Both the position numbers and the translations under genes were made by a program. Below, piece by piece: positions 1 through 64,000 of a stretch of DNA of 64,000 nt. The notes beneath the pieces were generated by a model that was not told where the DNA came from, searched no databases, and saw nothing but the letters and a program-made list of their open reading frames with translations. This DNA is from Tepidiforma thermophila (GTDB lineage Bacteria > Chloroflexota > Dehalococcoidia > Tepidiformales > Tepidiformaceae), in the NCBI RefSeq assembly GCF_002563855.1, contig NZ_PDJQ01000001.1, positions 1,116,001 through 1,180,000 on the forward strand, read 5' to 3'. The first letter of the stretch is position 1, and the number at the start of each line of letters is the position of its first letter.

Positions 1-171
1 GGCGGCCAGCTCCACCGCGATCCGACCAGTCCCGCACCCAACCTCCAGCACCGGCCGGTCGGTCCGCCCCGCGTACGCCAGCCAGAGGTCGATGTCGTCG
101 CGGAAGCCCTCGTGGATCGCGTCGTAGAAGGCCGCATCTGCGCCGTAGGGGTCGTGCTGCACCCTCCGCAT
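1..171 (-). CDS. Class I SAM-dependent methyltransferase (partial, 3' end outside window)
   Basis: Only the first 57 codons are in the window; the gene continues past base 1. The N-terminus contains VLEVGCGTGRIAVELA, a textbook motif I (glycine-rich SAM-binding loop) of Rossmann-fold methyltransferases, preceded by a helical segment with FYDAI and DLWL typical of small-molecule methyltransferases. The ATG is preceded by a GGGGAG ribosome binding site a few bases upstream. It lies 29 bases downstream of the crotonase stop on the same strand, so it may be the last gene of that operon. The substrate cannot be told from this fragment. Confidence 0.8.
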   Translation of the reverse strand, partial: MRRVQHDPYGADAAFYDAIHEGFRDDIDLWLAYAGRTDRPVLEVGCGTGRIAVELAA

Positions 172-200
172 TCTCCCCGCAGGTCCGTTCCCTGTCGAAC

Positions 201-998
201 CTACCGCCCGCCCCGCTCCTGCGCGAGCAGCCGCGCCAGCACGAGGTAGTCCGGGTCGCTGTGCGTCACGTGGACAGGCACCATCGCCTCAGTCAGGGCC
301 GCACACGTGCTCTTCGTCACCGCCAGCGCGACCGGGTCCTTCGCCAGCAGCTGCCGCGCCAGCTCCCGCGCCGCCGTCACTGCGCCCCCATCCGGCACCA
401 CCCGGTTCACGAACCCCCACGCCGCAGCCTGCTCCGCGGTGAACCGGTCGCACGTCATCACCAGTTCCCGCGTCCGCGCCGGGCCCAGCTCCCGCATCAG
501 CCGCGGCAGCGCGTTCCACGTCAGCGGAATCTCGAGGTCCACCTCCGGGATCGAAAACCACGCCGAAACCGCCGCAATCCGCAGGTCGAGGCACGCCAGC
601 AGCACCACAGCTCCGCCGATCGCCAGCCCGTTCACCGCACCGATCGTCACCTGCGGCAGCCCTTCGAGCGCCGCCGCCGTACGGTTCCCCTGCATCGCAC
701 GCAGCCGCTCCCGCAGCGGCGACCGCTCCGCCCCCAGCGCTGCCAGCGGCGGCCGGTTCGGGTCCGACGTGCTCCCTCCGAGGTCGGCACCCGCTGAAAA
801 CGCCCGCCCTGCGCCGGTCACGATCACCACCCGCGTCTCCGCATCGTCGGCCAGCTCCCGGCAGGCCTCCTGCAGCTCCCGGTGCATCCGCCCGCTGATC
901 GCGTTCAGCTTCTCCGGCCGGTTCAGCGTGATGGTCGCCAGCCCCGGCAGCTCTCCGTCCCGCTCCAGTGTGATGGTCTCGAACCCCTCCGCACCCAT
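201..998 (-). CDS. Enoyl-CoA hydratase/isomerase (crotonase) family protein
   Basis: A 265-residue crotonase-fold protein, the usual family length. It opens with a beta-rich segment followed by TLNRPEKLNAIS, and has the oxyanion-hole segment FSAGADLG and the second hole strand GLAIGGAVVLLACLDLRIA. The region that normally carries the catalytic glutamates and a PGxGG turn reads PEVDLEIPLTW, so hydratase chemistry is not assured; isomerase, lyase or thioesterase activity is possible. The ATG is in a TGATG junction with the stop of the upstream SDR gene, a one-base overlap that implies translational coupling. Together they look like part of an acyl-CoA degradation operon. Confidence 0.88.
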   Translation of the reverse strand: MGAEGFETITLERDGELPGLATITLNRPEKLNAISGRMHRELQEACRELADDAETRVVIVTGAGRAFSAGADLGGSTSDPNRPPLAALGAERSPLRERLRAMQGNRTAAALEGLPQVTIGAVNGLAIGGAVVLLACLDLRIAAVSAWFSIPEVDLEIPLTWNALPRLMRELGPARTRELVMTCDRFTAEQAAAWGFVNRVVPDGGAVTAARELARQLLAKDPVALAVTKSTCAALTEAMVPVHVTHSDPDYLVLARLLAQERGGR

Positions 999-1753
999 CA
1001 GTACGGCCGCACCTCGCGCGCGTAATCCCGCCCCCCGCGCACCGTCACCCGCATAATCGCCCCTGCCCGCGAGTCGTCCTCGATCAGTTCGATCACCCCC
1101 GCCGCCACGTCCTCCGGCTGGAGGATGCCGCCCACCAGCTTCGCCACCTCCTCCACCCGCGCATCCCCGGCCCGGCGCACCAGCGGCGTATCCGTGAACG
1201 TCGGGCAGATGGCGTTCACCCGGATCCGGTCCTGCTCCGCGAGGTACGCCAGCGACCGCGTGAAGTTCACCACCCCCGCCTTCGACGCCGCATACACCGG
1301 CGAATCCGGCATCGGCAGCAGCCCGCCCATCGACGCCGTATTGATGATCACGCCGCCCCGCCCGCTTCGCCGCATCTCCCGCACCGCGATCCGCGTGCCG
1401 TCGATGACCGCAATCAGGTTGATTTCGATGATCCGCTGCCACGGCCCCGGGTCATCAGCAAACAGGTCTTCCCCGGCGATTCCCGCGTTGTTGAACACGA
1501 TGTCCAGCGCGCCCCAGTGCTCGTAGGCGCACGCCATCGCTCCCGCAAGGTCCTCGGTCAGGGTCACGTCGCACCGCCGGGCAATCGCCATGCCCCCCGC
1601 CTTCGCTGCAAGGTCCGCGGTCTCCCGCGCCCCTGCCTCGTCGATGTCCGCCACAATCACCCTCGCGCCCCGCCGGGCCAGCTCCAGCACCGTCGCCCGC
1701 CCGATGCCGGACCCGCCGCCCGTCACGACCGCAACCTTCCCGTCAATCTCCAT
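998..1753 (-). CDS. SDR family NAD(P)-dependent oxidoreductase
   Basis: A 251-residue classical short-chain dehydrogenase. TGGGSGIG near the N-terminus is the dinucleotide-binding loop, the aspartate in VADID after strand beta-2 favours NAD over NADP, NNAG is the structural motif, and the catalytic Ser, Tyr and Lys are in NTASMGG and VYAASKAG. I placed the start at the ATG preceded by GGAGGG six bases upstream; a start 17 codons further up lacks a ribosome site. It is followed directly by the crotonase. A 3-hydroxyacyl-CoA dehydrogenase or alcohol dehydrogenase role in the same pathway is an inference from that pairing. Confidence 0.9.
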   Translation of the reverse strand: MEIDGKVAVVTGGGSGIGRATVLELARRGARVIVADIDEAGARETADLAAKAGGMAIARRCDVTLTEDLAGAMACAYEHWGALDIVFNNAGIAGEDLFADDPGPWQRIIEINLIAVIDGTRIAVREMRRSGRGGVIINTASMGGLLPMPDSPVYAASKAGVVNFTRSLAYLAEQDRIRVNAICPTFTDTPLVRRAGDARVEEVAKLVGGILQPEDVAAGVIELIEDDSRAGAIMRVTVRGGRDYAREVRPY

Positions 1754-1857
1754 GCATCCCTCCTGCCGGTCTCCGCCGGCGCACGCCACGGCATTGTAGG
1801 CCACCCGTTCGCCTGCGCGACATCGACACTCCCCGCGCCCTGCCCGAGAATCCTCCC

Positions 1858-2415
1858 GTGCCCATCTACGCTGTCGGCGACAAGGTCCCGCGCATCCACC
1901 CCACCGCCTTCATCGCCCCGACCGCCACCGTCGTCGGCGATGTCACCATCCACGCCGGCGCCTCCATCTGGTACGGCGCCGTCGTCCGCGGCGATACCTC
2001 GTATGTCGTCATCGAACGCGGCGCCAACGTGCAGGACGGCGCCGTCGTCCACAGCCGCGCCGGCAATCCCGCCCTGGTCGGCGAAGAAGTCTCCATCGCC
2101 CACGGCTGCGTCGTCCACGGCGCCACTATCGGCGCCCGCGCGCTCATCGCGAACGGCGCCATCGTGCTCGATGGCGCAACCGTCGGCGAAGGCGCCCTCG
2201 TTGCCGCCGGCGCGGTCGTTGCGCCCGGCACCGTCATCCCCCCGGGCATGCTCGCTGTCGGCGTCCCCGCCGAGGTGAAACGCCCCCTCGCCGGCACCCC
2301 CGCCGAGGAATGGGTCCGCACCGGCCCCGAGCGCTACGCCATGCTTACCGCGCTCCACCGCGCCGGCGTCCGCGAACTCAACCGCGCCGATGTTCCCCCG
2401 CCCGCCGAGGCCTGA
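1858..2415 (+). CDS. Gamma-carbonic-anhydrase-like hexapeptide-repeat protein
   Basis: A 185-residue left-handed parallel beta-helix protein of the YrdA/CaiE/gamma carbonic anhydrase group. Successive hexapeptide turns run from about residue 12 to 150. WYGAVVRGD and the histidines in DGAVVHS and AHGCVVHG fit the zinc ligands of gamma carbonic anhydrases, although many members have no proven anhydrase activity. It starts with GTG, and a weak GAGAAT box lies six bases before the start with no clear ribosome site, so it may be leaderless. It is divergent from the SDR gene and ends seven bases before a convergent small gene. Confidence 0.88.
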   Translation: MPIYAVGDKVPRIHPTAFIAPTATVVGDVTIHAGASIWYGAVVRGDTSYVVIERGANVQDGAVVHSRAGNPALVGEEVSIAHGCVVHGATIGARALIANGAIVLDGATVGEGALVAAGAVVAPGTVIPPGMLAVGVPAEVKRPLAGTPAEEWVRTGPERYAMLTALHRAGVRELNRADVPPPAEA

Positions 2416-2422
2416 CGCCGCC

Positions 2423-2641
2423 TCACAGCTTCAGCCCGAGCAGCTCCCGCGTCACCGTCCCGTCCGCGTGCACCGTAACGTGCACCCACGTGATCCGCAG
2501 CTTCACCTTCCGCTTGCCCGTCTCGACCCACACCTCATCGCCCTTCTCCCACCGGTAATCCGAGTCGATTGTGCAGTAGTGCTCGCCCTTGCTCCCGCTG
2601 AACGGGTCGGCCTCATAGAACGACGTCTTCACCGCGTCCAC
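2423..2641 (-). CDS. Small hypothetical protein, 72 residues
   Basis: A short, charged soluble protein that I do not recognise. It looks real because its codon use matches the neighbours and the composition is balanced (DYRWEKGDEVWVETG, then beta-strand-like KRKVKLRITWVHVTVH). It may form a small beta-barrel. The GTG start is the only usable one, because an in-frame TAG lies 13 codons upstream; GGAGAAGGA is present but rather far (15 bases) from the GTG. It follows the chemoreceptor on the same strand but is separated from it by two large hairpins, so it probably has its own transcript. Confidence 0.6.
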   Translation of the reverse strand: MDAVKTSFYEADPFSGSKGEHYCTIDSDYRWEKGDEVWVETGKRKVKLRITWVHVTVHADGTVTRELLGLKL

Positions 2642-2710
2642 CTCGTTGCGAACGATTCCTTCTCCGCGAGCCTACCCGCTTGCCCGCCAGCGCTGAAGCG
2701 CCCGCAAACC

Positions 2711-2742
2711 AGCGCCGGGGCGCTGCGCAGCGCCCCGGCGCT
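2711..2742. repeat. Perfect 32-base palindrome
   Basis: The sequence between these positions equals its own reverse complement over all 32 bases, a 14-bp stem around a central GCGC. It lies just past the 3' end of the chemoreceptor gene and before the small gene at 2423. It has no T-tract on either side. It could fold into a very stable hairpin acting as an mRNA 3' end or protecting the transcript, or it could be a dyad bound by a protein. Confidence 0.8.
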
Positions 2743-2748
2743 CTGCCT

Positions 2749-2784
2749 GCCGGGCCCGGGCCAGGGGGGCCACCCGGGCCCGGC
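2749..2784 (-). terminator. Stem-loop downstream of the chemoreceptor gene
   Basis: A 12-bp perfect GC-only stem (2749-2760 with 2773-2784) encloses a 12-base loop, 13 bases after the chemoreceptor stop codon on the minus strand. No U-tract follows, so it is at best a GC-stabilised transcript end or a pause site. Together with the adjacent 32-base palindrome it makes a double hairpin. Confidence 0.5.
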
Positions 2785-2796
2785 CGAAGCAACTCC

Positions 2797-4794
2797 TTAG
2801 GCCAGGCGGAACTTTCCTGCCGCGGCCGCCAGCGCGTTCGCCAGCTCCCGCATCTGGCTCGCCGTTGCGGCCAGCTCCTGCGCCTGCGCCGAGAGCTCCT
2901 CCGTCGAAGCCGAAACCTCTTCCGCCGACGCGCTGGTCTCTTCGCCCGCCGCCGAAATCTGGAGGATCGCCTCCGTCACCTTCGAGGTGCCCGCGGCCAT
3001 CTCGCCCGCGCCCTGCGCCGAATCGCGCGCCAGCTCCGCAATCTGCTGCGCCGAGCTCACGATCCGCCCCGCGCCGGCTGCCAGCCCCTGCACGTCCCGC
3101 GCAATCTGCTGCATCCGCGCGGCCGATTGCTCCACCGTCCCAATAATCGCCTGGAGCGCCTGCCCGGCCTCGCCCGTAATCCGCTGGCCCTCCTGCACAT
3201 CCCGCACGCCGGCGGCCATCGCCTCGACGGCCTCGCGGGTGCCTTGCTGCACCTTCGCGATCAGGTCCGCGATCTCTTTGGTCGAGGCGCTCGACCGCTC
3301 TGCCAGCGACCGCACGTTCTCGGCCACCACCGCGAAGCCGCGCCCCTGCTCGCCGGCCCGCGCGGCCTCGATCGCCGCATTCAGCGCCAGCAGGTTCGTC
3401 TGGGATGCAATCTCGTCGATCGTTTTCACGATGTCGCCGATCTGCTGCCCGTACTCGCCGAGCTGGTCCACCGTCTTCGAGGCGCGCTCCACCGCCGCGG
3501 CAATCGACGCCATCGCTGCCACGGCCTGCCGGACCGCAGCCTGGCCCTGCTCGGCGGCCCGGCGCGACTCCTCCGCGGCCTCCGCAACCTCGCCCGAGGC
3601 CTTCGCAACGAGCTGGATCCGCTCGCCCATCTCCGCCGCTTCGTCGCGCGACTGCCCCGCGGCCGCCGCCGACTCCTGCGCACCCGCCGCCACCTGCTGC
3701 GAGCCGCTCGCCACCCGCTCCACCTGCCGCGCGCTCTCCTGCGAGAGGGAGGAGAGGGAGACCGTCGAGCGCGTCACCTCGTTGATCGCGGTCGCGATCT
3801 GCCCAGTGGCCGCCGCCATCTGGTCGCTCGCCTCACTGAGCTGGCCGGCCGCACCGAGGATCGCCTCCGCGTTCTGCTTCACCTGGCCCACCAGCCCGCG
3901 CAGGTTCCCGACCATCCGGTGCAGGGCGTTGCCGAGCGCGTCGTCGTGGCCGCGCGGCCGCACCTCGGCCCGCAGGTCGCCGTCCGCAACCTGCTCCGCC
4001 ACGCCCACCATCTCTTTCAGGTAGACGGTCATGTCACCGAATGCCTGTGCCGCCTCGCCGAGCTCATCCTTCGAGCGGACCGCGACTTCCACCTGGACAT
4101 TCCCCCGCGCGATCGACCGCGCCGCGTCCCGCACCTCGCGCGCCGTCCGCGCCATCGACCGCGCCAGCCAGATCGCCAGCGCCAGTCCGGCCGCAGCCGC
4201 CCCAACCGTCAGCCCGATGAGCAGCGTCCGTGCCGTTGCCGTTGCCGACTTGGCCGCGTCCAGTGATTCCGTCGCGTGCGCGACCTTTTCGTCAGCGACT
4301 AAGTCGAGCTCTTGGTTCATCTGGCTGACGAGATCCATCATTGTGGAGTTCTGTTGCCTCGCCTCGGCTACCTTTCCGGCAGCCAAGAGGTCGAGCACCT
4401 GCGTGCGCTTGGCGATTACCTCGTCGACCTTAGCCTCAACAGCCTTCCAGCGGGCTTCGTCTCCAGAATCGATAAATGTCTGGTGATAGTCGCTAGATGC
4501 CTTTTTTGCCGCTCTCATAGCCTCGCGAGAAGCGTCGATCAGCGTCTGGCGCTTCACCGGATCTTCCTCAAGAAACGCGCGGAGCATATCGCGGGCGCTT
4601 TTAATCATGTACTCGTTGGTGACGAGCGAGTACTTGACGCTCAGCAGATCCTCCCGGTACAGGTCCTCCGTCCGCTGTCCGGCAGCCTGGACCTGTACTA
4701 TGCCGATACCTGCCACGGCCGCATTGAGCGCCAGCACCACGCCGAACGCCAGCAGCAGCTTCACCTGTACCCGCAGGTTCGAGAACCAGGACAT
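2797..4794 (-). CDS. Methyl-accepting chemotaxis protein
   Basis: A 665-residue chemoreceptor. A membrane helix at about 12-35 and a second at about 190-211 bracket an extracytoplasmic four-helix-bundle sensor. A HAMP domain follows (about 212-263), with a second HAMP-like stretch around 262-315, then the long cytoplasmic coiled coil. The signalling hairpin near residues 458-495 contains [19 protein letters not shown] and [12 protein letters not shown], the segments that contact CheA and CheW. There is no C-terminal CheR-tethering peptide. The ATG has GGAGGG seven bases upstream. Bases 4300-4660, encoding residues about 45-165 of the sensor, are only about 50-60 % GC, unlike the rest of the gene. 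The ligand is unknown and no other chemotaxis gene lies nearby. Confidence 0.95.
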
Positions 4795-4818
4795 TTCTTC
4801 CCTCCATGAATCCGATAG

Positions 4819-4857
4819 AACTTCCCTATCGCTGGTTGATCATGTTATTGGGAAGTT
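4819..4857. promoter_or_regulatory. Inverted repeat upstream of the chemoreceptor gene
   Basis: AACTTCCC at 4819-4826 and GGGAAGTT at 4850-4857 form an 8-bp inverted repeat with a 23-base AT-richer spacer, 25 bases before the chemoreceptor start. Its position across the likely promoter fits an operator, but no regulator is known to bind it. Confidence 0.35.
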
Positions 4858-4862
4858 TTCTT

Positions 4863-4888
4863 GGAAAACAAATCGGGCAATCCCCGAT
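4863..4888 (-). terminator. Intrinsic terminator of the mnh operon
   Basis: Read on the minus strand, ATCGGG pairs with CCCGAT around a five-base loop and is followed by TTGTTTTCC, a short stem with a U-rich tail. It begins 30 bases after the mnhG stop codon, exactly where the long antiporter transcript should end, and lies before the chemoreceptor promoter region. Confidence 0.65.
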
Positions 4889-4917
4889 CTGAGGCTCGTG
4901 CAGCCCCAATCGGCCCC

Positions 4918-5367
4918 TCAGGTGGCTGGCGGCGTTCCCTGGTCGGCAATCGGGGCATCCGCCCCCCGCCGCGTCGCGCGCCCCGGCGCCAGCCGCTCCT
5001 CCCCCAAAAGCTCCTGCATCGACGCCAGCGCGTGCGCACGCTCGTTGTACCGCCCCCGCAGCTCATCCCGCACCGACCCCTCCCACAGCGGCACCCCCAG
5101 GAAGTACGCCGCCCGCCCCAGCAGGTGCGCCGCGACCGGTGCCGTCATCGCAATGAAAACCGCCGCCGCAATCACCCGCGTCGTCACCGCCAGCTCGCCG
5201 AACTCCACCGCTGCCGCCGCCAGCAGCAGCCCAACCCCCAGCGTCGCCGCCTTCGTCGTCGCCTGCATTCGCGTGAACAGGTCCGGCATCCGCAGAATCC
5301 CCAGCGCCGCCACGAACATCAGCCCCGAACCGGCCACCAGCAGCACCGCCACCACCGCGTCAGCCAT
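4918..5367 (-). CDS. mnhG: Na+/H+ antiporter (Mrp) subunit G
   Basis: A 149-residue membrane protein, last gene of the Mrp operon. Three hydrophobic helices occupy roughly residues 3-25, 35-57 and 65-85, and the conserved stretch GILRMPDLFTRMQATTKAATLG is the MnhG/PhaG signature. The C-terminal 50 residues are a hydrophilic tail (SVRDELRGRYNERAHAL). I used the ATG that has GGAGGAG upstream; it overlaps the end of mnhF by eight bases. MnhG is a small subunit needed for assembly of the antiporter complex in the cytoplasmic membrane. Confidence 0.92.
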   Translation of the reverse strand: MADAVVAVLLVAGSGLMFVAALGILRMPDLFTRMQATTKAATLGVGLLLAAAAVEFGELAVTTRVIAAAVFIAMTAPVAAHLLGRAAYFLGVPLWEGSVRDELRGRYNERAHALASMQELLGEERLAPGRATRRGADAPIADQGTPPAT

Positions 5368-5659
5368 CGCGCCGCTCCTCCGGGTGGCTCCCCTTCTCGA
5401 TGTAGTACGCAAACGCCGTCGTCGCCAGGAACGTCACCAGCGTCAGCACAATCCCAACATCGAGGTACGCGGTCCTGCCCGTCGCAATCGCATACACCGT
5501 CAGCAGTCCGAGCCCCTGGATGGTCAGCAGGTCCAGCGCCACCACCCGGTCCGGCAGGCTAGGCCCCCGCACCAGCCGGTAGCCCGCCATCGCCGCGCCG
5601 CCGCACAGCAGCGCCACCGCAATCACCTCCGCGAGGCTGCCATCGAGCACCCCGGTCAT
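5360..5659 (-). CDS. mnhF: Na+/H+ antiporter (Mrp) subunit F
   Basis: A 99-residue protein with three predicted membrane helices and the MnhF/PhaF signature RGPSLPDRVVALDLL at about residues 33-47. The ATG overlaps the mnhE stop as ATGA, and its 3' end overlaps mnhG. MnhF is one of the small hydrophobic subunits of the Mrp complex, which exports Na+ in exchange for H+ and supports alkaline pH and salt tolerance. Confidence 0.93.
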   Translation of the reverse strand: MTGVLDGSLAEVIAVALLCGGAAMAGYRLVRGPSLPDRVVALDLLTIQGLGLLTVYAIATGRTAYLDVGIVLTLVTFLATTAFAYYIEKGSHPEERRDG

Positions 5660-6123
5660 TCCACCAGCTCCTTCACCCGCCGTTCGAACCCTTCCTTCTG
5701 CTCCCGCCGGAACGCCTCCGCGTCGCGCACCCACATCCCGTGCACGTAGAGCGTCTTCCGGTCCTCCGAAACATCGAGCGCCAGCGTCCCCGGCGTCAGC
5801 GTCATCACCACCGCGAACAGCGCGATCGGGCCGTCGCCCTCCAGGTCGAGCGGGATGCCCACCACACCCGGCGCGATCGGCGGCTTCGGCGACAGCACAT
5901 CCCGTGTCACCCGCAGGTTCGCCTTAACGAGCTCGACCAGGAAGAACACCGCAAACGCCGCGACCTGCCGCGCTTTCCGCAGGTAGTCCGTCCCGGCCCC
6001 GCCGAGGAAGACGAGCACCCCGAGCCCGATCGCCATCCCGACGGCAAGCTGCGTCCCGGAGACCACCCCGCTCAGCGCCGCCCACGCGCCGCCCAGCAGC
6101 AAAATCCAGAGCAGACCTTTCAT
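5656..6123 (-). CDS. mnhE: Na+/H+ antiporter (Mrp) subunit E
   Basis: A 155-residue protein. Two or three membrane helices in the first 65 residues are followed by VELVKANLRVTRDVLSP, a hallmark of MnhE, and by the soluble domain with LTPGTLALDV and LYVHGMWV. The length matches the family (about 155-165). It starts with an ATG four bases inside the end of mnhD and overlaps mnhF by four bases. Confidence 0.94.
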   Translation of the reverse strand: MKGLLWILLLGGAWAALSGVVSGTQLAVGMAIGLGVLVFLGGAGTDYLRKARQVAAFAVFFLVELVKANLRVTRDVLSPKPPIAPGVVGIPLDLEGDGPIALFAVVMTLTPGTLALDVSEDRKTLYVHGMWVRDAEAFRREQKEGFERRVKELVE

Positions 6124-7610
6124 TCTGCGCCTCCCAGCACGGCGTCGATGTACCCCTGGCGGTCGAACAGCTGCTCGCCGGCCATCGCCATCGGCCGCCA
6201 CCACCACTCCGCCCCCACCCCCATAGCCACGGCCAGCGCCGCAAACGCCAGCACCGGCACCCACGAGGCTGCCCCGACCGTCCCCTCGCTGACCGCCCCC
6301 GCCGGCCCCGGCTTCAGGAACGCCTCCGTCCAGATCTTCACCATCGAGAAGAGCGTCAGCAGCCCCACCCCGAGCATCACCCCGGCCGCCGCGTACTCCC
6401 GCGTCTCGATCGCCGCCCGCACCATGATGAACTTCGCAAAGAAGCCCGAGAGCGGCGGCACCCCGGCCAGGCTCATCGCGGAGATGAAGAACGTCGCCGC
6501 CAGCCACGGGTGCGCCCGCGCCAGCCCGCCCAGGTCCTTCAGCTCATAGCTTCCCCGCAGCCGCCGCACCACCCCTGCAATGAAGAAGAGGTTCGTCTTC
6601 GCAATGATGTTGTGCACCATGTAGAACAGCGCCCCGCCCAGCGCCAGCGGCGTCGCCAGCGCCAGCCCCATCGTCATGTAGCCGATCTGGCTGATGATGT
6701 GGAACGAGAGAATCCGCTTCATATCCTGGTGCGCGGCCGCCCCCAGCACCCCGCTCACCATCGTCGCCGCCGATATCCAGAACAGCAGCTCCCGCGTGTA
6801 CCCGGTGTCCTGCGTGAACACCAGCGTGAACACCCGCAGCAGCGCATACACGCCCACCTTCGTCAGCAGCCCCGCGAACAGCGCGGCCACCGGCGCCGGC
6901 GCCACGTGGTACGACGCCGGCAGCCAGAAGTAGAGCGGAAACACCGCCGCCTTCAGCCCGAACGCCACCAGGAACAGCATCGCCACCACCGTGTAGTACC
7001 GGGCCTCGTCGCTGTCCGCCGCAATCCGCAACGCCAGGTCCGCAAGATTCAGCGTTCCCGCCGCCCCGTACAGCAGGCCGATGCCCGAGAGGAACATCAC
7101 CGACCCCACGAGGTTCAGCGCCACGTACTTCATCCCCGCCTCGAACTGCGGCCGCTCGCCGCCGATCACCAGCAGCACGAACGACGCCATCAGCATCACT
7201 TCGAACCAGACGTACAGGTTGAAGATGTCCCCCGCCAGGAACGCCCCGCTCACCCCCATCAGCAGCACCTGGATGAACGCGTAGTACCCCGCCCGCAGCC
7301 GCCCCTGGTCCACCACCCGGAACGAGTACACCGTCGCCGCCAGTCCGACAGCACCGGTCACCACCACCATCACCGCCGCGAGCATGTCCGCCACCAGCAC
7401 GATCCCGAACGGCGCCGGCCAGCCGCCCACCTCCAGCACGTGGATGCCCTCCCGCCATGTCCACGCCAGCAGCCCAATCGCCGCAGCCAGCAGCCCCGCA
7501 CTGCCCGCCAGCCCGATCGGCGCCTGCCACCGCGGCCGCCCGAGCGTCAGCATCCCGGCGATCGCGGCGCACAGCGGAAGCACGACCGGGAGTGCCACGA
7601 GCAGGCTCAT
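6120..7610 (-). CDS. mnhD: Na+/H+ antiporter (Mrp) subunit D
   Basis: A 496-residue, about 14-helix membrane protein homologous to the proton-pumping NuoL/M/N subunits of complex I. The segments ASFVLLVIGGE, a lysine-bearing helix (FGLKAAVFPLYFWLPASYH) and HQDMKRILSFHIISQIGYM are typical of the proton channel half-sites. The ATG overlaps the mnhC stop by four bases. With MnhA it provides the ion translocation path of the antiporter. Confidence 0.95.
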   Translation of the reverse strand: MSLLVALPVVLPLCAAIAGMLTLGRPRWQAPIGLAGSAGLLAAAIGLLAWTWREGIHVLEVGGWPAPFGIVLVADMLAAVMVVVTGAVGLAATVYSFRVVDQGRLRAGYYAFIQVLLMGVSGAFLAGDIFNLYVWFEVMLMASFVLLVIGGERPQFEAGMKYVALNLVGSVMFLSGIGLLYGAAGTLNLADLALRIAADSDEARYYTVVAMLFLVAFGLKAAVFPLYFWLPASYHVAPAPVAALFAGLLTKVGVYALLRVFTLVFTQDTGYTRELLFWISAATMVSGVLGAAAHQDMKRILSFHIISQIGYMTMGLALATPLALGGALFYMVHNIIAKTNLFFIAGVVRRLRGSYELKDLGGLARAHPWLAATFFISAMSLAGVPPLSGFFAKFIMVRAAIETREYAAAGVMLGVGLLTLFSMVKIWTEAFLKPGPAGAVSEGTVGAASWVPVLAFAALAVAMGVGAEWWWRPMAMAGEQLFDRQGYIDAVLGGAE

Positions 7611-7993
7611 CGCTCCTCCTCCGCGGGCACGGCCACCGGCGGTGGCGGCGGCTCCGTCGTCGTCAGCGCGTCGATGTCATCGCTCCCCACCGACCGGTAG
7701 ACCCGGTACGCCAGCACCATCGCGAACGCCTGGATGGCAAACCCGATGACGATGGCCGTGAGGATCATCGCCTGCGGCAGCGGGTCTGCCGTTCCGGCCG
7801 GCAGCACCGTATCGCCCCCGCTGATCAGCGGCGGCTCGCCCCGCACCAGCCCCGCCGCCGTGAAGATGAGCAGGTTCGTCCCGTTCGTCAGCAGCGCCAG
7901 CCCGATCACCACCTGCGCCAGCGTCCTCCGCAGCAGCAGGTACAGCCCGCACGCGTACAGCCAGCCCACCGTCACCGCCAGCAGCAGCTCCAC
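7607..7993 (-). CDS. mnhC: Na+/H+ antiporter (Mrp) subunit C
   Basis: A 128-residue NuoK-like subunit with three membrane helices. LYLLLRRTLAQVVIGLALL followed by NGTNLL, and DPLPQAMILTAIVIGFA, are the conserved MnhC/NuoK stretches. The tail after residue 105 is an acidic and Pro-rich cytoplasmic extension (EPPPPPVAVPAEEER). It starts with GTG behind GGAGGAG; the upstream mnhB stop is three bases away. Confidence 0.94.
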   Translation of the reverse strand: MELLLAVTVGWLYACGLYLLLRRTLAQVVIGLALLTNGTNLLIFTAAGLVRGEPPLISGGDTVLPAGTADPLPQAMILTAIVIGFAIQAFAMVLAYRVYRSVGSDDIDALTTTEPPPPPVAVPAEEER

Positions 7994-7996
7994 CCC

Positions 7997-8410
7997 CTAC
8001 TCCTCCTCCCCCATCAGCGGGATGATTACTGCGAGCGCAACCCCGATCACCACCAGGTACACGCCGGCGTCGAACAGCAGCGGCGTCCCGAGCTTCACTT
8101 CGCCGCCCACGTCGACCGTCACCCACTGTCCCGCCATGAACCCGTCGCCGGCGGCTACCCCTGCGAACGCGCTCGCCAGCGCAATCGCCAGCCCCAGCGG
8201 GATCAGCACCAGCGGCGACACCCGCGTCGCCCGCCAGCCCGCCATTGGCTCAAACGCGACCGACATCAGCACGAACGCCGCCGCCGCCATAATCCCACCG
8301 GCAAACCCGCCGCCCGGGGCATTGTGTCCCCGCCAGAGCAGGTAGAGGCTCGCCATCAGCAGCAGCGACGCCAGCAGCCGCGCCATCGTCCGCAGGATGC
8401 TCGAGTTCAT
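7997..8410 (-). CDS. mnhB: Na+/H+ antiporter (Mrp) subunit B
   Basis: A 137-residue, four-helix membrane subunit. LYLLWRGHNAPGGGFAGG is the diagnostic MnhB motif, and LFDAGVYLVVIGVALAVI closes the protein. The ATG lies in an ATGA overlap with the end of mnhA. It is encoded as its own polypeptide here, in the A-B-C-D-E-F-G order of the seven-gene Mrp type. Confidence 0.95.
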   Translation of the reverse strand: MNSSILRTMARLLASLLLMASLYLLWRGHNAPGGGFAGGIMAAAAFVLMSVAFEPMAGWRATRVSPLVLIPLGLAIALASAFAGVAAGDGFMAGQWVTVDVGGEVKLGTPLLFDAGVYLVVIGVALAVIIPLMGEEE

Positions 8411-10692
8411 CCCTGGCCCCTCCGTACCCGCAGCAGCGCATACACGCCCAGCGCCGCTGTCCCCAGCACCACAATCTCCCCCAGGGTATCCAGCGCCCGG
8501 AAGTCCACGAGGATGACGTTCACCACATTCCGCCCGAACGCTTCGACGTAACTCGTCTCCCCGAAGTACCGCGAAATTGGCTCGCCCTCGCGGTGGCCAA
8601 GCGAAGCAAGCACCAGCACGCTCATCGTGACGCCAACCGCCAGCGCAATCGCCCCGTCCCGCAGCCGCCGCGGCAGCGGTCCGCGCTCGACCAGCTTCGG
8701 CAGCCGGTAGAACACGAGCACGAACAGCATCACCGACAGGGTCTCCATCACGATCTGCGTCAAGGCCAGGTCCGGCCCGCCGAAGAGCGCATAGACGATC
8801 GCCACCCCGAATCCGACCGCCCCCAGCGCCGTCACCGCCGCCAGCCGCGACATATGCACAATCGCCGCCGTCGCACCCGCAATCACCGTTGCCGCTGCCA
8901 CCGCCTCATAGAACGCCGGCTCGGTCCACTTCCGCTCCAGCGGTCCCCCCCACCGCACCAGAGCCGCCGCCACCAGCGCCACCGACGCCAGCAGCACCGC
9001 CCCGATGTAGCCCCGCAGATACCCCCGCTGCATCCAGACTGTATGGAACCGCGCGGCCCGCTGCATCCCGTAGTACAGCCAGTCGTACACCTTCGGCCCC
9101 GAGGGGAACCACGGCGCGCCCAGGAGCGGCGCCGTCGGCCCCGTCAGCCGCCGCGCAGCGAGCCCCGCCCCGACGCCCGTCGCCACCGATACCGCGCTCA
9201 GCCCAAGGGCGGTGTTGAACCCGTGCCACAGCTTTAGCGAAACCTTGACCGGCTCCCCGGCCGCCGCCGCTGCGGCCGGCGCGATCAGCCGCCCTTCGAT
9301 GGCGCCCGGCGCCAGCGCCAGCCCAATCGACAGCGCGCCGAGCACCAGCGGCCCCGCGAGCAGCCCCGCGCTCCCCTCGTGCGGCGCGTGCGGCGCCCGT
9401 TCCGCCCCGAAGAACGGCCGCAGCACCACCACCCCCGCAGCCGTGAACAGCGCCCCCGAAAACACCAGCGCAGCCACCGCCCAAATCCCCGCCGCGCCCC
9501 CCTCCTCCAGCCCGGCCTCCAGTGCCGCCTCCTTCCCGATGAACGAGAGCACCGGCCCGAACCCCGCCAGGCCGACCACCCCGGCCGCCGAGGCCGCGAA
9601 GGTCCACGGCATCGCCCGCCGCAGCCCGCCCAGCGCACCGACCATCCGCGTCCCCGTGCCGTGGTCGATCGTCCCGGCCGCCATGAACAGCGCACCCTTG
9701 TACAGCGCGTGCCCCAGCAGGAACACCATCGCCGCCTTGAGCGCCAGCTCCGTCCCTAGCCCGATGAGCATCGTCAGCAGGCCGAGAGCCCCCACCGTCG
9801 TATAGGCAAGGATCCGCTTCAGGTCCTCCTCGTGCAGCGCGACGAACGCCCCCACGGCCAGCGTCACCGCCCCCGCAGCCGTCACCGCCGGCCGCCAGCC
9901 GTCCACCTCTCCCAGCACCGGGTTCAGGCGCGCCAGCAGGTAGACCCCCGCCTTCACCATCGTCGCCGAGTGGAGGTAGGCGCTCACCGGCGTCGGCGCC
10001 GCCATCGCCCCCGGCAGCCAGAAGTGGAACGGCACCTGCGCCGACTTCGTAAACGCCCCTAGCAGCACCAGCACCATCGCCCCCGTCGCCAGCGAACTCG
10101 CCGCCACCGCCTCCGGCTGCATCTCCGAAATCCGGTACGTCCCCGCTGCCTGACCCAGCATTACCAGCCCCGCCAGCAACGCCAGCCCGCCCGCGCCCGT
10201 CACCAAAAGCGCCTGCACCGCTGCTTTCCGCGCCTTCAGCTTCTCCTGTTCGAACGAAATCAGGAGAAAGGACGTGATGCTCGTCAGCTCCCACGCCACG
10301 AACAGCGTCACCACATCGTCCGCGAACACCACCCCGAGCATCGCGCCCATGAAGGCGAGCAGCGTCGCCTCGAGCCGGCCCGCTCCCGCCTTGCCCGCCA
10401 TGTACGCCTCGGCGTACACCAGCACCAGCGCCCCGATGCCTGCGATCAGCAGTCCGAACAGCAGTGCCAGCCCGTCCGCCCGGAACGCCAGCGAAATCCC
10501 CAGCGCCGGCACCCACTCGATGCTCCAGGCAAGGGGATCACCGTCCCTCGCCCGCTCCAGCAGCGTCAGCAGGTAGACGAAGACGGCAGCCGGCACCAGC
10601 GCCAGCGCCGCACCCCGCCACCACCGCCCCGGCAGCGCTGCGGCAACGGGCACCGTCCCGAACACCCCGGCAAGCGCGAGTGCGAGGCCCAC
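8407..10692 (-). CDS. mnhA: Na+/H+ antiporter (Mrp) subunit A
   Basis: A 761-residue subunit. The first 480 residues are the NuoL-like antiporter module (VVTLFVAWELTSITSFLLI, then KSAQVPFHFWLPGAM, then HEEDLKRILAYTTVGALGL). The C-terminal 250 residues add the MnhA-specific and MbhD/MbhE-like helices, with FGGPDLALTQIVMETLSVML and VNVILVDFRALDTLGE. I chose the GTG at 10692 because GGGGGA lies just upstream and the first membrane helix begins at once, as in the family; an ATG 52 codons upstream would add an Arg/Ala-rich, non-membrane leader with no proper ribosome site. First gene of the operon. Confidence 0.93.
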   Translation of the reverse strand: MGLALALAGVFGTVPVAAALPGRWWRGAALALVPAAVFVYLLTLLERARDGDPLAWSIEWVPALGISLAFRADGLALLFGLLIAGIGALVLVYAEAYMAGKAGAGRLEATLLAFMGAMLGVVFADDVVTLFVAWELTSITSFLLISFEQEKLKARKAAVQALLVTGAGGLALLAGLVMLGQAAGTYRISEMQPEAVAASSLATGAMVLVLLGAFTKSAQVPFHFWLPGAMAAPTPVSAYLHSATMVKAGVYLLARLNPVLGEVDGWRPAVTAAGAVTLAVGAFVALHEEDLKRILAYTTVGALGLLTMLIGLGTELALKAAMVFLLGHALYKGALFMAAGTIDHGTGTRMVGALGGLRRAMPWTFAASAAGVVGLAGFGPVLSFIGKEAALEAGLEEGGAAGIWAVAALVFSGALFTAAGVVVLRPFFGAERAPHAPHEGSAGLLAGPLVLGALSIGLALAPGAIEGRLIAPAAAAAAGEPVKVSLKLWHGFNTALGLSAVSVATGVGAGLAARRLTGPTAPLLGAPWFPSGPKVYDWLYYGMQRAARFHTVWMQRGYLRGYIGAVLLASVALVAAALVRWGGPLERKWTEPAFYEAVAAATVIAGATAAIVHMSRLAAVTALGAVGFGVAIVYALFGGPDLALTQIVMETLSVMLFVLVFYRLPKLVERGPLPRRLRDGAIALAVGVTMSVLVLASLGHREGEPISRYFGETSYVEAFGRNVVNVILVDFRALDTLGEIVVLGTAALGVYALLRVRRGQG

Positions 10693-10892
10693 TGGCCATC
10701 CCCCGAAGCGAACTGAGCGGCCGGCGATTCCTCGCCGGCCGTCGAACGTCCTGCCAGCCGTCGCCCGGTGCCGGGGCGCGGATACGGGAGCGCGGCTCGC
10801 TCCGTCGGGCCTCGCGGAGGCGTCTCGGGCACCCGCCTCCGCTGCCATCCTTCCATTTCTACCTTATCTGAACGTCGAGGTTCGCTCCAAGA

Positions 10893-10918
10893 TCACGAAT
10901 GCCGCAAAATTCACGAAT
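10893..10918. promoter_or_regulatory. Direct repeat in the mnhA/MFS divergent intergenic region
   Basis: TCACGAAT occurs at 10893-10900 and 10911-10918, 18 bases apart start to start, in the AT-richest part of the 270-base region between mnhA and the divergent MFS gene. The spacing and position suit a tandem operator serving either promoter. I could not define -35 and -10 boxes here with confidence. Confidence 0.3.
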
Positions 10919-10962
10919 CACGTTCACCCGCTCCCGCCCCTACTACCGCTCCGAGGCACGCC

Positions 10963-12372
10963 GTGGCAGCGAGCTCACCCGTCACCACGCCCCCCGCAGA
11001 CCCGCCGATGGGCGCCCGCCCTCGCCTGCGCGACTTCGGCCTCGCCCCGCTCATCGTCCTCTTCGTCCTCAATGCCGTCGATGAGCTCGACCGCGCCGTC
11101 CTCGCCGTCGCCATGGAGGACATCCGTCGCGACTTCGCCCTCGCCGACTGGGCCGTCGGCCTCCTCCCCCTCGCCGTCGTCTTCATCACCGGCGTCATCT
11201 CCCTCCCCGCCGGCAACTGGGCCGACCGCTGGCGCCGCGTCAGCATCCTCTCCGGCGGCGCCATCGTCTGGGGCGGCGCCGGCCTCCTCGCCTCTGTCTC
11301 CCAGAACTTCGTCCAGCTCTTCCTGACCCGCGCCCTCCTCGGTTTCGGCCAGGGCACCATCGTCCCCACCCACGCCAGCCTCCTCTCCGACTACTACCCC
11401 GTCAGCGTCCGCGGCCGCGCCCTCGGCTACCACCGCTCGGCTAACCCCCTGGGCCAGGTGCTCGGGGCGATCCTCGGCGGCGCCATCGTCGCAGCCCTCG
11501 GCTGGCGCTGGGGCTTCGCTGCCGCCGCCGTTCCCGGCCTCCTCCTCGGCATCTACGCCCTCCGCCTCCGCGAACCCCGCCGCGGCGAGGCCGACCTCCT
11601 GGTCGCCGCCAAACAGGATCCCCTCTTCGCCGCCTTCCTCCAGGACCCTCCCGATAAGCTCGGCTTCCGCCAGAGCCTCGGCACCATCTTCCGCATCCGC
11701 TCCCTCCGCCTCCTCATCTTCACCAACGCCGCCTTCGGCTTCTCCCTCTTCGGTGTCGTCTTCTGGATCCCCGCCCTCTTCGAGCGCGAATTCGGCTTCT
11801 CCACCACCGCCGCCGGCGGCGCCCTCGCCGCCCTCGCCCTCGCAGCCTTCGTCGGCACCTGGTACGGCGGCCCCTTCGCCGACCGGAACGTCGCCCGCGG
11901 CTTCCGCTACCTCGGCCGCATCGGCGTCGTCGCCACCATCGTCCTCACCCTCACCTGGACTGTCGCCTTCCTTATGCCGAACGCGGCGCTCTGTCTCCTC
12001 TTCCTCGCCCTTGGCGCCTTCATCGCCTCTCTCGGCACCCCCGGCCTGATCTCCATCGTGGCCGCAGTCTCCCCGCCGCGCATCCGCTCACAGGCCTTCT
12101 CGGCCTTCGGCCTCGCCCTCGCTGTCTTTGGTGCGGCCGCCGCACCGCTCATCGTCGGTCTCATCTCCGAACTGCTCCAGTCCTCTGCCGGCATGGCCGA
12201 AGGCGAGGCCCTCCGCTGGGCCATGCTCTCCGCCACCACCGTCGTCATGGCCTTCGGCACCTGGCTCGCCTACCAGGCCAGCCGCACCTGCGCCGAAGAC
12301 GCCCAGCGCACCATGGCCGCCTTCCTCGCCGATTACCAGCGCCGCGCCGCTGAGGCCGCCGGCGGCCGCTAG
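10963..12372 (+). CDS. MFS transporter
   Basis: A 469-residue major facilitator with 12 predicted membrane helices. The loop between helices 2 and 3 reads GNWADRWRR, a variant of the MFS A motif, and the first helix carries NAVDELDRAVLAVAM, as in spinster-like and other organic-anion MFS members. An approximately 60-residue cytoplasmic loop separates the halves. I chose the GTG at 10963 because GAGG sits six bases upstream; the ATG 18 codons later lacks a ribosome site. The substrate is unknown. Its stop codon directly abuts the stop of the convergent alanine dehydrogenase gene with no base between. Confidence 0.88.
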   Translation: MAASSPVTTPPADPPMGARPRLRDFGLAPLIVLFVLNAVDELDRAVLAVAMEDIRRDFALADWAVGLLPLAVVFITGVISLPAGNWADRWRRVSILSGGAIVWGGAGLLASVSQNFVQLFLTRALLGFGQGTIVPTHASLLSDYYPVSVRGRALGYHRSANPLGQVLGAILGGAIVAALGWRWGFAAAAVPGLLLGIYALRLREPRRGEADLLVAAKQDPLFAAFLQDPPDKLGFRQSLGTIFRIRSLRLLIFTNAAFGFSLFGVVFWIPALFEREFGFSTTAAGGALAALALAAFVGTWYGGPFADRNVARGFRYLGRIGVVATIVLTLTWTVAFLMPNAALCLLFLALGAFIASLGTPGLISIVAAVSPPRIRSQAFSAFGLALAVFGAAAAPLIVGLISELLQSSAGMAEGEALRWAMLSATTVVMAFGTWLAYQASRTCAEDAQRTMAAFLADYQRRAAEAAGGR

Positions 12373-13491
12373 CTACCGCTCCCCGAGGAACGGATTCGGC
12401 ACCGCCTCCATCCCAAAGTCCTCTGCCACCGGCCCCGCGATCAGCGCCCCCCGGTAGGTGCTCAGCGCCTCCGCCAGCGCTCGGTCCCGCGCAAGCGCAC
12501 CCTCCACGCCGTAGTTCGCCAGCGCCTCCACGTACGGCAGCGTCGCGCTCGTCAGCGCCTGCGTGCTCGTCTGCGGCACCGCCCCCGGCATGTTCGTCAC
12601 GCAGTAGTGCACCACCCCCTCCTCCACGTAGGTCGGCGCACTGTGCGAGGTCGGCCGGCTCGTCTCCGAGGCCCCGCCCTGGTCGATCGACACGTCCACC
12701 AGCACGGCGCCCTCCCCCATCGACCGCACCATCGGCCGCGTCACCACCTTCGGCGCCGCGTGTCCCGGCACCAGCACCGCGAGGATCGCCAGGTCGGCCC
12801 CGGCCAGCTCCTCCGCCACCGCCTGCGGCGATGACACCCGCGTCCCAATCCGCCCGCCGAAGTTCTCCTGCAGGTACGCCAGCCGCGAGAGGTCGCGCGA
12901 CATCACCATCACCCGCGCATCGAGCCCCATCATCACCCGCGCCGCCGCCGTCGCCACCTGCCCCGACCCCACGATCACCACCCGCCCCGGCGGCACCCCC
13001 GCGACGCCGCCCAGCAGCTTGCCCCGGCCGGGGCCGGGGTGCTTCAGCAGGTGCGCCCCGATCTCCGCCGCCATCCGCCCCGCCACCTGCGACATCGGTG
13101 CCAGCAGCGGCAGGCTCCCGTCCGCCTTCCGCACCAGCTCGTACGCAATCGCCGTCGCGCCCGATGCTGCCAGCCGCTCCGTCAGCGCCCGGTCCGCCGC
13201 CAGGTGCAGGTACGTGAAGAGCGTCAGCCCCGGCCGCAGGAAGCGATACTCCTCCGGCACCGGCTCTTTCACCTTCACAACCAGGTCGCACGTGCCCCAC
13301 ACCTCCTCCGCCGTCGGCACCACCCGCGCCCCCGAGGCGATGTACGCCGCGTCGCTGTGCCCCGAGCCCGCCCCGGCGCCGCTCTCGACCAGCACCTCCT
13401 GCCCCTGCAGCACCAGCGCATGCGCACCCTCCGGCGTCAGGCCCACCCGCAGCTCGCCGTCCTTCCGTTCGCGAACCGTTCCAACGCGCAT
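12373..13491 (-). CDS. ald: Alanine dehydrogenase
   Basis: A 372-residue NAD-dependent L-alanine dehydrogenase, the usual length (about 370), catalysing reversible oxidative deamination of alanine to pyruvate and ammonium. The N-terminal substrate domain keeps the Arg in LRVGLTP, the Lys in VVKVKEP and the His in LFTYLHLA; the central nucleotide-binding loop is [13 protein letters not shown]; the catalytic Asp is in [10 protein letters not shown]. SxPTxHxxPTYxxxGVxHYCV-like residues near 295-315 also match. The start has GGAGGTGA seven bases upstream, the strongest ribosome site in the window. Confidence 0.95.
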
Positions 13492-13634
13492 CCGGTCACC
13501 TCCAGCGCCCATATCCTGCCACGTCACGTACCCGTCACGCCGAATTCAGGGTTTCCCCAACCCCCTTGCTACTCCGCAGACCGGCCGTCCGTGCCGATGC
13601 CCATGGCGAACCCCCTTGGCGCCGGAGGCATCCC

Positions 13635-15092
13635 GTGCACGCCCCTCACCGTCTCCGCTCGCATACCGCATGGCGGGCCATCGTCGGCCTGCTCGCCCTC
13701 GCAGCCTGCGCCTGGGGCATGGCCCTCGCGGTCGTCCTCGGCTCCACTGGCGCCGTCGCCGAATCCGCCCCCCGCTTCCGGGATGTCGAAACCGTCTTCC
13801 TCGTGCCCCACAACGGCGACTGGTACATCGTCAAAATCGCCTTCTTCATGTACGACGACGGCTCAGGCAACTTCGCCGAAGCCGCCGATGCCGCCCGCCG
13901 CGAGATGGTCGCCCGCTTCCCCGGCGCCTACGAAGTTCCTCCCGGCTCCGCCTCCGCTGCCTACGTGACGTCCGGTTTCAAATGGATGTCCGGCACCGCC
14001 TCCTGGGCCTACAACGGCGAAGGCGCCCACGCCGGCGTCGCCGCCCAGGCCCAGTCCGTCATGCAGGCCGCCGCCGCCACCTGGTCCAACGCCGGCGCAA
14101 ACTTCGCCTTCACCGGCGGCGGAACCACCACCGCCGGCACCGGCGCCTGCGGCGGCTCCGGCGGCGGCCTCGATGGCCAGAACACCGTCGGCTGGGCCCC
14201 CCAGAGCGGCTCCGTCCTCGCCGTCGCCTGCTCCTGGTACTCCAGCACCGGCAGCCCCTACCGCGCCGCCATCGAATTCGACATGCAGTTCGACCCCGAA
14301 TGGAACTGGACCACCGGCATCCCCGCCACCGTCGACCTTGAAAGCGTCGCCCTCCACGAATTCGGCCACGCCCTCGGCCTCAACCACTCCTCCGATTACT
14401 CCGCCGTCATGTACGCCAGCTACCCCTCTGGCGCCATCAAGCGCACCCTCACCCAGGACGACCGCGACGGCCTCTACGCCATCTACGGCCAGCAGGGCGG
14501 CGGCTCCACCCCCACGCCCACCCCCACGTCGACGCCTTCGCCGACCCCGACCGCGACCCCGTCGGCCAGCCCGTCGCCCTCACCGTCGCCGAGCCCCACG
14601 CCGACGGGTACCCCGTCCGCGACCGCCACGCCAACCCGGACCCCGACGAACACCCCAACGCCGACCCGAACCCCAACACCCACCCCAACGCTCCCCGGCG
14701 GCGGCTTCACCCCGACCCCCACGCCCACCATGCCGCCGACCGCAACACCGACTCCGCCGTCCTGGCCGACCGCCACCCCGACCCGTACGCCCACCGCCAC
14801 GCCCACCCGCACCCCGCCGGGTCCGCCTGCCTCGCCCACCGGGCGGCCCTCGCTCCCCGTCCGGCCCGGCGCCAACCTCTTCACCTGGCCAGGCAACGAT
14901 GCACCGCCCGCCGTCGCCCTCGCTGGCCTCCCCGCCATCCGCGCCGTCTACGAGTACGACCCCTTCACCGGCCAGTGGAAGCGCTACGTCGCCGGCGCAC
15001 CAGACTACCTGAACACCATCCCCCTCCTCCAGAAGGGCCGCGTCTACTGGTTCCTCGCCACCGCGCCGGCCACCATCACCGTCGAACCGTAG
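13635..15092 (+). CDS. Secreted matrixin-like zinc metalloprotease with Thr/Pro-rich linker
   Basis: A 485-residue exported protein. GTG start behind GGAGG; an Arg-rich signal peptide with a hydrophobic core at about residues 13-32. The metzincin zinc site [11 protein letters not shown] spans residues 241-251 (His241, His245 and His251 as ligands, Glu242 as base), followed by a Met-turn (SAVMYASYP). After about residue 290 comes a roughly 110-residue linker of Thr-Pro, Ser-Pro and Ala-Thr-Pro repeats, then a C-terminal module of about 75 residues (from [10 protein letters not shown]) also present in the next gene. The linker suggests display away from the membrane and probable O-glycosylation. 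The target is unknown. Confidence 0.85.
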
Positions 15093-15113
15093 CCGACCCC
15101 CGCGGAGCCTCGC

Positions 15114-16169
15114 GTGACCCGCCCCGCCCGCCTCGCACTGGCCGCGCTCGCCCTCGCCGCCCTCCTCCCGGCAGGCGGGCGCGGCCAGCCCGGCTCTGCA
15201 GGCGCCGAAACTCCGGCCGCCGTCTCCTGGACGCTCGTCGTCGAACGCCCCGGCGGCGCCCGCGCCCGGCTCGAATTCCTTGTCGCTGCCCGCACCCCCA
15301 CCGACGCCGAACGCGCCGTCGCGGCCGCCCTCCGCGCCCTCCCGGTCGCCCCCGTTCCTCCCGGGGCCTCCGCCGCCTGGCGCCCCTGGGGCTGGGCCTG
15401 GTCCGATGATGAGCTGCCCGTGCCCGTCGCCTACAACCCCGCCGGTGCGCCGCCCGTGGTCGGCCCCCAGGCCGTCATCGCCGGGCTCCAGGCCTGGTCC
15501 TCCGTCGAAGGCTCACGCTTCGCCTTCCGCTACGCCGGCATCACCGACCGCACCGCCTCCATCCTCGACGCCGGCCCCGACGGCGAAAACGTCATCTCCT
15601 GGGTCCACCTCCCCTGCCATCGCGGCTGCGTCCTCGGGCTCACCAGCAAGGAGGAGGTCCACGAAGTTGATATCCTCCTTAACAGCAACCCCAACGCCCT
15701 CACCGAACTCGGCCTCGATACCGTTCTCGACTGGCGCACCATCATCCTCCACGAACTCGGCCACATGGCCGGTCTCGACCACTCCTGCCCCGCCCCCTGG
15801 GGCCCCTGCACCCCGGACGAAGTCGCCGCCGTCATGTACTTCCAGTACACCGGCATCAACCGCGTCCTCGCCCCCGACGACCGCGCCGGCATCCGCGCCC
15901 TCTATCCGGCCCAACCGCCGCCCGTCGCCGCCCGCCGTCTCGCGCTCGAACCCGGCTGGAACCTCCTCGTCGCGCCGCCGGTCCCGCCCGCCGAGCTCGC
16001 CGCCCGCCTCCCCTGCCTGGCCGTGGCCTACGCCTTTGATGGCGCCGCCTGGCTCCGCTGGGCCCCGGAACTCCCCGCCCCGCTGCGCACCCTCGCCCGC
16101 TTCCCGCCCGAAGCCCCCGTTTGGCTCCTCGCCTCTGGCCCCTGCGCTGCTGAATTCCCTGCACCCTAG
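15114..16169 (+). CDS. Secreted matrixin-like zinc metalloprotease, second copy
   Basis: A 351-residue exported protein 21 bases after the first protease, probably co-transcribed. GTG start with GGAG seven bases upstream; signal peptide to about residue 30. The zinc site HELGHMAGLDH lies at residues 213-223, with Met-turn AAVMYFQYTG. Cysteine pairs in LPCHRGCVLG and CPAPWGPC suggest disulfides near the active site, absent in the first copy. It lacks the Thr/Pro linker but ends in the same kind of module (PGWNLLVAPP through VWLLA). Its last four bases overlap the stop of the convergent gene at a CTAG. Confidence 0.82.
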   Translation: MTRPARLALAALALAALLPAGGRGQPGSAGAETPAAVSWTLVVERPGGARARLEFLVAARTPTDAERAVAAALRALPVAPVPPGASAAWRPWGWAWSDDELPVPVAYNPAGAPPVVGPQAVIAGLQAWSSVEGSRFAFRYAGITDRTASILDAGPDGENVISWVHLPCHRGCVLGLTSKEEVHEVDILLNSNPNALTELGLDTVLDWRTIILHELGHMAGLDHSCPAPWGPCTPDEVAAVMYFQYTGINRVLAPDDRAGIRALYPAQPPPVAARRLALEPGWNLLVAPPVPPAELAARLPCLAVAYAFDGAAWLRWAPELPAPLRTLARFPPEAPVWLLASGPCAAEFPAP

Positions 16170-17434
16170 CGGTACCGCGATTCGTCCAGCACCAGGTACA
16201 TGAAGTCCCGCTCCTGCGTCCGCAGGAAACGGCCCGGCGCATCGGGCATCGCCTCCATGAACCGCTCCGGCTTCACCGAGCCGTCCGGCTGGGGGAAAAA
16301 GAGCGATGTCAGCACGTACGGGCTGTTGATGTCGAGCTGCATCGCGTACTCCGCCCCTGCCGCCCAGAGCGCCTTCGCCAGCGTCTCCGCGCTCAGCGAA
16401 TTCCCCGCCGCCACTAGCAGGTTCCCGTCCTTCGTCACCCCAATCGCCGACCGCCACGTAATGAACTCTGACGAGTTCACCTGGACGTACCCCCAGGTGT
16501 CGTTCCCCTCGGCCGTCCGCCTGCTCACCTCGCCCCGGTCGACCAGCAGCACCGCGTTCTGCCGGCACGCCTCCATCCGCTCCGGGTCCCACGCCAGGTC
16601 GCGCCCGTACTCGCCCATCACGAACGTCCCGTCCTTCTTCGTGCACACCGTGGCCAGCCCGTTCCGCAGCCGCTGGAACTCCTTCCCGTGCGCCACCATC
16701 CCAAAGTTCCCGTGGTCGCCCTTGAACCCCCCGTTCCACGCCGCCACCAGCCGCGGTACGTCCTCCGCCGGGATCGTCCCCGGTCCCTTCACCCCCCGGC
16801 TCCCGCCCGGGTCCACCGTCCCCGCCACCAGGTGCAGCCGCACCCGCCGCACATCTACGAGCAGCACGCCAACGAGCGCGTACGGCCGCGACGGGTCCGG
16901 CCGGAAGAACGTCTTCGCCATCAGCGGGTCCGAAGGCGTCGTCCGCGGCAGCCCCGCAGTCGACCAGGTCCCCTCGCCCGGCTCCGGGTTCGCCCGCAGC
17001 TGTCTCGTCTTCGGGAACGTCATCGGCACCGGCAAAAAGGCGTCCGGGTTCGCTCCCCGGTCGACCCCCCGCGTCCCGGCCCATACCACCACCGTCCGGG
17101 GCGGCGTCCGCGCCACATACGAAACCCGCACCTCCTCGGTCGCGAACGGGTTCGTCTCTGAACCGAGCAGCCGGTACCGCGCCTTCTGCACCCGGTCCTC
17201 AATGGCGAAAAACCAGCCCTCCACCCGCGCCGTCCGCTCGTCGCCGATCGTCGCCCGCAGTCCGTCCGCCACCTCCGGCGCAATCCGGTCCCTCTGCAGG
17301 TACGCCATGGCTCCCGCCCCGAGCGTCAGCAGCGCCAGCCCCGCAACCGCCCGCTTCCACGTCAGCCAGCGGCGCGGGGCCGCTTCCCCGGGCGCGGCGG
17401 CAGCCGCCTCCCCGGCAGCCTCCTCTGCCGCCAT
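16166..17434 (-). CDS. Phosphodiester glycosidase (NAGPA/DUF2233) family protein
   Basis: A 422-residue membrane-anchored protein: one helix at about residues 28-45, then an extracytoplasmic domain. AAWNGGFKGDHGNFGM, WRSAIGVTKDGNLLVAAG and the closing MQLDINSPYV match the phosphodiester-glycosidase fold of the human uncovering enzyme NAGPA and of bacterial exopolysaccharide-associated DUF2233 proteins. A role in hydrolysing phosphodiester-linked sugars of a cell-wall or capsular polymer is inferred from the family. I placed the start at the ATG with AGAAGG upstream; 25 codons further up, the reading frame uses CGT, CGA, GCT and CTT codons unlike local genes and is probably leader. Confidence 0.82.
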   Translation of the reverse strand: MAAEEAAGEAAAAAPGEAAPRRWLTWKRAVAGLALLTLGAGAMAYLQRDRIAPEVADGLRATIGDERTARVEGWFFAIEDRVQKARYRLLGSETNPFATEEVRVSYVARTPPRTVVVWAGTRGVDRGANPDAFLPVPMTFPKTRQLRANPEPGEGTWSTAGLPRTTPSDPLMAKTFFRPDPSRPYALVGVLLVDVRRVRLHLVAGTVDPGGSRGVKGPGTIPAEDVPRLVAAWNGGFKGDHGNFGMVAHGKEFQRLRNGLATVCTKKDGTFVMGEYGRDLAWDPERMEACRQNAVLLVDRGEVSRRTAEGNDTWGYVQVNSSEFITWRSAIGVTKDGNLLVAAGNSLSAETLAKALWAAGAEYAMQLDINSPYVLTSLFFPQPDGSVKPERFMEAMPDAPGRFLRTQERDFMYLVLDESRYR

Positions 17435-17558
17435 TGCGCCGTCGCCTTCTGCCCGCCGCCGAAATGGAATGCCCCCGAGCACGGCCGCAAGTCGAGCACG
17501 CGTATGCATCGCTGCAATCGACAACGCTCCGGGCCACCCAAAGGTTCCCCCGCCGCTC

Positions 17559-17564
17559 TACACT
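17559..17564 (+). promoter_or_regulatory. -10 box TACACT, leaderless start of the DUF1786 gene
   Basis: TACACT ends six bases before the ATG at 17571. No Shine-Dalgarno sequence is present and no -35 box is obvious, so transcription would begin at or next to the start codon. Confidence 0.6.
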
Positions 17565-17570
17565 CTCCGT

Positions 17571-18674
17571 ATGCGCATCCTCGCCGTCGATGTCGGCACC
17601 GGCACCCAGGACATCCTCCTCTTCGACAGCAGCGGCCCCATCGAAAACTCGCCCAAGATGGTCCTGCCCTCCCCGACCGCCATCGCCGCCGCCCGCATCC
17701 GCCGCGCCACCCGGGACCGCCGCCCGCTCCTCATCACCGGCACGATTGCCGGCGGCGGCCCCTGCGCCTGGGCCCTCGAAGACCACCTCCGCGCCGGCCT
17801 CCCCGCCTTCGCCACACCCGACGCCGCCCGCACCTTCGACGATGACCTCGACCGCGTCCGCCAGCTCGGCGTCACCATTGTCAGCGACGACGAGGCCGCC
17901 CGCCTCGACGCCGAGCGCGTCACTCTCCGCGACCTCGACCTCGACGCCATACGCACCGCGCTTGCCGCCTTCGAAGTCCCCGGCGACTTCGACGGGATCG
18001 CCGTCGGCTGCCTCGATCACGGCGAGGCGCCGCCAGGCACCTCCGACCGTATCTTCCGCTTCGACCACCTTGCCCGCACCGTCCGCGCCCGCAACGACCT
18101 CCTCGCCTTCGCAACCGCACCGGATGCCCTGCCGCCCTACCTCACCCGCGCCCGGGCCACAGTCGATGCTGCCGCACGCGAGGCACCCGCCGCCTTCATG
18201 GATACCGGTCCCGCCGCCGCGCTCGGCGCCCTCCACGATGAGCGGGTTGCCGCTGCCGGCGAGTGCCTCGTCCTCAACCTCGGCAACATGCACCTCCTCG
18301 GCTTCCACCTCCGCGGGCGCACCATCGCCAGCCTCTTCGAACACCACACCGGCGAAGTCACCGACCAACAGGTCGAAGCGTTCACCCGCCGCCTCGCATC
18401 CGGCGATCTGACCAACGACGAGGTCTTCACCACCAAAGGCCACGGCGCCCTTCATGTCGACCGCACCATCGTCCGGCCCGGGCTCCCGCAGGTCGTCGCG
18501 GTCACCGGGCCCCAGCGCGGCCGGCTCGCCGGCTCCAGCCTCCGCCCGCTCTTCGCCGCACCGTTCGGCGACATGATGATCGGCGGCTGCTTCGGCCTCC
18601 TCCGCGCCTTCGCCGAGGTTCACCCCTGGGCCCGCGAGGCCGTCGAATCCCGCCTCGGCCCCCTCGCCGCCTGA
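17571..18674 (+). CDS. DUF1786 family protein, actin-like ATPase fold
   Basis: A 367-residue protein of the DUF1786 family, of unknown function. The N-terminus ILAVDVGTGTQDILLFD resembles the phosphate-1 loop of the ASKHA (actin/Hsp70/sugar kinase) fold, and GECLVLNLGNMHLLGF near residue 230 could be the phosphate-2 loop, so it may bind a nucleotide or be a degenerate kinase. Family members are sometimes annotated near pyruvate-formate-lyase activases, but no such gene is here. It has a TACACT box six bases before the ATG. It converges on the diguanylate cyclase gene with 17 bases between stops. Confidence 0.8.
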   Translation: MRILAVDVGTGTQDILLFDSSGPIENSPKMVLPSPTAIAAARIRRATRDRRPLLITGTIAGGGPCAWALEDHLRAGLPAFATPDAARTFDDDLDRVRQLGVTIVSDDEAARLDAERVTLRDLDLDAIRTALAAFEVPGDFDGIAVGCLDHGEAPPGTSDRIFRFDHLARTVRARNDLLAFATAPDALPPYLTRARATVDAAAREAPAAFMDTGPAAALGALHDERVAAAGECLVLNLGNMHLLGFHLRGRTIASLFEHHTGEVTDQQVEAFTRRLASGDLTNDEVFTTKGHGALHVDRTIVRPGLPQVVAVTGPQRGRLAGSSLRPLFAAPFGDMMIGGCFGLLRAFAEVHPWAREAVESRLGPLAA

Positions 18675-18691
18675 GCCACGCCTTCCCGGCC

Positions 18692-19747
18692 TCACGCCGA
18701 CCGCCGCGTCGGCTCCCAGCGCACCACGTTCTTTCCCGTGCGCTTCGCGAACAGCAGCAGGTCGTCCGCCCGCCGCAGCACGTCGTCCAGCGTTTCGCCC
18801 GGCGCCCGCACCGCGCACCCCACCGAAATCGACGAGGGCGTGTCCCGCTCCACCGCCGCCCGCAGCCGCTCGGCCACCTGGAGCGCCTGCGCCAGGTCCG
18901 CGCCCGGCATCGCCACCACGAACTCCTCGCCGCCGTACCGCGCCAGCAGATCCCCCTCGCGGATGTTCGCCCGCAATACCCCCGCCACCCGTTCAAGGAC
19001 GGCGTCGCCGTGCAGGTGCCCGTGCTCGTCGTTCAGCCGCTTGAAGTCGTCGATGTCCATCATCAGCACGGCGTAGCCGAAGTCCGCGTCCGCGCGCAGT
19101 TCGAGCTGGCTCAGGAAGTGCCGCCGGTTTGGCAGCCCCGTCAGCGGGTCCGTCTCTGCCAGCGCCCGCGCCTGCCGCTCCGCCTCCCGCCATCCGGCCC
19201 CAACCTTGTGCGCCAGCGACGCCATCGTCGCCGCGATCACGAGCATCGTCGCCTGGTCCGCGTTCACCGGTGCGCCGCCGGCCCGCCACGCGGTGACTCC
19301 CTGCGCCACCGCGAGGTTGACCAGGATGAACGCCGCCGTCCGCGCGAACTCCCAGCCGTGCATTCGGCGCGCGTAGCCCACCAGCGCGTACAGGTAGGCC
19401 GCCCAGAACGGCGACAGCGGGTTGCCCAGCACAATCCAGCCCGATGAGATGCAGCTCACATCCAGCAGCGGAATGAGCGCCTCAATCGCCCGCACCGGGC
19501 GGTGCGTCGCACGCCGCCGCACCACGTACGCCACCCGGAAGATGTGGTACACCGCAATCCACGCCACCGCCGCCCGGCTTGCCGCCGAGTGGTCGCCGAA
19601 CCAACCCAGCAGCTCCCCGGCGACAGAGAACGCCGCGATGGTGCCCTGCAGCGCCATCACATGGAGATCCTGTCGCGCCCGCTCCTCAGCGGGCACCCCG
19701 GGGAGCGCTCGTTCGGACCTGCCGGAGCGATGCTTCTCCCGTTTCAC
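18692..19747 (-). CDS. Membrane-bound diguanylate cyclase (GGDEF)
   Basis: A 351-residue protein that should make cyclic di-GMP from two GTP. The first 180 residues hold five or six membrane helices (for example ALIPLLDVSCISSGWIVLG and EFARTAAFILVNLAVAQGV), an unidentified sensor. The C-terminal domain begins with AETDPLTGLPNRRHF and carries GGEEF at about residues 272-276, the active A-site. RxxD (REGD, about 263-266) lies five residues before it, so the inhibitory product-binding I-site is intact. The GTG at 19747 has AAGG directly upstream; a start about 29 codons later is also possible. No phosphodiesterase or PilZ gene is nearby. Confidence 0.92.
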   Translation of the reverse strand: MKREKHRSGRSERALPGVPAEERARQDLHVMALQGTIAAFSVAGELLGWFGDHSAASRAAVAWIAVYHIFRVAYVVRRRATHRPVRAIEALIPLLDVSCISSGWIVLGNPLSPFWAAYLYALVGYARRMHGWEFARTAAFILVNLAVAQGVTAWRAGGAPVNADQATMLVIAATMASLAHKVGAGWREAERQARALAETDPLTGLPNRRHFLSQLELRADADFGYAVLMMDIDDFKRLNDEHGHLHGDAVLERVAGVLRANIREGDLLARYGGEEFVVAMPGADLAQALQVAERLRAAVERDTPSSISVGCAVRAPGETLDDVLRRADDLLLFAKRTGKNVVRWEPTRRSA

Positions 19748-19860
19748 CTTCTACCCGCTAGTTCGGCCGACCCGTCCCCGCGGGTGAGTAGCCGTTGTGT
19801 GACGGCCCGGGAACACCCCCTCCAGCCAGCCCAAATCTGAACCGATAATCCCGGATCGCC

Positions 19861-21165
19861 TCAGCGGCCGTCGCCCCCGGCCCACGCCCGGTCCAGCGCC
19901 TCCGCAAGGTGCAGCACCTCCGCCCGCAGCCCCGCCTCGCGCACCGCCCCGAGGTATTGCAGGTGGCACCCGGGATTCGCCGTCACCACGGCATCCGGCC
20001 GCGCAGCCGCGAACGCCGCCGCCTTCCGCCGCCGCAGCTCCGCCGACATCCCCGGCTCCACCACCCCGTACAGCCCCGCTGCCCCGCAGCACGTGTCCGC
20101 GCCCTCCGTCTCCACCAGCTCGCACCCGTCGAGCGCCCGGAGCAGCGCCCGCGGCTCCTTCCGGATACCCTGCACATGTGCAAGGTGGCAGGCGTCCTGG
20201 TACGCCACCCGTGCCGCCAGCCTGCCCGCCGGCAACATTCCTCGCCCGGCCAGCCACTCCGAGAGGTCCTTTACACGCGCCGCGAACGCCGCCGCCCGCT
20301 CCTGCCACCCCGGTTCGCCGGCCAGCAGCTGGGGATACTCCTTCAGAGCCGCGCCGCAGCCCGCCGAATTCACGACGACCGCGCCCTCCGTCCGCTCGAA
20401 GGCTGTGATGTTCGCCTTCGCCAGCCGCCGCGCAAACTCCAGGTCCCCTTCGTGGGCATGGAGCGCCCCGCAGCACCGCTGGGCATCCGTCGCCTCGACC
20501 CGCGCGCCCGCCCGTTCCAGCACCCGCACCGTGGCCCGGTGCACCTCGCCGAACAGCTCCCGCATCACACACCCGGTGAACAGCTGCACCGGCTCCCCCG
20601 CTGCCGCTCCGCTGCGCCCCCGCAGCCCATGGAACGGCGCGCCCTGGTTCGCCGGCAGCTGGCGCGCCAGCGCCCCGAGCCGCCCCGGCAGCACCCGCTC
20701 CGCCGCCCCCCGGAACCGCCAGCCCGCGAACCGCCGCGCCGGCGCCGCCGCTGCCGCCAGCACCCGGGGCCGCGCCACTACCTGCCGCAGCACGAACCGC
20801 CGCACCCACAGCCACGTCCGCCCCGACGGCGGCGCCGCCTGGACCTGCGCCCGCGCGTGCTCCTGGATCCGTCCGTACGACACCCCGCTCGGGCAGGCCG
20901 CCTCGCACGCCCGGCACTGCAGGCAGCGCGACCAGTGCCCCTGCACCGCCGCAGTCAGCTCCGCCCGTCCCTCCTCCACCAGCCGCGCGAGCTGGATCCG
21001 CCCCCGCGGCGACTCCGCCTCCAGCCCGGTCACCAGGTAGGTTGGGCAGGCAGTCAGGCAGAGCCCGCAGTGCACACAGCGCGCCAGGTCCTCCGCTGCC
21101 GGCGCCTCGGCCGGGTTCGGCCAGCGGCCGCTCCGTCCCGTCGTTACCCCTCCATCAGAGCCCAC
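19861..21165 (-). CDS. glcF: Glycolate oxidase iron-sulfur subunit
   Basis: A 434-residue electron-transfer subunit. [12 protein letters not shown] and [12 protein letters not shown] near the N-terminus bind two [4Fe-4S] clusters. Two cysteine-rich CCG domains follow: TGCVMRE with [12 protein letters not shown], then [11 protein letters not shown] with [11 protein letters not shown], as in GlcF and heterodisulfide-reductase-type proteins. With GlcD and GlcE it oxidises glycolate (or D-lactate) to the 2-oxo acid and passes electrons to quinone. I chose the GTG with GGGGGAGG seven bases upstream, which overlaps the glcE end by 11 bases. Confidence 0.93.
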
Positions 21166-22330
21166 CGATGAACCTCCCCCGGTTCCATCTGCCGTCCGGG
21201 TCGAACGCCCGCTTCGCCCGCGCAAACAGGTCAAAGCTCCCCGGCGCGTCGCCCCACGGCTCGACGTCCTCCCGGTAGCGCGGAGGCATCCGCTCGACGA
21301 CCACGTGCCCCCCCGCCGGCGCCAGCAGCCGGCGCACCGTCTCGACCACGCCGCGCAGCTCCCGCGAGGCCGCGCCCTCGCGACGCCCCGCCACCGCCCG
21401 GACCATCCCCGCCAGCGGCCGCACGATCAGCAGCCCCGGCCGGCCGCGCCGCAGCCCGTCCGCCGTCGCCTCGAGCAGCGACCACGGCGTCGCCGCCCGC
21501 ACGCTGACCACGTCCTCCTCCCGGAAGCCTGCATCCCGCAGCTGCTCGGCCCTGCCCGGCGCCCACGGCCGCGCCTCCCGCCCGCCGAGCACGCCCAGCA
21601 CCGCCGGCATTGCCTCCGGCGCCAGGCGCAGCGCCAAAACCGCCCGGCCGGCCTCCTCCACCACGTCCGCCACCTCCGGCCGTGCACCAGCTGCCGTCAC
21701 CCGCCGCACCAGCTCCAGCCCTGTCGCGAGCGACCCCACCTCCCACTCCGCCTCAATCGTCTCCCGGGCAGGCCACGTCCGCAGCGCCGCCTCCGTTATC
21801 ACGCCCAGGCAGCCGAACGACCCGCACCACAGCCGCACCAGGTCGTACCCCGCCACGTTCTTCACCACCCGCCCGCCTGCACGCACCAGCTCGCCGTCGC
21901 CGCGCAGCACCGTCATCCCCAGCACCTGGTCCCGCGGCGCGCCGTACCCGCTCCGTTGCGGGCCGGCCATCGCCGCAGCCAGCGTCCCGCCCACCGTCGC
22001 CCGCCCGGGCAGCGGCGGGTCCAGCTTCAGCTCCTGTCCCCGGGCGCGGAGTACATTGTTCACCTCCGCAATGGTCATCCCGGCCGGCACCACCGCCGTC
22101 AGGTCGTCCGGCGCGTGCCGCACCTCACCCCGCAGCGCTTCCCCCAGCTCCACCACCCGAAACGGCTCTGCCGGCGGATACCCGACCTCCAGCAGCGTCC
22201 CGCCCCCGACCGGCACCAGCGTCTCCCGCGCACCCCGCACCAGCGCCGCCAGCTCCGCAAGGCTCGCCGGCCGCTCGATGCCGGAGGGCGCCGCGCCCGC
22301 CACGAGCACCATCGCTTCAGACATACGCAT
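21155..22330 (-). CDS. glcE: Glycolate oxidase FAD-binding subunit
   Basis: A 391-residue flavoprotein of the VAO/PCMH family, shorter than GlcD as usual. [29 protein letters not shown] and [11 protein letters not shown] followed by [13 protein letters not shown] are the FAD-binding segments. The C-terminus ends with [13 protein letters not shown], as in GlcE. It overlaps the glcD stop by 8-14 bases depending on which of two close ATGs (22330 or 22324) is used. Confidence 0.93.
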
Positions 22331-23768
22331 CCGGCCCCGCGGCCCGGACCGCCCCCGCGTGCCGCGCCATCTCGCCGCAGCCCGTCCCGCCCGGGAACAC
22401 CTTGCACGGGTTGAACAGCCCGGCGTCGGCCCCGAACACCTGCCGCAGCCGCGCCATGTTCTCGAGGTCCGCCTCGCTGAACAGCCACGGCATGAACTCC
22501 CGCTTCTCCGCCCCGATGCCGTGCTCGCCGCTCAGCGTGCCGCCTTCCTCCACGCACACCCGCATGATCGCCGCTGCCGTCTCCAGCACCCGCGCTGCTG
22601 CCCCCGGCTCCCGCTCGTCGAACAGGATCAGCGGGTGCAGGTTCCCGTCGCCCGCGTGGAACACGTTCGCAATCCGCAGCCCCGACCGCGCCGAGATCTC
22701 CCCAACCCGCTCCATCACCGCCGCCAGCCGCGAGCGCGGCACCACCCCGTCGACAATGTAGTAGTTCGGCGCCAGCTGCCCCAGCGCCGGGATCGCCCCC
22801 TTCCGCCCCCGCCAGAGGAGCGCCCGCTCCTCCTCGCCCTGCGCCGTCCGCACCTCTGAAGCCCCGTGCTCGAGGCACTCCGCGCGCACCCTGCCCGCCT
22901 CCGCCTCCACCTGCCCCTCCAGCCCGTCCAGCTCCACCAGCAGCACCGCGCCGGCCCCCGGGGGGTACCCGACCCGGAACCTCGCCTCCACCGCCTCGAT
23001 GCACAGCCGGTCCATCATCTCCATCGCCGCCGGGATAATCCCCCGCGCGATGATGCTCGAGACCGCCTCGCACGCCTGCCCCACCGTCGGGAACGCCGCC
23101 AGCAGCGTCACCACAGCCGGCGGAACCGGCAGCAGCCGCACAATCACCTTCGTCGCGATCCCGAGCGTCCCCTCGCTCCCGATGAACGCTCCCCGCAGGT
23201 CGAACCCGAACGGGTCCGGCGCCCGGCCGCCCAGCCAGCGCAGCTCCCCCGCCGCCGTCACCACCTCCAGCCCCAGCACGAAGTTCTGCGTCACGCCCAG
23301 CGCGAGGCAGTGCGGCCCGCCCGCGTTCTCCGCCACATTCCCGCCAATCGTGCACGCCGCCTGCGAACTCGGGTCCGGCGCGTAAAACAGCCCGTACTTC
23401 GCCGCCTGCCGCGAAAGCTCCAGGTTCGCGACCCCCGGCTCAACTACCGCCACCCGGTCAACCGGGTCAATCTCCAGGATGCGCCGCATCCGCGCCGTCG
23501 AGACCACCACCCCGCGCTTCGCCGGCACCGAGCCCCCGCTCAGGCCCGTCCCCGCGCCCCGCGGCGTCACCGGCACGCCCAGCTCCGTGCACGCGCGCAC
23601 CACCGCCTGCACCTCGTCAGCCGACTCCGGCAGGACCACCGCATGCGGCACCGACCGCTCGACCGTCCCGTCGAATTCGTAGGTCGCCAGCTCCTCCGGC
23701 CGCCAGACCACCGCGCCCTCGCCCACCGCGCGCCGGAGCGCCGCCAGCAGCTCACGCCTCGTCGTCAT
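22317..23768 (-). CDS. glcD: Glycolate oxidase subunit GlcD (FAD-linked oxidase)
   Basis: A 483-residue catalytic subunit. The FAD-binding PCMH domain shows [35 protein letters not shown] and GSEGTLGI; the C-terminal FAD-linked oxidase domain ends with [25 protein letters not shown] and NPCKVFP. Glycolate and D-lactate oxidases cannot be separated by sequence alone; the presence of glcE and glcF in order favours glycolate. The ATG has GAGG upstream and overlaps the Fur-family gene by 17 bases, so the regulator and the oxidase are co-expressed. Confidence 0.95.
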
Positions 23769-24204
23769 CGCTCGCCTCGGCCGAGGCCCGGCACTCCCGG
23801 CACAGCCCGAACACCGCAAAGTGGTGCATGTCCGCCGCGAAGCCCAGCTCCTGCAGCAGCCGCTCCTCCAGCTCCCGGAAATACTCGGGCCCAATCTCGT
23901 CCACGCGACCGCACGCCGAGCAGATCAGGTGGTGGTGCGGCGCCTCCGGCGACCACTCGAACAGCACATCGCCCGACCCCATGTCCGTCGACGTCACCAG
24001 CCGCATCCGCTTCAGTGCATCCAGCGTCCGGTACACCGTGCTCAGGTCCACGAAGGGGTGCTCCCGGTGCACCTCCTCCGCAATCTCGGCCGCGCTCATG
24101 TGCCGCCCGCCGTGGCGCAGCGCCCGCACAATGACCAGCCGCTGGGGCGTCAGCCGGAAGCCCGCCCGCCGGAGTGTCTCCGCAATCTCGCTGTCGCAGC
24201 TCAC
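23752..24204 (-). CDS. Fur/PerR-family transcriptional regulator
   Basis: A 150-residue metal-dependent repressor. The winged helix is in residues 1-85 (TPQRLVIVRALRHGGRHMSA, VDLSTVYRTLDAL). The dimerisation domain has a metal-binding APHHHLIC segment, CSACG, and LCRECRA, forming the Cys4 structural zinc site. Fur, PerR and Zur cannot be separated with certainty. GTG start. It is the first gene before glcDEF, with overlapping ends, so it may control the iron-sulfur flavoenzyme according to iron or peroxide. Confidence 0.9.
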   Translation of the reverse strand: MSCDSEIAETLRRAGFRLTPQRLVIVRALRHGGRHMSAAEIAEEVHREHPFVDLSTVYRTLDALKRMRLVTSTDMGSGDVLFEWSPEAPHHHLICSACGRVDEIGPEYFRELEERLLQELGFAADMHHFAVFGLCRECRASAEASDDDEA

Positions 24205-24210
24205 GAACGA

Positions 24211-24216
24211 AGTCTA
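24211..24216 (-). promoter_or_regulatory. -10 box TAGACT, leaderless start of the Fur-family gene
   Basis: On the minus strand TAGACT is followed by six bases and the GTG start. There is no ribosome binding site. This is the likely promoter of the fur-like/glcDEF operon. Confidence 0.6.
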
Positions 24217-24273
24217 CGTCCGCCGGCCCCGATGCGCCTGCCGAACCGCCGCACGCCTGCCGAACATCGAACC

Positions 24274-24885
24274 ATGCCCTCCCTCGAAGAGCTCGATGCC
24301 GCCTGGCTCCGCGCCGCCCGCCAGCGCGCCGCCGCCGGGAGCTGGGAGCGCGAACCGGGCGAGGTCCTGGCCGCGCTCGCCGATGCGCCCCGCGCCGCCG
24401 CGCCTCCAGGCGCCATTCGCTGCCCGGCCTGCCCGGCGCCGCCGCCGCTCGCCCCCTACCGCCGGCCCGGCGGCTCGCCGCTCCCCGTCCACGTCTGCGA
24501 AACCTGCTGGGGCGCCTGGGTGCCGGATGCGATTGTCGCTGCCGGCATCCCGCCCGATGCCGTCCCGCCGGCGGTCGCCGCTGCCGGTCCCGCCCACGGC
24601 GGCTCCGCACCCGCAGCCCAACCGGCCCGCCCCTGCCCCGCCTGCAGCAGCCCGATGGAGCACATCCCTGCCGCCGGCGCGGTCCTCGACCGCTGCCCCG
24701 CCTGCCGCTCGACCTGGTTCGATACCGGCGAGCTCGCCGCCGTCTACGGCATGGTCCCCCTCGTGTCCGACTCGACCGCCAGTGCCGACGCCCCCGACGG
24801 TTCGCCCGTCCCCGCATGGCAGGTCGTCCTCGACCTCGCCCTCCTGCTCATCGCACCCCACCTCCGCCTCCGGCGGTTCTTCTAA
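24274..24885 (+). CDS. Zinc-ribbon protein with two TFIIB-type zinc fingers
   Basis: A 203-residue protein of unknown function. Two zinc ribbons of the zf-TFIIB type are visible: CPAC with CETCWGAWV (about residues 50-88) and CPACSSPMEHI with LDRCPACRSTWFDTGEL (about 127-160). The second is canonical; the first is degenerate in its GxWFDxGEL half. A hydrophobic C-terminus (VVLDLALLLIAPHL) could attach to a membrane. It is divergent from the Fur-family gene. I see neither a ribosome site nor a good -10 box for this start. Confidence 0.75.
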   Translation: MPSLEELDAAWLRAARQRAAAGSWEREPGEVLAALADAPRAAAPPGAIRCPACPAPPPLAPYRRPGGSPLPVHVCETCWGAWVPDAIVAAGIPPDAVPPAVAAAGPAHGGSAPAAQPARPCPACSSPMEHIPAAGAVLDRCPACRSTWFDTGELAAVYGMVPLVSDSTASADAPDGSPVPAWQVVLDLALLLIAPHLRLRRFF

Positions 24886-24901
24886 CCGCCGGCCCGGCGC
24901 C

Positions 24902-25678
24902 TCATCCCGGCCGCCGCCCTGCCGCCAGCACCCGCTTGAACGTGTACACGTATGGCGCCCGCTCGCCGATCTCCGCCAGCAGCCGCTCCCGGTACCGCGC
25001 CAGGTACTGCGCGTACAGCTCCGGCCCCAGCCGCCGCTCGTAGTCCGTCAGCAGCGTACCGCGGACCCACTCCACCACCTCGTCGCTCGACACCAGCCGG
25101 TGCACGTACACCTGCAGCCGCACATGGACGTCCGCGAACCCCAGCCCGTCCAGCAGCTCCGCGTACCGCTCCGGCGGCAGCACCGGCAAGTCGCGCACGT
25201 ACCCGCCCAGTGCCGTCGCGAACGGCTCCTCCCGCGCCACGGCATGCGCAATCGTATGGGAGGGGTGGTCCGCGTTCGCCGGCACCTGGAACGCAAGCTG
25301 CCCGCCCGGCGCAACCAGCCTGGCCACCCGCGGGATTAGCCGTTCGTGGTCCGGCAGCCACTGCAGCGCCGCGTTCGAGAACACCACGTCGAACGGCCGC
25401 TCCGCCGTGAACGTCGCGATGTCTGCCAGCTCGAACCGGAGTCCCCCGCCGGCGAACTGCGCGGCCCGCTCCAGCATCGCCGGCGAGCTGTCGATGCCCA
25501 GCGTCTCCGCCGCCCCGAGCCGCTCGTGCAGAACCCGCGTCAGCTCACCCGTGCCGCACCCGAGGTCGACCGCCCGGCCGCCGGGCGCCGGCCGCACCAG
25601 CTCCAGCAGGTCGAAGAACGGCTGGCTCCGCTCGTTCCGGAATCGTTCGTACTGGTCCGGGTTCCAGTCCCCAGGCAT
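24902..25678 (-). CDS. Trans-aconitate 2-methyltransferase-like SAM methyltransferase
   Basis: A 258-residue class I methyltransferase, the length of Tam. WNPDQYERFRNERSQPFFDLL at the start, AVDLGCGTGELTRVL as motif I, LGIDSSPAMLERA, and FSNAALQWLPDH are characteristic of trans-aconitate methyltransferases, which methylate the toxic aconitase by-product trans-aconitate. The substrate is inferred from this similarity. GAGG lies upstream of the ATG. The probable -10 box TACACT is about 90 bases upstream, so this gene has a real leader. Confidence 0.82.
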   Translation of the reverse strand: MPGDWNPDQYERFRNERSQPFFDLLELVRPAPGGRAVDLGCGTGELTRVLHERLGAAETLGIDSSPAMLERAAQFAGGGLRFELADIATFTAERPFDVVFSNAALQWLPDHERLIPRVARLVAPGGQLAFQVPANADHPSHTIAHAVAREEPFATALGGYVRDLPVLPPERYAELLDGLGFADVHVRLQVYVHRLVSSDEVVEWVRGTLLTDYERRLGPELYAQYLARYRERLLAEIGERAPYVYTFKRVLAAGRRPG

Positions 25679-25739
25679 GGGCACGCCTCGCTGCCGATGT
25701 GCCCTTGCCGCCCTGCCGTTGCGCCCCGCGACTCCCGAA

Positions 25740-25774
25740 CCGGGCCGTTGGGCCCGGGACGCTCCCCCAGTGTA
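25740..25774 (-). promoter_or_regulatory. Promoter and hairpin upstream of the methyltransferase gene
   Basis: TACACT on the minus strand (25769-25774) is a likely -10 box. Just downstream, CCGGGCC (25740-25746) pairs with GGCCCGG (25751-25757) around a four-base loop, so the start of this transcript would fold. The hairpin also lies about 32 bases after the CoA-transferase stop and may mark its 3' end, though no U-tract follows. Confidence 0.35.
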
Positions 25775-25788
25775 CCTCCGGCTCCTCC

Positions 25789-26982
25789 CTACTTCACGAC
25801 GCCCGCTTCCCGCAGCGCCGCGATCTCTCCCTCCGTGAGCCCCAGCCACCGCCCCAGCACATCATCGGTGTCGCCCCCGTGCTCCGGCATCGGCCTGCCC
25901 ACCACCGGCGGCGTCTTCGAAAGATGAATCGGCGAATTCGGCAGCTTCAGCGTCCCCGGCAGGCCGTACGGCAGCGGGATATCCACCAGCATCCCGCGCG
26001 CCGCCACGTGCGGGTCATCGAACAGGTCAGCAATCGTGTTCACCTTCCCCACTGCGCACACGTTCGCCGGCTCGATGATCGCGAACCACTCGTCCGTCGT
26101 CTTCTCCTTCAGCGTCCGCGTCAGCTCCGCCTCCAGCGCATCCACGTTCTCCAGCCGCGCCCGGTTCGTCAGGAACCGCTCGTCCAGCGCCATATCGTCC
26201 CGCCCGATGATCGCGCAGAACAGCTCCCACTCCTTCACGTTCGCGATGACGATCCAGCCGTCCTTCGTCTCGAACGGCCCGAACGGCGCCAGCAGCGGGT
26301 GCCGGCTCCCCTGCCGCGTCGGGTGCTCGCCGAACGCCGAGTGCCGCACGATCGCGTTCTCGCAGAGCGCCATCTGCGCCTCCATCAGCGCCACATCCAG
26401 CAGCTGCCCTTCCCCCGTAATCTCCCGCGCCCGCAGGGCCGCCAGAATACCGAGGGCGAGGTACAGCCCGCCGACCATGTCGCCGATGCTCACCCCCACC
26501 CGCAGCGGCGGCCCGTCGCGATAGCCGTTCAGGCTCATCGTCCCGCCCATCGCCTGCGCCACCGCATCCACCGCCGCCATCGAGCTGTACGGACCCGTCT
26601 GCCCGAACCCGCTCAGCGCCGCGTAGATCAGCCGCGGGTTCACCTCCCGCAGCGCCTCGTACCCCAGCCCCAGCCGGTCCATCGTCCCCGGCCGGAAGTT
26701 CTCCGTGAGCACGTCGGCCTCCGCCGCAAGCCGCCGGACCAGCTCCTTCCCCTCCTCCGTCTTCAGGTCGATGGCAATCCCCTTCTTCCCCCGGTTCGGG
26801 CTGAAGAAGAACGTCGAAATCCCGTGGTAGTACGGCCCGAACCCCCGCTCCTTCTCGTGCGTGCCCGGGTGCTCCACCTTCACCACTTCCGCGCCGAGGT
26901 CCGCCAGCTGCATCGTCGCGAACGGCCCCGCAAGCGCCCACGTAAAGTCCAGCACCCGGATGCCCTCGAGCGGCCCCCGCAT
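25789..26982 (-). CDS. CaiB/BaiF family CoA-transferase
   Basis: A 397-residue class III CoA-transferase, moving CoA between carboxylic acids. It begins PLEGIRVLDFTWALAGPFA and has ADLGAEVVKVE, NRGKKGIAIDL and NFRPGTMDRLGLGYE, all family hallmarks. The catalytic aspartate is probably in GVSIGDMVGG near residue 165. It starts two bases after the crotonase stop, so the two are coupled, and a pathway activating then modifying a carboxylic acid as its CoA ester is likely. A second family member is at 50845. Confidence 0.92.
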   Translation of the reverse strand: MRGPLEGIRVLDFTWALAGPFATMQLADLGAEVVKVEHPGTHEKERGFGPYYHGISTFFFSPNRGKKGIAIDLKTEEGKELVRRLAAEADVLTENFRPGTMDRLGLGYEALREVNPRLIYAALSGFGQTGPYSSMAAVDAVAQAMGGTMSLNGYRDGPPLRVGVSIGDMVGGLYLALGILAALRAREITGEGQLLDVALMEAQMALCENAIVRHSAFGEHPTRQGSRHPLLAPFGPFETKDGWIVIANVKEWELFCAIIGRDDMALDERFLTNRARLENVDALEAELTRTLKEKTTDEWFAIIEPANVCAVGKVNTIADLFDDPHVAARGMLVDIPLPYGLPGTLKLPNSPIHLSKTPPVVGRPMPEHGGDTDDVLGRWLGLTEGEIAALREAGVVK

Positions 26983-26984
26983 CG

Positions 26985-27752
26985 CTATCGCCCCTCGAAC
27001 CGCGGCGGCCGCTTCTCGGCAAACGCCCTGGCGCCTTCGGCCGCATCCCGCGTCTGCATGATCTCCGCGTAGAGCCGCGCCTCAAGCCGCATCCCCTCCC
27101 GGAACGGCAGCTCCCACGCTCCCTCGTAGGCCGCCCGCTTCATCGCCTGCACCGCCAGCGGCGCGTTCTGGCACAGCTTTGCCGCCCAGTCCATGGCGAA
27201 CGGCAGCAGCTCGCCCTGCGGCACCACCCGGTTCACCAGCCCATACCGCAGCGCATCCTCCGCGCTGATCCGCTCCGCAAACAGGATCATCTCCATCGCA
27301 ATGCCGAACGGGATGTACCGCGCCAGCCGCTGCGTCTGGCCGCCCCCGGCCACAATCCCCCGCTTCGCGGCCATCGTCCCGAAGGTCGCATTCGGGCTGG
27401 CCACCCGCACGTCGCACCCCAGCGCCAGCGCCAGCCCCGCCGCAAGGCAGTGTCCGTTGATCGCCGCAATCACCGGCTTCCAGATGCCCTCCGGCGTCAG
27501 CCGGCCCCCGCCCCGCTGCTGGCTCCAGTCGTTCGCCTCGTCCTCGACGCTCTTCACGAGGTCGCGTCCCGCGCAGAACGCCTGCTCCCCCGCACCCGTC
27601 ACCACCGCCACCAGCAGCTCATCGTCCTGCTCGAACCGGTCCCACGCCTCGCCGAGCTGGCGGTACATCTCCGGGTCGATGCTGTTCATCGCCTCCGGCC
27701 GGTCGAGCGTGATCAGGAACGTGCGGTCGCGGCGTTCGGTGCGGACAGGCAT
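26985..27752 (-). CDS. Enoyl-CoA hydratase/isomerase (crotonase) family protein
   Basis: A 255-residue crotonase. LDRPEAMNSID, AFCAGRDL and NGHCLAAGLALALGCDVRVA make up the substrate-binding core and oxyanion hole. The segment normally holding a catalytic Glu reads KRGIVAGGGQTQRL, with the glycine turn kept but the glutamate not obvious. Followed at once by the CoA-transferase. I chose the ATG at 27752 over a GTG two codons earlier because a TAGGAT box ends exactly six bases before it. Confidence 0.9.
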   Translation of the reverse strand: MPVRTERRDRTFLITLDRPEAMNSIDPEMYRQLGEAWDRFEQDDELLVAVVTGAGEQAFCAGRDLVKSVEDEANDWSQQRGGGRLTPEGIWKPVIAAINGHCLAAGLALALGCDVRVASPNATFGTMAAKRGIVAGGGQTQRLARYIPFGIAMEMILFAERISAEDALRYGLVNRVVPQGELLPFAMDWAAKLCQNAPLAVQAMKRAAYEGAWELPFREGMRLEARLYAEIMQTRDAAEGARAFAEKRPPRFEGR

Positions 27753-27758
27753 AGCCAC

Positions 27759-27764
27759 ATCCTA
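27759..27764 (-). promoter_or_regulatory. -10 box TAGGAT overlapping the stop of the ABC ATPase gene
   Basis: The minus-strand TAGGAT starts with the TAG stop codon of the upstream ATPase gene and ends six bases before the crotonase ATG. One hexamer would thus both end the transporter reading frame and start a leaderless crotonase/CoA-transferase transcript. Confidence 0.45.
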
Positions 27765-28571
27765 CGCCCCGTGCGCCGTCCGTTCCTCCCCCTGCAGGCC
27801 CAGCAGCTCACGCCCGTCGCCCAGCGCGGCCAGCACCTCCGCCTTCGCCGCCGTGAACGCCGGCTCCGTCACGATCCCCGGCTCCCGCGGCCGCGAGAAC
27901 GGTGCCGGCACCTCGGCCAGCACCCGGCCCGGCCGCGGCGACATCACCACCACCCGGTCGGCCAGCACCAGCGCCTCCTCCACGTCGTGCGTCACCAGCA
28001 GCACCGTCCGCGGCTCAATCGCCAGCACCCCCTGCAGCCACGCGTGCATCCCCCGCCGCGTGATCGCATCCAGCGCCCCGAACGGCTCATCCAGCAGCAG
28101 CACCGGCGACGGCACGAGGAAGGTCCGCAGCAGCGCCAGCCGCTGCCGCATGCCGCCGCTCATCTGCACCGGCCACGCCTGCTCAAACCCCTCCAGCCCG
28201 AACACCCCGAACAGCGCCCGCGCCCGCGCCCGGGCCTCCTTCCGGGGCACCCCCCGGATCTCCAGCCCGAGCGCAGCGTTCCCCAGCGCGCGCCGCCAGG
28301 GCAGCAGCAGGTCCTTCTGCGGCATGAACGCCACCAGCCCCGGCCGCCCGATCGCTGAGGCGCCCCCAACCTCGGCGATGCCGCCGGTGGGCGCGAGCAG
28401 CCCGGCCAGCACCCGCAGCAGCGTGCTCTTGCCGCAGCCGCTCGGCCCCACCAGCGCAACAAACTCTCCCTCGCCGACCTCCAGGTCGAGGCGGTCGATC
28501 GCCTGCACGTCCCTCCCCTTCTGCCGGAACGTGTGCGTCAGCCCCTCGACCCGGATCGCCGGCCTTCCCAT
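27762..28571 (-). CDS. thiZ: ABC transporter ATP-binding protein, probable thiamine-precursor uptake
   Basis: A 269-residue NitT/TauT-type ATPase. Walker A GPSGCGKST, the Q-loop region FMPQKDLLLPWRRA, signature SGGMRQR, Walker B LLLDEPFGALD and the switch His in LLVTHDVEEA are intact. It lies seven bases after the substrate-binding protein gene, in an operon headed by a TPP riboswitch, so it very probably powers uptake of a thiamine precursor (ThiXYZ type). The start ATG at 28571 was chosen because upstream codons do not fit the family. Confidence 0.9.
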   Translation of the reverse strand: MGRPAIRVEGLTHTFRQKGRDVQAIDRLDLEVGEGEFVALVGPSGCGKSTLLRVLAGLLAPTGGIAEVGGASAIGRPGLVAFMPQKDLLLPWRRALGNAALGLEIRGVPRKEARARARALFGVFGLEGFEQAWPVQMSGGMRQRLALLRTFLVPSPVLLLDEPFGALDAITRRGMHAWLQGVLAIEPRTVLLVTHDVEEALVLADRVVVMSPRPGRVLAEVPAPFSRPREPGIVTEPAFTAAKAEVLAALGDGRELLGLQGEERTAHGA

Positions 28572-28578
28572 CGCCCGA

Positions 28579-29589
28579 TTATCGCTTCGGCAGGAACTCG
28601 TTCGTGAACGCAGCGTCCACGTCAATCTCTTTATCGATGAGCCCTGCGCGCCGCAGGTACTCAGTAAACGTCACCCACACCTCGCGGTCCTGGAGACCCC
28701 ACGGCCGGCCCGGGTCCACATACCGCGTCGAGAGATACTCCGCGCTCACCTCCAGCAGCCTCCGGTCCGACTCCGGCGCACCCTTCATGATGGCGTCCGC
28801 CGCGGCCTTCGGGTCCTTCATCGCCACCTCGTAGCCGCGCACCGATGCCTCCATAAACTTCCGCACCACGTCCGGCTTCTCCTTAATCATTCGCTCGCTC
28901 GTCACAATCAGCGGCGTGTACCAGTCCGGGATGCAGTGCGTGTAGTCGATGAACTTCAGGCTGCCGACGTCCTTCTTCTCGACTTCCCGTGCCCGCAGCA
29001 CATCCCAGAACTCGAACACCCAGACAAAGTCGAACCGGTTCGACTCCATCCCCGCAAGGTAGTCCACGTTCCCCACTTCGACGAACTTCACCTTCGAGGG
29101 GTCGCCGCCGTCGCACTTCACCAGCTCCGAAATCAGCTGGCGCTCCAGCACCCCGCCAAACCCGCCGTACGTCTTACCTTCAAGGTCGCGCGGCCGCGTA
29201 ATCCCCTCGCTCTTCAGGAAGTACAGCGACGAGTCGTTGTGCTGGATAAGCGCAGCCAGCGCCACCACCGGCACCCCTTCCGCCCGCGCCGGGATGATCT
29301 CCTCCTGCGCCATCACGCCGAAGTCGGCCTTCCCCGCGGCCAGCACCTGCGCCGTCCCGCCGGCGGCCGGCTCGATGATCTTCACGTCGAGCCCCGCGTC
29401 CCGGTACCAGCCCCGGTCTAGCGCGATGTACACCCCGCTGTGGTAAGTGTTCGGCGTCCAGTTCAGCATGAACGTGACGGGCGTGAGCTTTCCGTCCCCG
29501 TCATCGTCGTCCCCGCCGCAGGCGGTCAGCACCGCCCCGGCCAGCAGCGCAGCGGCCAGCGCCGCTGCCCCCAGGAACCAGCGTTTCAT
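28579..29589 (-). CDS. thiY: ABC transporter substrate-binding lipoprotein, NMT1/THI5-like
   Basis: A 336-residue lipoprotein: signal peptide with lipobox LTAC at about residues 21-24, followed by an acidic linker (GGDDDDGDG). NWTPNTYHSGVYIALDRGWY, ADFGVMAQEE and PDWYTPLIVTSE are the conserved blocks of the THI5/NMT1 fold that in ThiY binds N-formyl-4-amino-5-aminomethyl-2-methylpyrimidine. The riboswitch in front of the operon supports a pyrimidine-precursor ligand, but riboflavin or nitrate/taurine relatives share this fold. The ATG overlaps the permease stop as ATGA. Confidence 0.9.
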   Translation of the reverse strand: MKRWFLGAAALAAALLAGAVLTACGGDDDDGDGKLTPVTFMLNWTPNTYHSGVYIALDRGWYRDAGLDVKIIEPAAGGTAQVLAAGKADFGVMAQEEIIPARAEGVPVVALAALIQHNDSSLYFLKSEGITRPRDLEGKTYGGFGGVLERQLISELVKCDGGDPSKVKFVEVGNVDYLAGMESNRFDFVWVFEFWDVLRAREVEKKDVGSLKFIDYTHCIPDWYTPLIVTSERMIKEKPDVVRKFMEASVRGYEVAMKDPKAAADAIMKGAPESDRRLLEVSAEYLSTRYVDPGRPWGLQDREVWVTFTEYLRRAGLIDKEIDVDAAFTNEFLPKR

Positions 29590-30377
29590 GTCGTCTCCTC
29601 CTCTGTTTTGACGTACATCCACGGTGTCGCCAGCCGCGCCAGCACATGCACCGCCGCGAACAGCAGCATGCTCAGCAGCGCAATCAGCACCACCGCGACG
29701 AACACCCGGTCCACCCGGAACGATGTCTGCGCCCGGGTGATGTAGAGCCCCAGCCCGGAGCTCGCCCCGATCCACTCACCGACCACCGCCCCGCCAACCG
29801 CGTAGGCGGCCGCGATCTTCAGCCCCGAAAAGAACGCCGGCAGCGCCGCCGGCACCGCAATGTGCCGCAGCACCTGCAGCCGGTTCGCCCCCATCGAGCG
29901 GACCAGCCCCACCATCTCCCGGTCCGCGTGCATCAGCCCGTCGGCCGTCGCCACCGCCACCGGGAAGAACCCCCACAGCGCCACCACCACCACCTTCGGC
30001 GTCATCCCGAACCCGAACCACACGATCAGTAGCGGCGCCAGCACCACCATCGGAATCGTCTGCGAGACCACCAGCAGCGGCATCAGCACCCGCCGCACCA
30101 GCGGGACCCCGGCCACCAGCACCGCGATCGCCACGCCAGCCCCGGCCCCGAACGCCAGCCCCAGCACCGCCTCCGCCAGCGTCGTGCGGATGTGCTCCGG
30201 CAGCAGCTCCTTCGTTCCCCAGAAGCCGTCCCAAATCCGCGACGGCGCCGGCAGGATGTAGGTCCGGGTATCGAAGACCCGCACCCACGCCTCCCACGCC
30301 GCCACCAGCAGCGCCAGCAGCACCGCCGATGGCCCGTAGGCCGCGGCCAGCCGCCGCCCCGCCCGCGCAGCGTTCAC
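29586..30377 (-). CDS. thiX: ABC transporter permease, probable thiamine-precursor uptake
   Basis: A 263-residue inner-membrane permease with six predicted helices. The EAA loop that docks with the ATPase is visible at about residues 165-185 (MVGLVRSMGANRLQVLRHI followed by VPAALP). LPAPSRIWDGFW after the first helix is typical of the NitT/TauT/ThiX group. It starts with a GTG in a GTGA overlap with the thiamine-binding gene. Earlier in-frame codons lie inside that gene and are not coding in this frame. Confidence 0.92.
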   Translation of the reverse strand: MNAARAGRRLAAAYGPSAVLLALLVAAWEAWVRVFDTRTYILPAPSRIWDGFWGTKELLPEHIRTTLAEAVLGLAFGAGAGVAIAVLVAGVPLVRRVLMPLLVVSQTIPMVVLAPLLIVWFGFGMTPKVVVVALWGFFPVAVATADGLMHADREMVGLVRSMGANRLQVLRHIAVPAALPAFFSGLKIAAAYAVGGAVVGEWIGASSGLGLYITRAQTSFRVDRVFVAVVLIALLSMLLFAAVHVLARLATPWMYVKTEEETT

Positions 30378-30679
30378 GACGACCCGCCGTCCCGGAACTT
30401 CGCCGTCAGCGATTCCATCGTCGGCGGATTCGGCATCCGGCTCTGCGAAAACTTCACGATCGTCAGCACGCTCTCGGCGCCCGCGGCGAGGCACGCCTCG
30501 TGTGCCTCGCGCGCCACCCGCCAGACCTCGTCCGGCTCGCCCTCGAACGTCGTCCCCAGCGCCGAGACCTCGTACTTCAGGCCCGACTCCTGGATCACCC
30601 GGATCGCAGCCTCGACGAACGAATACGGCGCGCCTGGCTCCCCGTACGGCCGGGGCAGGCACTCGATTTCGACAATCAT
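30374..30679 (-). CDS. MTH1187-type thiamine-binding protein
   Basis: A 101-residue ferredoxin-like protein of the MTH1187/YkoF (DUF77) group. Conserved residues include SFVEAAIRVIQESGLKYEV, LGTTFEGEPDEVW and VLTIVKFSQSR. Homologues bind thiamine or its pyrimidine half and often accompany thiamine transporters. It has no signal peptide, so it would act in the cytoplasm. It is the first gene after the TPP riboswitch and is coupled to the permease by a GTGA overlap. The ribosome site AAAGGAG lies in the loop of a local hairpin. Confidence 0.88.
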   Translation of the reverse strand: MIVEIECLPRPYGEPGAPYSFVEAAIRVIQESGLKYEVSALGTTFEGEPDEVWRVAREAHEACLAAGAESVLTIVKFSQSRMPNPPTMESLTAKFRDGGSS

Positions 30680-30700
30680 GCAGCGGCTCCTTTCCGCTGC
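30680..30700 (-). promoter_or_regulatory. Hairpin with the ribosome binding site in its loop
   Basis: GCAGCGG and CCGCTGC form a 7-bp stem directly before the ATG of the thiamine-binding protein, with AAAGGAG in the loop. It could hold the ribosome site in an exposed loop or slow initiation, adding a translational layer after the riboswitch terminator. Confidence 0.45.
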
Positions 30701-30750
30701 CCGGTCCGAAAGGGTGCCCGCCCCCGGGCTCCGGCCCCTGGCCCTCGGCC

Positions 30751-30785
30751 AAAAAGAAACGGAGCCCGGGAAAGCCGGACTCCGT
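30751..30785 (-). terminator. Riboswitch expression-platform terminator
   Basis: On the minus strand an 11-bp stem (30775-30785 with 30759-30769, one G-U pair) with a five-base loop is followed by TTTCTTTTT. This classic intrinsic terminator lies between the TPP aptamer and the first gene, so ligand binding would favour premature termination. Confidence 0.9.
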
Positions 30786-30818
30786 GCATCTGCGCCATGG
30801 CGCCTACGCCCGGTCTCC

Positions 30819-30900
30819 GTTCGCTTTCCCTACGCACGTCCGAACGTGGTCAGGTTCAAGGGGTGTGATCTCAGCCCGCGACCGGGCACCCCCAGCGAAC
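30819..30900 (-). ncRNA. TPP riboswitch (THI element)
   Basis: Read on the minus strand, the leader has the conserved core of the thiamine pyrophosphate aptamer: CTGGGGGTGCC, then GGCTGAGATCACACCC, then TTGAACCTGA, and CGTAGGGAAAGC. The closing P1 stem is GTTCGC (30895-30900) with GCGAAC (30819-30824). The variable arm with ACGTTCGGACGT sits between the last two blocks. It stands in front of a thiamine-binding protein and an ABC transporter and is followed by an intrinsic terminator, so it should repress the operon when TPP is plentiful. Confidence 0.95.
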
Positions 30901-31096
30901 ACGAACAGCGCTGTTCAGTTGTCATTTCAAGACTAGCCGCTTCACCGGAGCCCCGCAACCGCCCCGCTCACAGCGGAGTCCCCGATCCGTCACCTGTTCG
31001 TTCCCCGTCGTTACCCCCCGTCGACCCCCGCCGGGCTGTCCACCGTCGATAATCCAACCGACAACTACCCGCCGTCATGGCGCGCGAAAGGCCCCC
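30901..31096. other. Intergenic region between riboswitch and GGDEF-like gene
   Basis: About 196 bases without a gene, between the divergent riboswitch operon and the gene at 31097. It should hold both promoters. A perfect 14-base palindrome GAACAGCGCTGTTC is at 30903-30916, just upstream of the aptamer on the minus strand. TTGAAA (minus strand, about 30926-30931) is a possible -35 box. GAAAGG lies before the GTG at 31097. Nothing else is recognisable. Confidence 0.4.
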
Positions 31097-31981
31097 GTGA
31101 AACACGCCTGGCGCCACTGGATCCGCCCCCGGCTCGCCGCACCGCCCGGCGAACCCCTCCGCGTCACCGCCACGCGCAGGGCAGCGGTCGCCCTCGCGCT
31201 GCTCCTCCTCGTCACCGAGTTCGTCGTCGCATTCCGCTTCTCCGGCACCGCTGGCGCTATCCTCATCGCCTCAACCGCGGGGCTGGCCGCCTTCGCCTAC
31301 CGCGGCCTCCAGGCCCTCGCAACCGCCTCCGTCCAGGCTGAAGACCCCGACGCCCACCGGCACCTCGTCGACCCCGAAACCCACCTCCCCAACCGCCAGC
31401 AGCTCATCGATACCCTCGCCCGCGACATCGCCCGCGCCGAGCGCTACCGCCATCCCATCACCCTCGCCATCGTCCGCATCGCCCAGTACGACGAGATCCG
31501 CACCGCCTGGGGCGCCGGCACCGCCGCCCAGGCCGTCCTCCATGTCGCCGAAACCCTCACCCGCATCACCCGCGCCAGCGATTTCCTCGCCCGGCTCGAT
31601 GAGACCCGCTTCGCCGTCATCCTCCTCCAGTGCACCGGCACCCAGGCTGTCGCCTACGCCGACCGCGTCACCCTCGCAACCTCCAACCGCCCGGTCCGCT
31701 CCAGCGCCCGCCTCCAGGTCCCCCTCTACGTCGGCGTCGAAGTCACCGTCCTCGAGTACGATGCCGCCCGCTTCCGCGGCCCCCTCGAATTCCTCTCCCA
31801 GGCCGGCGGCGACCTCCTCCTCGAGTCCGTCCGCCCGCCGCGCTCCCGCCGCTCCGCCCTCGCCCACGACCCGCGCGCCATCCGCCAGCAGCTCGTCCGC
31901 GACTACTACCCTGAGGGCGAAGTCAAAGAGTTCGCCGACGCCTACCGCGAAGCCCGCTCCCGCAGCCGCCACGCCGGCTGA
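31097..31981 (+). CDS. Membrane protein with degenerate GGDEF domain
   Basis: A 294-residue protein. Two membrane helices (about residues 27-68) precede a GGDEF-fold domain that begins with DPETHLPNRQQLIDTL. Where GGDEF should be, after FLAR, the sequence reads LDETRF, so both glycines and the catalytic acidic pair are lost and cyclase activity is not expected. The domain may bind GTP or cyclic di-GMP, or only mediate contacts. The last 40 residues are basic with an RDYYPEGEVKEFADAYREA helix. GTG start with GAAAGG upstream. A strong bidirectional hairpin follows. Confidence 0.8.
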   Translation: MKHAWRHWIRPRLAAPPGEPLRVTATRRAAVALALLLLVTEFVVAFRFSGTAGAILIASTAGLAAFAYRGLQALATASVQAEDPDAHRHLVDPETHLPNRQQLIDTLARDIARAERYRHPITLAIVRIAQYDEIRTAWGAGTAAQAVLHVAETLTRITRASDFLARLDETRFAVILLQCTGTQAVAYADRVTLATSNRPVRSSARLQVPLYVGVEVTVLEYDAARFRGPLEFLSQAGGDLLLESVRPPRSRRSALAHDPRAIRQQLVRDYYPEGEVKEFADAYREARSRSRHAG

Positions 31982-32011
31982 CCGCCGCCCCCCACAGGTC
32001 CGCGAACAACC

Positions 32012-32038
32012 GCGGGGGAGCCGATTCGGCTCCCCCGC
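32012..32038. terminator. Bidirectional hairpin between convergent genes
   Basis: A perfect 12-bp stem (32012-32023 with 32027-32038) with a three-base loop lies between the stop of the GGDEF-like gene at 31981 and the stop of the SDR gene at 32068. It has no U-tract, but its strength and position suggest a shared transcript end. It is the only convergent pair in the window with such a structure. Confidence 0.6.
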
Positions 32039-32067
32039 CTCGCCCGCGCTGCAGCGAAGAGTCGCGG

Positions 32068-32985
32068 CTAGCCCTGCTTCTGCGCGGCCTTCTCCGCCAG
32101 GTACGCCTTCAGCGTCTGGCCCGTCCGCCACATCGGCTCCGCGCCTTCCAGGCTGCAGATCTTCTCCCAGTTCGCCTGGACCCACTCGGCGTCCTTCAGC
32201 TCGCCCAGGCCCGGCTGAATCCCCGGCCCCTTCACGATCGCGGCCCGGTTAAAGTTCCCCGCGCCCGCTTCGATGATCAGGCCGCTGTCCTGGCACTCTT
32301 TCGAGACCATGTAGACCACCGCCGGCACCACGTACTCCGGCTTCAGCCGCTCCACCATTTCCGGCGGCATCACCGTCTGCGTCAGCCGCGTCCCGGCCAC
32401 CGGCGCAATCGTGTTCACCATCACGTTGTACTTCGCGCCTTCCTGCTTCAGCACGTTCATCAGGCCCAGCATCGCCGTCTTCGCCGCGCCGTAGTTCGCC
32501 TGGCCGAACTGCCCGTAGATGCCCGACGACGAGGTCGTCAGCACCACCCGGCCGTACGCCTGCTGCCGGAACACCGGCCACGCGTGCCGCAGCACCGAGA
32601 ACGTCCCCTTCACATGCACCGCGAAGACCTTGTCCCAGTCCTCCTCGCTCATGTTGTGGAACGCCACATCCCGCAGGATGCCCGCGTTGCAGATCACGAT
32701 GTCCAGCCGGCCAAAGTTATCCAGCGCCGTCTTGACGATGTTGTAGCCGCCTTCGTACGTCGCCACGCTGTCGAAGTTCGGCACCGCCGTCCCGCCGGCC
32801 GCGATGATCTCATCGCACACCTTGCGCGCCGGCGCCGCGTCCGCACCCTGGCCGTGCGGGTCGCCGCCAAGGTCGTTCACCACGACCTTCGCCCCGCGCC
32901 GCGCCAGGTCCAGCGCGTACGCCCGGCCCAGCCCGGCGCCCGCGCCGGTCACCACCGCCACCTGTCCTTCAAACGAAATCGCCAT
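32068..32985 (-). CDS. SDR oxidoreductase, 3-hydroxyacyl-CoA dehydrogenase-like
   Basis: A 305-residue short-chain dehydrogenase resembling the dehydrogenase domain of peroxisomal multifunctional enzyme 2 (HSD17B4). TGAGAGLGRAYALDLARRGA binds the cofactor, VVNDLGGD is the group-specific acidic turn, NAGILRD, the Ser in TTSSSGIYG and Tyr/Lys in NYGAAKTA are catalytic. The extra 50 C-terminal residues after the SDR fold (WVQANWEKICSLEGAEP) are usual for this subgroup. GAGAGG precedes the ATG. A role in fatty-acid or steroid CoA-ester oxidation is inferred. Confidence 0.9.
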   Translation of the reverse strand: MAISFEGQVAVVTGAGAGLGRAYALDLARRGAKVVVNDLGGDPHGQGADAAPARKVCDEIIAAGGTAVPNFDSVATYEGGYNIVKTALDNFGRLDIVICNAGILRDVAFHNMSEEDWDKVFAVHVKGTFSVLRHAWPVFRQQAYGRVVLTTSSSGIYGQFGQANYGAAKTAMLGLMNVLKQEGAKYNVMVNTIAPVAGTRLTQTVMPPEMVERLKPEYVVPAVVYMVSKECQDSGLIIEAGAGNFNRAAIVKGPGIQPGLGELKDAEWVQANWEKICSLEGAEPMWRTGQTLKAYLAEKAAQKQG

Positions 32986-33080
32986 CGAATCCTCTCAGTC
33001 CATGCGAAGTTTCCGGGCGCCGGGGCAGTCAGCAGGGGCGGCCCCCGCCCGTTCCAACCCGGCAGGTTACCAGCATTCGC

Positions 33081-34958
33081 TCATTCGCACCCGGCCGGCA
33101 GCCCCGGCGCCCGGTCGACCATCTGCGCGAACCACGCCTCCGTGCTCGCCACCCGCCACGCCAGCACGTCGCCCCCGCCGCGGAGGAACCCCTCCCGCAC
33201 CGCCTGCACCGCCGACGCGTCGAAGACGTCCTGCCGCCGCGCCGCCCCCTCGAGGTGCCGGACGATCCACCCCTTCAGCGGGCCCTGCGCCCAGCTCCGC
33301 TGCGGCGGCGCATACGCCAGCTTGTCCCGCCGCTTCAGCACGCCGTCCGGCACAATGCCCTCCATCGCCCGCCGGAGAATCGCTTTGGTCGTCGCACCTT
33401 CCAGCAGCCACTGGGGCGGCAGCCCGAAGCAGAACTCCACCAGCCGGTGGTCGAGAAAGGGCAGCCGCACCTCCCGGCTGAACGCCATGCTGTTCCGGTC
33501 CGCATAGCGCAGGAACTCCGGCAGCTGCGTCGTCTGTTGCCAGCGCACCAGCTCGTTCCGCAGCCGGTCGCGGAACGGCGCAATCGTCGCCGCGTGCGCC
33601 GGCGCGTACCGGTCATGCACCTCCGGCGCCACCAGCGCCCCCGACCCAAAGTACCGCTCCGCCAGCCGGTCGCGCACCCTGGCCGGCAGCAGGTAGTACG
33701 CCCCGAACAGCGCCGGCGCCCGCAGCGATCCGTACCGCCGCCACGACCCCCACAGGAGCCCCGCCGCCCGGTCCAGCCTCCCGGTTCGCAGCCAGTGCGC
33801 GAAGAACATCCCCAGCGCCTGGGTATAACCGCCCAGCAGCTCATCCGCGCCCTGCCCGTCCAGCAGCACGGTCGTCCCGTGCTCCCGCGCCAGCCGCATC
33901 ACCATCCACTGCGCAAACGGGCTGGTGCTCGCGATTGGCTCCTCCTGGTGGTACTGCAGCGCCGCGAACGCCGCCTCGAACGCCTCCGGCTCCACCCAGG
34001 TGTCGTGCCGGTGCACCCCGCACCGCTGTGCCACCAGGTCGATGAACCGGCCCTCATCGTGTGCCGCCGATGCGAACCGCGCGCTGAAGGTGTGCTGCTC
34101 GCCGAGTCCCAGCGCCTCCTTCATCGCGTGAATCGTGCACACAATGCTCGACGAATCGATGCCCCCGCTCAGCGAACTCCCGACCGGCACATCGCTCCGC
34201 AGCCGGATCCGCACCGCATCGAAGAACAGCGACCGGAACGCCTCCACCGCCTCCGCATGCCGCCGCGGCGTCTCCGCCGCCCGCGGCAGCCAGTACCGCC
34301 GCGGCGTCCCTCGCCCCTCCCGGTCCAGCACCAGGTAGTGCCCGGCCGGCAGACTCGCAATCCCCGCGAAAAAACTCTCCGCGTCCTGGTCGAGGTCGCC
34401 GCGGGCGATGTAGCGGTACACCGCCCGCAGGTTCGGCTCCCGAAGCTCCGGCCGCACCGCAAGGATCGCCTTCATCTCGCTCGCAAACAGCACCTCCCGC
34501 CCCGTCCGCGCCAGGTAGAGCGGCTTCTCGCCGAACCGGTCGCGCGCCAGCACCAGCTCCCGCCGCCGCTCGTCCCAGATGGCGCAGGCAAACATCCCGT
34601 TCAGCCGCGCGAACGCCCCCGTCCTCCACTGCGCAAACGCCCGCAGCAGCACCTCCGTGTCCCCCTGCGAGCGGAACCGGTGGCCCAGCCCCTCCAGCTC
34701 CCTCCGCAGCTCCACGTAATTGTAAATCTCGCCGTTGAACACCAGCACCAGCCCCGCCGCCTCGTCCGCAAACGGCTGGTCCGAGGCGTGGCTCAGGTCG
34801 ATGATCGCCAGCCGCGTGTGCCCAAACCCGATCCCCTGCCCAAAGTAGCTCCCCTCCCCGTCCGGGCCGCGATGCCGCAGCCGCCGCGCCATGGCGAGCA
34901 CGTCCTCCCGCGGCACCTCCCCGGCGCCGAGGGAAAGAATGCCGGCTATCCCGCACAT
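33081..34958 (-). CDS. asnB: Asparagine synthase (glutamine-hydrolysing)
   Basis: A 625-residue class II glutamine amidotransferase. The start MCGIAGIL leaves Cys2 as the N-terminal nucleophile after Met removal; RHRGPDGEG, NGEIYNY and GDTEVLL follow in the glutaminase domain. The synthetase domain has the PP-loop SLSGGIDSSSI, and DGQGADELLGGY. It makes asparagine from aspartate, glutamine and ATP, although AsnB-like proteins also modify antibiotics and surface polymers. GGTGGAGG lies about 10 bases before the ATG. Confidence 0.93.
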   Translation of the reverse strand: MCGIAGILSLGAGEVPREDVLAMARRLRHRGPDGEGSYFGQGIGFGHTRLAIIDLSHASDQPFADEAAGLVLVFNGEIYNYVELRRELEGLGHRFRSQGDTEVLLRAFAQWRTGAFARLNGMFACAIWDERRRELVLARDRFGEKPLYLARTGREVLFASEMKAILAVRPELREPNLRAVYRYIARGDLDQDAESFFAGIASLPAGHYLVLDREGRGTPRRYWLPRAAETPRRHAEAVEAFRSLFFDAVRIRLRSDVPVGSSLSGGIDSSSIVCTIHAMKEALGLGEQHTFSARFASAAHDEGRFIDLVAQRCGVHRHDTWVEPEAFEAAFAALQYHQEEPIASTSPFAQWMVMRLAREHGTTVLLDGQGADELLGGYTQALGMFFAHWLRTGRLDRAAGLLWGSWRRYGSLRAPALFGAYYLLPARVRDRLAERYFGSGALVAPEVHDRYAPAHAATIAPFRDRLRNELVRWQQTTQLPEFLRYADRNSMAFSREVRLPFLDHRLVEFCFGLPPQWLLEGATTKAILRRAMEGIVPDGVLKRRDKLAYAPPQRSWAQGPLKGWIVRHLEGAARRQDVFDASAVQAVREGFLRGGGDVLAWRVASTEAWFAQMVDRAPGLPAGCE

Positions 34959-35014
34959 GCGCGTCAGGCCTCCACCGCGCCGTCGCCCGCTCCCGGCGGC
35001 AGCAATCTGCCCGC

Positions 35015-35020
35015 ATACTA
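35015..35020 (-). promoter_or_regulatory. -10 box TAGTAT upstream of asnB
   Basis: TAGTAT on the minus strand, 56 bases before the asnB start, in the 140-base divergent region. It implies an approximately 50-base leader, in contrast to the leaderless hydrolase gene on the other strand. Confidence 0.4.
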
Positions 35021-35085
35021 GCAGCCGGCACCTCTCAGGGAAGTTTTCGCCAGCGGAAAGAAAACCATCCCGCCCGCGCGTGACG

Positions 35086-35091
35086 TATACT
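35086..35091 (+). promoter_or_regulatory. -10 box TATACT, leaderless start of the hydrolase gene
   Basis: TATACT ends seven bases before the ATG at 35099. No ribosome binding site lies between them. Confidence 0.6.
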
Positions 35092-35098
35092 CCGTCCG

Positions 35099-35827
35099 AT
35101 GCCCGGCAACATGTGGGACGACGCTGAAGAGCCCGGGGACCTCGACCTCCGCATCCTCCGCGTCGGCGCCCTCCCCGTCGAATCCGCACCCGGCGCCCTC
35201 CGCATCCGCCTCGAAACCACCCGCGGCCCCATCGAGGGCATCCTCCACCCCGTCGAAGGCGGCACCTCCGCAGTCATCTGTGTCGGCGGCGCCATGGGCG
35301 GCGTCGATGGCCCCGCGGACGGCCTGTACGCCCGCCTCCCTGTCCTCCTCGCCGATGCCCGCGTCACCGTTTTCCGCGTCGACTACCGCCAGCCCAACGT
35401 CTTCGAAGAATGCGTCCTCGACGTCCTCGCCGGCTGCTCCTTCCTCCGCGGCATCGGCGCCGAAGAACTCGCCCTCGTCGGCCACAGCTTCGGCGGCGCC
35501 GTCGTCATCAAGGCCGCCGAACTCCACCCCGCCGTCCGGGGCGTCGTCGCCATGTCCCCCCAGCTCTACGGCACCGCCGATGTCGAAACCCTCGGCCGGC
35601 CGCTTCTCCTCATCCACGGCATGTCCGATACCGTCCTCAGCCACGAGGCCAGCGAAGACATCTACCGCCGCGCCCGCGAACCGAAGCGCATCGCCCTCTT
35701 CGCCGAAGCCGGCCATTCGCTCATCCAGGCCCGCGATGCCATCGACCGCCTCCTCGCCGAGTGGCTCCCGCCTGCCCTCGCCGGCGCACCCCTTCCCGGC
35801 GGCCGCGAAGAACACGATATCCTCTAG
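35099..35827 (+). CDS. Alpha/beta hydrolase
   Basis: A 242-residue cytoplasmic hydrolase. The nucleophile elbow is GHSFGG (about residues 128-133), AMGGVDGPADG fits the oxyanion region, and LLLIHGMSDTVL with the later GHSLIQ provide the acid and His of the triad. It resembles small dienelactone-hydrolase or prolyl-oligopeptidase-like esterases. The substrate is unknown. It is followed 36 bases later by the epoxide-hydrolase-like gene, so the two may be co-expressed. Confidence 0.85.
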   Translation: MPGNMWDDAEEPGDLDLRILRVGALPVESAPGALRIRLETTRGPIEGILHPVEGGTSAVICVGGAMGGVDGPADGLYARLPVLLADARVTVFRVDYRQPNVFEECVLDVLAGCSFLRGIGAEELALVGHSFGGAVVIKAAELHPAVRGVVAMSPQLYGTADVETLGRPLLLIHGMSDTVLSHEASEDIYRRAREPKRIALFAEAGHSLIQARDAIDRLLAEWLPPALAGAPLPGGREEHDIL

Positions 35828-35863
35828 CGCGACAGCACCCCGTAACCGGAGGAAGCCCCTGCC

Positions 35864-36244
35864 ATGCGTTCGCCTGCCGAGGTCGTCAACGCCTTCATCG
35901 CCGAGTGGCAGCAGCCCCGCCCCGACCCTGCCCGCCTCGCCTCCTACTTCACTGAAGACGCCGTCTACCACAACATCCCCGCCCAGCCAGTGAAAGGCCC
36001 GGAGGCGATCGCCGCCGTGTTCCAGGGCTTCCTCGCACAGGTCGAATCCCGCGGCTGGGAAGTCCTCCGCCAGGTCGCCGATGGCAACTTCGTGATGAAC
36101 GAGCGCATCGACCGCTTCGCCGCCGGCGACCGTCTCATCGAACTCCCCGTCGCCGGCGCCTTCGAAGTGCGCGGCGAGCGGATCTGCGCCTGGCGCGACT
36201 ACTTCGACATGAACACCTGGCTCAAGGCCCTCTCCGGCAGCTAA
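35864..36244 (+). CDS. Limonene-1,2-epoxide hydrolase family protein
   Basis: A 126-residue SnoaL-fold protein, a little shorter than limonene epoxide hydrolase. All five active-site residues of that enzyme appear to be kept: Tyr35 and Asn37 in VYHNIP, Arg81 and Asp83 in NERIDRF, and Asp112 in WRDYFD. That favours real epoxide hydrolysis over a binding role; the natural epoxide is unknown. GGAGGA lies 11 bases before the ATG. It ends 10 bases from the convergent gene. Confidence 0.88.
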   Translation: MRSPAEVVNAFIAEWQQPRPDPARLASYFTEDAVYHNIPAQPVKGPEAIAAVFQGFLAQVESRGWEVLRQVADGNFVMNERIDRFAAGDRLIELPVAGAFEVRGERICAWRDYFDMNTWLKALSGS

Positions 36245-36254
36245 CCGGCCCCCA

Positions 36255-36989
36255 TTACGGCTCCGTCACCACCCGCATCGGGCTCCATCGCCCGATGACC
36301 CCCTGCCCGTGGCAGCTCACCGACCGCCCATCCTCGATGTCGATCTCCGACATCAGCCCGAGCGCAGCCGTAAACCCCGTAATCCGGTCCGGCACGTGCT
36401 CGTACCGGTCGACCACCCTGCCGTCGGCCTCGAATTCGACCGTGTTCGCCCCCTGGTCGTAGGTGATCCGGTAGGCGTGCACCTGCCCCTGCGCCGTCGG
36501 CAGGTCGTGCAGCTCGTGGAAGATACAGAACGCCCGCGCCTCCCCCGTTTCCGGCAGCCGCGCACCCGGGAACGGCAGCCGCCCGTACACCGTCGCCACC
36601 GTGTCGCCCCCGGTGAAAAAGTCGAACGCCCACCCCGTCTCCAGGTCGAGCAGGTTCCACGAGACGTACCCGTCGTACAGGTCACCCGGCCGGGTGCCCA
36701 CCGTCCGCGCCGCCACCTGGATTTCGAAGGTAATCCGCCCGCCCTCCGGCACGGCGAACCGCTCCTTCGAAAAGTACATGTGCTTGGCGTTGTCCAGGAT
36801 CTGCACCCGGTCGTGCTTCCGCGTGTACGGCACCGCCGCAACCTGCAGCCACCCGTTCCGCACCAGCACCACCGCGTTCGGCTCCCGGTACTCCCACCGC
36901 GAACCATCCGGCAGCAGGAACGACCCGATCGCCCACGCCGAATCCGGCTCGAAAATCCGGTGGAAGTTCCCCACAATCCGTTCGCCCAT
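36255..36989 (-). CDS. Uncharacterised protein, DUF6081-like
   Basis: A 244-residue soluble protein with no signal peptide or membrane helix. Beta-rich composition with many aromatic residues (WEYREPNAVVLVRNGWLQV, DLYDGYVSWNLLDLETGWA, ATVYGRLPFPGARLP) suggests a concanavalin/LamG-like sandwich that might bind a glycan or lipid-like ligand. I recall similar proteins in actinobacteria under DUF6081, but this needs confirmation. It lies 33 bases downstream of pheT on the same strand. Confidence 0.65.
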   Translation of the reverse strand: MGERIVGNFHRIFEPDSAWAIGSFLLPDGSRWEYREPNAVVLVRNGWLQVAAVPYTRKHDRVQILDNAKHMYFSKERFAVPEGGRITFEIQVAARTVGTRPGDLYDGYVSWNLLDLETGWAFDFFTGGDTVATVYGRLPFPGARLPETGEARAFCIFHELHDLPTAQGQVHAYRITYDQGANTVEFEADGRVVDRYEHVPDRITGFTAALGLMSEIDIEDGRSVSCHGQGVIGRWSPMRVVTEP

Positions 36990-37022
36990 CCCTCTCTCCT
37001 GTCGGGGCGTTTCGCCCTGGCC

Positions 37023-39440
37023 TTAGCCGCGCAGCGTGGCGCCGAACTCCCGGCCCAGCCGCGCCAGCAGCCCCTGGCCCACCTTGAGCGCCTCGTCGTC
37101 CGTCAGCGTCCGGTCATCGGCCCGCAGCCAGAGCCGCAGCGCCAGCGACTTCTTCCCCTCCGGCACCCCGGGCCCGCGGTACTCGTCGAACAGCTCCGCC
37201 CGCACCTGCACCCCCTGGCTCCGGTGCGACCGGACCAGCTCCAGCACCGCGCCCGCCGGCACCGCGGCATCGACCACCACCGCAAGGTCAAGCCTCACCG
37301 CCGGGTACCGCGAAAGCGCCTGGTAGGGCGGGCGCTCCGGCAGGTGCCGGACCAGGTCCTCCACCCACACCTCGAACAGGTACACCGCCTCGTCGATATC
37401 GAACGCCGCCGCTGTCTCCGGGTGCACCTGCCCCACGATGCCTGCCATCTCGCTCCCGACCCCGAACTTCGCCGTGTGCCCCGGCAGCAGCCCGTGCTCC
37501 TCCGCGGGGACGAACGTGCCCCGCACGCCGAGCGCACCGAGCATCGCTTCCACCGCACCCTTCGCATCGAAAAAGTCCAGCGCCTCGCCGCCGCCCACGC
37601 GCCAGCGCCCTTCCCGCGGCCCGCCCAGCACCGCGCACAGCACCGGCCGCTCAATCGGCAGGTCGCCCTCCACCGGCAGGTACTCGAAGCCAATCTCGAA
37701 CAGCCGCAGCGGGCCCTCCGCCTGCCGCCGGTTCGCCGCAAACGATTCCAGCACCGAGCTCCGCAGGCTCGTGCGGAGGTAGGCATGCTGCGCCGCCACC
37801 GGGTTCACCACCCCCAGCGGGTTCCGCCGCACCGTGTCCATGGGGTCGGTCACCAGCGCCAGCTTCTCCCGCGTCGTCAGGGTGTAATTGATGACCTCCT
37901 GGTATCCCAGCGCCACCGCAAGGTCCCGCAGCCGCTCCCGCAGCGCCATCACCGGGTTCTCCTCCGGCGGCGGCAGCGTCCCCCGCAGCATCGTCGTCGG
38001 CAGCCGGTCGTACCCGTAAATCCGGCCGACCTCCTCCACCAGGTCGTCCGGGATCTCCACGTCCGGCCGCCACGGCGGAACCTGCACGCTGTACTTCGCC
38101 GGCGGCACGTGGTGGACCAGGAACCCGAGGTCGCCCAGGATCCGCCGCACGTCCTCCACCGGCACCTCAATCCCCAGCACCTGCGCTATCCGCGCCGCCT
38201 CCAGCAGGATCGTCCGCGGCGGCTCCTTGCTCGGGTACACGTCCACGATTCCCCGCGCAATCCTGCCACCGCACACCGTCTCGAACAGGTGCAGCGCCCG
38301 CTGCTGGGCGTACATCGCCATCTCCGGCCCGAGCCCCTTCTCGAACCGCAGCGAGGCCTCCGTTCGGAGCTTCAGCAGCGTCGACGTCCGCCGGATCGAC
38401 CCCGCCCGGAAGTTCGCGACCTCCAGCAGCACCCGCGTCGTCCCCTCGTTCACCTCGCTGTTGCCCCCGCCCATCACCCCCGCCACGCCCACCGGGCCCT
38501 CGCCGTCGCAAATCAGCAGCATCTCACTGTCGAACTCCCGCTCCACCCCGTCGAGCGTCACCAGCCGCTCGCCCGGCCGTGCCCGCCGCGCCACAATCCG
38601 CTTCCCCCGCACGAGGTCGTAGTCGAACGCATGGAGCGGCTGCCCCGTCTCCAGCATGACATAATTCGTGATATCGACCACGTTGTTGATTGGCCGCATC
38701 CCGGCCTTCCGCAGCCGCTCCTGCATCCACGCCGGCGACGGCCCGATCTCGATACCCTCGATCACCGATGCCGTGAACCGCCGGCACAGGTCCGGCGCCT
38801 CAATCGCCACCGATACCAGCTCGCTGACGTCCGGGCCGCTCTCGCTGTACCGCCGGTCCGGCTCCCCCAGCACGCCGCCCGTCAGGGCCGCCACCTCCCG
38901 CGCGAACCCCACCATCCCCAGCAGGTCTGCCCGGTTCGCCCACGTCGAAACCTCCAGGATCACGTCGCCCAGCACATCCGCCAGCGGAACCCCGACCGGC
39001 GTCCCTTCCGGCAGCACGAGAATCCCCTCGTGCTCGTCGCTCAGCCCCAGCTCCTTCTCGCTCAGCACCATGCCCGCCGATTCCACCCCGCGGATCGGCC
39101 GCAGCTTGAGCGTCGTGGGCTCGCCGGTGTGCCCGTCAATCAGCCGCGCCCCTTCGCTCGCGAACGCCACCGTCTGGCCCACTGCAAGGTTTGGCGCCCC
39201 GCATACCACCTGCACCGTCTCCTGCCCCGTATCCACCGTCGCCAGCCGCAGCCGGTCCGCGTTCGGGTGCGGCTCCACCGCCACCACCTTCGCCACCCGC
39301 ACCAGCGCCGGGTCCCACGTCTCGCCGATGACCCTCCACCCCTCCACCTCCGCCACCGCGTCCGTAATCCGTCGCGCCAGCTCCTCGATCGGCAGGCGGA
39401 CGTCCACGTACTCCCGCAGCCAGCTCAGCGAAACCTTCAT
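37023..39440 (-). CDS. pheT: Phenylalanyl-tRNA synthetase beta subunit
   Basis: An 805-residue subunit of the (alpha-beta)2 enzyme. In order: N-terminal domain, tRNA-binding OB fold (about residues 40-150, RVAKVVAVEPHPNADRLRLA), B3/B4 editing domain (about 215-380), B5 domain (about 405-475), core and C-terminal ferredoxin-fold anticodon-binding domain (about 710-803, YPAVRLDLAVVVD to DDRTLTDDEAL). It charges tRNA-Phe and edits Tyr-tRNA-Phe. Starts 16 bases after pheS. Confidence 0.97.
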   Translation of the reverse strand: MKVSLSWLREYVDVRLPIEELARRITDAVAEVEGWRVIGETWDPALVRVAKVVAVEPHPNADRLRLATVDTGQETVQVVCGAPNLAVGQTVAFASEGARLIDGHTGEPTTLKLRPIRGVESAGMVLSEKELGLSDEHEGILVLPEGTPVGVPLADVLGDVILEVSTWANRADLLGMVGFAREVAALTGGVLGEPDRRYSESGPDVSELVSVAIEAPDLCRRFTASVIEGIEIGPSPAWMQERLRKAGMRPINNVVDITNYVMLETGQPLHAFDYDLVRGKRIVARRARPGERLVTLDGVEREFDSEMLLICDGEGPVGVAGVMGGGNSEVNEGTTRVLLEVANFRAGSIRRTSTLLKLRTEASLRFEKGLGPEMAMYAQQRALHLFETVCGGRIARGIVDVYPSKEPPRTILLEAARIAQVLGIEVPVEDVRRILGDLGFLVHHVPPAKYSVQVPPWRPDVEIPDDLVEEVGRIYGYDRLPTTMLRGTLPPPEENPVMALRERLRDLAVALGYQEVINYTLTTREKLALVTDPMDTVRRNPLGVVNPVAAQHAYLRTSLRSSVLESFAANRRQAEGPLRLFEIGFEYLPVEGDLPIERPVLCAVLGGPREGRWRVGGGEALDFFDAKGAVEAMLGALGVRGTFVPAEEHGLLPGHTAKFGVGSEMAGIVGQVHPETAAAFDIDEAVYLFEVWVEDLVRHLPERPPYQALSRYPAVRLDLAVVVDAAVPAGAVLELVRSHRSQGVQVRAELFDEYRGPGVPEGKKSLALRLWLRADDRTLTDDEALKVGQGLLARLGREFGATLRG

Positions 39441-39456
39441 CTCGTCCTCTCCTCGC

Positions 39457-40515
39457 TCAGAACTGGCTCAGGAACCGCAGGTCATTGCTGTAAAAGTGGC
39501 GGATATCCTCGATCCCCCAGCGCAGCATCGCCACCCGCTCCACGCCGATGCCGAACGCAAAGCCCGTCACCCTCGATGAGTCATAGCCGGCGTTGTCGAT
39601 GATCTCCGGGTGCACCATCCCTGCCCCGAGGATTTCGATCCACCCCGTCCCGTGGCAGGTGTGGCACTGCCGCCCGTCGCCCCGGCAGATGAAGCAGTCG
39701 ATCGCCATCTCCACGCCCGGCTCAACGAACGGGAAGTACGAGTGGTGGAAGATAATCCGCCGGTCCGAGCCGAACATCGCCCGCGCCCACTCATACAGCA
39801 CGCCCTTCAGGTCGCTCATCCGCACCCCTTCGTCCACCGCCAGCCCTTCGATCTGCGTCAGCATCCATTCGTGGGTCGCGTCGGTCGCCTCCTGCCGGTA
39901 GCACTTCCCCGGCACCACCACCCGCACCGGCGGCTGCGGCGTCCGCTCCATCACCCGGATCTGGTTCGGCGTCGTGTGCGTCCGCAGCAGCATCCGCCGC
40001 TTCCCATCGATGAGCGTATTCACCCAGATCGTGTCCCACATGTCCCGCGCCGGGTGGTCCTCCGGGATGCGCGCGGCATCGAAGTTGTACCGGTCCCACT
40101 CCACCTCCGGCCCCTCCGCCACCCGGAACCCCATCGCCTTGAACGCTTCGAGGCAGTCCCGCAGCGTCCGCGTAATTGGGTGGAGCCTCCCCAGCGGCTG
40201 CGGCCGTCCCGGCAGCGTCACATCCAGCGCCCCTTCCCGCGCCAGCCGTTCCAGCTCCGCACGCTTGAGCGCCGCCCGCCGCTCCTCCAGCGCCGCCTCC
40301 AGCCGCCCCTTCAGCGCGTTCACCGCCGCCCCGTAGGCCGCCCGCTCCTCCTGCGGCACCTCCCGGATGCCGCGCAGCAGCACTGTCACCCGTCCGTCCT
40401 GCCGCCCCAGCCACGCCGCCCGCCAGCGCTCCAGCGACGCCTCGTCTCCGGCCGCCGCAAGGCCCGCCAGCGCCTCCTCTTCGAGGCGCGAAAGATTCCC
40501 GGTCTCGGTCGTCAT
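39457..40515 (-). CDS. pheS: Phenylalanyl-tRNA synthetase alpha subunit
   Basis: A 352-residue class II aminoacyl-tRNA synthetase subunit. N-terminal coiled coil (to about residue 90) for tRNA binding; catalytic core with GRPQPLGRLHPITRTL, motif 2 around VVVPGKCYRQEATDATH, GDGRQCHTCHGTGWIEILG and motif 3 GFAFGIGVERVAML. Cysteines in CFICRGDGRQCHTCHGTGW give a zinc-ribbon-like insert. It starts with ATG, with a TATACT box nine bases upstream and GGAAG between, so a leaderless or nearly leaderless transcript is likely. Confidence 0.97.
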   Translation of the reverse strand: MTTETGNLSRLEEEALAGLAAAGDEASLERWRAAWLGRQDGRVTVLLRGIREVPQEERAAYGAAVNALKGRLEAALEERRAALKRAELERLAREGALDVTLPGRPQPLGRLHPITRTLRDCLEAFKAMGFRVAEGPEVEWDRYNFDAARIPEDHPARDMWDTIWVNTLIDGKRRMLLRTHTTPNQIRVMERTPQPPVRVVVPGKCYRQEATDATHEWMLTQIEGLAVDEGVRMSDLKGVLYEWARAMFGSDRRIIFHHSYFPFVEPGVEMAIDCFICRGDGRQCHTCHGTGWIEILGAGMVHPEIIDNAGYDSSRVTGFAFGIGVERVAMLRWGIEDIRHFYSNDLRFLSQF

Positions 40516-40524
40516 GGGCTTCCA

Positions 40525-40530
40525 AGTATA
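40525..40530 (-). promoter_or_regulatory. -10 box TATACT of the pheST operon
   Basis: On the minus strand TATACT ends nine bases before the pheS ATG. The same 67-base intergenic region holds the oppositely directed TACACT at 40571, so two near-leaderless promoters lie back to back. Confidence 0.6.
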
Positions 40531-40570
40531 GGCGCACCCGTCCTTACCGTCCGTGGCCCCTCACCCCGCC

Positions 40571-40576
40571 TACACT
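40571..40576 (+). promoter_or_regulatory. -10 box TACACT, leaderless start of the NHL/thioredoxin gene
   Basis: TACACT ends six bases before the GTG at 40583; the intervening CGCAGG is too short to act as a leader. Confidence 0.6.
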
Positions 40577-40582
40577 CGCAGG

Positions 40583-42631
40583 GTGCAACGGCCCGCCCGC
40601 CCAACCCGTATCATCACCATATGCCTCGCACTCGCCGCGGCGCTCGCCGCCATCATCGCCGTCGCCTGCTCACGCGGGTCCGAACGCTCTGCCCCCGCAG
40701 GATACGCTGACGTGTCCTCCCAGCCCGAGCGCAAATCCTGGGCCGGCACCGAACCGGCTCCCCCCTTCCCGCCCGGCCTCACCTGGTTCAACGTCCAGCG
40801 CCCACTCTCCCTCGAAGACCTCCGCGGCCGCATTGTCCTCCTCGACTTCTGGACCGCCGGCTGCATCAACTGCCAGCACATCGTCCCCGACCTCAAACGG
40901 CTCGAAGCCGAGTTCGGCGACCGCCTCGTCGTCATTGGCGTCCACTCCGGCAAGTACGCCGAGGAGCACGAGGACGACACCATCCGCGAAGCGATCCGCC
41001 GCCTCGGCATCGCCCACCCCGTCATCAACGACGCCGACTTCCGCGTCTGGACCACCTACGGCGCTCGCGCCTGGCCTACCCTTGTGCTCATCGACCCGGC
41101 CGGCAACCTCGTCGGCTACCACGAAGGCGAAGGCGTTTACCCGCTCTTCCAGCCCATCCTCGCCTCGCTCGTGGCCGAATTCGCCGGGCGCGGCCTCCTC
41201 CGCACCGGGCCGCTCCCGCTCGTCCCCGGTGCACCGCCGGCCACGGCCACCCTCGGCTACCCCTCCGCCGTCGCGGTCTCCGCCGCCGCCGACCGCCTCT
41301 ACATCGCCGACGCTGGCAACCATCGAATCATCGAAGCCGCCAGCTCCGGTGAGGTCCTCCGCGTCTTCGGCACCGGCCAGCCCGGCTTCGCCGACGGCGC
41401 CCCTGCCGAGGCTGCCTTCCGCGACCCCCAGGGGCTCGCCCTCTCCGCCGATGGCCGCACACTCTACGTGGCCGATACCCGCAACCACGCCGTCCGCGCC
41501 ATCGACCTCGCCTCCGGCGAAACCCGCACCATCGCCGGCACCGGCCGCCAGCTCACCCGCCTTCCCCGCGGCCCCGAGCCCGCCCGCGAGGTGGACCTTG
41601 CCTCCCCCTGGGGCCTCGTCCAGGTCGGAAGCCGGCTCTTCATCACCATGGCCGGTGTCCACCAGGTCTGGGTGCTCGACCTCGCCGCCGGCACCATCGA
41701 CGTCTTCGCCGGCACCTCCCGCGAAGGCCTCGACGACGGCCCCCGCCGGGAGATGGCCACCCTCGCACAGCCCTCCGGTATCACCGCCGATAGCGCCCGG
41801 CTGTACTGGGTCGACCCCGAAGCCTCTGCCGTCCGTACCGTCCCCATCGATGGCGACGGCGAGGTCCGCACCCTCGTCGGGACCGGCCTTTTCGACTACG
41901 GCGACCGCGACGGCACCGGCCGCCAGGGCCAGCTCCAGCACCCCCAGGGCATCGCCTTTGCCGACGGCGTCCTCTACATCGCCGACACCTACAACCACCG
42001 CATCCGCGTGCTCGACCCGGCCACCCGCCAGCTCGGCACCGCCGCCGGCTCCGACCGCGGCTGGTCCGACGGCGCCGCCGGCCAGGCCCGCTTCGCCGAG
42101 CCCGCCGGCCTCGCCTGGGATGGCCGCCTCCTCTACATCGCCGACTCAGCCAACCACCTCGTCCGCACCTTCGACCCGGCGGCCGGCACCGTCAGCACCC
42201 TCGCCCTCTCGAACATCGAACTCCTCCGCCCGCCGGCCGCCGGCCCCCTCGAAACGCGCGACCTCCCGGCCCAAACCGTCGCGCCCGGCGCCGCCAACCT
42301 GCGCATCGAAGTCGCCGCCCCGCCCGGCTACCACCTCAACGCCCTCGCTCCATCCGCCCTCGAGCTCGCCTCCAGTAACCCTGCCGTCATCGAGCCCGGC
42401 GAACACCGGCTCGAATGGCGCACCGACGACCCGTCCGTCAGCTTCCCCGTCCCGGTCATTCTCGCTCCCGGCAGCGCGGTCCTCACGGCTACCGTCTCCG
42501 CCTACTACTGCCGCGAGGGCCAGGAGGCGCTCTGTTTCGTCGCCCGGGTGGCCTACCGCGTCCCCATCGAGGTCGTCCCCGGCGCGCCCGTCGCCGAACC
42601 CCGCCTCCAGCTCGGCCTGCCCGAGCGCTGA
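40583..42631 (+). CDS. Thioredoxin-like NHL-repeat lipoprotein (NHLRC2-like)
   Basis: A 682-residue exported protein. A signal peptide ends in AVAC (lipobox, about residue 29). A TlpA/AhpC-like thioredoxin domain follows at about 45-210, with C94-I-N-C97 inside LDFWTAGCINC, as in NHLRC2. A six-bladed NHL beta-propeller covers about 220-560 (repeated LYIADAGNHRI, LYVADTRNHAV, LYIADTYNHRI). The last 110 residues are a beta-rich domain with a cysteine pair in YYCREGQEALC, like DsbD-type domains. It should act outside the membrane as a thiol-disulfide protein; its partner is unknown. GTG start. Confidence 0.88.
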   Translation: MQRPARPTRIITICLALAAALAAIIAVACSRGSERSAPAGYADVSSQPERKSWAGTEPAPPFPPGLTWFNVQRPLSLEDLRGRIVLLDFWTAGCINCQHIVPDLKRLEAEFGDRLVVIGVHSGKYAEEHEDDTIREAIRRLGIAHPVINDADFRVWTTYGARAWPTLVLIDPAGNLVGYHEGEGVYPLFQPILASLVAEFAGRGLLRTGPLPLVPGAPPATATLGYPSAVAVSAAADRLYIADAGNHRIIEAASSGEVLRVFGTGQPGFADGAPAEAAFRDPQGLALSADGRTLYVADTRNHAVRAIDLASGETRTIAGTGRQLTRLPRGPEPAREVDLASPWGLVQVGSRLFITMAGVHQVWVLDLAAGTIDVFAGTSREGLDDGPRREMATLAQPSGITADSARLYWVDPEASAVRTVPIDGDGEVRTLVGTGLFDYGDRDGTGRQGQLQHPQGIAFADGVLYIADTYNHRIRVLDPATRQLGTAAGSDRGWSDGAAGQARFAEPAGLAWDGRLLYIADSANHLVRTFDPAAGTVSTLALSNIELLRPPAAGPLETRDLPAQTVAPGAANLRIEVAAPPGYHLNALAPSALELASSNPAVIEPGEHRLEWRTDDPSVSFPVPVILAPGSAVLTATVSAYYCREGQEALCFVARVAYRVPIEVVPGAPVAEPRLQLGLPER

Positions 42632-42639
42632 CCTTCGCG

Positions 42640-42645
42640 TATCAT
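42640..42645 (+). promoter_or_regulatory. -10 box TATCAT upstream of the Lrp/AsnC-domain gene
   Basis: TATCAT lies 29 bases before the ATG at 42675 and just after the stop of the NHL gene. The resulting short leader contains GGAGGGG, so this gene has a normal ribosome binding site, unlike its neighbours. Confidence 0.45.
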
Positions 42646-42674
42646 CCCCGCATCACTCCTGGAGGGGACCACGC

Positions 42675-42926
42675 ATGGCCGTCCGCGGCTACATCCTCAT
42701 CGAAACCGAAGTCGGCAAAGCCAAGTCCGTCAGCGCCGCCATCCAGAACTTCAGCTACCCCGGCGCCCGCCTCATCAATGTCGATACCGTCACCGGCCCC
42801 TTCGATGTCATCGCCCAGGTCGAAGCCGACGACCTCGACTCCCTCGGCAACGCCATCACCGAGGCCATCCAGAAGGTCAACGGCGTCCAGCGCACCACCA
42901 CCTGCCTCGCTGTCCGCCTCGCCTGA
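42675..42926 (+). CDS. Stand-alone Lrp/AsnC ligand-binding domain protein
   Basis: An 83-residue protein consisting only of the RAM (regulation of amino acid metabolism) domain: YILIETEVGKAKSVSAAI, VDTVTGPFDVIAQVEADD and GVQRTTTCLAV. It lacks the helix-turn-helix of Lrp regulators and cannot bind DNA alone. Such single domains form dimers and octamers and may bind amino acids or modulate full-length Lrp proteins. GGAGGGG eight bases upstream of the ATG is a strong ribosome site. Confidence 0.88.
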   Translation: MAVRGYILIETEVGKAKSVSAAIQNFSYPGARLINVDTVTGPFDVIAQVEADDLDSLGNAITEAIQKVNGVQRTTTCLAVRLA

Positions 42927-42950
42927 CCCGCTCCCCCTTCCCCGCTCCGC

Positions 42951-42956
42951 TACACT
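42951..42956 (+). promoter_or_regulatory. -10 box TACACT in front of moeA
   Basis: TACACT ends seven bases before the moeA ATG. The bases between include GAGG, but too close to serve in a leader started from this box. Confidence 0.5.
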
Positions 42957-42963
42957 GAGGACC

Positions 42964-44247
42964 ATGCTCCCCGTCACCAGCATGATCCCCGTCGAAGAGG
43001 CGCGCGAGCGCATCCTCGCGTACTTCGGCCGCCTCGAACCCGAGCGCAAGCCCCTCCTCGATGCCCTCGGCCAGGTCCTCGCCGAGGACGTCGTCGCTCC
43101 CTTCGATATCCCCCCGCTCGATAACACCGCCATGGATGGCTACGCCGTCCGCGCGGCCGATACCGCCGGCGCCAGCGAAGCCGCCCCCGTCCAGCTCCGC
43201 GTCATCGCCGACCTCGCCGCCGGCTACGTCCTCGAAACACCCGTCGGCCCCGGCGAAGCCGTCCGCATCATGACCGGCGCCCCGGTCCCGCCCGGCGCCG
43301 ACGCCATCGTCCCCTTCGAAGAGACCGACGAAGCCCTCCGCGGCATCAACGAGGCCGCCCGCAAGGCCGGCTCCGTCCGCGTCCTCAAGGCCGCCAATCC
43401 CGGCGCCAACATCCGCCGCCGCGGCGAAGACGTCCAGGCCGGCTCCACCGTCATCCCCGCCGGCCGCGTCCTCCGCCCCTCCGAAATCGGCGTCCTCGCC
43501 TCCATCGGCCTCACCCACGTCACCGTCATTCGCCGGCCCGTCGTCGCCATCCTCTCCACCGGCGACGAAATCACCCCGCCCGGCGAACCCCTCCTCCCCG
43601 GCCGCATCTACGATGCCAACGCCTACAGCGTCGCCGCCCTCGTCCGCAAATACGGCGGCATTCCCCGCATCCTCGGCATCGCCCGCGATACCGTCGAAGA
43701 CCTCACCGCCAAGATCCGCGAGGGCCTCGATGCCGACATGCTCGTCACCTCCGCCGGCGTCTCCCGCGGCGACTTCGACGTCGTCAAAGACGTCCTCGCC
43801 CGCGAAGGCAACATCGACTTCTGGACCGTCCGCATGCGCCCCGGCAAACCCCTCGCCTTCGGCGCTTTCACCGCGCCCGGCGGCCGCAAGGTCCCCCACC
43901 TCGGCCTGCCCGGCAACCCCGTCAGCTCCATGGTCTCCTTCGAACTCTTCGGCCGGCCGGCCATCTTCACCATGCTCGGCCGCTCCGACTGGGAGCGCCC
44001 CACCGTCCGCGCTATCTCCCGTGACTACGTCAGAAACCCCGATGGCCGCCGCTTCTACGCCCGCTGCATCGTCACCCGCGGTGATGACGGCCGCTGGTAT
44101 GCCGACCTCACCGGCCCGCAGGGCTCCGGCATGCTCACCTCCATGAGCGCTGCCAACGCCCTCGCCGTCATCCCCGAAGACGTCCCCGCCGCCAATCCCG
44201 GCGACGAAATCGAGTGCATCATGCTCGACTGGGAGCACGCCCCGTAG
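42964..44247 (+). CDS. moeA: Molybdopterin molybdenumtransferase
   Basis: A 427-residue MoeA, inserting molybdate into adenylylated molybdopterin. IPPLDNTAMDGYAVRAADT near residue 50 is the hallmark of domain I; IMTGAPVPPGADAIVPFE follows; the MoCF-biosynthesis fold has LSTGDEI, GRIYDANAYSV, TSAGVSRGDFDVVKDVL and MRPGKPLAFG, then GLPGNPVSSMVSFELF. The C-terminal domain IV is present. No other molybdenum-cofactor gene lies in the window. It ends three bases before the convergent rmlB stop. Confidence 0.96.
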   Translation: MLPVTSMIPVEEARERILAYFGRLEPERKPLLDALGQVLAEDVVAPFDIPPLDNTAMDGYAVRAADTAGASEAAPVQLRVIADLAAGYVLETPVGPGEAVRIMTGAPVPPGADAIVPFEETDEALRGINEAARKAGSVRVLKAANPGANIRRRGEDVQAGSTVIPAGRVLRPSEIGVLASIGLTHVTVIRRPVVAILSTGDEITPPGEPLLPGRIYDANAYSVAALVRKYGGIPRILGIARDTVEDLTAKIREGLDADMLVTSAGVSRGDFDVVKDVLAREGNIDFWTVRMRPGKPLAFGAFTAPGGRKVPHLGLPGNPVSSMVSFELFGRPAIFTMLGRSDWERPTVRAISRDYVRNPDGRRFYARCIVTRGDDGRWYADLTGPQGSGMLTSMSAANALAVIPEDVPAANPGDEIECIMLDWEHAP

Positions 44248-44250
44248 CGG

Positions 44251-45267
44251 CTATCGCCGCGCCAGCCGCTCCCCGTACTGCCGCTCGAAATACCGCGCGA
44301 AATCCCCGTTCGCCGTCCGGGCCCACGCCTCGCCGTGCTCCCGGTACCACGCCACCGTCTCCGCCAGCCCCTCAGCGAACCGCCGCCGCGGCGCCCACCC
44401 GCGCGCCCGCAGCCGCGAACTGTCCAGCGCGTACCGCCGGTCGTGCCCCGGCCGGTCCGCCACCGGCGTGATCAGCTCCGCCGGCCGCTCGAGTAGCTCG
44501 CAGATCAGCTCCGCCACCCGCCGGTTCGCCACCCGCTCGCCGCTCCCGATGTGCACCGCATGCACCCCCGGCCGTGCCGGGAGCTCCCCCAGCACCAGCC
44601 GCAGCGCATCCACGAAATCCTCGACAAACAGCCACTCCCGCTCCTGCAGCCCGTCGCCGTAGAGCGGCATCGGCTCGCCCGCCAGCGCCCGCATCGTGAA
44701 GAGCGGGATGAACTTCTCCAGGTGCTGGTTCGGCCCGTACACATTGCAGCAGCGCAGTACCGTCACCGCCATCCCGTACGTCTCCGCGTACGCCCGCACC
44801 ATCAGCTCCGCCGCAGCCTTGCTCGCCGCATATGGCGAACTCGGCGCGAACGGCGCATCCTCCGCGGCCTCCCCCGGCGCCGGGATGCTGCCGAACACCT
44901 CATCCGTCGACATGTGCACCAGCGCCGTCCTCGGCCGCTCCCGCACCGCCTCCAGCAGCGTCACCACCCCCTCGACGTCCGTCCGCACGAACACGCCCGG
45001 CTCCAGCAGCGACCGGTCGACGTGCGTCTCGGCGGCGAAGTTCAGCACGAGGTCGGCCCCGGCCACCAGCTCGCGCACCAGCTGCCCATCGCAGATGTCC
45101 CCCTGCACAAACCGGTACCGCGGGTGGCCCGCTGCCTCCGCCACGTTCGCCGGGTTCGCCGCATAGGTCATCCGGTCGAGGTTCGTCACCTCCCACCCGT
45201 CCGCAAGCAGACCCCGCACCACGTGGCTTCCGATGAACCCGCAGCCCCCGGTAACCAGCGCCCTCAC
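44251..45267 (-). CDS. rmlB: dTDP-glucose 4,6-dehydratase
   Basis: A 338-residue extended SDR. VTGGCGFIGSHVVRGLL binds NAD; FAAETHVDRSL and the Thr-Asp-Glu of HMSTDEVFG, with Tyr/Lys in SPYAASKAAAEL, are the RmlB active site; NVYGPNQHLEKFIP and GDGLQEREWLFVEDF confirm dTDP-hexose specificity. It converts dTDP-glucose to dTDP-4-keto-6-deoxyglucose. It is coupled to rmlA by a GTGA overlap and starts with GTG. Confidence 0.94.
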   Translation of the reverse strand: MRALVTGGCGFIGSHVVRGLLADGWEVTNLDRMTYAANPANVAEAAGHPRYRFVQGDICDGQLVRELVAGADLVLNFAAETHVDRSLLEPGVFVRTDVEGVVTLLEAVRERPRTALVHMSTDEVFGSIPAPGEAAEDAPFAPSSPYAASKAAAELMVRAYAETYGMAVTVLRCCNVYGPNQHLEKFIPLFTMRALAGEPMPLYGDGLQEREWLFVEDFVDALRLVLGELPARPGVHAVHIGSGERVANRRVAELICELLERPAELITPVADRPGHDRRYALDSSRLRARGWAPRRRFAEGLAETVAWYREHGEAWARTANGDFARYFERQYGERLARR

Positions 45268-46322
45268 CCGGCCGCCTCCACCCGCGAGTGGTCGCCGAGC
45301 GTCAGCCGCGCCCCGGCCGGCGCACCCACCACCCGCGTGAACCGCCCCAGCATCGAATGCGCCACCCCCGGGCAGTCCACCACCTCGCTGCTGCTCATCA
45401 CAATCGCGTCCTCCACCCGGCTCCGCACCACCCGGCACCCCTCCCCAATCGCCGCGTTTGGCCCAATGACGCTCTCCACAATGTGCGCGCCCGCCCCGAT
45501 CGTCGCCGGGCCGATCACCTCGCTCTCCTCCACACGCGCCCCGTCCTCGATCACCACCGCGCCCTCGAGCCGGCTCCCCCGCACCAGCGCGCCCGGCGCG
45601 ATCCGCCGCTCCACCGTGCCCAGCAGCAGCCGGTTCGCCGCGAGGATGTCCTCCATCTTCCCCGTGTCGATCCACTCCCGCGGCGTCACCTCCACCTCCA
45701 CCCGGCAGCCCCGCGCCAGCAGCCCGTTGATGGCATCCGCAATCTCCAGCTCGCCCCGCGCGCTCGGCCGCTGCCCCGCAATCACCTCGAACACCACCGG
45801 CCGGAAGGCATAGACACCGATCACCGCGAGATTCGAAGGCGGCCGCTCCGGCTTCTCCACCACCTCCACCAGCCGCTCTCCCTGCATCCGCGCCACACCG
45901 AACGCCCGCGGGTCCTCCACCTCCCGCAGAATCAGCGCACCGTCTGCCCTCGACCGTGCGAACCGTTCCACGAACCCCGCGATGCCGCCCATCAGCACGT
46001 TGTCGCCGAGGTACAGGACAAACGCGTCATCACCCACGAACTCCCGGCACACCAGCGCCCCGTGCGCAATCCCCAGCGGTGCCTCCTGCCGCACGTAGGT
46101 GAACCGCGCCCCGAACGCCGAGCCGTCGCCCATCGCCTCCCGAACCTGCCCTTCTGTCTCTCCCACCACCAGCGCAATCTCCCGGATGCCCGCCTCCACC
46201 AGCTGCCGCACCGGGAAGTGGAGCACCGGCGTGTTCGCAATCGGCACCAGCTGCTTCGCGCCCGAATAGGTAAACGGCCGCAACCGGCTCCCTTTCCCGC
46301 CCGCCAGTACGATTCCCTTCAT
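45264..46322 (-). CDS. rmlA: Glucose-1-phosphate thymidylyltransferase, long form
   Basis: A 352-residue nucleotidyltransferase. KGIVLAGGKGSRLRPFTYSGAKQLVPIANTP carries the GGxGxRL nucleotide loop; LYLGDNVLMGG has the metal-binding Asp; VEKPERPPSN and EVTPREWIDTGK complete the site. Unlike the about 290-residue RmlA, it has a C-terminal left-handed beta-helix of hexapeptide turns (about 240-340), as in the long RfbA type of archaea and some Chloroflexota. It feeds rmlB. rmlC and rmlD are not in the window, so the final sugar may not be rhamnose. Confidence 0.92.
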   Translation of the reverse strand: MKGIVLAGGKGSRLRPFTYSGAKQLVPIANTPVLHFPVRQLVEAGIREIALVVGETEGQVREAMGDGSAFGARFTYVRQEAPLGIAHGALVCREFVGDDAFVLYLGDNVLMGGIAGFVERFARSRADGALILREVEDPRAFGVARMQGERLVEVVEKPERPPSNLAVIGVYAFRPVVFEVIAGQRPSARGELEIADAINGLLARGCRVEVEVTPREWIDTGKMEDILAANRLLLGTVERRIAPGALVRGSRLEGAVVIEDGARVEESEVIGPATIGAGAHIVESVIGPNAAIGEGCRVVRSRVEDAIVMSSSEVVDCPGVAHSMLGRFTRVVGAPAGARLTLGDHSRVEAAG

Positions 46323-46330
46323 TCCCGCGG

Positions 46331-46336
46331 ATTATA
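46331..46336 (-). promoter_or_regulatory. Consensus -10 box TATAAT of the rmlA-rmlB operon
   Basis: A perfect TATAAT on the minus strand ends eight bases before the rmlA ATG. No ribosome site is present between them. It is the only exact consensus -10 I found in this position. Confidence 0.65.
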
Positions 46337-46350
46337 GGCCGCACCCACCC

Positions 46351-46356
46351 TACAAT
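46351..46356 (+). promoter_or_regulatory. -10 box TACAAT, leaderless start of the GT4 gene
   Basis: TACAAT ends six bases before the GTG at 46363. It is only 14 bases from the opposite TATAAT, so the two polymerases would compete or be coordinated. Confidence 0.6.
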
Positions 46357-46362
46357 CGCCCG

Positions 46363-47456
<1,094 letters not shown>

Positions 47457-47460
<4 letters not shown>

Positions 47461-48347
47461 CCATCGGCATCGTCATCGTCACCTTCCGCTGCCGCGACCT
47501 CGCCCTCGCCGCCCTCCGCTCCATCGAGGCCCACGTCCCAGGTCTCCTCGCAACCACCGTCGTCGTCGATAACGCCTCCTTCGACGGCACCGTCGACGCG
47601 ATCCGCGCCGCCTTCCCCGCCGTCACCGTCATCGAACACCGCCGCAACCTCGGCTTCGCCGCCGCCGTCAACCGCGGCCTCGAAGCCCTCCCCGCCGCCG
47701 ACGTCATCTGCCTCCTCAACCCTGACGCCGAACTCCTCGATGACGGCATCTTCGCCGCTGCCGACTACCTGGCAGCCAACCCGGAGGTCGGCGTCCTCGG
47801 CGGCCGCATCCTCAACCCCGACGGCTCCATCCAGCCCAGCGCCCGCGCCTTCCCATCCCACCGGAACGCGCTCTTCAACCGCCACTCGCTCCTGACCAGG
47901 CTCTTCCCCCGCAACCCCTGGTCCCGCCGGTACCTCCTCTCCGACTGGGACCACAACGACATCCGCTCCGTCGACTGGGTCTCAGGCGCCTTCATGCTCA
48001 TCCACCGCCGCGCCCTCGCTGCCGTCGGCATCTTCGACCCCGCCTACTTCTTCAGCATCGAAGACGTCGACTTCTGCCGCCGCGTCCACAACGCCGGCCT
48101 CGATGTCCGCTACTTCCCCGGCGCCTCCGTCCGCCACCGCGTCGGCGGCAGCTCCCGCCGCGCCGTCTACCGGGCCATGGCCGGGCACCACCGCGGCATG
48201 TGGCGCTACTACCGCAAGCACTTCCGCGGCAACCCGCTCCTCCACGTTATTACCGCTGCCGGCATCGCCCTCCGCTTCGGTCTCCACGCAATCTCCTACG
48301 CCCTCCGCGCCGGGCGCGCACGGCTGCTCGGCCGCGAACCTTCCTGA
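47457..48347 (+). CDS. Glycosyltransferase family 2, rhamnosyltransferase-like
   Basis: A 296-residue GT-A glycosyltransferase. IGIVIVTFRCRDLALAAL opens the fold; VVDNASFDGT, NLGFAAAVNRGL and LLNPDAEL (metal-binding acidic motif) are typical of the WbbL/rhamnosyltransferase subgroup; VSGAFMLIHRRAL and EDVDFCRRVHNAG follow. Its GTG overlaps the previous stop by four bases (GTGA). It probably adds a sugar made by the neighbouring rml genes. Confidence 0.9.
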
Positions 48348-48353
48348 CCTCCG

Positions 48354-49721
48354 CTAAATCGGTCGCCCGCTCCGCGTCGTCCCCGCCGAAAGCCGCCCGA
48401 GCTCCGTGCTCGGCGGCGCATCCTCCACATACTCCCGAACGATCGCCCGCCACGGCCCGCGCGCCCGCAGGCTCGCGAACACCCCCGCCAGCCCGAAATT
48501 GATCCGCGTCAGGAACACCATCCCCTCCGGCACGTTGCAGTACCGATTGATCTGCCCGCCCAGTCCCGTCGTCATCGTGTTCCGGCGCACCATCTCCGCC
48601 GCCAGCTCCGGCGTGTACTCCACCTTGTCCTCCAGGATCGGCGCCCAGTACCAGTGCATGTGCTCATACAGCTCGTCGGTCGTGAACGGCGCATTCGGCC
48701 GCAGGATGCCGATCGCCTCGGTCGCCGCTCGCCACCCCTCCCGGTCCCCCCGGTCCAGCGCCCGGATCAACCGCTTGAATCCCTCGACCACTGCCGTATC
48801 GAACTCGGCCACGCACCCGTAGTCCACGAACCCCACCCGCCCGTCTTCCAGCAGCAGGTAGTTGCCCGGGTGCGGGTCCCCGTTGAACAGCCGCAGCCGG
48901 TACAGGCTCCCAAAGCAGAACCGGTACAGCATCTCCCCCAGGCGGTTCCGCTCCTCCTGCGGCAGCCGCGCCGCCTCCCGGAACGGCCGTCCCGGCAGCC
49001 ACTCCTGCACCAGCACAGTATCGGTCGTCAGCTCGTGGTACACCCGCGGCACCCGCACGAACCCGTGGCCCTCAAACGCATCGAAAAACCGCTGCTGCCA
49101 CGCCGCCTCCCGCCGGTAATCCAGCTCGCCACGGACCCCCTCGCCGAGGTCGCGAACCAGCGTCCCCACATCCAGCCCCTTCGCCACCAGCCCCCCGATG
49201 CCCAGCAGCACGGCGACGTTCGCCAGGTCCCGCTCGATCGCCTCCCGCACGCCCGGGTACTGCACCTTCACGGCCACCTTCGTCCCGTCCCGCAGCTCCG
49301 CCCGGTGCACCTGCCCGATCGACGCCGCCGCAAACGGCTCCCGCTCGAACTTCCGGAACACGCTCCCCGGCGGCCGCCCATACGCCGCCTCCAGCACCTC
49401 CTGCACCAGCCCGTACGCCATCGGCGGCGCATTCGACTGGAGCGTCGCCAGCCCCTCCGCCATTTCCGGGGGCACCACACCGCCCATCAGCGAGAGCACC
49501 TGCCCAACCTTCATCGCGGCGCCCTTCATCTCCCCCATCGCCCGGGTCACATCCTCCGCGGTCCGCAGCACCGCCTCCCGCCGCTTCTCGCGCCGCCGTT
49601 CGCCCCGGTACCGGAGCGTATCCAGCCACCGCAGCCCCGCTGCCGCAGCGAGCCGCGCCGGCACCACCGTGCGGGCCAGCCGGCCCGTCCGCATCGCTGC
49701 ACCCGTGGGTCCTGTCTCCAT
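48354..49721 (-). CDS. UbiB/ABC1/ADCK-family atypical kinase
   Basis: A 455-residue protein of the UbiB family. The KxGQ motif is in MKVGQVLSLMGG, the Ala-rich loop in AAASIGQVHRAEL, the VAVK lysine in VAVKVQYPG, and the catalytic loop in NGDPHPGNYLLL with VDYGCVAEF as the metal site. Members support isoprenoid-quinone synthesis or act as ATPases on lipids. Start chosen at the first Met with local codon usage. It converges on the GT2 gene with six bases between. Confidence 0.9.
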   Translation of the reverse strand: METGPTGAAMRTGRLARTVVPARLAAAAGLRWLDTLRYRGERRREKRREAVLRTAEDVTRAMGEMKGAAMKVGQVLSLMGGVVPPEMAEGLATLQSNAPPMAYGLVQEVLEAAYGRPPGSVFRKFEREPFAAASIGQVHRAELRDGTKVAVKVQYPGVREAIERDLANVAVLLGIGGLVAKGLDVGTLVRDLGEGVRGELDYRREAAWQQRFFDAFEGHGFVRVPRVYHELTTDTVLVQEWLPGRPFREAARLPQEERNRLGEMLYRFCFGSLYRLRLFNGDPHPGNYLLLEDGRVGFVDYGCVAEFDTAVVEGFKRLIRALDRGDREGWRAATEAIGILRPNAPFTTDELYEHMHWYWAPILEDKVEYTPELAAEMVRRNTMTTGLGGQINRYCNVPEGMVFLTRINFGLAGVFASLRARGPWRAIVREYVEDAPPSTELGRLSAGTTRSGRPI

Positions 49722-49924
49722 TCCCTGTGCCCGCGCCTGCGCCGCTCCCGCCCGGGCGCTCCGCCCCGCGGGTGGCCGCTTCCAGCTTCGCCGGTTTGCC
49801 CGGCCCTCGCAATCGTCCCGCTCGCCCCGGCAAGCCCCGGGAAAAAATTCCCCCGGAATGTGGGGTTTCCATCTATTCAGGCTATCGATGCATAGCCGAT
49901 ACTGTTGGTACGAGGGATACCACC
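49722..49924. other. AT-richer intergenic region between the UbiB-like gene and the gene at 49925
   Basis: A 203-base divergent region. GATACT at 49898-49903 with GAGGG before the ATG at 49925 looks like the promoter of the small gene, with a leader of about 15 bases. GGGAAAAAATTCCC near 49842-49856 is a short dyad. No other gene or RNA is visible. Confidence 0.4.
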
Positions 49925-50122
49925 ATGGCAGGCATCTTCTACGACCCACGCACTCGCCGCCTCCATGCCGTCACCGGCCACCCCGAACCGGGCTGGACGC
50001 TCGTCACCCACAACCTCCACGCAGGCGTCCACCACTGCCGCCGCATCATGAGCGAATGGATGAGCCCGGACGAACTCTGGAAGGTCGACTGGCGCATCGA
50101 GCGGCACACCTTCTCGGCCTGA
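49925..50122 (+). CDS. Small hypothetical protein, 65 residues
   Basis: A short soluble protein, rich in His, Trp and Arg (FYDPRTRRLHAVTGHPEPGW, NLHAGVHHCRRIMSEWMSPDELW). I do not recognise it. GAGGG upstream of the ATG, codon use like the neighbours and a promoter-like GATACT support a real gene. The histidine-rich middle could bind metal. Followed 18 bases later by the nucleotidyltransferase. Confidence 0.6.
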   Translation: MAGIFYDPRTRRLHAVTGHPEPGWTLVTHNLHAGVHHCRRIMSEWMSPDELWKVDWRIERHTFSA

Positions 50123-50128
50123 GCGCCC

Positions 50129-50134
50129 TACCAT
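50129..50134 (+). promoter_or_regulatory. -10 box TACCAT, leaderless start of the nucleotidyltransferase gene
   Basis: TACCAT ends six bases before the ATG at 50141, in the short gap after the previous gene. No ribosome binding site is present. Confidence 0.5.
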
Positions 50135-50140
50135 AAGCGC

Positions 50141-50848
50141 ATGGACGACGGCCCGCTCGCCGACGCCATCGCGCGCCTCGAGAGCACGCCCGCGCCCGCC
50201 GCTGCCCGCTTCGACGCGCCCGAGCCGCTCGCCGGCCCCGTCGCCTTCCTCCCGGCCGCCTTCAACCCCCCGACCATCGCACACCTCCGCCTCCTCGAAC
50301 GCGCCGCCGAAACCGTTTCCGCCACTCCCGCCGCGCTCCTCACCACCCGCAACGTCGACAAGGGCGTCACCGGCGCACCCCTCCCGGCGCGCCTCGAAAT
50401 GCTCCTCGCCGCCCGCCGCGACGGCTACCGCCACGCCGTCCTCGCCGCCAACGCCGCCCGCATCATCGACCAGGTCGCCGCCCTCGAGTCTGCTTTCCCC
50501 GCCGCCGACCCGACCCCCGTCGTCGGCTTCGATACCCTCGTGCGCCTCTTCGACCCCCGCTACTACACCAGCATCACTGCCGAGCTCGACCGCTTCTTCG
50601 AGCGCCGCCGCGTCATCGCCGCCAACCGCGGCCCCCACGCTCTCGAGGCCGTCGCCGAATGGCTCCGCACCAACGCCCGCGACTACGCGGACCGGGTCAT
50701 CCTCGTCGAACTCGAGCCCGAGGCCGCCGCCATCTCCTCCACCCGGGCCCGCGAGCTCGCCGCAGCCGGCATCCTCCCCGACCTCGTCCCGCCTGCCGTC
50801 CGCGCCATCCTCGCCGAGCGCCCCTACTACCGCGCCGGCCAGCCCTAG
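50141..50848 (+). CDS. NadD-like nucleotidyltransferase
   Basis: A 235-residue member of the HxGH nucleotidyltransferase superfamily. The first phosphate-binding motif is divergent, FNPPTIAHLRLLE, with Thr-x-x-His instead of HxGH; the second, ISSTRAREL, matches ISxTxxR. This is the pattern of nicotinate/nicotinamide mononucleotide adenylyltransferases, but divergence from NadD leaves the substrate open. Its stop overlaps that of the convergent CoA-transferase in a CTAG. Confidence 0.78.
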   Translation: MDDGPLADAIARLESTPAPAAARFDAPEPLAGPVAFLPAAFNPPTIAHLRLLERAAETVSATPAALLTTRNVDKGVTGAPLPARLEMLLAARRDGYRHAVLAANAARIIDQVAALESAFPAADPTPVVGFDTLVRLFDPRYYTSITAELDRFFERRRVIAANRGPHALEAVAEWLRTNARDYADRVILVELEPEAAAISSTRARELAAAGILPDLVPPAVRAILAERPYYRAGQP

Positions 50849-52074
50849 GTAATCTCCGAAATATCCAGCCGGCTCTCCAGCGCGAGCACGCCGCGCTCCG
50901 CCAGCGCCCGGACCTCCTCCTCGCCGAGCCCCAGCAGCTCTCCGAGCACATCGGCCGTGTCGCCTCCGAGGTCCGGCGGCGGCCCCGTGATACCCGTCTC
51001 GCTCCGCGACATCCGCACCGGCGTGTTCGCAATCGGGATCGTCCCGGCCACCGGATGGGTCACCTCGCGGATCATCCCCCGCGCCCGCACCTGCGGGTCG
51101 GCCACCACTTCGCGCACCGTATTCACCGGCCCCGCCGGGATGCCCGCCGCCAGTAGCTCCTCCAGCCATTCCGCCGTCGTCCGCCGCCGGAAGGCCGCAG
51201 CGAGCAGCGGCTCCAGCTCCGCGTGGTGCTGCGTCCGCCGCGGCCCCGTCAGGAACCGCTCGTCATCGATCAGCTCCGGCACCCCCAGGATCGCGCAGAG
51301 CAGGTTCCACTGGTTCTCCTCGCCGAACCCCAGCGCAATCACGATCCACCCGTCCGCCGTCGGGAACGCCTGGAACGGCGTCGCGCTCGGGTGGCGCGTC
51401 CCCAGCGGCCCCGGCACCTCGCCCGTCACGAAGTACCGCATGATCGCGTTCTCCATCACCGTCACCTGGCAATCGAGCATGCTGATGTCGATCGCCTGCC
51501 CGAGCCCGCTCCGGTCACGCTCCCGCAGCGCCGCCAGGATGCCGATCACGGCAAACATCCCCGCCACCACGTCCCCGTACGAAACCCCCGGCCGGATCGG
51601 CGGCCCGCCGGGCTCCCCCGTAATCGACAGCACCCCGCCCATCGCCTGCACCACGATGTCGAGCGCCGGCCTGTCCCGGTACGGCCCCGTCTGCCCGAAC
51701 CCGCTGATGCTCGCCAGGATCACCCGCGGGTTCCGCGCCGAAAGCACCTCGTACCCCAGTCCCAGCTTCTCCAGCGTCCCCGGCGTAAAGTTCTCGATCA
51801 CCACGTCCGCGTGCTCAACCAGCCGCAGGAACAGCTCGCGCCCCTCCGGGTGCTTCAGGTCGATCGCCAGGCTCCGCTTCCCCCGGTTCACCGAGAAGAA
51901 ATACCCGCTCCACCCGTTCTGGTACGGCCCCGTCGTCCGCGAAATGTCCCCGTACGGCGGCCGCTCCACCTTGATCACGTCCGCGCCGAGGTCCGCCAGG
52001 ATCATCGAGCCGAACGGCCCGGCCAGCACCCAGGTCAGGTCCAGCACCCGGACCCCTTCCAGCGGCCGCCCCAT
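50845..52074 (-). CDS. CaiB/BaiF family CoA-transferase, second copy
   Basis: A 409-residue class III CoA-transferase, clearly related to the one at 25789: PLEGVRVLDLTWVLAGPFG, ADLGADVIKVERP, NRGKRSLAIDL and NFTPGTLEKLGLGYE. The catalytic Asp is probably in GVSYGDVVAG. The start at 52074 matches the start of the paralogue; an ATG ten codons upstream with GGGGGA before it is an alternative. It stands alone here, with no crotonase beside it. Confidence 0.92.
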   Translation of the reverse strand: MGRPLEGVRVLDLTWVLAGPFGSMILADLGADVIKVERPPYGDISRTTGPYQNGWSGYFFSVNRGKRSLAIDLKHPEGRELFLRLVEHADVVIENFTPGTLEKLGLGYEVLSARNPRVILASISGFGQTGPYRDRPALDIVVQAMGGVLSITGEPGGPPIRPGVSYGDVVAGMFAVIGILAALRERDRSGLGQAIDISMLDCQVTVMENAIMRYFVTGEVPGPLGTRHPSATPFQAFPTADGWIVIALGFGEENQWNLLCAILGVPELIDDERFLTGPRRTQHHAELEPLLAAAFRRRTTAEWLEELLAAGIPAGPVNTVREVVADPQVRARGMIREVTHPVAGTIPIANTPVRMSRSETGITGPPPDLGGDTADVLGELLGLGEEEVRALAERGVLALESRLDISEIT

Positions 52075-52157
52075 GCCCCCGGCGCCTTCCCGTCGCGGTT
52101 CCATCGTCCCCCGATTCTCCCCGCGGAGGGGCTCCCCGTCGAATGTCCGCCCCCGGC

Positions 52158-53504
52158 TCAGGCCGCCTTCTTCGCCTCTCCCGGCTTGGGTAACGCCTTC
52201 ACCAGCGTCAGCGCGTACTCCCGCGTCGCCGTTACCGGGTCCTTTGTCCGCCACTGGTGCGCTTCGGTGATCACCGTCAGCGTCCCCGCGAACCGCATCC
52301 AGAACACCAGGTACCGGTACGCCGGCATGAACGGCACCACCCACCAGCCCCGCCACAGCCGCCGTGCGCTCGGGTGCACCACCAGCAGCGCACTCGTCGT
52401 CCATGTCGCCGCTTCAATCACAAAGTACGCCCCGTACAGCGCCACACCGGCCAGCAGCACCGTGCTCCACGAATACCCGAAAAACACCAGCCCCGGCATC
52501 AGGAACGTCCACGCCACCCGCGGGAAGGCCAGCGTATGGTCCACCACCAGCGTCCGCACCGGCGCGAACCCCTTGTAGAAGAGCCCCCGCTTCGCCAGCT
52601 TCGGGTGCGCCGCGATCACCTCGATCTCCCCCCGCTGCCACCGCACCCGCTGCGCATACAGCGCCCGCAGCGACGGGATCGGGTCCGTGTAACACACCGC
52701 GCTCGTCACCACCCCCACCCGCTTCCCCGGGAACCGCTCCTGCATCTCGAACGTCATGAACGTGTCTTCGCCCACCGTACTCGTGTCGTACAGGTGCGAA
52801 GCCAGCAGCGCCTCCCGCCGGAACGCGCTGAACGCCCCTGCCAGCGTGAACAGCCGGTTCGCCATCGTCTCGAACCGCCGGCCCACGTTGAACGCGAAGT
52901 AGTACTCCTGGAACTCGCACTCGTGCAGCAGCCGCAGCCAGCCCTTGCTCCCGGCCTCCGGCCGGATCTCCACTGCACCGGTCGCCGCCACCAGGTCCGG
53001 GTCGTGCTCGAACGCCGCCACCATGTTCGCGATCGCGTCCTCGTGCAGCGTCACGTCCGAGTCGAGGTTGATGATGTACTGCCCGCGCGCGTGGTGAATC
53101 CCGACGTTCAGCGCCCACGGCTTCCCCTGGTGAAACGTCGAGAGCCAGTGCAGCGCCCCTTCCCATGGCTCCTTCTGCAGCTCCGCGAACACCTCGAACG
53201 AGGCGTCCCGGCTCCCGTTATCGATCGCCAGCACCTCCAGCAGCTCCGCCGGGTAGCTCTGCCGCCGGATCGACTCGATACACGCCCGGAGGCTCCCCGC
53301 GCTGTTGTACACCGGCACAATCACCGTCACGAACGGCCACTTCCCCTGCGGCGCCTCCGTCACCGGCCGGATTGGCAGCCGCTTCGCCCGCCCGATGAGC
53401 GTCGCCAGCAGGTACCGGAACGCCTGGTACCCGTCAATCATGATCGGGATGAACAGCCACACCCCCCAGAACCCCATCGCCGCGAGCCACCAGTCGGTCA
53501 CCAT
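52158..53504 (-). CDS. Exosortase G-associated glycosyltransferase (GT2)
   Basis: A 448-residue membrane glycosyltransferase. One N-terminal helix (about 6-36), then the GT-A domain with VTVIVPVYNSAGSLRACIES, DSD at 148-150, GED at 245-247, and QRVRW at 285-289, the QxxRW of processive enzymes such as cellulose and PNAG synthases; three or four helices follow (about 325-420). This architecture and its place 12 bases after xrtG match the glycosyltransferase of the exosortase G system. It may polymerise a glycan that is linked to, or exported with, the sorted protein. Confidence 0.88.
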   Translation of the reverse strand: MVTDWWLAAMGFWGVWLFIPIMIDGYQAFRYLLATLIGRAKRLPIRPVTEAPQGKWPFVTVIVPVYNSAGSLRACIESIRRQSYPAELLEVLAIDNGSRDASFEVFAELQKEPWEGALHWLSTFHQGKPWALNVGIHHARGQYIINLDSDVTLHEDAIANMVAAFEHDPDLVAATGAVEIRPEAGSKGWLRLLHECEFQEYYFAFNVGRRFETMANRLFTLAGAFSAFRREALLASHLYDTSTVGEDTFMTFEMQERFPGKRVGVVTSAVCYTDPIPSLRALYAQRVRWQRGEIEVIAAHPKLAKRGLFYKGFAPVRTLVVDHTLAFPRVAWTFLMPGLVFFGYSWSTVLLAGVALYGAYFVIEAATWTTSALLVVHPSARRLWRGWWVVPFMPAYRYLVFWMRFAGTLTVITEAHQWRTKDPVTATREYALTLVKALPKPGEAKKAA

Positions 53505-53516
53505 CGCCCTGCTCCC

Positions 53517-54125
53517 TCAGCCTTCCCGCAGCCGCGCGTACACCACCCGCAGCGTCGGGCGCGTAATCGCATACCAGTAGATGCCGATCGCCAGCACGAA
53601 AAACACGGCCCGCCCGAAGACCACGTGGGCAATGTCCAGCGTGTCCTGGCCGCCATAGGCCACCGCCCCGACGATGACCAGCATCCGCACCACATTCGCC
53701 GCGAAGGTCAGCACCAGCGCCGCCGCCAGCACCCCAAAACGCTTCGCCAGCGGCAGCGCCGGGTAGAACAGCCCCAGGCCCATCAGCGCAGCCGTCTCCA
53801 GCACCCCCGAGCACTCGATCCCGATGGTCAGCTTCGTCCACTCCTGGTGGTGCGGAACCCCGATGACCAGCAGGTCGCCCGCCCGGTCATCGAACAGCGC
53901 CGTCCGCACCCCCAGCAGCCACGACATCGCGTGCACCGCGTGCGCCGTCGCAACCCGTACCGCCAGCTCGCCCGGCATGAGCTCCCGCATCGCCACCACC
54001 GCCAGCACCGCAAACCCCGCCGCGCCGAGCACGAAGTACAGGATCCAGGCCCTGGCCTTCCAGAAGAACGCGACCGCCGCAGCCCAGGCGATGCACACCG
54101 GCACGAACCACGTCAGCGTGTCCAT
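53517..54125 (-). CDS. xrtG: Exosortase family protein XrtG
   Basis: A 202-residue integral membrane protein with about six helices. The catalytic triad of exosortases is complete: Cys105 in [10 protein letters not shown], Arg147 in ANVVRM and His167 in [13 protein letters not shown]. Exosortases/archaeosortases are thought to cut C-terminal sorting signals and transfer the protein to a lipid or other acceptor. The small size and the neighbours (GT2, PTPS-like protein) indicate the XrtG type. The ATG lies inside the last 13 bases of the upstream gene, the presumed substrate. Confidence 0.9.
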
Positions 54126-55645
54126 TCGGCCTTCCGGTTCACATACCAGGCGACCCCAACCGCGAAGGTCCCGAACAGCCCGACCAGCAGCCAGCCCATC
54201 GTCGGCGCACCAGAGCACGTGTACGTCACGGTCAGCGACTCCCGCGGCCCGTTCGGGTCCGTCCCCCACTCGACCGTGTTCTTCACTTCGCACGTGTCGG
54301 CCGTTCCGTCGAACTTCTGGTAGATGAGGAAGTACTGGCCCGGCGCCGTCGCGTAGAACTTCCCGTAGTCGCCGCTGCCGATCCCGCCGCACGCGGCCCC
54401 GTTGTACTCCTCGCACCACGAGGCCGCGTCGTCCCAGACCAGCAGGTCAGCTGCCACGCTCGGCTCGACCCGCCACACCACCACGCCGTCCTTCTCCGCC
54501 ACAAAGCTCTTCTTCACCGTCACCTTCGGCGGCCCGTCCGGCTTCTTGTTGTACGCACAGAGGTGGAACGTCTTGCCGTTCTGCTTCTCGTTCCCCGAGA
54601 GCGAAATCTTCGCCGCCAGGTTGCCTCCCTTCGGCTCCTTCGGGCAGGCCGAGGCCCCCTTCGGCGACTCCACCAGGTCGAACAGCAGCGGGTTCGGCAG
54701 CCCGGTGTCCGGGTCCAGCTCCGTCACCAGGTAATCGCCCGGCGCAATCTCCACCAGCTCGCCGTCCACGAACTTCCGGATCGCCGTGTTGTTCGCGTCG
54801 GCCAGCAGGAAGACCCACTCCCCGGGCGGTGCCGCCGGCTGCCACTTCCCCTTCTCATCCAGCACGAACTTCTTCACCTGGATGAACCCCTTCGCCTTCC
54901 CGCCGCCACCGCCGCCGCCCCCCGCGGTGGCGGTCGCCGCCGGCGTCGGTGTAGATGTCGGCGGCGCCGTGGGGCTGGGCGATGCAGTCCCCGTCGGCGC
55001 CGTCGGGCTCGGCGCAGGCTTCGTCGGCGTCGCGGTCGGTGTTGGCGTCGGCTCGGTCCCGTCCCACTGGTACAGGATGCAGTACGCCTGCGTCCCGGCC
55101 GGCACCGACAGCGACCCCCACCCGATGCCGTCGCCGTTGTCGTTGTTCACGCCGTCCTGGTAGCACTGCAGGTCGATGAACGGCAGCGGCGCCGCCGTCA
55201 CAATCGTCGTCGGGTAGTCCACTACTGAGAACCGCCGCGTCTGCGCCTTCCCCGCCGGCAGGTACACCGTTTGCCCGGGTGCGATCACCGTCGCTCCACC
55301 GGCGTACCCCGTCCCCGACGTCGACATCGTGACCGGCGTCGTCAGCGCCGGGTCCAGGAACACCGAATTCGCCGTCGAGCCGCCCAGCAGGAACAGCCCC
55401 TTCGCCGTCCCCGGCACGCACCCGTACGCGGCAATATCCGCCGGTACCGCCTGCGGCGTCCCGTTATCGCTCGCCTTCGGGTCCTTCCCGCTCAGCCGCG
55501 CCTGGTAGATCGCGCTGTCGCCCGGGCAGCTTGCCGCAAGGAACGTCAGCGAGGCAGTCGCCGGCACCTGCGCCCGGCCCGCGGTCAGGCCCATTCCGCC
55601 TGCAACTCCGGCAAACATAACCAGCAGCAGCATCGCCCGCTTCAT
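54113..55645 (-). CDS. Exported surface protein with Thr/Pro linker, candidate XrtG substrate
   Basis: A 510-residue secreted protein. Signal peptide to about residue 26; a cysteine-containing N-terminal domain to about 200; a Thr/Pro/Ala linker (about 200-250, [18 protein letters not shown]) and a poly-Gly run; then two beta-rich repeats resembling SpaA/prealbumin-like stalk domains ([27 protein letters not shown], and [19 protein letters not shown]). The C-terminus is Cys-Ser-Gly-Ala-Pro-Thr-Met-Gly (477-484), a membrane helix (485-502) and Arg504-Lys505, a tripartite sorting signal. It lies between the PTPS-like gene (ATGA overlap) and xrtG (13-base overlap). Its function is unknown. Confidence 0.8.
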
Positions 55646-56133
55646 GCGGCATCACCCCCGGCCTCGACGGTCACCGAAATCGTCGGGTTCTCCCAGAGCG
55701 TCACGCTCACCAGCCGCGGCCCGCCCGGCATCTCCTCCAGCAGCCGCGTCTCCACATTGCGGAAAATCACTGCCGCCAGGTTCTCCCCCGTCGGCTGCAC
55801 CACCGTGAACGGGTGCATCTCGTTCAGGAACCGGTTCGCGTACCGCTTCGCTTCCGCTTCCAGCAGGTTCTTCACCTCCCGGAAACCGGCCACCATCCCC
55901 TCGTCGTCCACCCGCTCCGTCACGAAGACCGCCTGCACCCGGTACGAATGCGTGTGCTTCTCGCCGTTCGGCCGAATCGCGTGCGACGCCCCGAAAAACG
56001 AATCAATCGCCAGCCGGTACCGCAGGCCCGCCGCCACTGCCCGCTGCACCAGCAGCGGGTCGGGCGCTGGCCCCCCCTCGATGACCGAAACCTTCGCCTC
56101 TGGGTCCCCCGGCCTGTCACCCGTTGCGCGCAT
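55642..56133 (-). CDS. 6-pyruvoyl-tetrahydropterin-synthase-like protein of the exosortase G locus
   Basis: A 163-residue T-fold protein. The three zinc ligands are His51 (GASHAI), His60 and His62 (EKHTHSYRV); Glu117 in PTGENLA matches the pterin-anchoring glutamate. The catalytic Cys that QueD and PTPS carry between the first His and the HxH is absent, as is the Asp of the usual MVxDF (here MVAGF). This fits the PTPS-related family known from XrtG loci. The ATG has GAGG eight bases upstream; it is the first gene of the cluster and overlaps the surface protein gene as ATGA. Confidence 0.82.
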
Positions 56134-56276
56134 GGATGCAACCTCGATGGTCTTCACCCATGGTGTTCGGCGAATCCTGCGCGACGATTGAGTGAATGTT
56201 GGGGAACCGCTGCTCGAAACCTCCAGCACCGTCTCCCGCTGCCGAAAATCCCGGTATGAATCCCGAGGAGCCGACC

Positions 56277-56462
56277 ATGATGACCACCCACGACTGGTCC
56301 GCCTGGCAGGCCGGCTACGAAGCCGGCATCGATGACGCCATCCGGCTGATCGACGCCCTCCGGGGCCCCGGGTCCGGCAGCCTGAGCACTCCCATACTCC
56401 TCCGCATCCGCGCCGAGCTGCTCGCCCTCCGCGAACGCACCTCCGGCCGGCGCGCCGCCTGA
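56277..56462 (+). CDS. Small hypothetical protein, 61 residues
   Basis: A short, mostly helical protein (WSAWQAGYEAGIDDAIRLID, LLRIRAELLALRERT). Not recognised. GAGGAG lies seven bases before the chosen ATG; an ATG seven codons upstream is possible. It stands between the divergent exosortase cluster and the flavoprotein gene, in the same direction as the latter. Confidence 0.5.
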   Translation: MMTTHDWSAWQAGYEAGIDDAIRLIDALRGPGSGSLSTPILLRIRAELLALRERTSGRRAA

Positions 56463-56522
56463 CGTGCCCTGCCCCCTTCTCATCCGCTAGCCTTCTCCGT
56501 AGCTCCGCCCGGGGGAGGCGCC

Positions 56523-57698
56523 ATGCCATCGTGGTCCAACTGGTCCGGCTCCGTCGTCGCTGAAACCGCCCGCCTCGAAGCGCCCGCCGACGAGGCCGCT
56601 GTCGCTACCCTCGTCCGCGAAGCTGCCGCCGCCGGCACAACCGTCCGCGTCGCCGGCTCCGGCCACTCCTTCGTCCCCGTCGTCCCCGCCGCGGGCGCCA
56701 TCCTCAGCCTCGACCGCCTCACCGGCCTCCTCGATTCTGACCCCGCTGCCTGCACCGCCACCCTCTACGCCGGCACGAAGCTGCACGATGCCACCCACCT
56801 CCTCTGGGAGCACGGCCTCGCCCTCCCCAACCAGGGCGACGTCGATACCCAGGCCCTCGCCGGCGCCATCGCCACCGGCACCCACGGCACCGGCCCCGCC
56901 TACGGCTCCATCTCCACCCGCCTCGTCGGCGTCCGCCTCGTCACCGCCTCCGGCGACCTCCTCGACCTCGATTCCGCCGACCTCCTCCCCGCCCTGCGCG
57001 TCTCCCTCGGCCTCCTCGGCATCATGACCCGCGTCACCCTCGCCTGCGTGCCCCGCTACGCCCTCCGCGAGCGCGTCTGGCAGCACCCCATCGACGAGTG
57101 CCTCGAGCAGCTCGAGCACACCATCGCATCCCACGACCACTACGAGTTCTTCTGGTTCCCCCGCTCCGACATCGCTGAATCGAAGGCCCTCGACCCGGTC
57201 GACGCCGAACCCGAAACCGAAGACCCTCCGCCCCTCGATGGCCCCGGCGAACGGGTCGGCTGGGCCCACCGCATCTACCCCTCCGTGCGCAAGCTCCGCT
57301 TCAACGAAATGGAGTACGCCGTCCCCGCCGAAGCCGGCCCCGCCTGCTTCCGCGCTGTCCGCCAGCGCATGAAGGAGCGCCACCCGAAGGTCGGGTGGCC
57401 CGTCGAATACCGGACGCTTGCCGCCGACGACGCCTGGCTCAGCCCCGCCTTCGCCCGCGCAACCGTCACCATCTCCGTCCACCAGGACGCCGCCCGCCCC
57501 TATCGCGAATTCTTCACCGACCTCGAACCCATCTTCCGCGACTTCGGCGGCCGCCCCCACTGGGGAAAATTCCACACCAGCACGCGCGCCGACCTCGCTG
57601 CCGCCTATCCCCGCTTCGAAGCGTTCTGCGCGCTGCGGCGCGAGTTCGACCCCGCCGGCCGCTTCCTCTCCCCATACCTCGCCGGCCTCTTCGCCTGA
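56523..57698 (+). CDS. FAD-linked sugar-1,4-lactone oxidase
   Basis: A 391-residue VAO-family flavoprotein like D-arabinono-1,4-lactone and L-gulono-1,4-lactone oxidases. VRVAGSGHSFVPV holds the His that can bind FAD covalently; LALPNQGDVDTQALAGAI and ATGTHGTG complete the FAD domain; RPHWGKFH is the conserved HWGK of the ALO domain. It oxidises aldonolactones or related polyols with oxygen or another acceptor. GGGGGAGG six bases upstream of the ATG. Confidence 0.92.
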   Translation: MPSWSNWSGSVVAETARLEAPADEAAVATLVREAAAAGTTVRVAGSGHSFVPVVPAAGAILSLDRLTGLLDSDPAACTATLYAGTKLHDATHLLWEHGLALPNQGDVDTQALAGAIATGTHGTGPAYGSISTRLVGVRLVTASGDLLDLDSADLLPALRVSLGLLGIMTRVTLACVPRYALRERVWQHPIDECLEQLEHTIASHDHYEFFWFPRSDIAESKALDPVDAEPETEDPPPLDGPGERVGWAHRIYPSVRKLRFNEMEYAVPAEAGPACFRAVRQRMKERHPKVGWPVEYRTLAADDAWLSPAFARATVTISVHQDAARPYREFFTDLEPIFRDFGGRPHWGKFHTSTRADLAAAYPRFEAFCALRREFDPAGRFLSPYLAGLFA

Positions 57699-57735
57699 GA
57701 GCCGCCCCCGCATTGTCTTTTCACCCCCGGGATCG

Positions 57736-57741
57736 TACCTT
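57736..57741 (+). promoter_or_regulatory. -10-like box TACCTT before the DUF2157 gene
   Basis: TACCTT ends eight bases before the ATG at 57750, with no ribosome site between. A weaker match than the other boxes. Confidence 0.35.
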
Positions 57742-57749
57742 CCCCTCCG

Positions 57750-58727
57750 ATGAGCGACCTCGACGCGGACCTCCGCCGCTGGGTCGAAGCCGGCATCCTC
57801 GACCCGCAGGTCGCGGAGCGGATCCGCGCCTTCGAAGCGGCCCGCGCCGCGCCCGTGCCCGCCCGCGCGTCCGCCGAGCGCCCCGGCGTGATCGAAGTCC
57901 TCCTCTACCTCGGCATCGCCGTCCTCGCCGTGGGCGTGTTCGCACTCGCCGCCCAGAACTGGAGCGACCTCGCCTCGCCCGCCCGCGTTGCCGTCACCGC
58001 CGTCCCTGCCGCCTTCACCCTCCTCCTCGGCGCGCTCCTCCGCGGTCGCGAAGAGCCCGGGATGCGCCGCGCAGGCCAGCTTGCCTGGGCGGCTGCCGTC
58101 GGCCTCTCTGCGCTCGCCCTCGGCGTCTACATCTGGGAGTACGAGCCCTTCGGCCTCGCCCGCGACGAAGATACGACGCCCTTCCTCGTCGTCACCGCTG
58201 CCGCCACCGCCCTCGCCCTCCTCCTCTGGGCCATCACCCCGTCGACCCTCCAGCTCCTCGCCCTTGGCGCCAGTCTCTTCTTCCTCGCCCAGGCGATTGG
58301 CCAGTGGCCGGATGAGTTCTCCTTGCCGCTCGCCGGGGGGACCCTCGCCGCCGCAGCCCTCGCAGCCATCGCCCTCACCGAGACCGGCCGCCTCGTCCCC
58401 CGCACCCCCGCCCGCACCATCTTCGGACTCCTCCTCGCCGTCGGCGCCTACCAGCCCGGCTTCAGCTCCGGCGGCACCCCCTGGGAGATCCCCGCGTTCC
58501 TCGCCGCCGCCGGACTCCTCGTCCTGGGCGTCTGGCGCTCCTCCTTCCAGTACGTCCTCTGGGGCGTCCTCCTCCTCTTCATCGCCCTTGTCCGGGCCAT
58601 CTTCCAGAACTTCTCCGACCAGCTCGGCGCACCCGTCGCCCTCATCATCTCCGGCGTCCTCCTCATCGGCGCCGTTCTCCTCCTCGCCCGCCTCGCGCCC
58701 CAGCTCCGCCGCGGTGTCGCAACGTGA
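57750..58727 (+). CDS. DUF2157 membrane protein
   Basis: A 325-residue protein. The N-terminal LRRWVEAGILDPQVAERI is the signature of DUF2157; about nine membrane helices follow from residue 50 (VLLYLGIAVLAVGVFALAA, then ALLLWAITPSTLQLLALGA). Function unknown; family members are widespread polytopic membrane proteins. The stop overlaps the next gene in a GTGA, so the two are coupled. Confidence 0.82.
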   Translation: MSDLDADLRRWVEAGILDPQVAERIRAFEAARAAPVPARASAERPGVIEVLLYLGIAVLAVGVFALAAQNWSDLASPARVAVTAVPAAFTLLLGALLRGREEPGMRRAGQLAWAAAVGLSALALGVYIWEYEPFGLARDEDTTPFLVVTAAATALALLLWAITPSTLQLLALGASLFFLAQAIGQWPDEFSLPLAGGTLAAAALAAIALTETGRLVPRTPARTIFGLLLAVGAYQPGFSSGGTPWEIPAFLAAAGLLVLGVWRSSFQYVLWGVLLLFIALVRAIFQNFSDQLGAPVALIISGVLLIGAVLLLARLAPQLRRGVAT

Positions 58728-59410
58728 CCCGCTCCGACCGCTGGTTCGTCGTCGCCCTGCTCGGCGGCGTCCTCGCCGTGATCATCACCGCCGTCGTCGC
58801 CCTTGGCTGGGGCCGAAAGGACGTCTCCCCGCCCGACCTCCAGGACAGCCCCAATCCCGCCATCCCCGGCGACATCCTCTACGTCGACCGCGAAAGCTGC
58901 ATCATCCTCGCCCGAGCCTCCGGTGAGTCCCGCCGGCAGGTCGCCTGCACCGGCATCTCCCCGCGTCTCCTCTTCTTCCTCGATGCATCGCGCATCGCCT
59001 ATGTCGATGCCGTCCCTTCGCTCGAAACCCTGGTCACCATCGACCTCGAAACCGGCCGCGAACTCGGGCGTACCCCCTACAAAGGCGACCGGTCCTTCCT
59101 GCTCCAGACCGCGCCCGACGGCACCCAGGCCTTCCAGCGCGACGATGGCCGCATCCAGCTCATCAAAGACGGCCAGGTCGTCGCCGAATTGAAGTTTGAC
59201 GGTCTCGACTGGGGCCCCCAGCTCGCCGGCTGGTCGCCCGATAGCCAGTGGCTCGCGGTCATCTACTACCCGCCCCGCGGCAGGGCTCCGGAGCTCTGGC
59301 TCGTCTCCCGCGACGGCTCCACCCGCGGCACGCTCGCCAGGGATTCCGGCGGCTCAGCTGTCGCCTGGCGCATCCCCGGCGTCGGCGCCTGGCCCCCGCC
59401 GCCCGACTGA
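58724..59410 (+). CDS. Membrane-anchored beta-propeller-like protein
   Basis: A 228-residue protein with one N-terminal helix (about residues 7-28) and an exported domain. Repeated strands such as DILYVDRESCIILARASG, VTIDLETGRELGRTPY, LAGWSPDSQWLAVIYYP and LWLVSRDGSTRG resemble TolB/WD40-type propeller blades, perhaps three or four, fewer than a full propeller. GTG start coupled to the DUF2157 gene. No function can be assigned. It stops four bases before the convergent folP stop. Confidence 0.7.
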   Translation: MTRSDRWFVVALLGGVLAVIITAVVALGWGRKDVSPPDLQDSPNPAIPGDILYVDRESCIILARASGESRRQVACTGISPRLLFFLDASRIAYVDAVPSLETLVTIDLETGRELGRTPYKGDRSFLLQTAPDGTQAFQRDDGRIQLIKDGQVVAELKFDGLDWGPQLAGWSPDSQWLAVIYYPPRGRAPELWLVSRDGSTRGTLARDSGGSAVAWRIPGVGAWPPPPD

Positions 59411-59414
59411 CCGC

Positions 59415-60620
59415 CTACCAGCGCTGCCCCGGCGGCGGCGGCACCGCCGGCTCCGCCCGCGTCATGTGCGCCGCCGAAGCCCCTGCTCGCCACGGCCAGC
59501 TCCCCTCCCCCGGCGCATAGGCGCCCGGACCGCGCGCCGCGATCGCCTCCGCCATCCCCAGCGCCCGGCGCGCTCCCGCCACATCGTGCACCCGGAAGAT
59601 CCGCACCCCCTGCGCGAACGCCAGCGCGCTCACCACGTGCGTCTCGAGGTCCCGCTCGGCCGGCGGAAGCCCGCCCACGCTCCCGATAAAGTTCTTCCGC
59701 GAGTGCGCCAGCAGCACCGGCAGCCCGAATGTCCCCAGCTCGCCGATCCGCCGCAGCATCTGCAGGTCCTCGTCGTGGCTCTTCCCGAAGGCGATGCCCG
59801 GGTCCACCGCCACCTGCGCCCGCTCGAGCCCGCACGCCCGCAGCTCCCCCAGCCGCGCCTCCATCCACCCCACCGTCTCGGTCACCACATCGGCGTAGAC
59901 CGGCGGAGCGTCCGGCCTCCGCTTCGGCACCGTGTAGCTGTAGTTCAGCACGTAGCCCGCGCCTGCCGCCGCCGCTTCCACGGCCGCGCCCGTGCCCAGC
60001 GTCAGCCCGCTGATGTCATTCACCAGCTCCGCGCCTGCTGCCAGCGCCGCCCGCGCCACAGCCGGCTTGTACGTATCGCTCGAAACCACGTGCCCCTCGC
60101 GCACCAGCGCCTCGACCGCCCCCGCCACAATCTCTGCCTCGGCCTCCGCCTCCAGCACCGGCCGGTCTGCCCGCGCGCTCTCCGCCCCCACGTCGATGAT
60201 GTCGGCGCCCGACGCCCGCAGCCGCTCCGCCGCTGCGCACGCCGCCCCGGTGTCCCGTCCCACGCCGTCGCCCGAAAACGAGTCATCGGTCAGGTTGAGG
60301 ATTCCCATCACGATCGGCCGATCGAGCGGCAGCTCCCGCGTCCGCAGCCGCCACGCCGTCACAGGCGCAAGGAAGGCCCGCAGCCGCTCCGCGTGCGGCG
60401 AGCCCAGCTCCGCGAGCTTCGCCGCCAGCCCCTCCAGCACCGGGCGCGGCCCCCAGACCGTCGCCATGTCCGGCTCGCGCAGGTCGATGCCCAGCCCGAG
60501 CGCGCTCGTCGCCAGCTGCAGCCGCTCGCGGTCGCCCGCGAAATGGACCGCGTACGGCGCCTCCGGCTCCGCGGCCGCCATTCCGAACCCCGGCGGCACC
60601 ACCCGCAGCGACGGCCTCAC
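59415..60620 (-). CDS. folP: Dihydropteroate synthase with N-terminal extension
   Basis: A 401-residue enzyme; normal DHPS is 270-290. After about 95 extra residues the TIM barrel starts with RPIVMGILNLTDDSFSGDG (canonical NVTPDSFSDGG, here Leu and Asp replace Val and Pro). GADIIDVGAESARA, VSSDTYKP, LVNDISGL, VAVDPGIAFGKS and LAHSRKNFIG give the pterin and p-aminobenzoate sites. It joins pABA to dihydropterin pyrophosphate in folate synthesis. The extension is unidentified. GTG start overlapping the DinB-like stop (GTGA). Confidence 0.9.
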   Translation of the reverse strand: MRPSLRVVPPGFGMAAAEPEAPYAVHFAGDRERLQLATSALGLGIDLREPDMATVWGPRPVLEGLAAKLAELGSPHAERLRAFLAPVTAWRLRTRELPLDRPIVMGILNLTDDSFSGDGVGRDTGAACAAAERLRASGADIIDVGAESARADRPVLEAEAEAEIVAGAVEALVREGHVVSSDTYKPAVARAALAAGAELVNDISGLTLGTGAAVEAAAAGAGYVLNYSYTVPKRRPDAPPVYADVVTETVGWMEARLGELRACGLERAQVAVDPGIAFGKSHDEDLQMLRRIGELGTFGLPVLLAHSRKNFIGSVGGLPPAERDLETHVVSALAFAQGVRIFRVHDVAGARRALGMAEAIAARGPGAYAPGEGSWPWRAGASAAHMTRAEPAVPPPPGQRW

Positions 60621-61129
60621 CGCGTGCCCCCGGCAAGCGCCTCAACCATCCGCCGCACCTGCCACAGGTGCTCGAGGTCGTGCTCGTACGCCTCGCGGGC
60701 CAGCTCGAGGATCGACACCGGCCCCCGGTACGGGTGACGGCCCGTCCGCCGCCAGTCCCGGTCCGAAAGGTCCCAAAGGAGGTAGGTCGTTCGCCGCCGC
60801 AGGTAGTGCAGCTCGTCCAGCAGGTCCTCCAGCTCGCACTCCGCGTAGTCCGCCTCGAACGGGATGTCGTCCAGGTCCACGTGCAGGATCTCCGGTTCGC
60901 CGCGGCTCATCGCGATCGTCGCGACCTGCTCCTGCAGCCCCCGCTCGACCTGCACCAGGTGATACGGCACCGCCAGCAGGCACCACCCCTCGTCCGGCCA
61001 CGGCGCCGGCCGCAAGAGGTCGCGCTCCCGCACACCGGCAAACGCCCGCGCCAGCTCGCCGCCCGCCTCGCCGAGCGCCTTCAGCAAAAATGACGGGTCG
61101 CTCCCCGCAGTGGCCGGCACATAACGCAC
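60617..61129 (-). CDS. DinB-like four-helix-bundle protein
   Basis: A 170-residue DinB/YfiT-type helical bundle. Candidate metal histidines are in VPYHLVQVERG (about residue 57) and EHDLEHLWQ (about 147 and 151), the usual H...HxxxH pattern. Such proteins are often thiol-dependent transferases or of unknown role; a link to folate is suggested only by the GTGA coupling with folP. GTG start directly behind a TAGAAT box. Confidence 0.82.
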   Translation of the reverse strand: MRYVPATAGSDPSFLLKALGEAGGELARAFAGVRERDLLRPAPWPDEGWCLLAVPYHLVQVERGLQEQVATIAMSRGEPEILHVDLDDIPFEADYAECELEDLLDELHYLRRRTTYLLWDLSDRDWRRTGRHPYRGPVSILELAREAYEHDLEHLWQVRRMVEALAGGTR

Positions 61130-61135
61130 GCCTGC

Positions 61136-61141
61136 ATTCTA
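61136..61141 (-). promoter_or_regulatory. -10 box TAGAAT, leaderless start of the DinB-like gene
   Basis: On the minus strand TAGAAT ends six bases before the GTG at 61129. No ribosome binding site is present. It would drive DinB-like plus folP. Confidence 0.6.
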
Positions 61142-61176
61142 GCCCCCGCGGTCGCCCCGCGTCGTAAGCAGCCGGC

Positions 61177-61755
61177 TCAGGTCACGACCAGCGGCACCCC
61201 GTCCCGGCACAACGGACAGGCGCTCGCCTCCCACGACGCCGCCGGCACGTCGAGGCACGCGAAAAACGGCACCCCGAAGTCCACCGTCCCGCCCGTCCGG
61301 TCGACCAGCACCCCGACGCCCGCAACCTCCGCTCCCCGCGCCGTCACCGCCTTCAGCACCTCGCGGATGCTGCCCCCGGTCGTGAGCACATCATCAACCA
61401 CGAGCGCACGGTCGCCCGGGCCCAGCTCGAACCCCCGGCGGAACTCCCGCTCCTCTCCGTGGTCGTCCTTCCGTTCCGCGATGATCGCCCGGAGGCCCAG
61501 CTGCCGCGCGGTCTCGTACGCCAGGATCACCCCGCCCGTCGTCGGCCCCGCGACCACTGTCGGCAGCCCGCGAAACCGCTCCGCAATCTGCCGGCAGAGC
61601 GGCTCCGTCACATCCGGCCACTGCAGAATCCGGAACTTCTCGATGTACAGTTCGCCGTGGCGCCCGCTCGCGTACTGGAAGTGCCCGCGCAGCAGCGCTC
61701 CCCGCGATTCCAGCAGCGCCCACGCCTCGTCCCGCGTCAGGTGCCTCTCCGTCAC
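61177..61755 (-). CDS. pyrE: Orotate phosphoribosyltransferase
   Basis: A 192-residue type I phosphoribosyltransferase. HFQYASGRHGELYIEKFRIL at the N-terminus, AGPTTGGVILAYE and the PRPP loop ALVVDDVLTTGGSI match the shorter bacterial PyrE form; the hood ends with ACPLCRDGVPL, a Cys pair common in this subgroup. It makes orotidine 5'-monophosphate in pyrimidine synthesis. GTG start. Confidence 0.93.
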   Translation of the reverse strand: MTERHLTRDEAWALLESRGALLRGHFQYASGRHGELYIEKFRILQWPDVTEPLCRQIAERFRGLPTVVAGPTTGGVILAYETARQLGLRAIIAERKDDHGEEREFRRGFELGPGDRALVVDDVLTTGGSIREVLKAVTARGAEVAGVGVLVDRTGGTVDFGVPFFACLDVPAASWEASACPLCRDGVPLVVT

Positions 61756-61762
61756 GGCCCCG

Positions 61763-61768
61763 AGCGTA
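61763..61768 (-). promoter_or_regulatory. -10-like box TACGCT, leaderless start of pyrE
   Basis: On the minus strand TACGCT ends seven bases before the pyrE GTG, in the 43-base gap after the signal peptidase stop. Confidence 0.45.
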
Positions 61769-61798
61769 CCCGTTCCCGCCCTTCCGGTCGCGCCCGAG

Positions 61799-64000
61799 CT
61801 ACTCCTCGCCGATCCGCTTCGTTGTCAGCACCGGCTTCTGCTCGGTCAGCACGCCCTTCTGATTCGGCGCCAGCCCAAACCGGTCCAGCGGCAGGTACGT
61901 CAGCGTCGCCTTCCCGATGATCAGGTCCTTCGAGACCAGCCCAACCTGCGCGCTCCGGCTGTCCAGGCTGTTGTTCCGGTTGTCCCCCATGACGAAGTAC
62001 TCGTCCGGCGGGATCAGGATCTTCGGCAGCGTGTCGTTCCACGGCGTCGTGATGTACGGCTCCTCGAGCAGCCGGTCGTTGATATACACCTTCCCGTTCA
62101 CGATCTCGATCGTCTCGCCCGGCAGACCGATGACCCGCTTGATCAGGTCCGTGCTCGGGTCGCGCGGGTCGCGCAGCACGATGATGTCCCCCCGCTGCGG
62201 CCCGTGAAACACGTAGCGCGTCGGGTCGTCCCCCGGGTCGATAAACGGCAGGAAGTTCGACAGCTTCTCAAGGTCGACCTCCGAGTACACCAGCTTGTTC
62301 ACGATCAGGAACTCGCCGTTCTCCAGCGTCGGATACATCGAGTTCCCGTCGACCTTGAAGTTGCCGAAGCTCGCCCGTACCGAGAGGAACACGAGCGCGG
62401 CCAGCATCACGGTCTCGACCACCTCCCGGATCCACGCCTTGAGCTTCCCGTCGCTCCCGGCTTGCCCTGGCCGCTCGTCCTCCCCGGTCTCGGCCTCCGC
62501 CAGCCACGGCGGCGTCCCTGCGACCGGCTCGACCGCGAACCCGAGCGGGTTCGCCCGGGCCTCCAGCTCCTGCCGGACCTCCTCCTCGGGGGCCCACCCG
62601 TCGTCGGCCGGCAGGCTCCGCTGCGGCGCCCACGCGCCCAGGCGGATGAACGGCCGCTCCTGCGGCTCGTCCCCGGCCTCCGCCACGATCTCCGTCGCGT
62701 TCTCGCCGAAGAGCGCCGAGAGCGCTGCCGCCGTCTCGGCTTCGAGGGCCGCGGCCTCCGCCGCATCCTCCTCCGGGTCCGGGGTCGAAGCGTGCGCCTC
62801 GAACGCCTTCAGGATCACGTCGCCCTCGTCCTCGGTCGACCGGAACGCGTCGTTCTCGTCTTCCGCCGGTGACGGCTGCGGCCACGCCGGCTCTTCGAGC
62901 GTTGCACCAAGCTGCGCTTCGAGGCTCGCGGCCAGGTCGAGGTCATCCTCCTTGCCGGTCGCGGCCGCCTCGGCGGTCTCCGCGATATCGCCCCACATAT
63001 CCTCGTTGCCGCCACCCCGGTCCTCGCCCGGCGAGGCCGCTGGCTGCGCGTGCGTCCATGCTGCGGGTGGTTCGAACACCGCCGGGCGCTCCCACCACGG
63101 CCGCTCCGCCGCCGCCGGCGCCTCCGGCTGGCTCTCGACCGCCGGCTCCGCGCCGGCGACGGCCTCCTGCGCCGTCTCCTCCGCCTCCGGCGTCTCCCAC
63201 CACGGCCGCTCCGCCGCCGGCGCCTCCGGCTCGTTCGCGACGGCCGGCTCCGAGCTTGCGACCGCCTCCTCGACGCTCTCCTCCGCCTCCGGCGTCTCCC
63301 ACCACGGCCGCTCCGCCGCCGGCGCCTCCGGCTGGCCCTCGACCGCCGGCTCCGCGCTGGCAACGGCCTCCTCGGTCGTCTCCTCCGCCTCCGGCGCCTC
63401 CCACCACGGCCGCTCCGCCGCCTGCGTCACCTCCGGCTGGCTCTCGACTGCCGGCTCCGCGCTGGCGACCGCCTCCTCAACAATCTCCTCGGCCTCGGGT
63501 GCCTCCCACCACGGCCGCTCCGCCGCTCGCGTCACCCCCGGCTGGCTCTCGGCCGCCGGCTCCGCGCTGGCAACGGCCTCCTCGAGAATCTCCTCAGCCT
63601 CCGGCGTCTCCCACCACGGCCGCTCCGCCGCAGCCGGCGCCCCGGCTGGCTCTCGACCGCCGGCTCCGAGCTTGCGACCGCCTCCTCGACGCTCTCCTCC
63701 GCCTCGGGCGCCTCCCACCACGGCCGCTCCGCCGCAGCCGCCGCCCCCGGCTGGCTCTCGACCGCCGGCTCCGCGCTGGCGACCGCCTCCTCGACGCTCT
63801 CCTCGGCCTCCGGCGTCTCCCACCACGGCCGCTCCGCCGCCGCCGGCGCCTCCGGCTGGCTCTCGACCGCCGGTTCCGCGCTGGCGACCGCCTCCTCGAC
63901 GCTCTCCTCCGCCTCCGGCGTCTCCCACCACGGCCGCTCCGCCGCGGGCGTCACCTCCGGCTGGCTCTCGACCGCCGGCTCCGGGCTGGCAACGGCCTCC
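61799..64000 (-). CDS. lepB: Type I signal peptidase with long repetitive N-terminal region (frameshifted, 5' end outside window)
   Basis: The C-terminal 215 residues are signal peptidase I (S26A): a membrane helix (VMLAALVFLSVRASF), catalytic Ser in GNSMYPTL (codon 62339-62341), general-base Lys in LIKRVIGLPGE (codon 62138-62140), and GDNRNNSLDSR. It cuts signal peptides outside the membrane. Upstream lie about 200 acidic residues and then about nine copies of a 34-35-residue repeat (AERPWWETPEAEE core) reaching the window edge. Repeat spacing is 105 or 102 bases except once, 104, between 63611 and 63715; the frame changes there, at about 63640 (GCGCCCCGG where sisters have GCGCCTCCGG). So the extension is either out of frame with the peptidase or the base is an error. 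Confidence 0.85.
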   Translation of the reverse strand, partial: GGRCQPGAGGREPAGGDARGGAAVVGDAGGGGERRGGGRQRGTGGREPAGGAGGGGAAVVGDAGGRGERRGGGRQRGAGGREPAGGGGCGGAAVVGGARGGGERRGGGRKLGAGGREPAGAPAAAERPWWETPEAEEILEEAVASAEPAAESQPGVTRAAERPWWEAPEAEEIVEEAVASAEPAVESQPEVTQAAERPWWEAPEAEETTEEAVASAEPAVEGQPEAPAAERPWWETPEAEESVEEAVASSEPAVANEPEAPAAERPWWETPEAEETAQEAVAGAEPAVESQPEAPAAAERPWWERPAVFEPPAAWTHAQPAASPGEDRGGGNEDMWGDIAETAEAAATGKEDDLDLAASLEAQLGATLEEPAWPQPSPAEDENDAFRSTEDEGDVILKAFEAHASTPDPEEDAAEAAALEAETAAALSALFGENATEIVAEAGDEPQERPFIRLGAWAPQRSLPADDGWAPEEEVRQELEARANPLGFAVEPVAGTPPWLAEAETGEDERPGQAGSDGKLKAWIREVVETVMLAALVFLSVRASFGNFKVDGNSMYPTLENGEFLIVNKLVYSEVDLEKLSNFLPFIDPGDDPTRYVFHGPQRGDIIVLRDPRDPSTDLIKRVIGLPGETIEIVNGKVYINDRLLEEPYITTPWNDTLPKILIPPDEYFVMGDNRNNSLDSRSAQVGLVSKDLIIGKATLTYLPLDRFGLAPNQKGVLTEQKPVLTTKRIGEE
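63092..64000 (-). repeat. Tandem 102-105-base coding repeats in the signal peptidase gene
   Basis: The CCACCACGG element recurs at 63092, 63197, 63299, 63401, 63506, 63611, 63715, 63820 and 63925, giving periods of 105, 102, 102, 105, 105, 104, 105 and 105 bases. The encoded unit is Ala-Glu-Arg-Pro-Trp-Trp-Glu followed by Pro-Glu-Ala-Glu-Glu and an Ala/Glu/Val tail ending in Glu-Ser-Gln-Pro. Near identity between neighbouring units indicates recent expansion or gene conversion. Confidence 0.93.

Follow-up and report, generated by a model that had tools for sequence, protein, structure and literature searches.

The split signal peptidase gene and its repeat array

The end of the window (the whole 64,000-nucleotide stretch of Tepidiforma thermophila DNA that was analyzed) carries, on the minus strand, a signal peptidase gene that is divided between two reading frames. 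The upstream frame encodes an N-terminal extension of 956 aa, counted from 66402 beyond the window; its 3′ part lies at 63532..64000, and it ends at a TGA codon (63532-63534) after 36 residues that are out of frame beyond the lesion described below. The peptidase frame, at 61799..63639 with its TAG stop codon at 61799, encodes the later units of a tandem repeat, an acidic linker, a single transmembrane segment predicted from the sequence (LKAWIREVVETVMLAALVFLSVRASF, 62366..62443), and the peptidase S26/signal peptidase I domain (61895..62425). This domain contains the Ser and Lys motifs and scored above the curated cut-offs, with 156.7 bits for PF10502 (cut-off 22.9) and 145.4 bits for TIGR02227 (cut-off 47). 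By its S26 domain the gene product is a signal peptidase I, with a predicted cleavage activity. It has the Ser/Lys signature motifs, the one transmembrane segment and the full-length domain match in common with type I signal peptidases of the LepB/SipS kind (PF10502, TIGR02227), but differs from them in that the peptidase follows an acidic, repeat-bearing stretch of approximately 1,300 aa. The extension had no Pfam or NCBIfam match. Another S26 (signal peptidase I) gene, which is intact, is found at genome positions 957117-957734 in an open frame of 366 aa.

The two frames meet within a tandem array (63085..64000, extending past the window to 64251; minus strand) that encodes (A)ERPWWE[AT]PEAEE...EPAVESQPE...AA. 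The array is 1.2 kb long, has a G+C content of 79%, and consists of 12 units of 102 or 105 bases, nine of which are within the window. The anchors of these nine units (GAGCGGCCGTGGTGGGAG, minus strand) are at 63939, 63834, 63729, 63625, 63520, 63415, 63313, 63211 and 63106, which gives intervals of 105, 105, 104, 105, 105, 102, 102 and 105 bases. The three further units upstream, with anchors at 64044 (across the window end), 64149 and 64251, are still in the upstream frame. The anchor positions confirm the initial annotation, in which all eight measurable intervals were multiples of three except a single interval of 104 bases, here the one between anchors 63729 and 63625. The same annotation had placed a one-base offset in a C-run between the upstream frame of the repeats and the frame of the later repeats and the peptidase, and this too was reproduced.

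The missing base maps to a CCCC run in repeat unit 6 (63640..63643, minus strand; GGGG in the transcript; GGCGCCCCGGC), toward the low end of the interval 63611-63715 given in the initial annotation. Unit 6 reads CAGCCGGGGCGCC where the neighboring units have CCGGGGG or CCGGAGG, so that the run is one base shorter than the CCCCC (GGGGG in the transcript) of two neighboring units. Only three runs of at least five bases are expected in the array, and the lesion is located at one of them. Both sides are coding, and the array units differ mostly at third codon positions, with a different phase on each side of the lesion; the lesion is not a chance reading. The lesion is also spanned by 31-mers with a unique placement, which means that short reads of good quality could have repaired it.

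The reading frame in related genomes

This genome and its closest relatives belong to the genus Tepidiforma. In the sister species (G004), which is 92% identical over the C-terminal 399 aa and about 91-92% identical in DNA, both halves of the gene are in one frame of 1541 aa, counted from its ATG. A second congener (G002) has a single open frame of 1318 aa, and in representatives of further family genera (G008, G026, G022, G006, G020, G021, G018 and G011) a single open frame of 1052-1723 aa ends with the peptidase. The continuous extension-peptidase frame is thus present in G004, G002 and most of the other family genera examined. G004, G002 and these representatives of other genera all carry WYFD[LI]PxGAW[ED]R, or a near variant of it, at the N-terminus. 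Several motifs of the extension are conserved in the relatives (L055, L058, L060-L069), namely WYFDLPxGAWERQ, a K-rich RGLFG(x)GRKK, VVLRAFEAHA and WAPQR.

The start of the gene is marked by a conserved element, TG[AG]TANNCTG-ATGNNNATG, at 66396-66412 on the minus strand beyond the window. It precedes the start in ten relatives outside this species, or in eleven genomes counting this one (L004, L055-L069). The TGRTANNCTG element resembles an extended -10 box approximately 7 bases before the second ATG, which suggests a leaderless transcript. Within the 8 kb surrounding the gene its only occurrence is at 66412; none was found near the peptidase. A conserved start element that is unique in 8 kb indicates that the gene is built for reading from its far N-terminus.

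In the comparison of this genome with G004, the extension ahead of the array had a dN/dS of 0.40 (0.31 in its initial part), the linker that follows the array 0.32, and the transmembrane segment together with the peptidase 0.08. Both halves are under purifying selection, each in its own frame, and no second lesion was found in either half in comparison with G004. The frame was therefore intact until very recently, or is still intact, and any real break is very recent. A second assembly of the same species was sought and none was found. The published Tepidiforma isolates are T. thermophila G233 (PacBio, HGAP), T. flava YIM 72310 (Nanopore/Flye with HiSeq correction) and T. bonchosmolovskayae, with genomes of 2.74-2.77 Mbp (PMC10284905); T. 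thermophila and T. bonchosmolovskayae are approximately 92% identical (PMC12740240), a pair that matches the present genome and G004.

Two other Tepidiforma assemblies, G003 and G001, are damaged at or beside the array, and both have private indels elsewhere. In G003 the array contains two indels, +1 and -1, and 115 kb of the assembly hold about eight further private breaks. In G001 (L056, minus strand position 3414) a one-N join with approximately 62 duplicated bases lies just upstream of the array, and genes are shattered elsewhere too. A single N with a duplicated flank is a typical join of overlapping contig ends. A biological hotspot common to three of the five congeneric assemblies was considered, and was rejected in view of the N join and shattered genes of G001 and the private breaks of G003. 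Our data indicate that the array is hard to assemble; they do not demonstrate that it is variable.

One-base losses elsewhere in the assembly

The region from 926001 to 1613000 of the genome (687 kb) was compared with the syntenic region of G004 in both directions, with 453 G004 genes matched well, and breaks were scored as interruptions of the protein frame with pS/pN on both sides. Counting indels by megablast was abandoned as too noisy, since its low gap cost produces paired gaps, and most of the apparent breaks in the survey were discarded as intergenic or antisense. Four more private lesions of the same kind were identified in genes that are intact in relatives. The gene for an acyl-CoA carboxylase beta subunit has C4 in place of C5 at genome position 1204899; runs of C6 are reduced to C5 in the genes for a DUF2851 protein (932641) and for a membrane protein that resembles polysaccharide flippases (1078135); and at 1557776 a C-run has lost one base in a lipoyl-domain acyltransferase-like gene. 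All four genes are single frames in G004, G002 and G003. Two of them bear extra damage in the poor assembly G001.

Together with the lesion in lepB, this results in five losses, each of which is one base missing from a C-run of the plus strand. The reverse comparison of the syntenic region revealed no private breaks in G004, and the survey of approximately 450 genes turned up no private lesion of a different kind in this genome. Where the flanks are identical, the five-base G/C runs of this genome agree with those of G004 in 207 of 207 cases. An intergenic run at genome position 1324311 is C5 in this genome and C6 in G004, with flanks identical over approximately 150 bases, which is compatible with under-calling. 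Another gene in the window (38665-42628, plus strand) is in two frames in both this genome and G004, with the switch near 40554-40706, and is one frame of 1320 aa in G001, G002 and G003; because the two-frame state is common to the sister pair, this is probably a real difference.

Origin and consequences of the missing base

The missing base is most probably a consensus error of this assembly with a technical cause, as judged from its match with other losses of a single C from C-runs elsewhere in the assembly, of which there are at least four. A true run of five C would have been called as four inside a G+C-rich tandem array in which reads are difficult to polish. On this reading, the real gene would have an uninterrupted frame of approximately 1,570 codons, with a leaderless-type promoter immediately at the gene start, and its product would be a signal peptidase I with a single transmembrane segment after a very long acidic extension that holds the repeat array and is probably disordered and cytoplasmic. 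The uniform spectrum of one-C losses is what is expected of residual homopolymer under-calling, as genuine decay would add nonsense codons and varied indels. The Polypolish study (PMC8812927) states that errors in homopolymer length are the most frequent ones left in long-read assemblies and often persist in repeats, and long-read assembly errors that fragment genes have been reported (PMC12007338). The lesion resembles homopolymer errors that survive polishing in being a private single-base loss from a C-run, in its repetitive G+C-rich tract and in its sister lesions; it differs in the low overall error rate here. An assembly error in a repetitive tract had been one of the readings offered by the initial annotation, and it is well supported by the at least four other private C-run losses, the family-wide continuous frame and the two damaged congener assemblies. 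Some findings point the other way. The uniquely placed 31-mers across the lesion would have allowed a correction by short reads, the chance that one error would be placed in the 1.2-kb array is below 1%, the assembly is otherwise accurate at the 207 five-base G/C runs, and all five losses are of C, never of G, on the plus strand, which is odd, although the numbers are small.

It is unlikely that the base was lost through a genuine, very recent deletion by slippage in the run of five, perhaps in culture, which would truncate the extension and leave the peptidase to weak internal initiation. Such a deletion is possible because the second intact signal peptidase I gene could make it tolerable, and slippage occurs naturally in runs of five; were this a mutator strain, the remaining four lesions could be genuine as well. 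Against this, all five losses are of one type with no other private kind of lesion in the approximately 450 genes, they hit a carboxylase and an acyltransferase-like gene that are both expected to matter, and the five-base G/C runs otherwise match those of the sister species. The probability is far lower still for phase variation, in which the link between extension and peptidase would be toggled by slippage at the C-run or by recombination within the array. The array is repetitive, and recombinational loss of the affected unit would restore the frame; the locus also resembles phase-variable genes with simple sequence repeats, as generally known, in that the frame is interrupted beside a homopolymer within a repeat array. 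However, known phase-variable tracts are far longer than a C4/C5 run, the gain or loss of a unit of 102 or 105 bases keeps the frame, and there is no conserved broken state, as G004 and G002 are open and G003 and G001 are damaged at different sites, by what look like technical faults. These differences make phase variation unlikely. It is equally improbable that the base is missing in only some of the cells, such that gain or loss of the four-C unit through recombination of the array would switch the connection of a disordered cytoplasmic extension of approximately 1,300 residues to the peptidase and yield variable forms of the enzyme.

We likewise consider it most doubtful that the gene deliberately produces two proteins, either by programmed -1 frameshifting or from an internal start. 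The GGGG run could permit a weak single-tRNA slip, but there is no X_XXY_YYZ slippery heptamer at the lesion, and the downstream fold is ordinary (z -0.64) and similar to that of the neighboring control units. As for an internal start, the ATG at 62998 corresponds to a methionine conserved within the genus, and in this genome a weak GAGG precedes it, but the GAGG is not conserved at this ATG; neither a second promoter-like element of the conserved type nor a convincing ribosome-binding site was found for it. The unbroken frame in the relatives also argues against two proteins. The suggestion in the initial annotation that the peptidase is expressed phase-variably or from an internal start is thus unsupported, with a run of C4 where C5 is expected, in-frame units, and no heptamer, unusual downstream fold, promoter-like element or convincing ribosome-binding site.

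Of more interest than the missing base, and a more lasting piece of biology, is the giant signal peptidase itself. Most of the examined genera of the Tepidiforma family encode a signal peptidase I of this giant form, whose acidic, probably disordered extension measures approximately 870-1,540 residues; no literature on a giant signal peptidase I with such an extension was found. The split would lead annotation to report a truncated, seemingly unrelated protein and a shorter signal peptidase, and it hides a giant enzyme with a conserved N-terminus in Tepidiforma and its relatives. If the lesion were real, the extension would be dispensable. If instead the five breaks are consensus errors, five false breaks in a quarter of the genome correspond to roughly twenty in all, provided that the rate holds. 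The pattern warns of other falsely broken genes in this assembly, and two of the five found here look like core metabolic genes.
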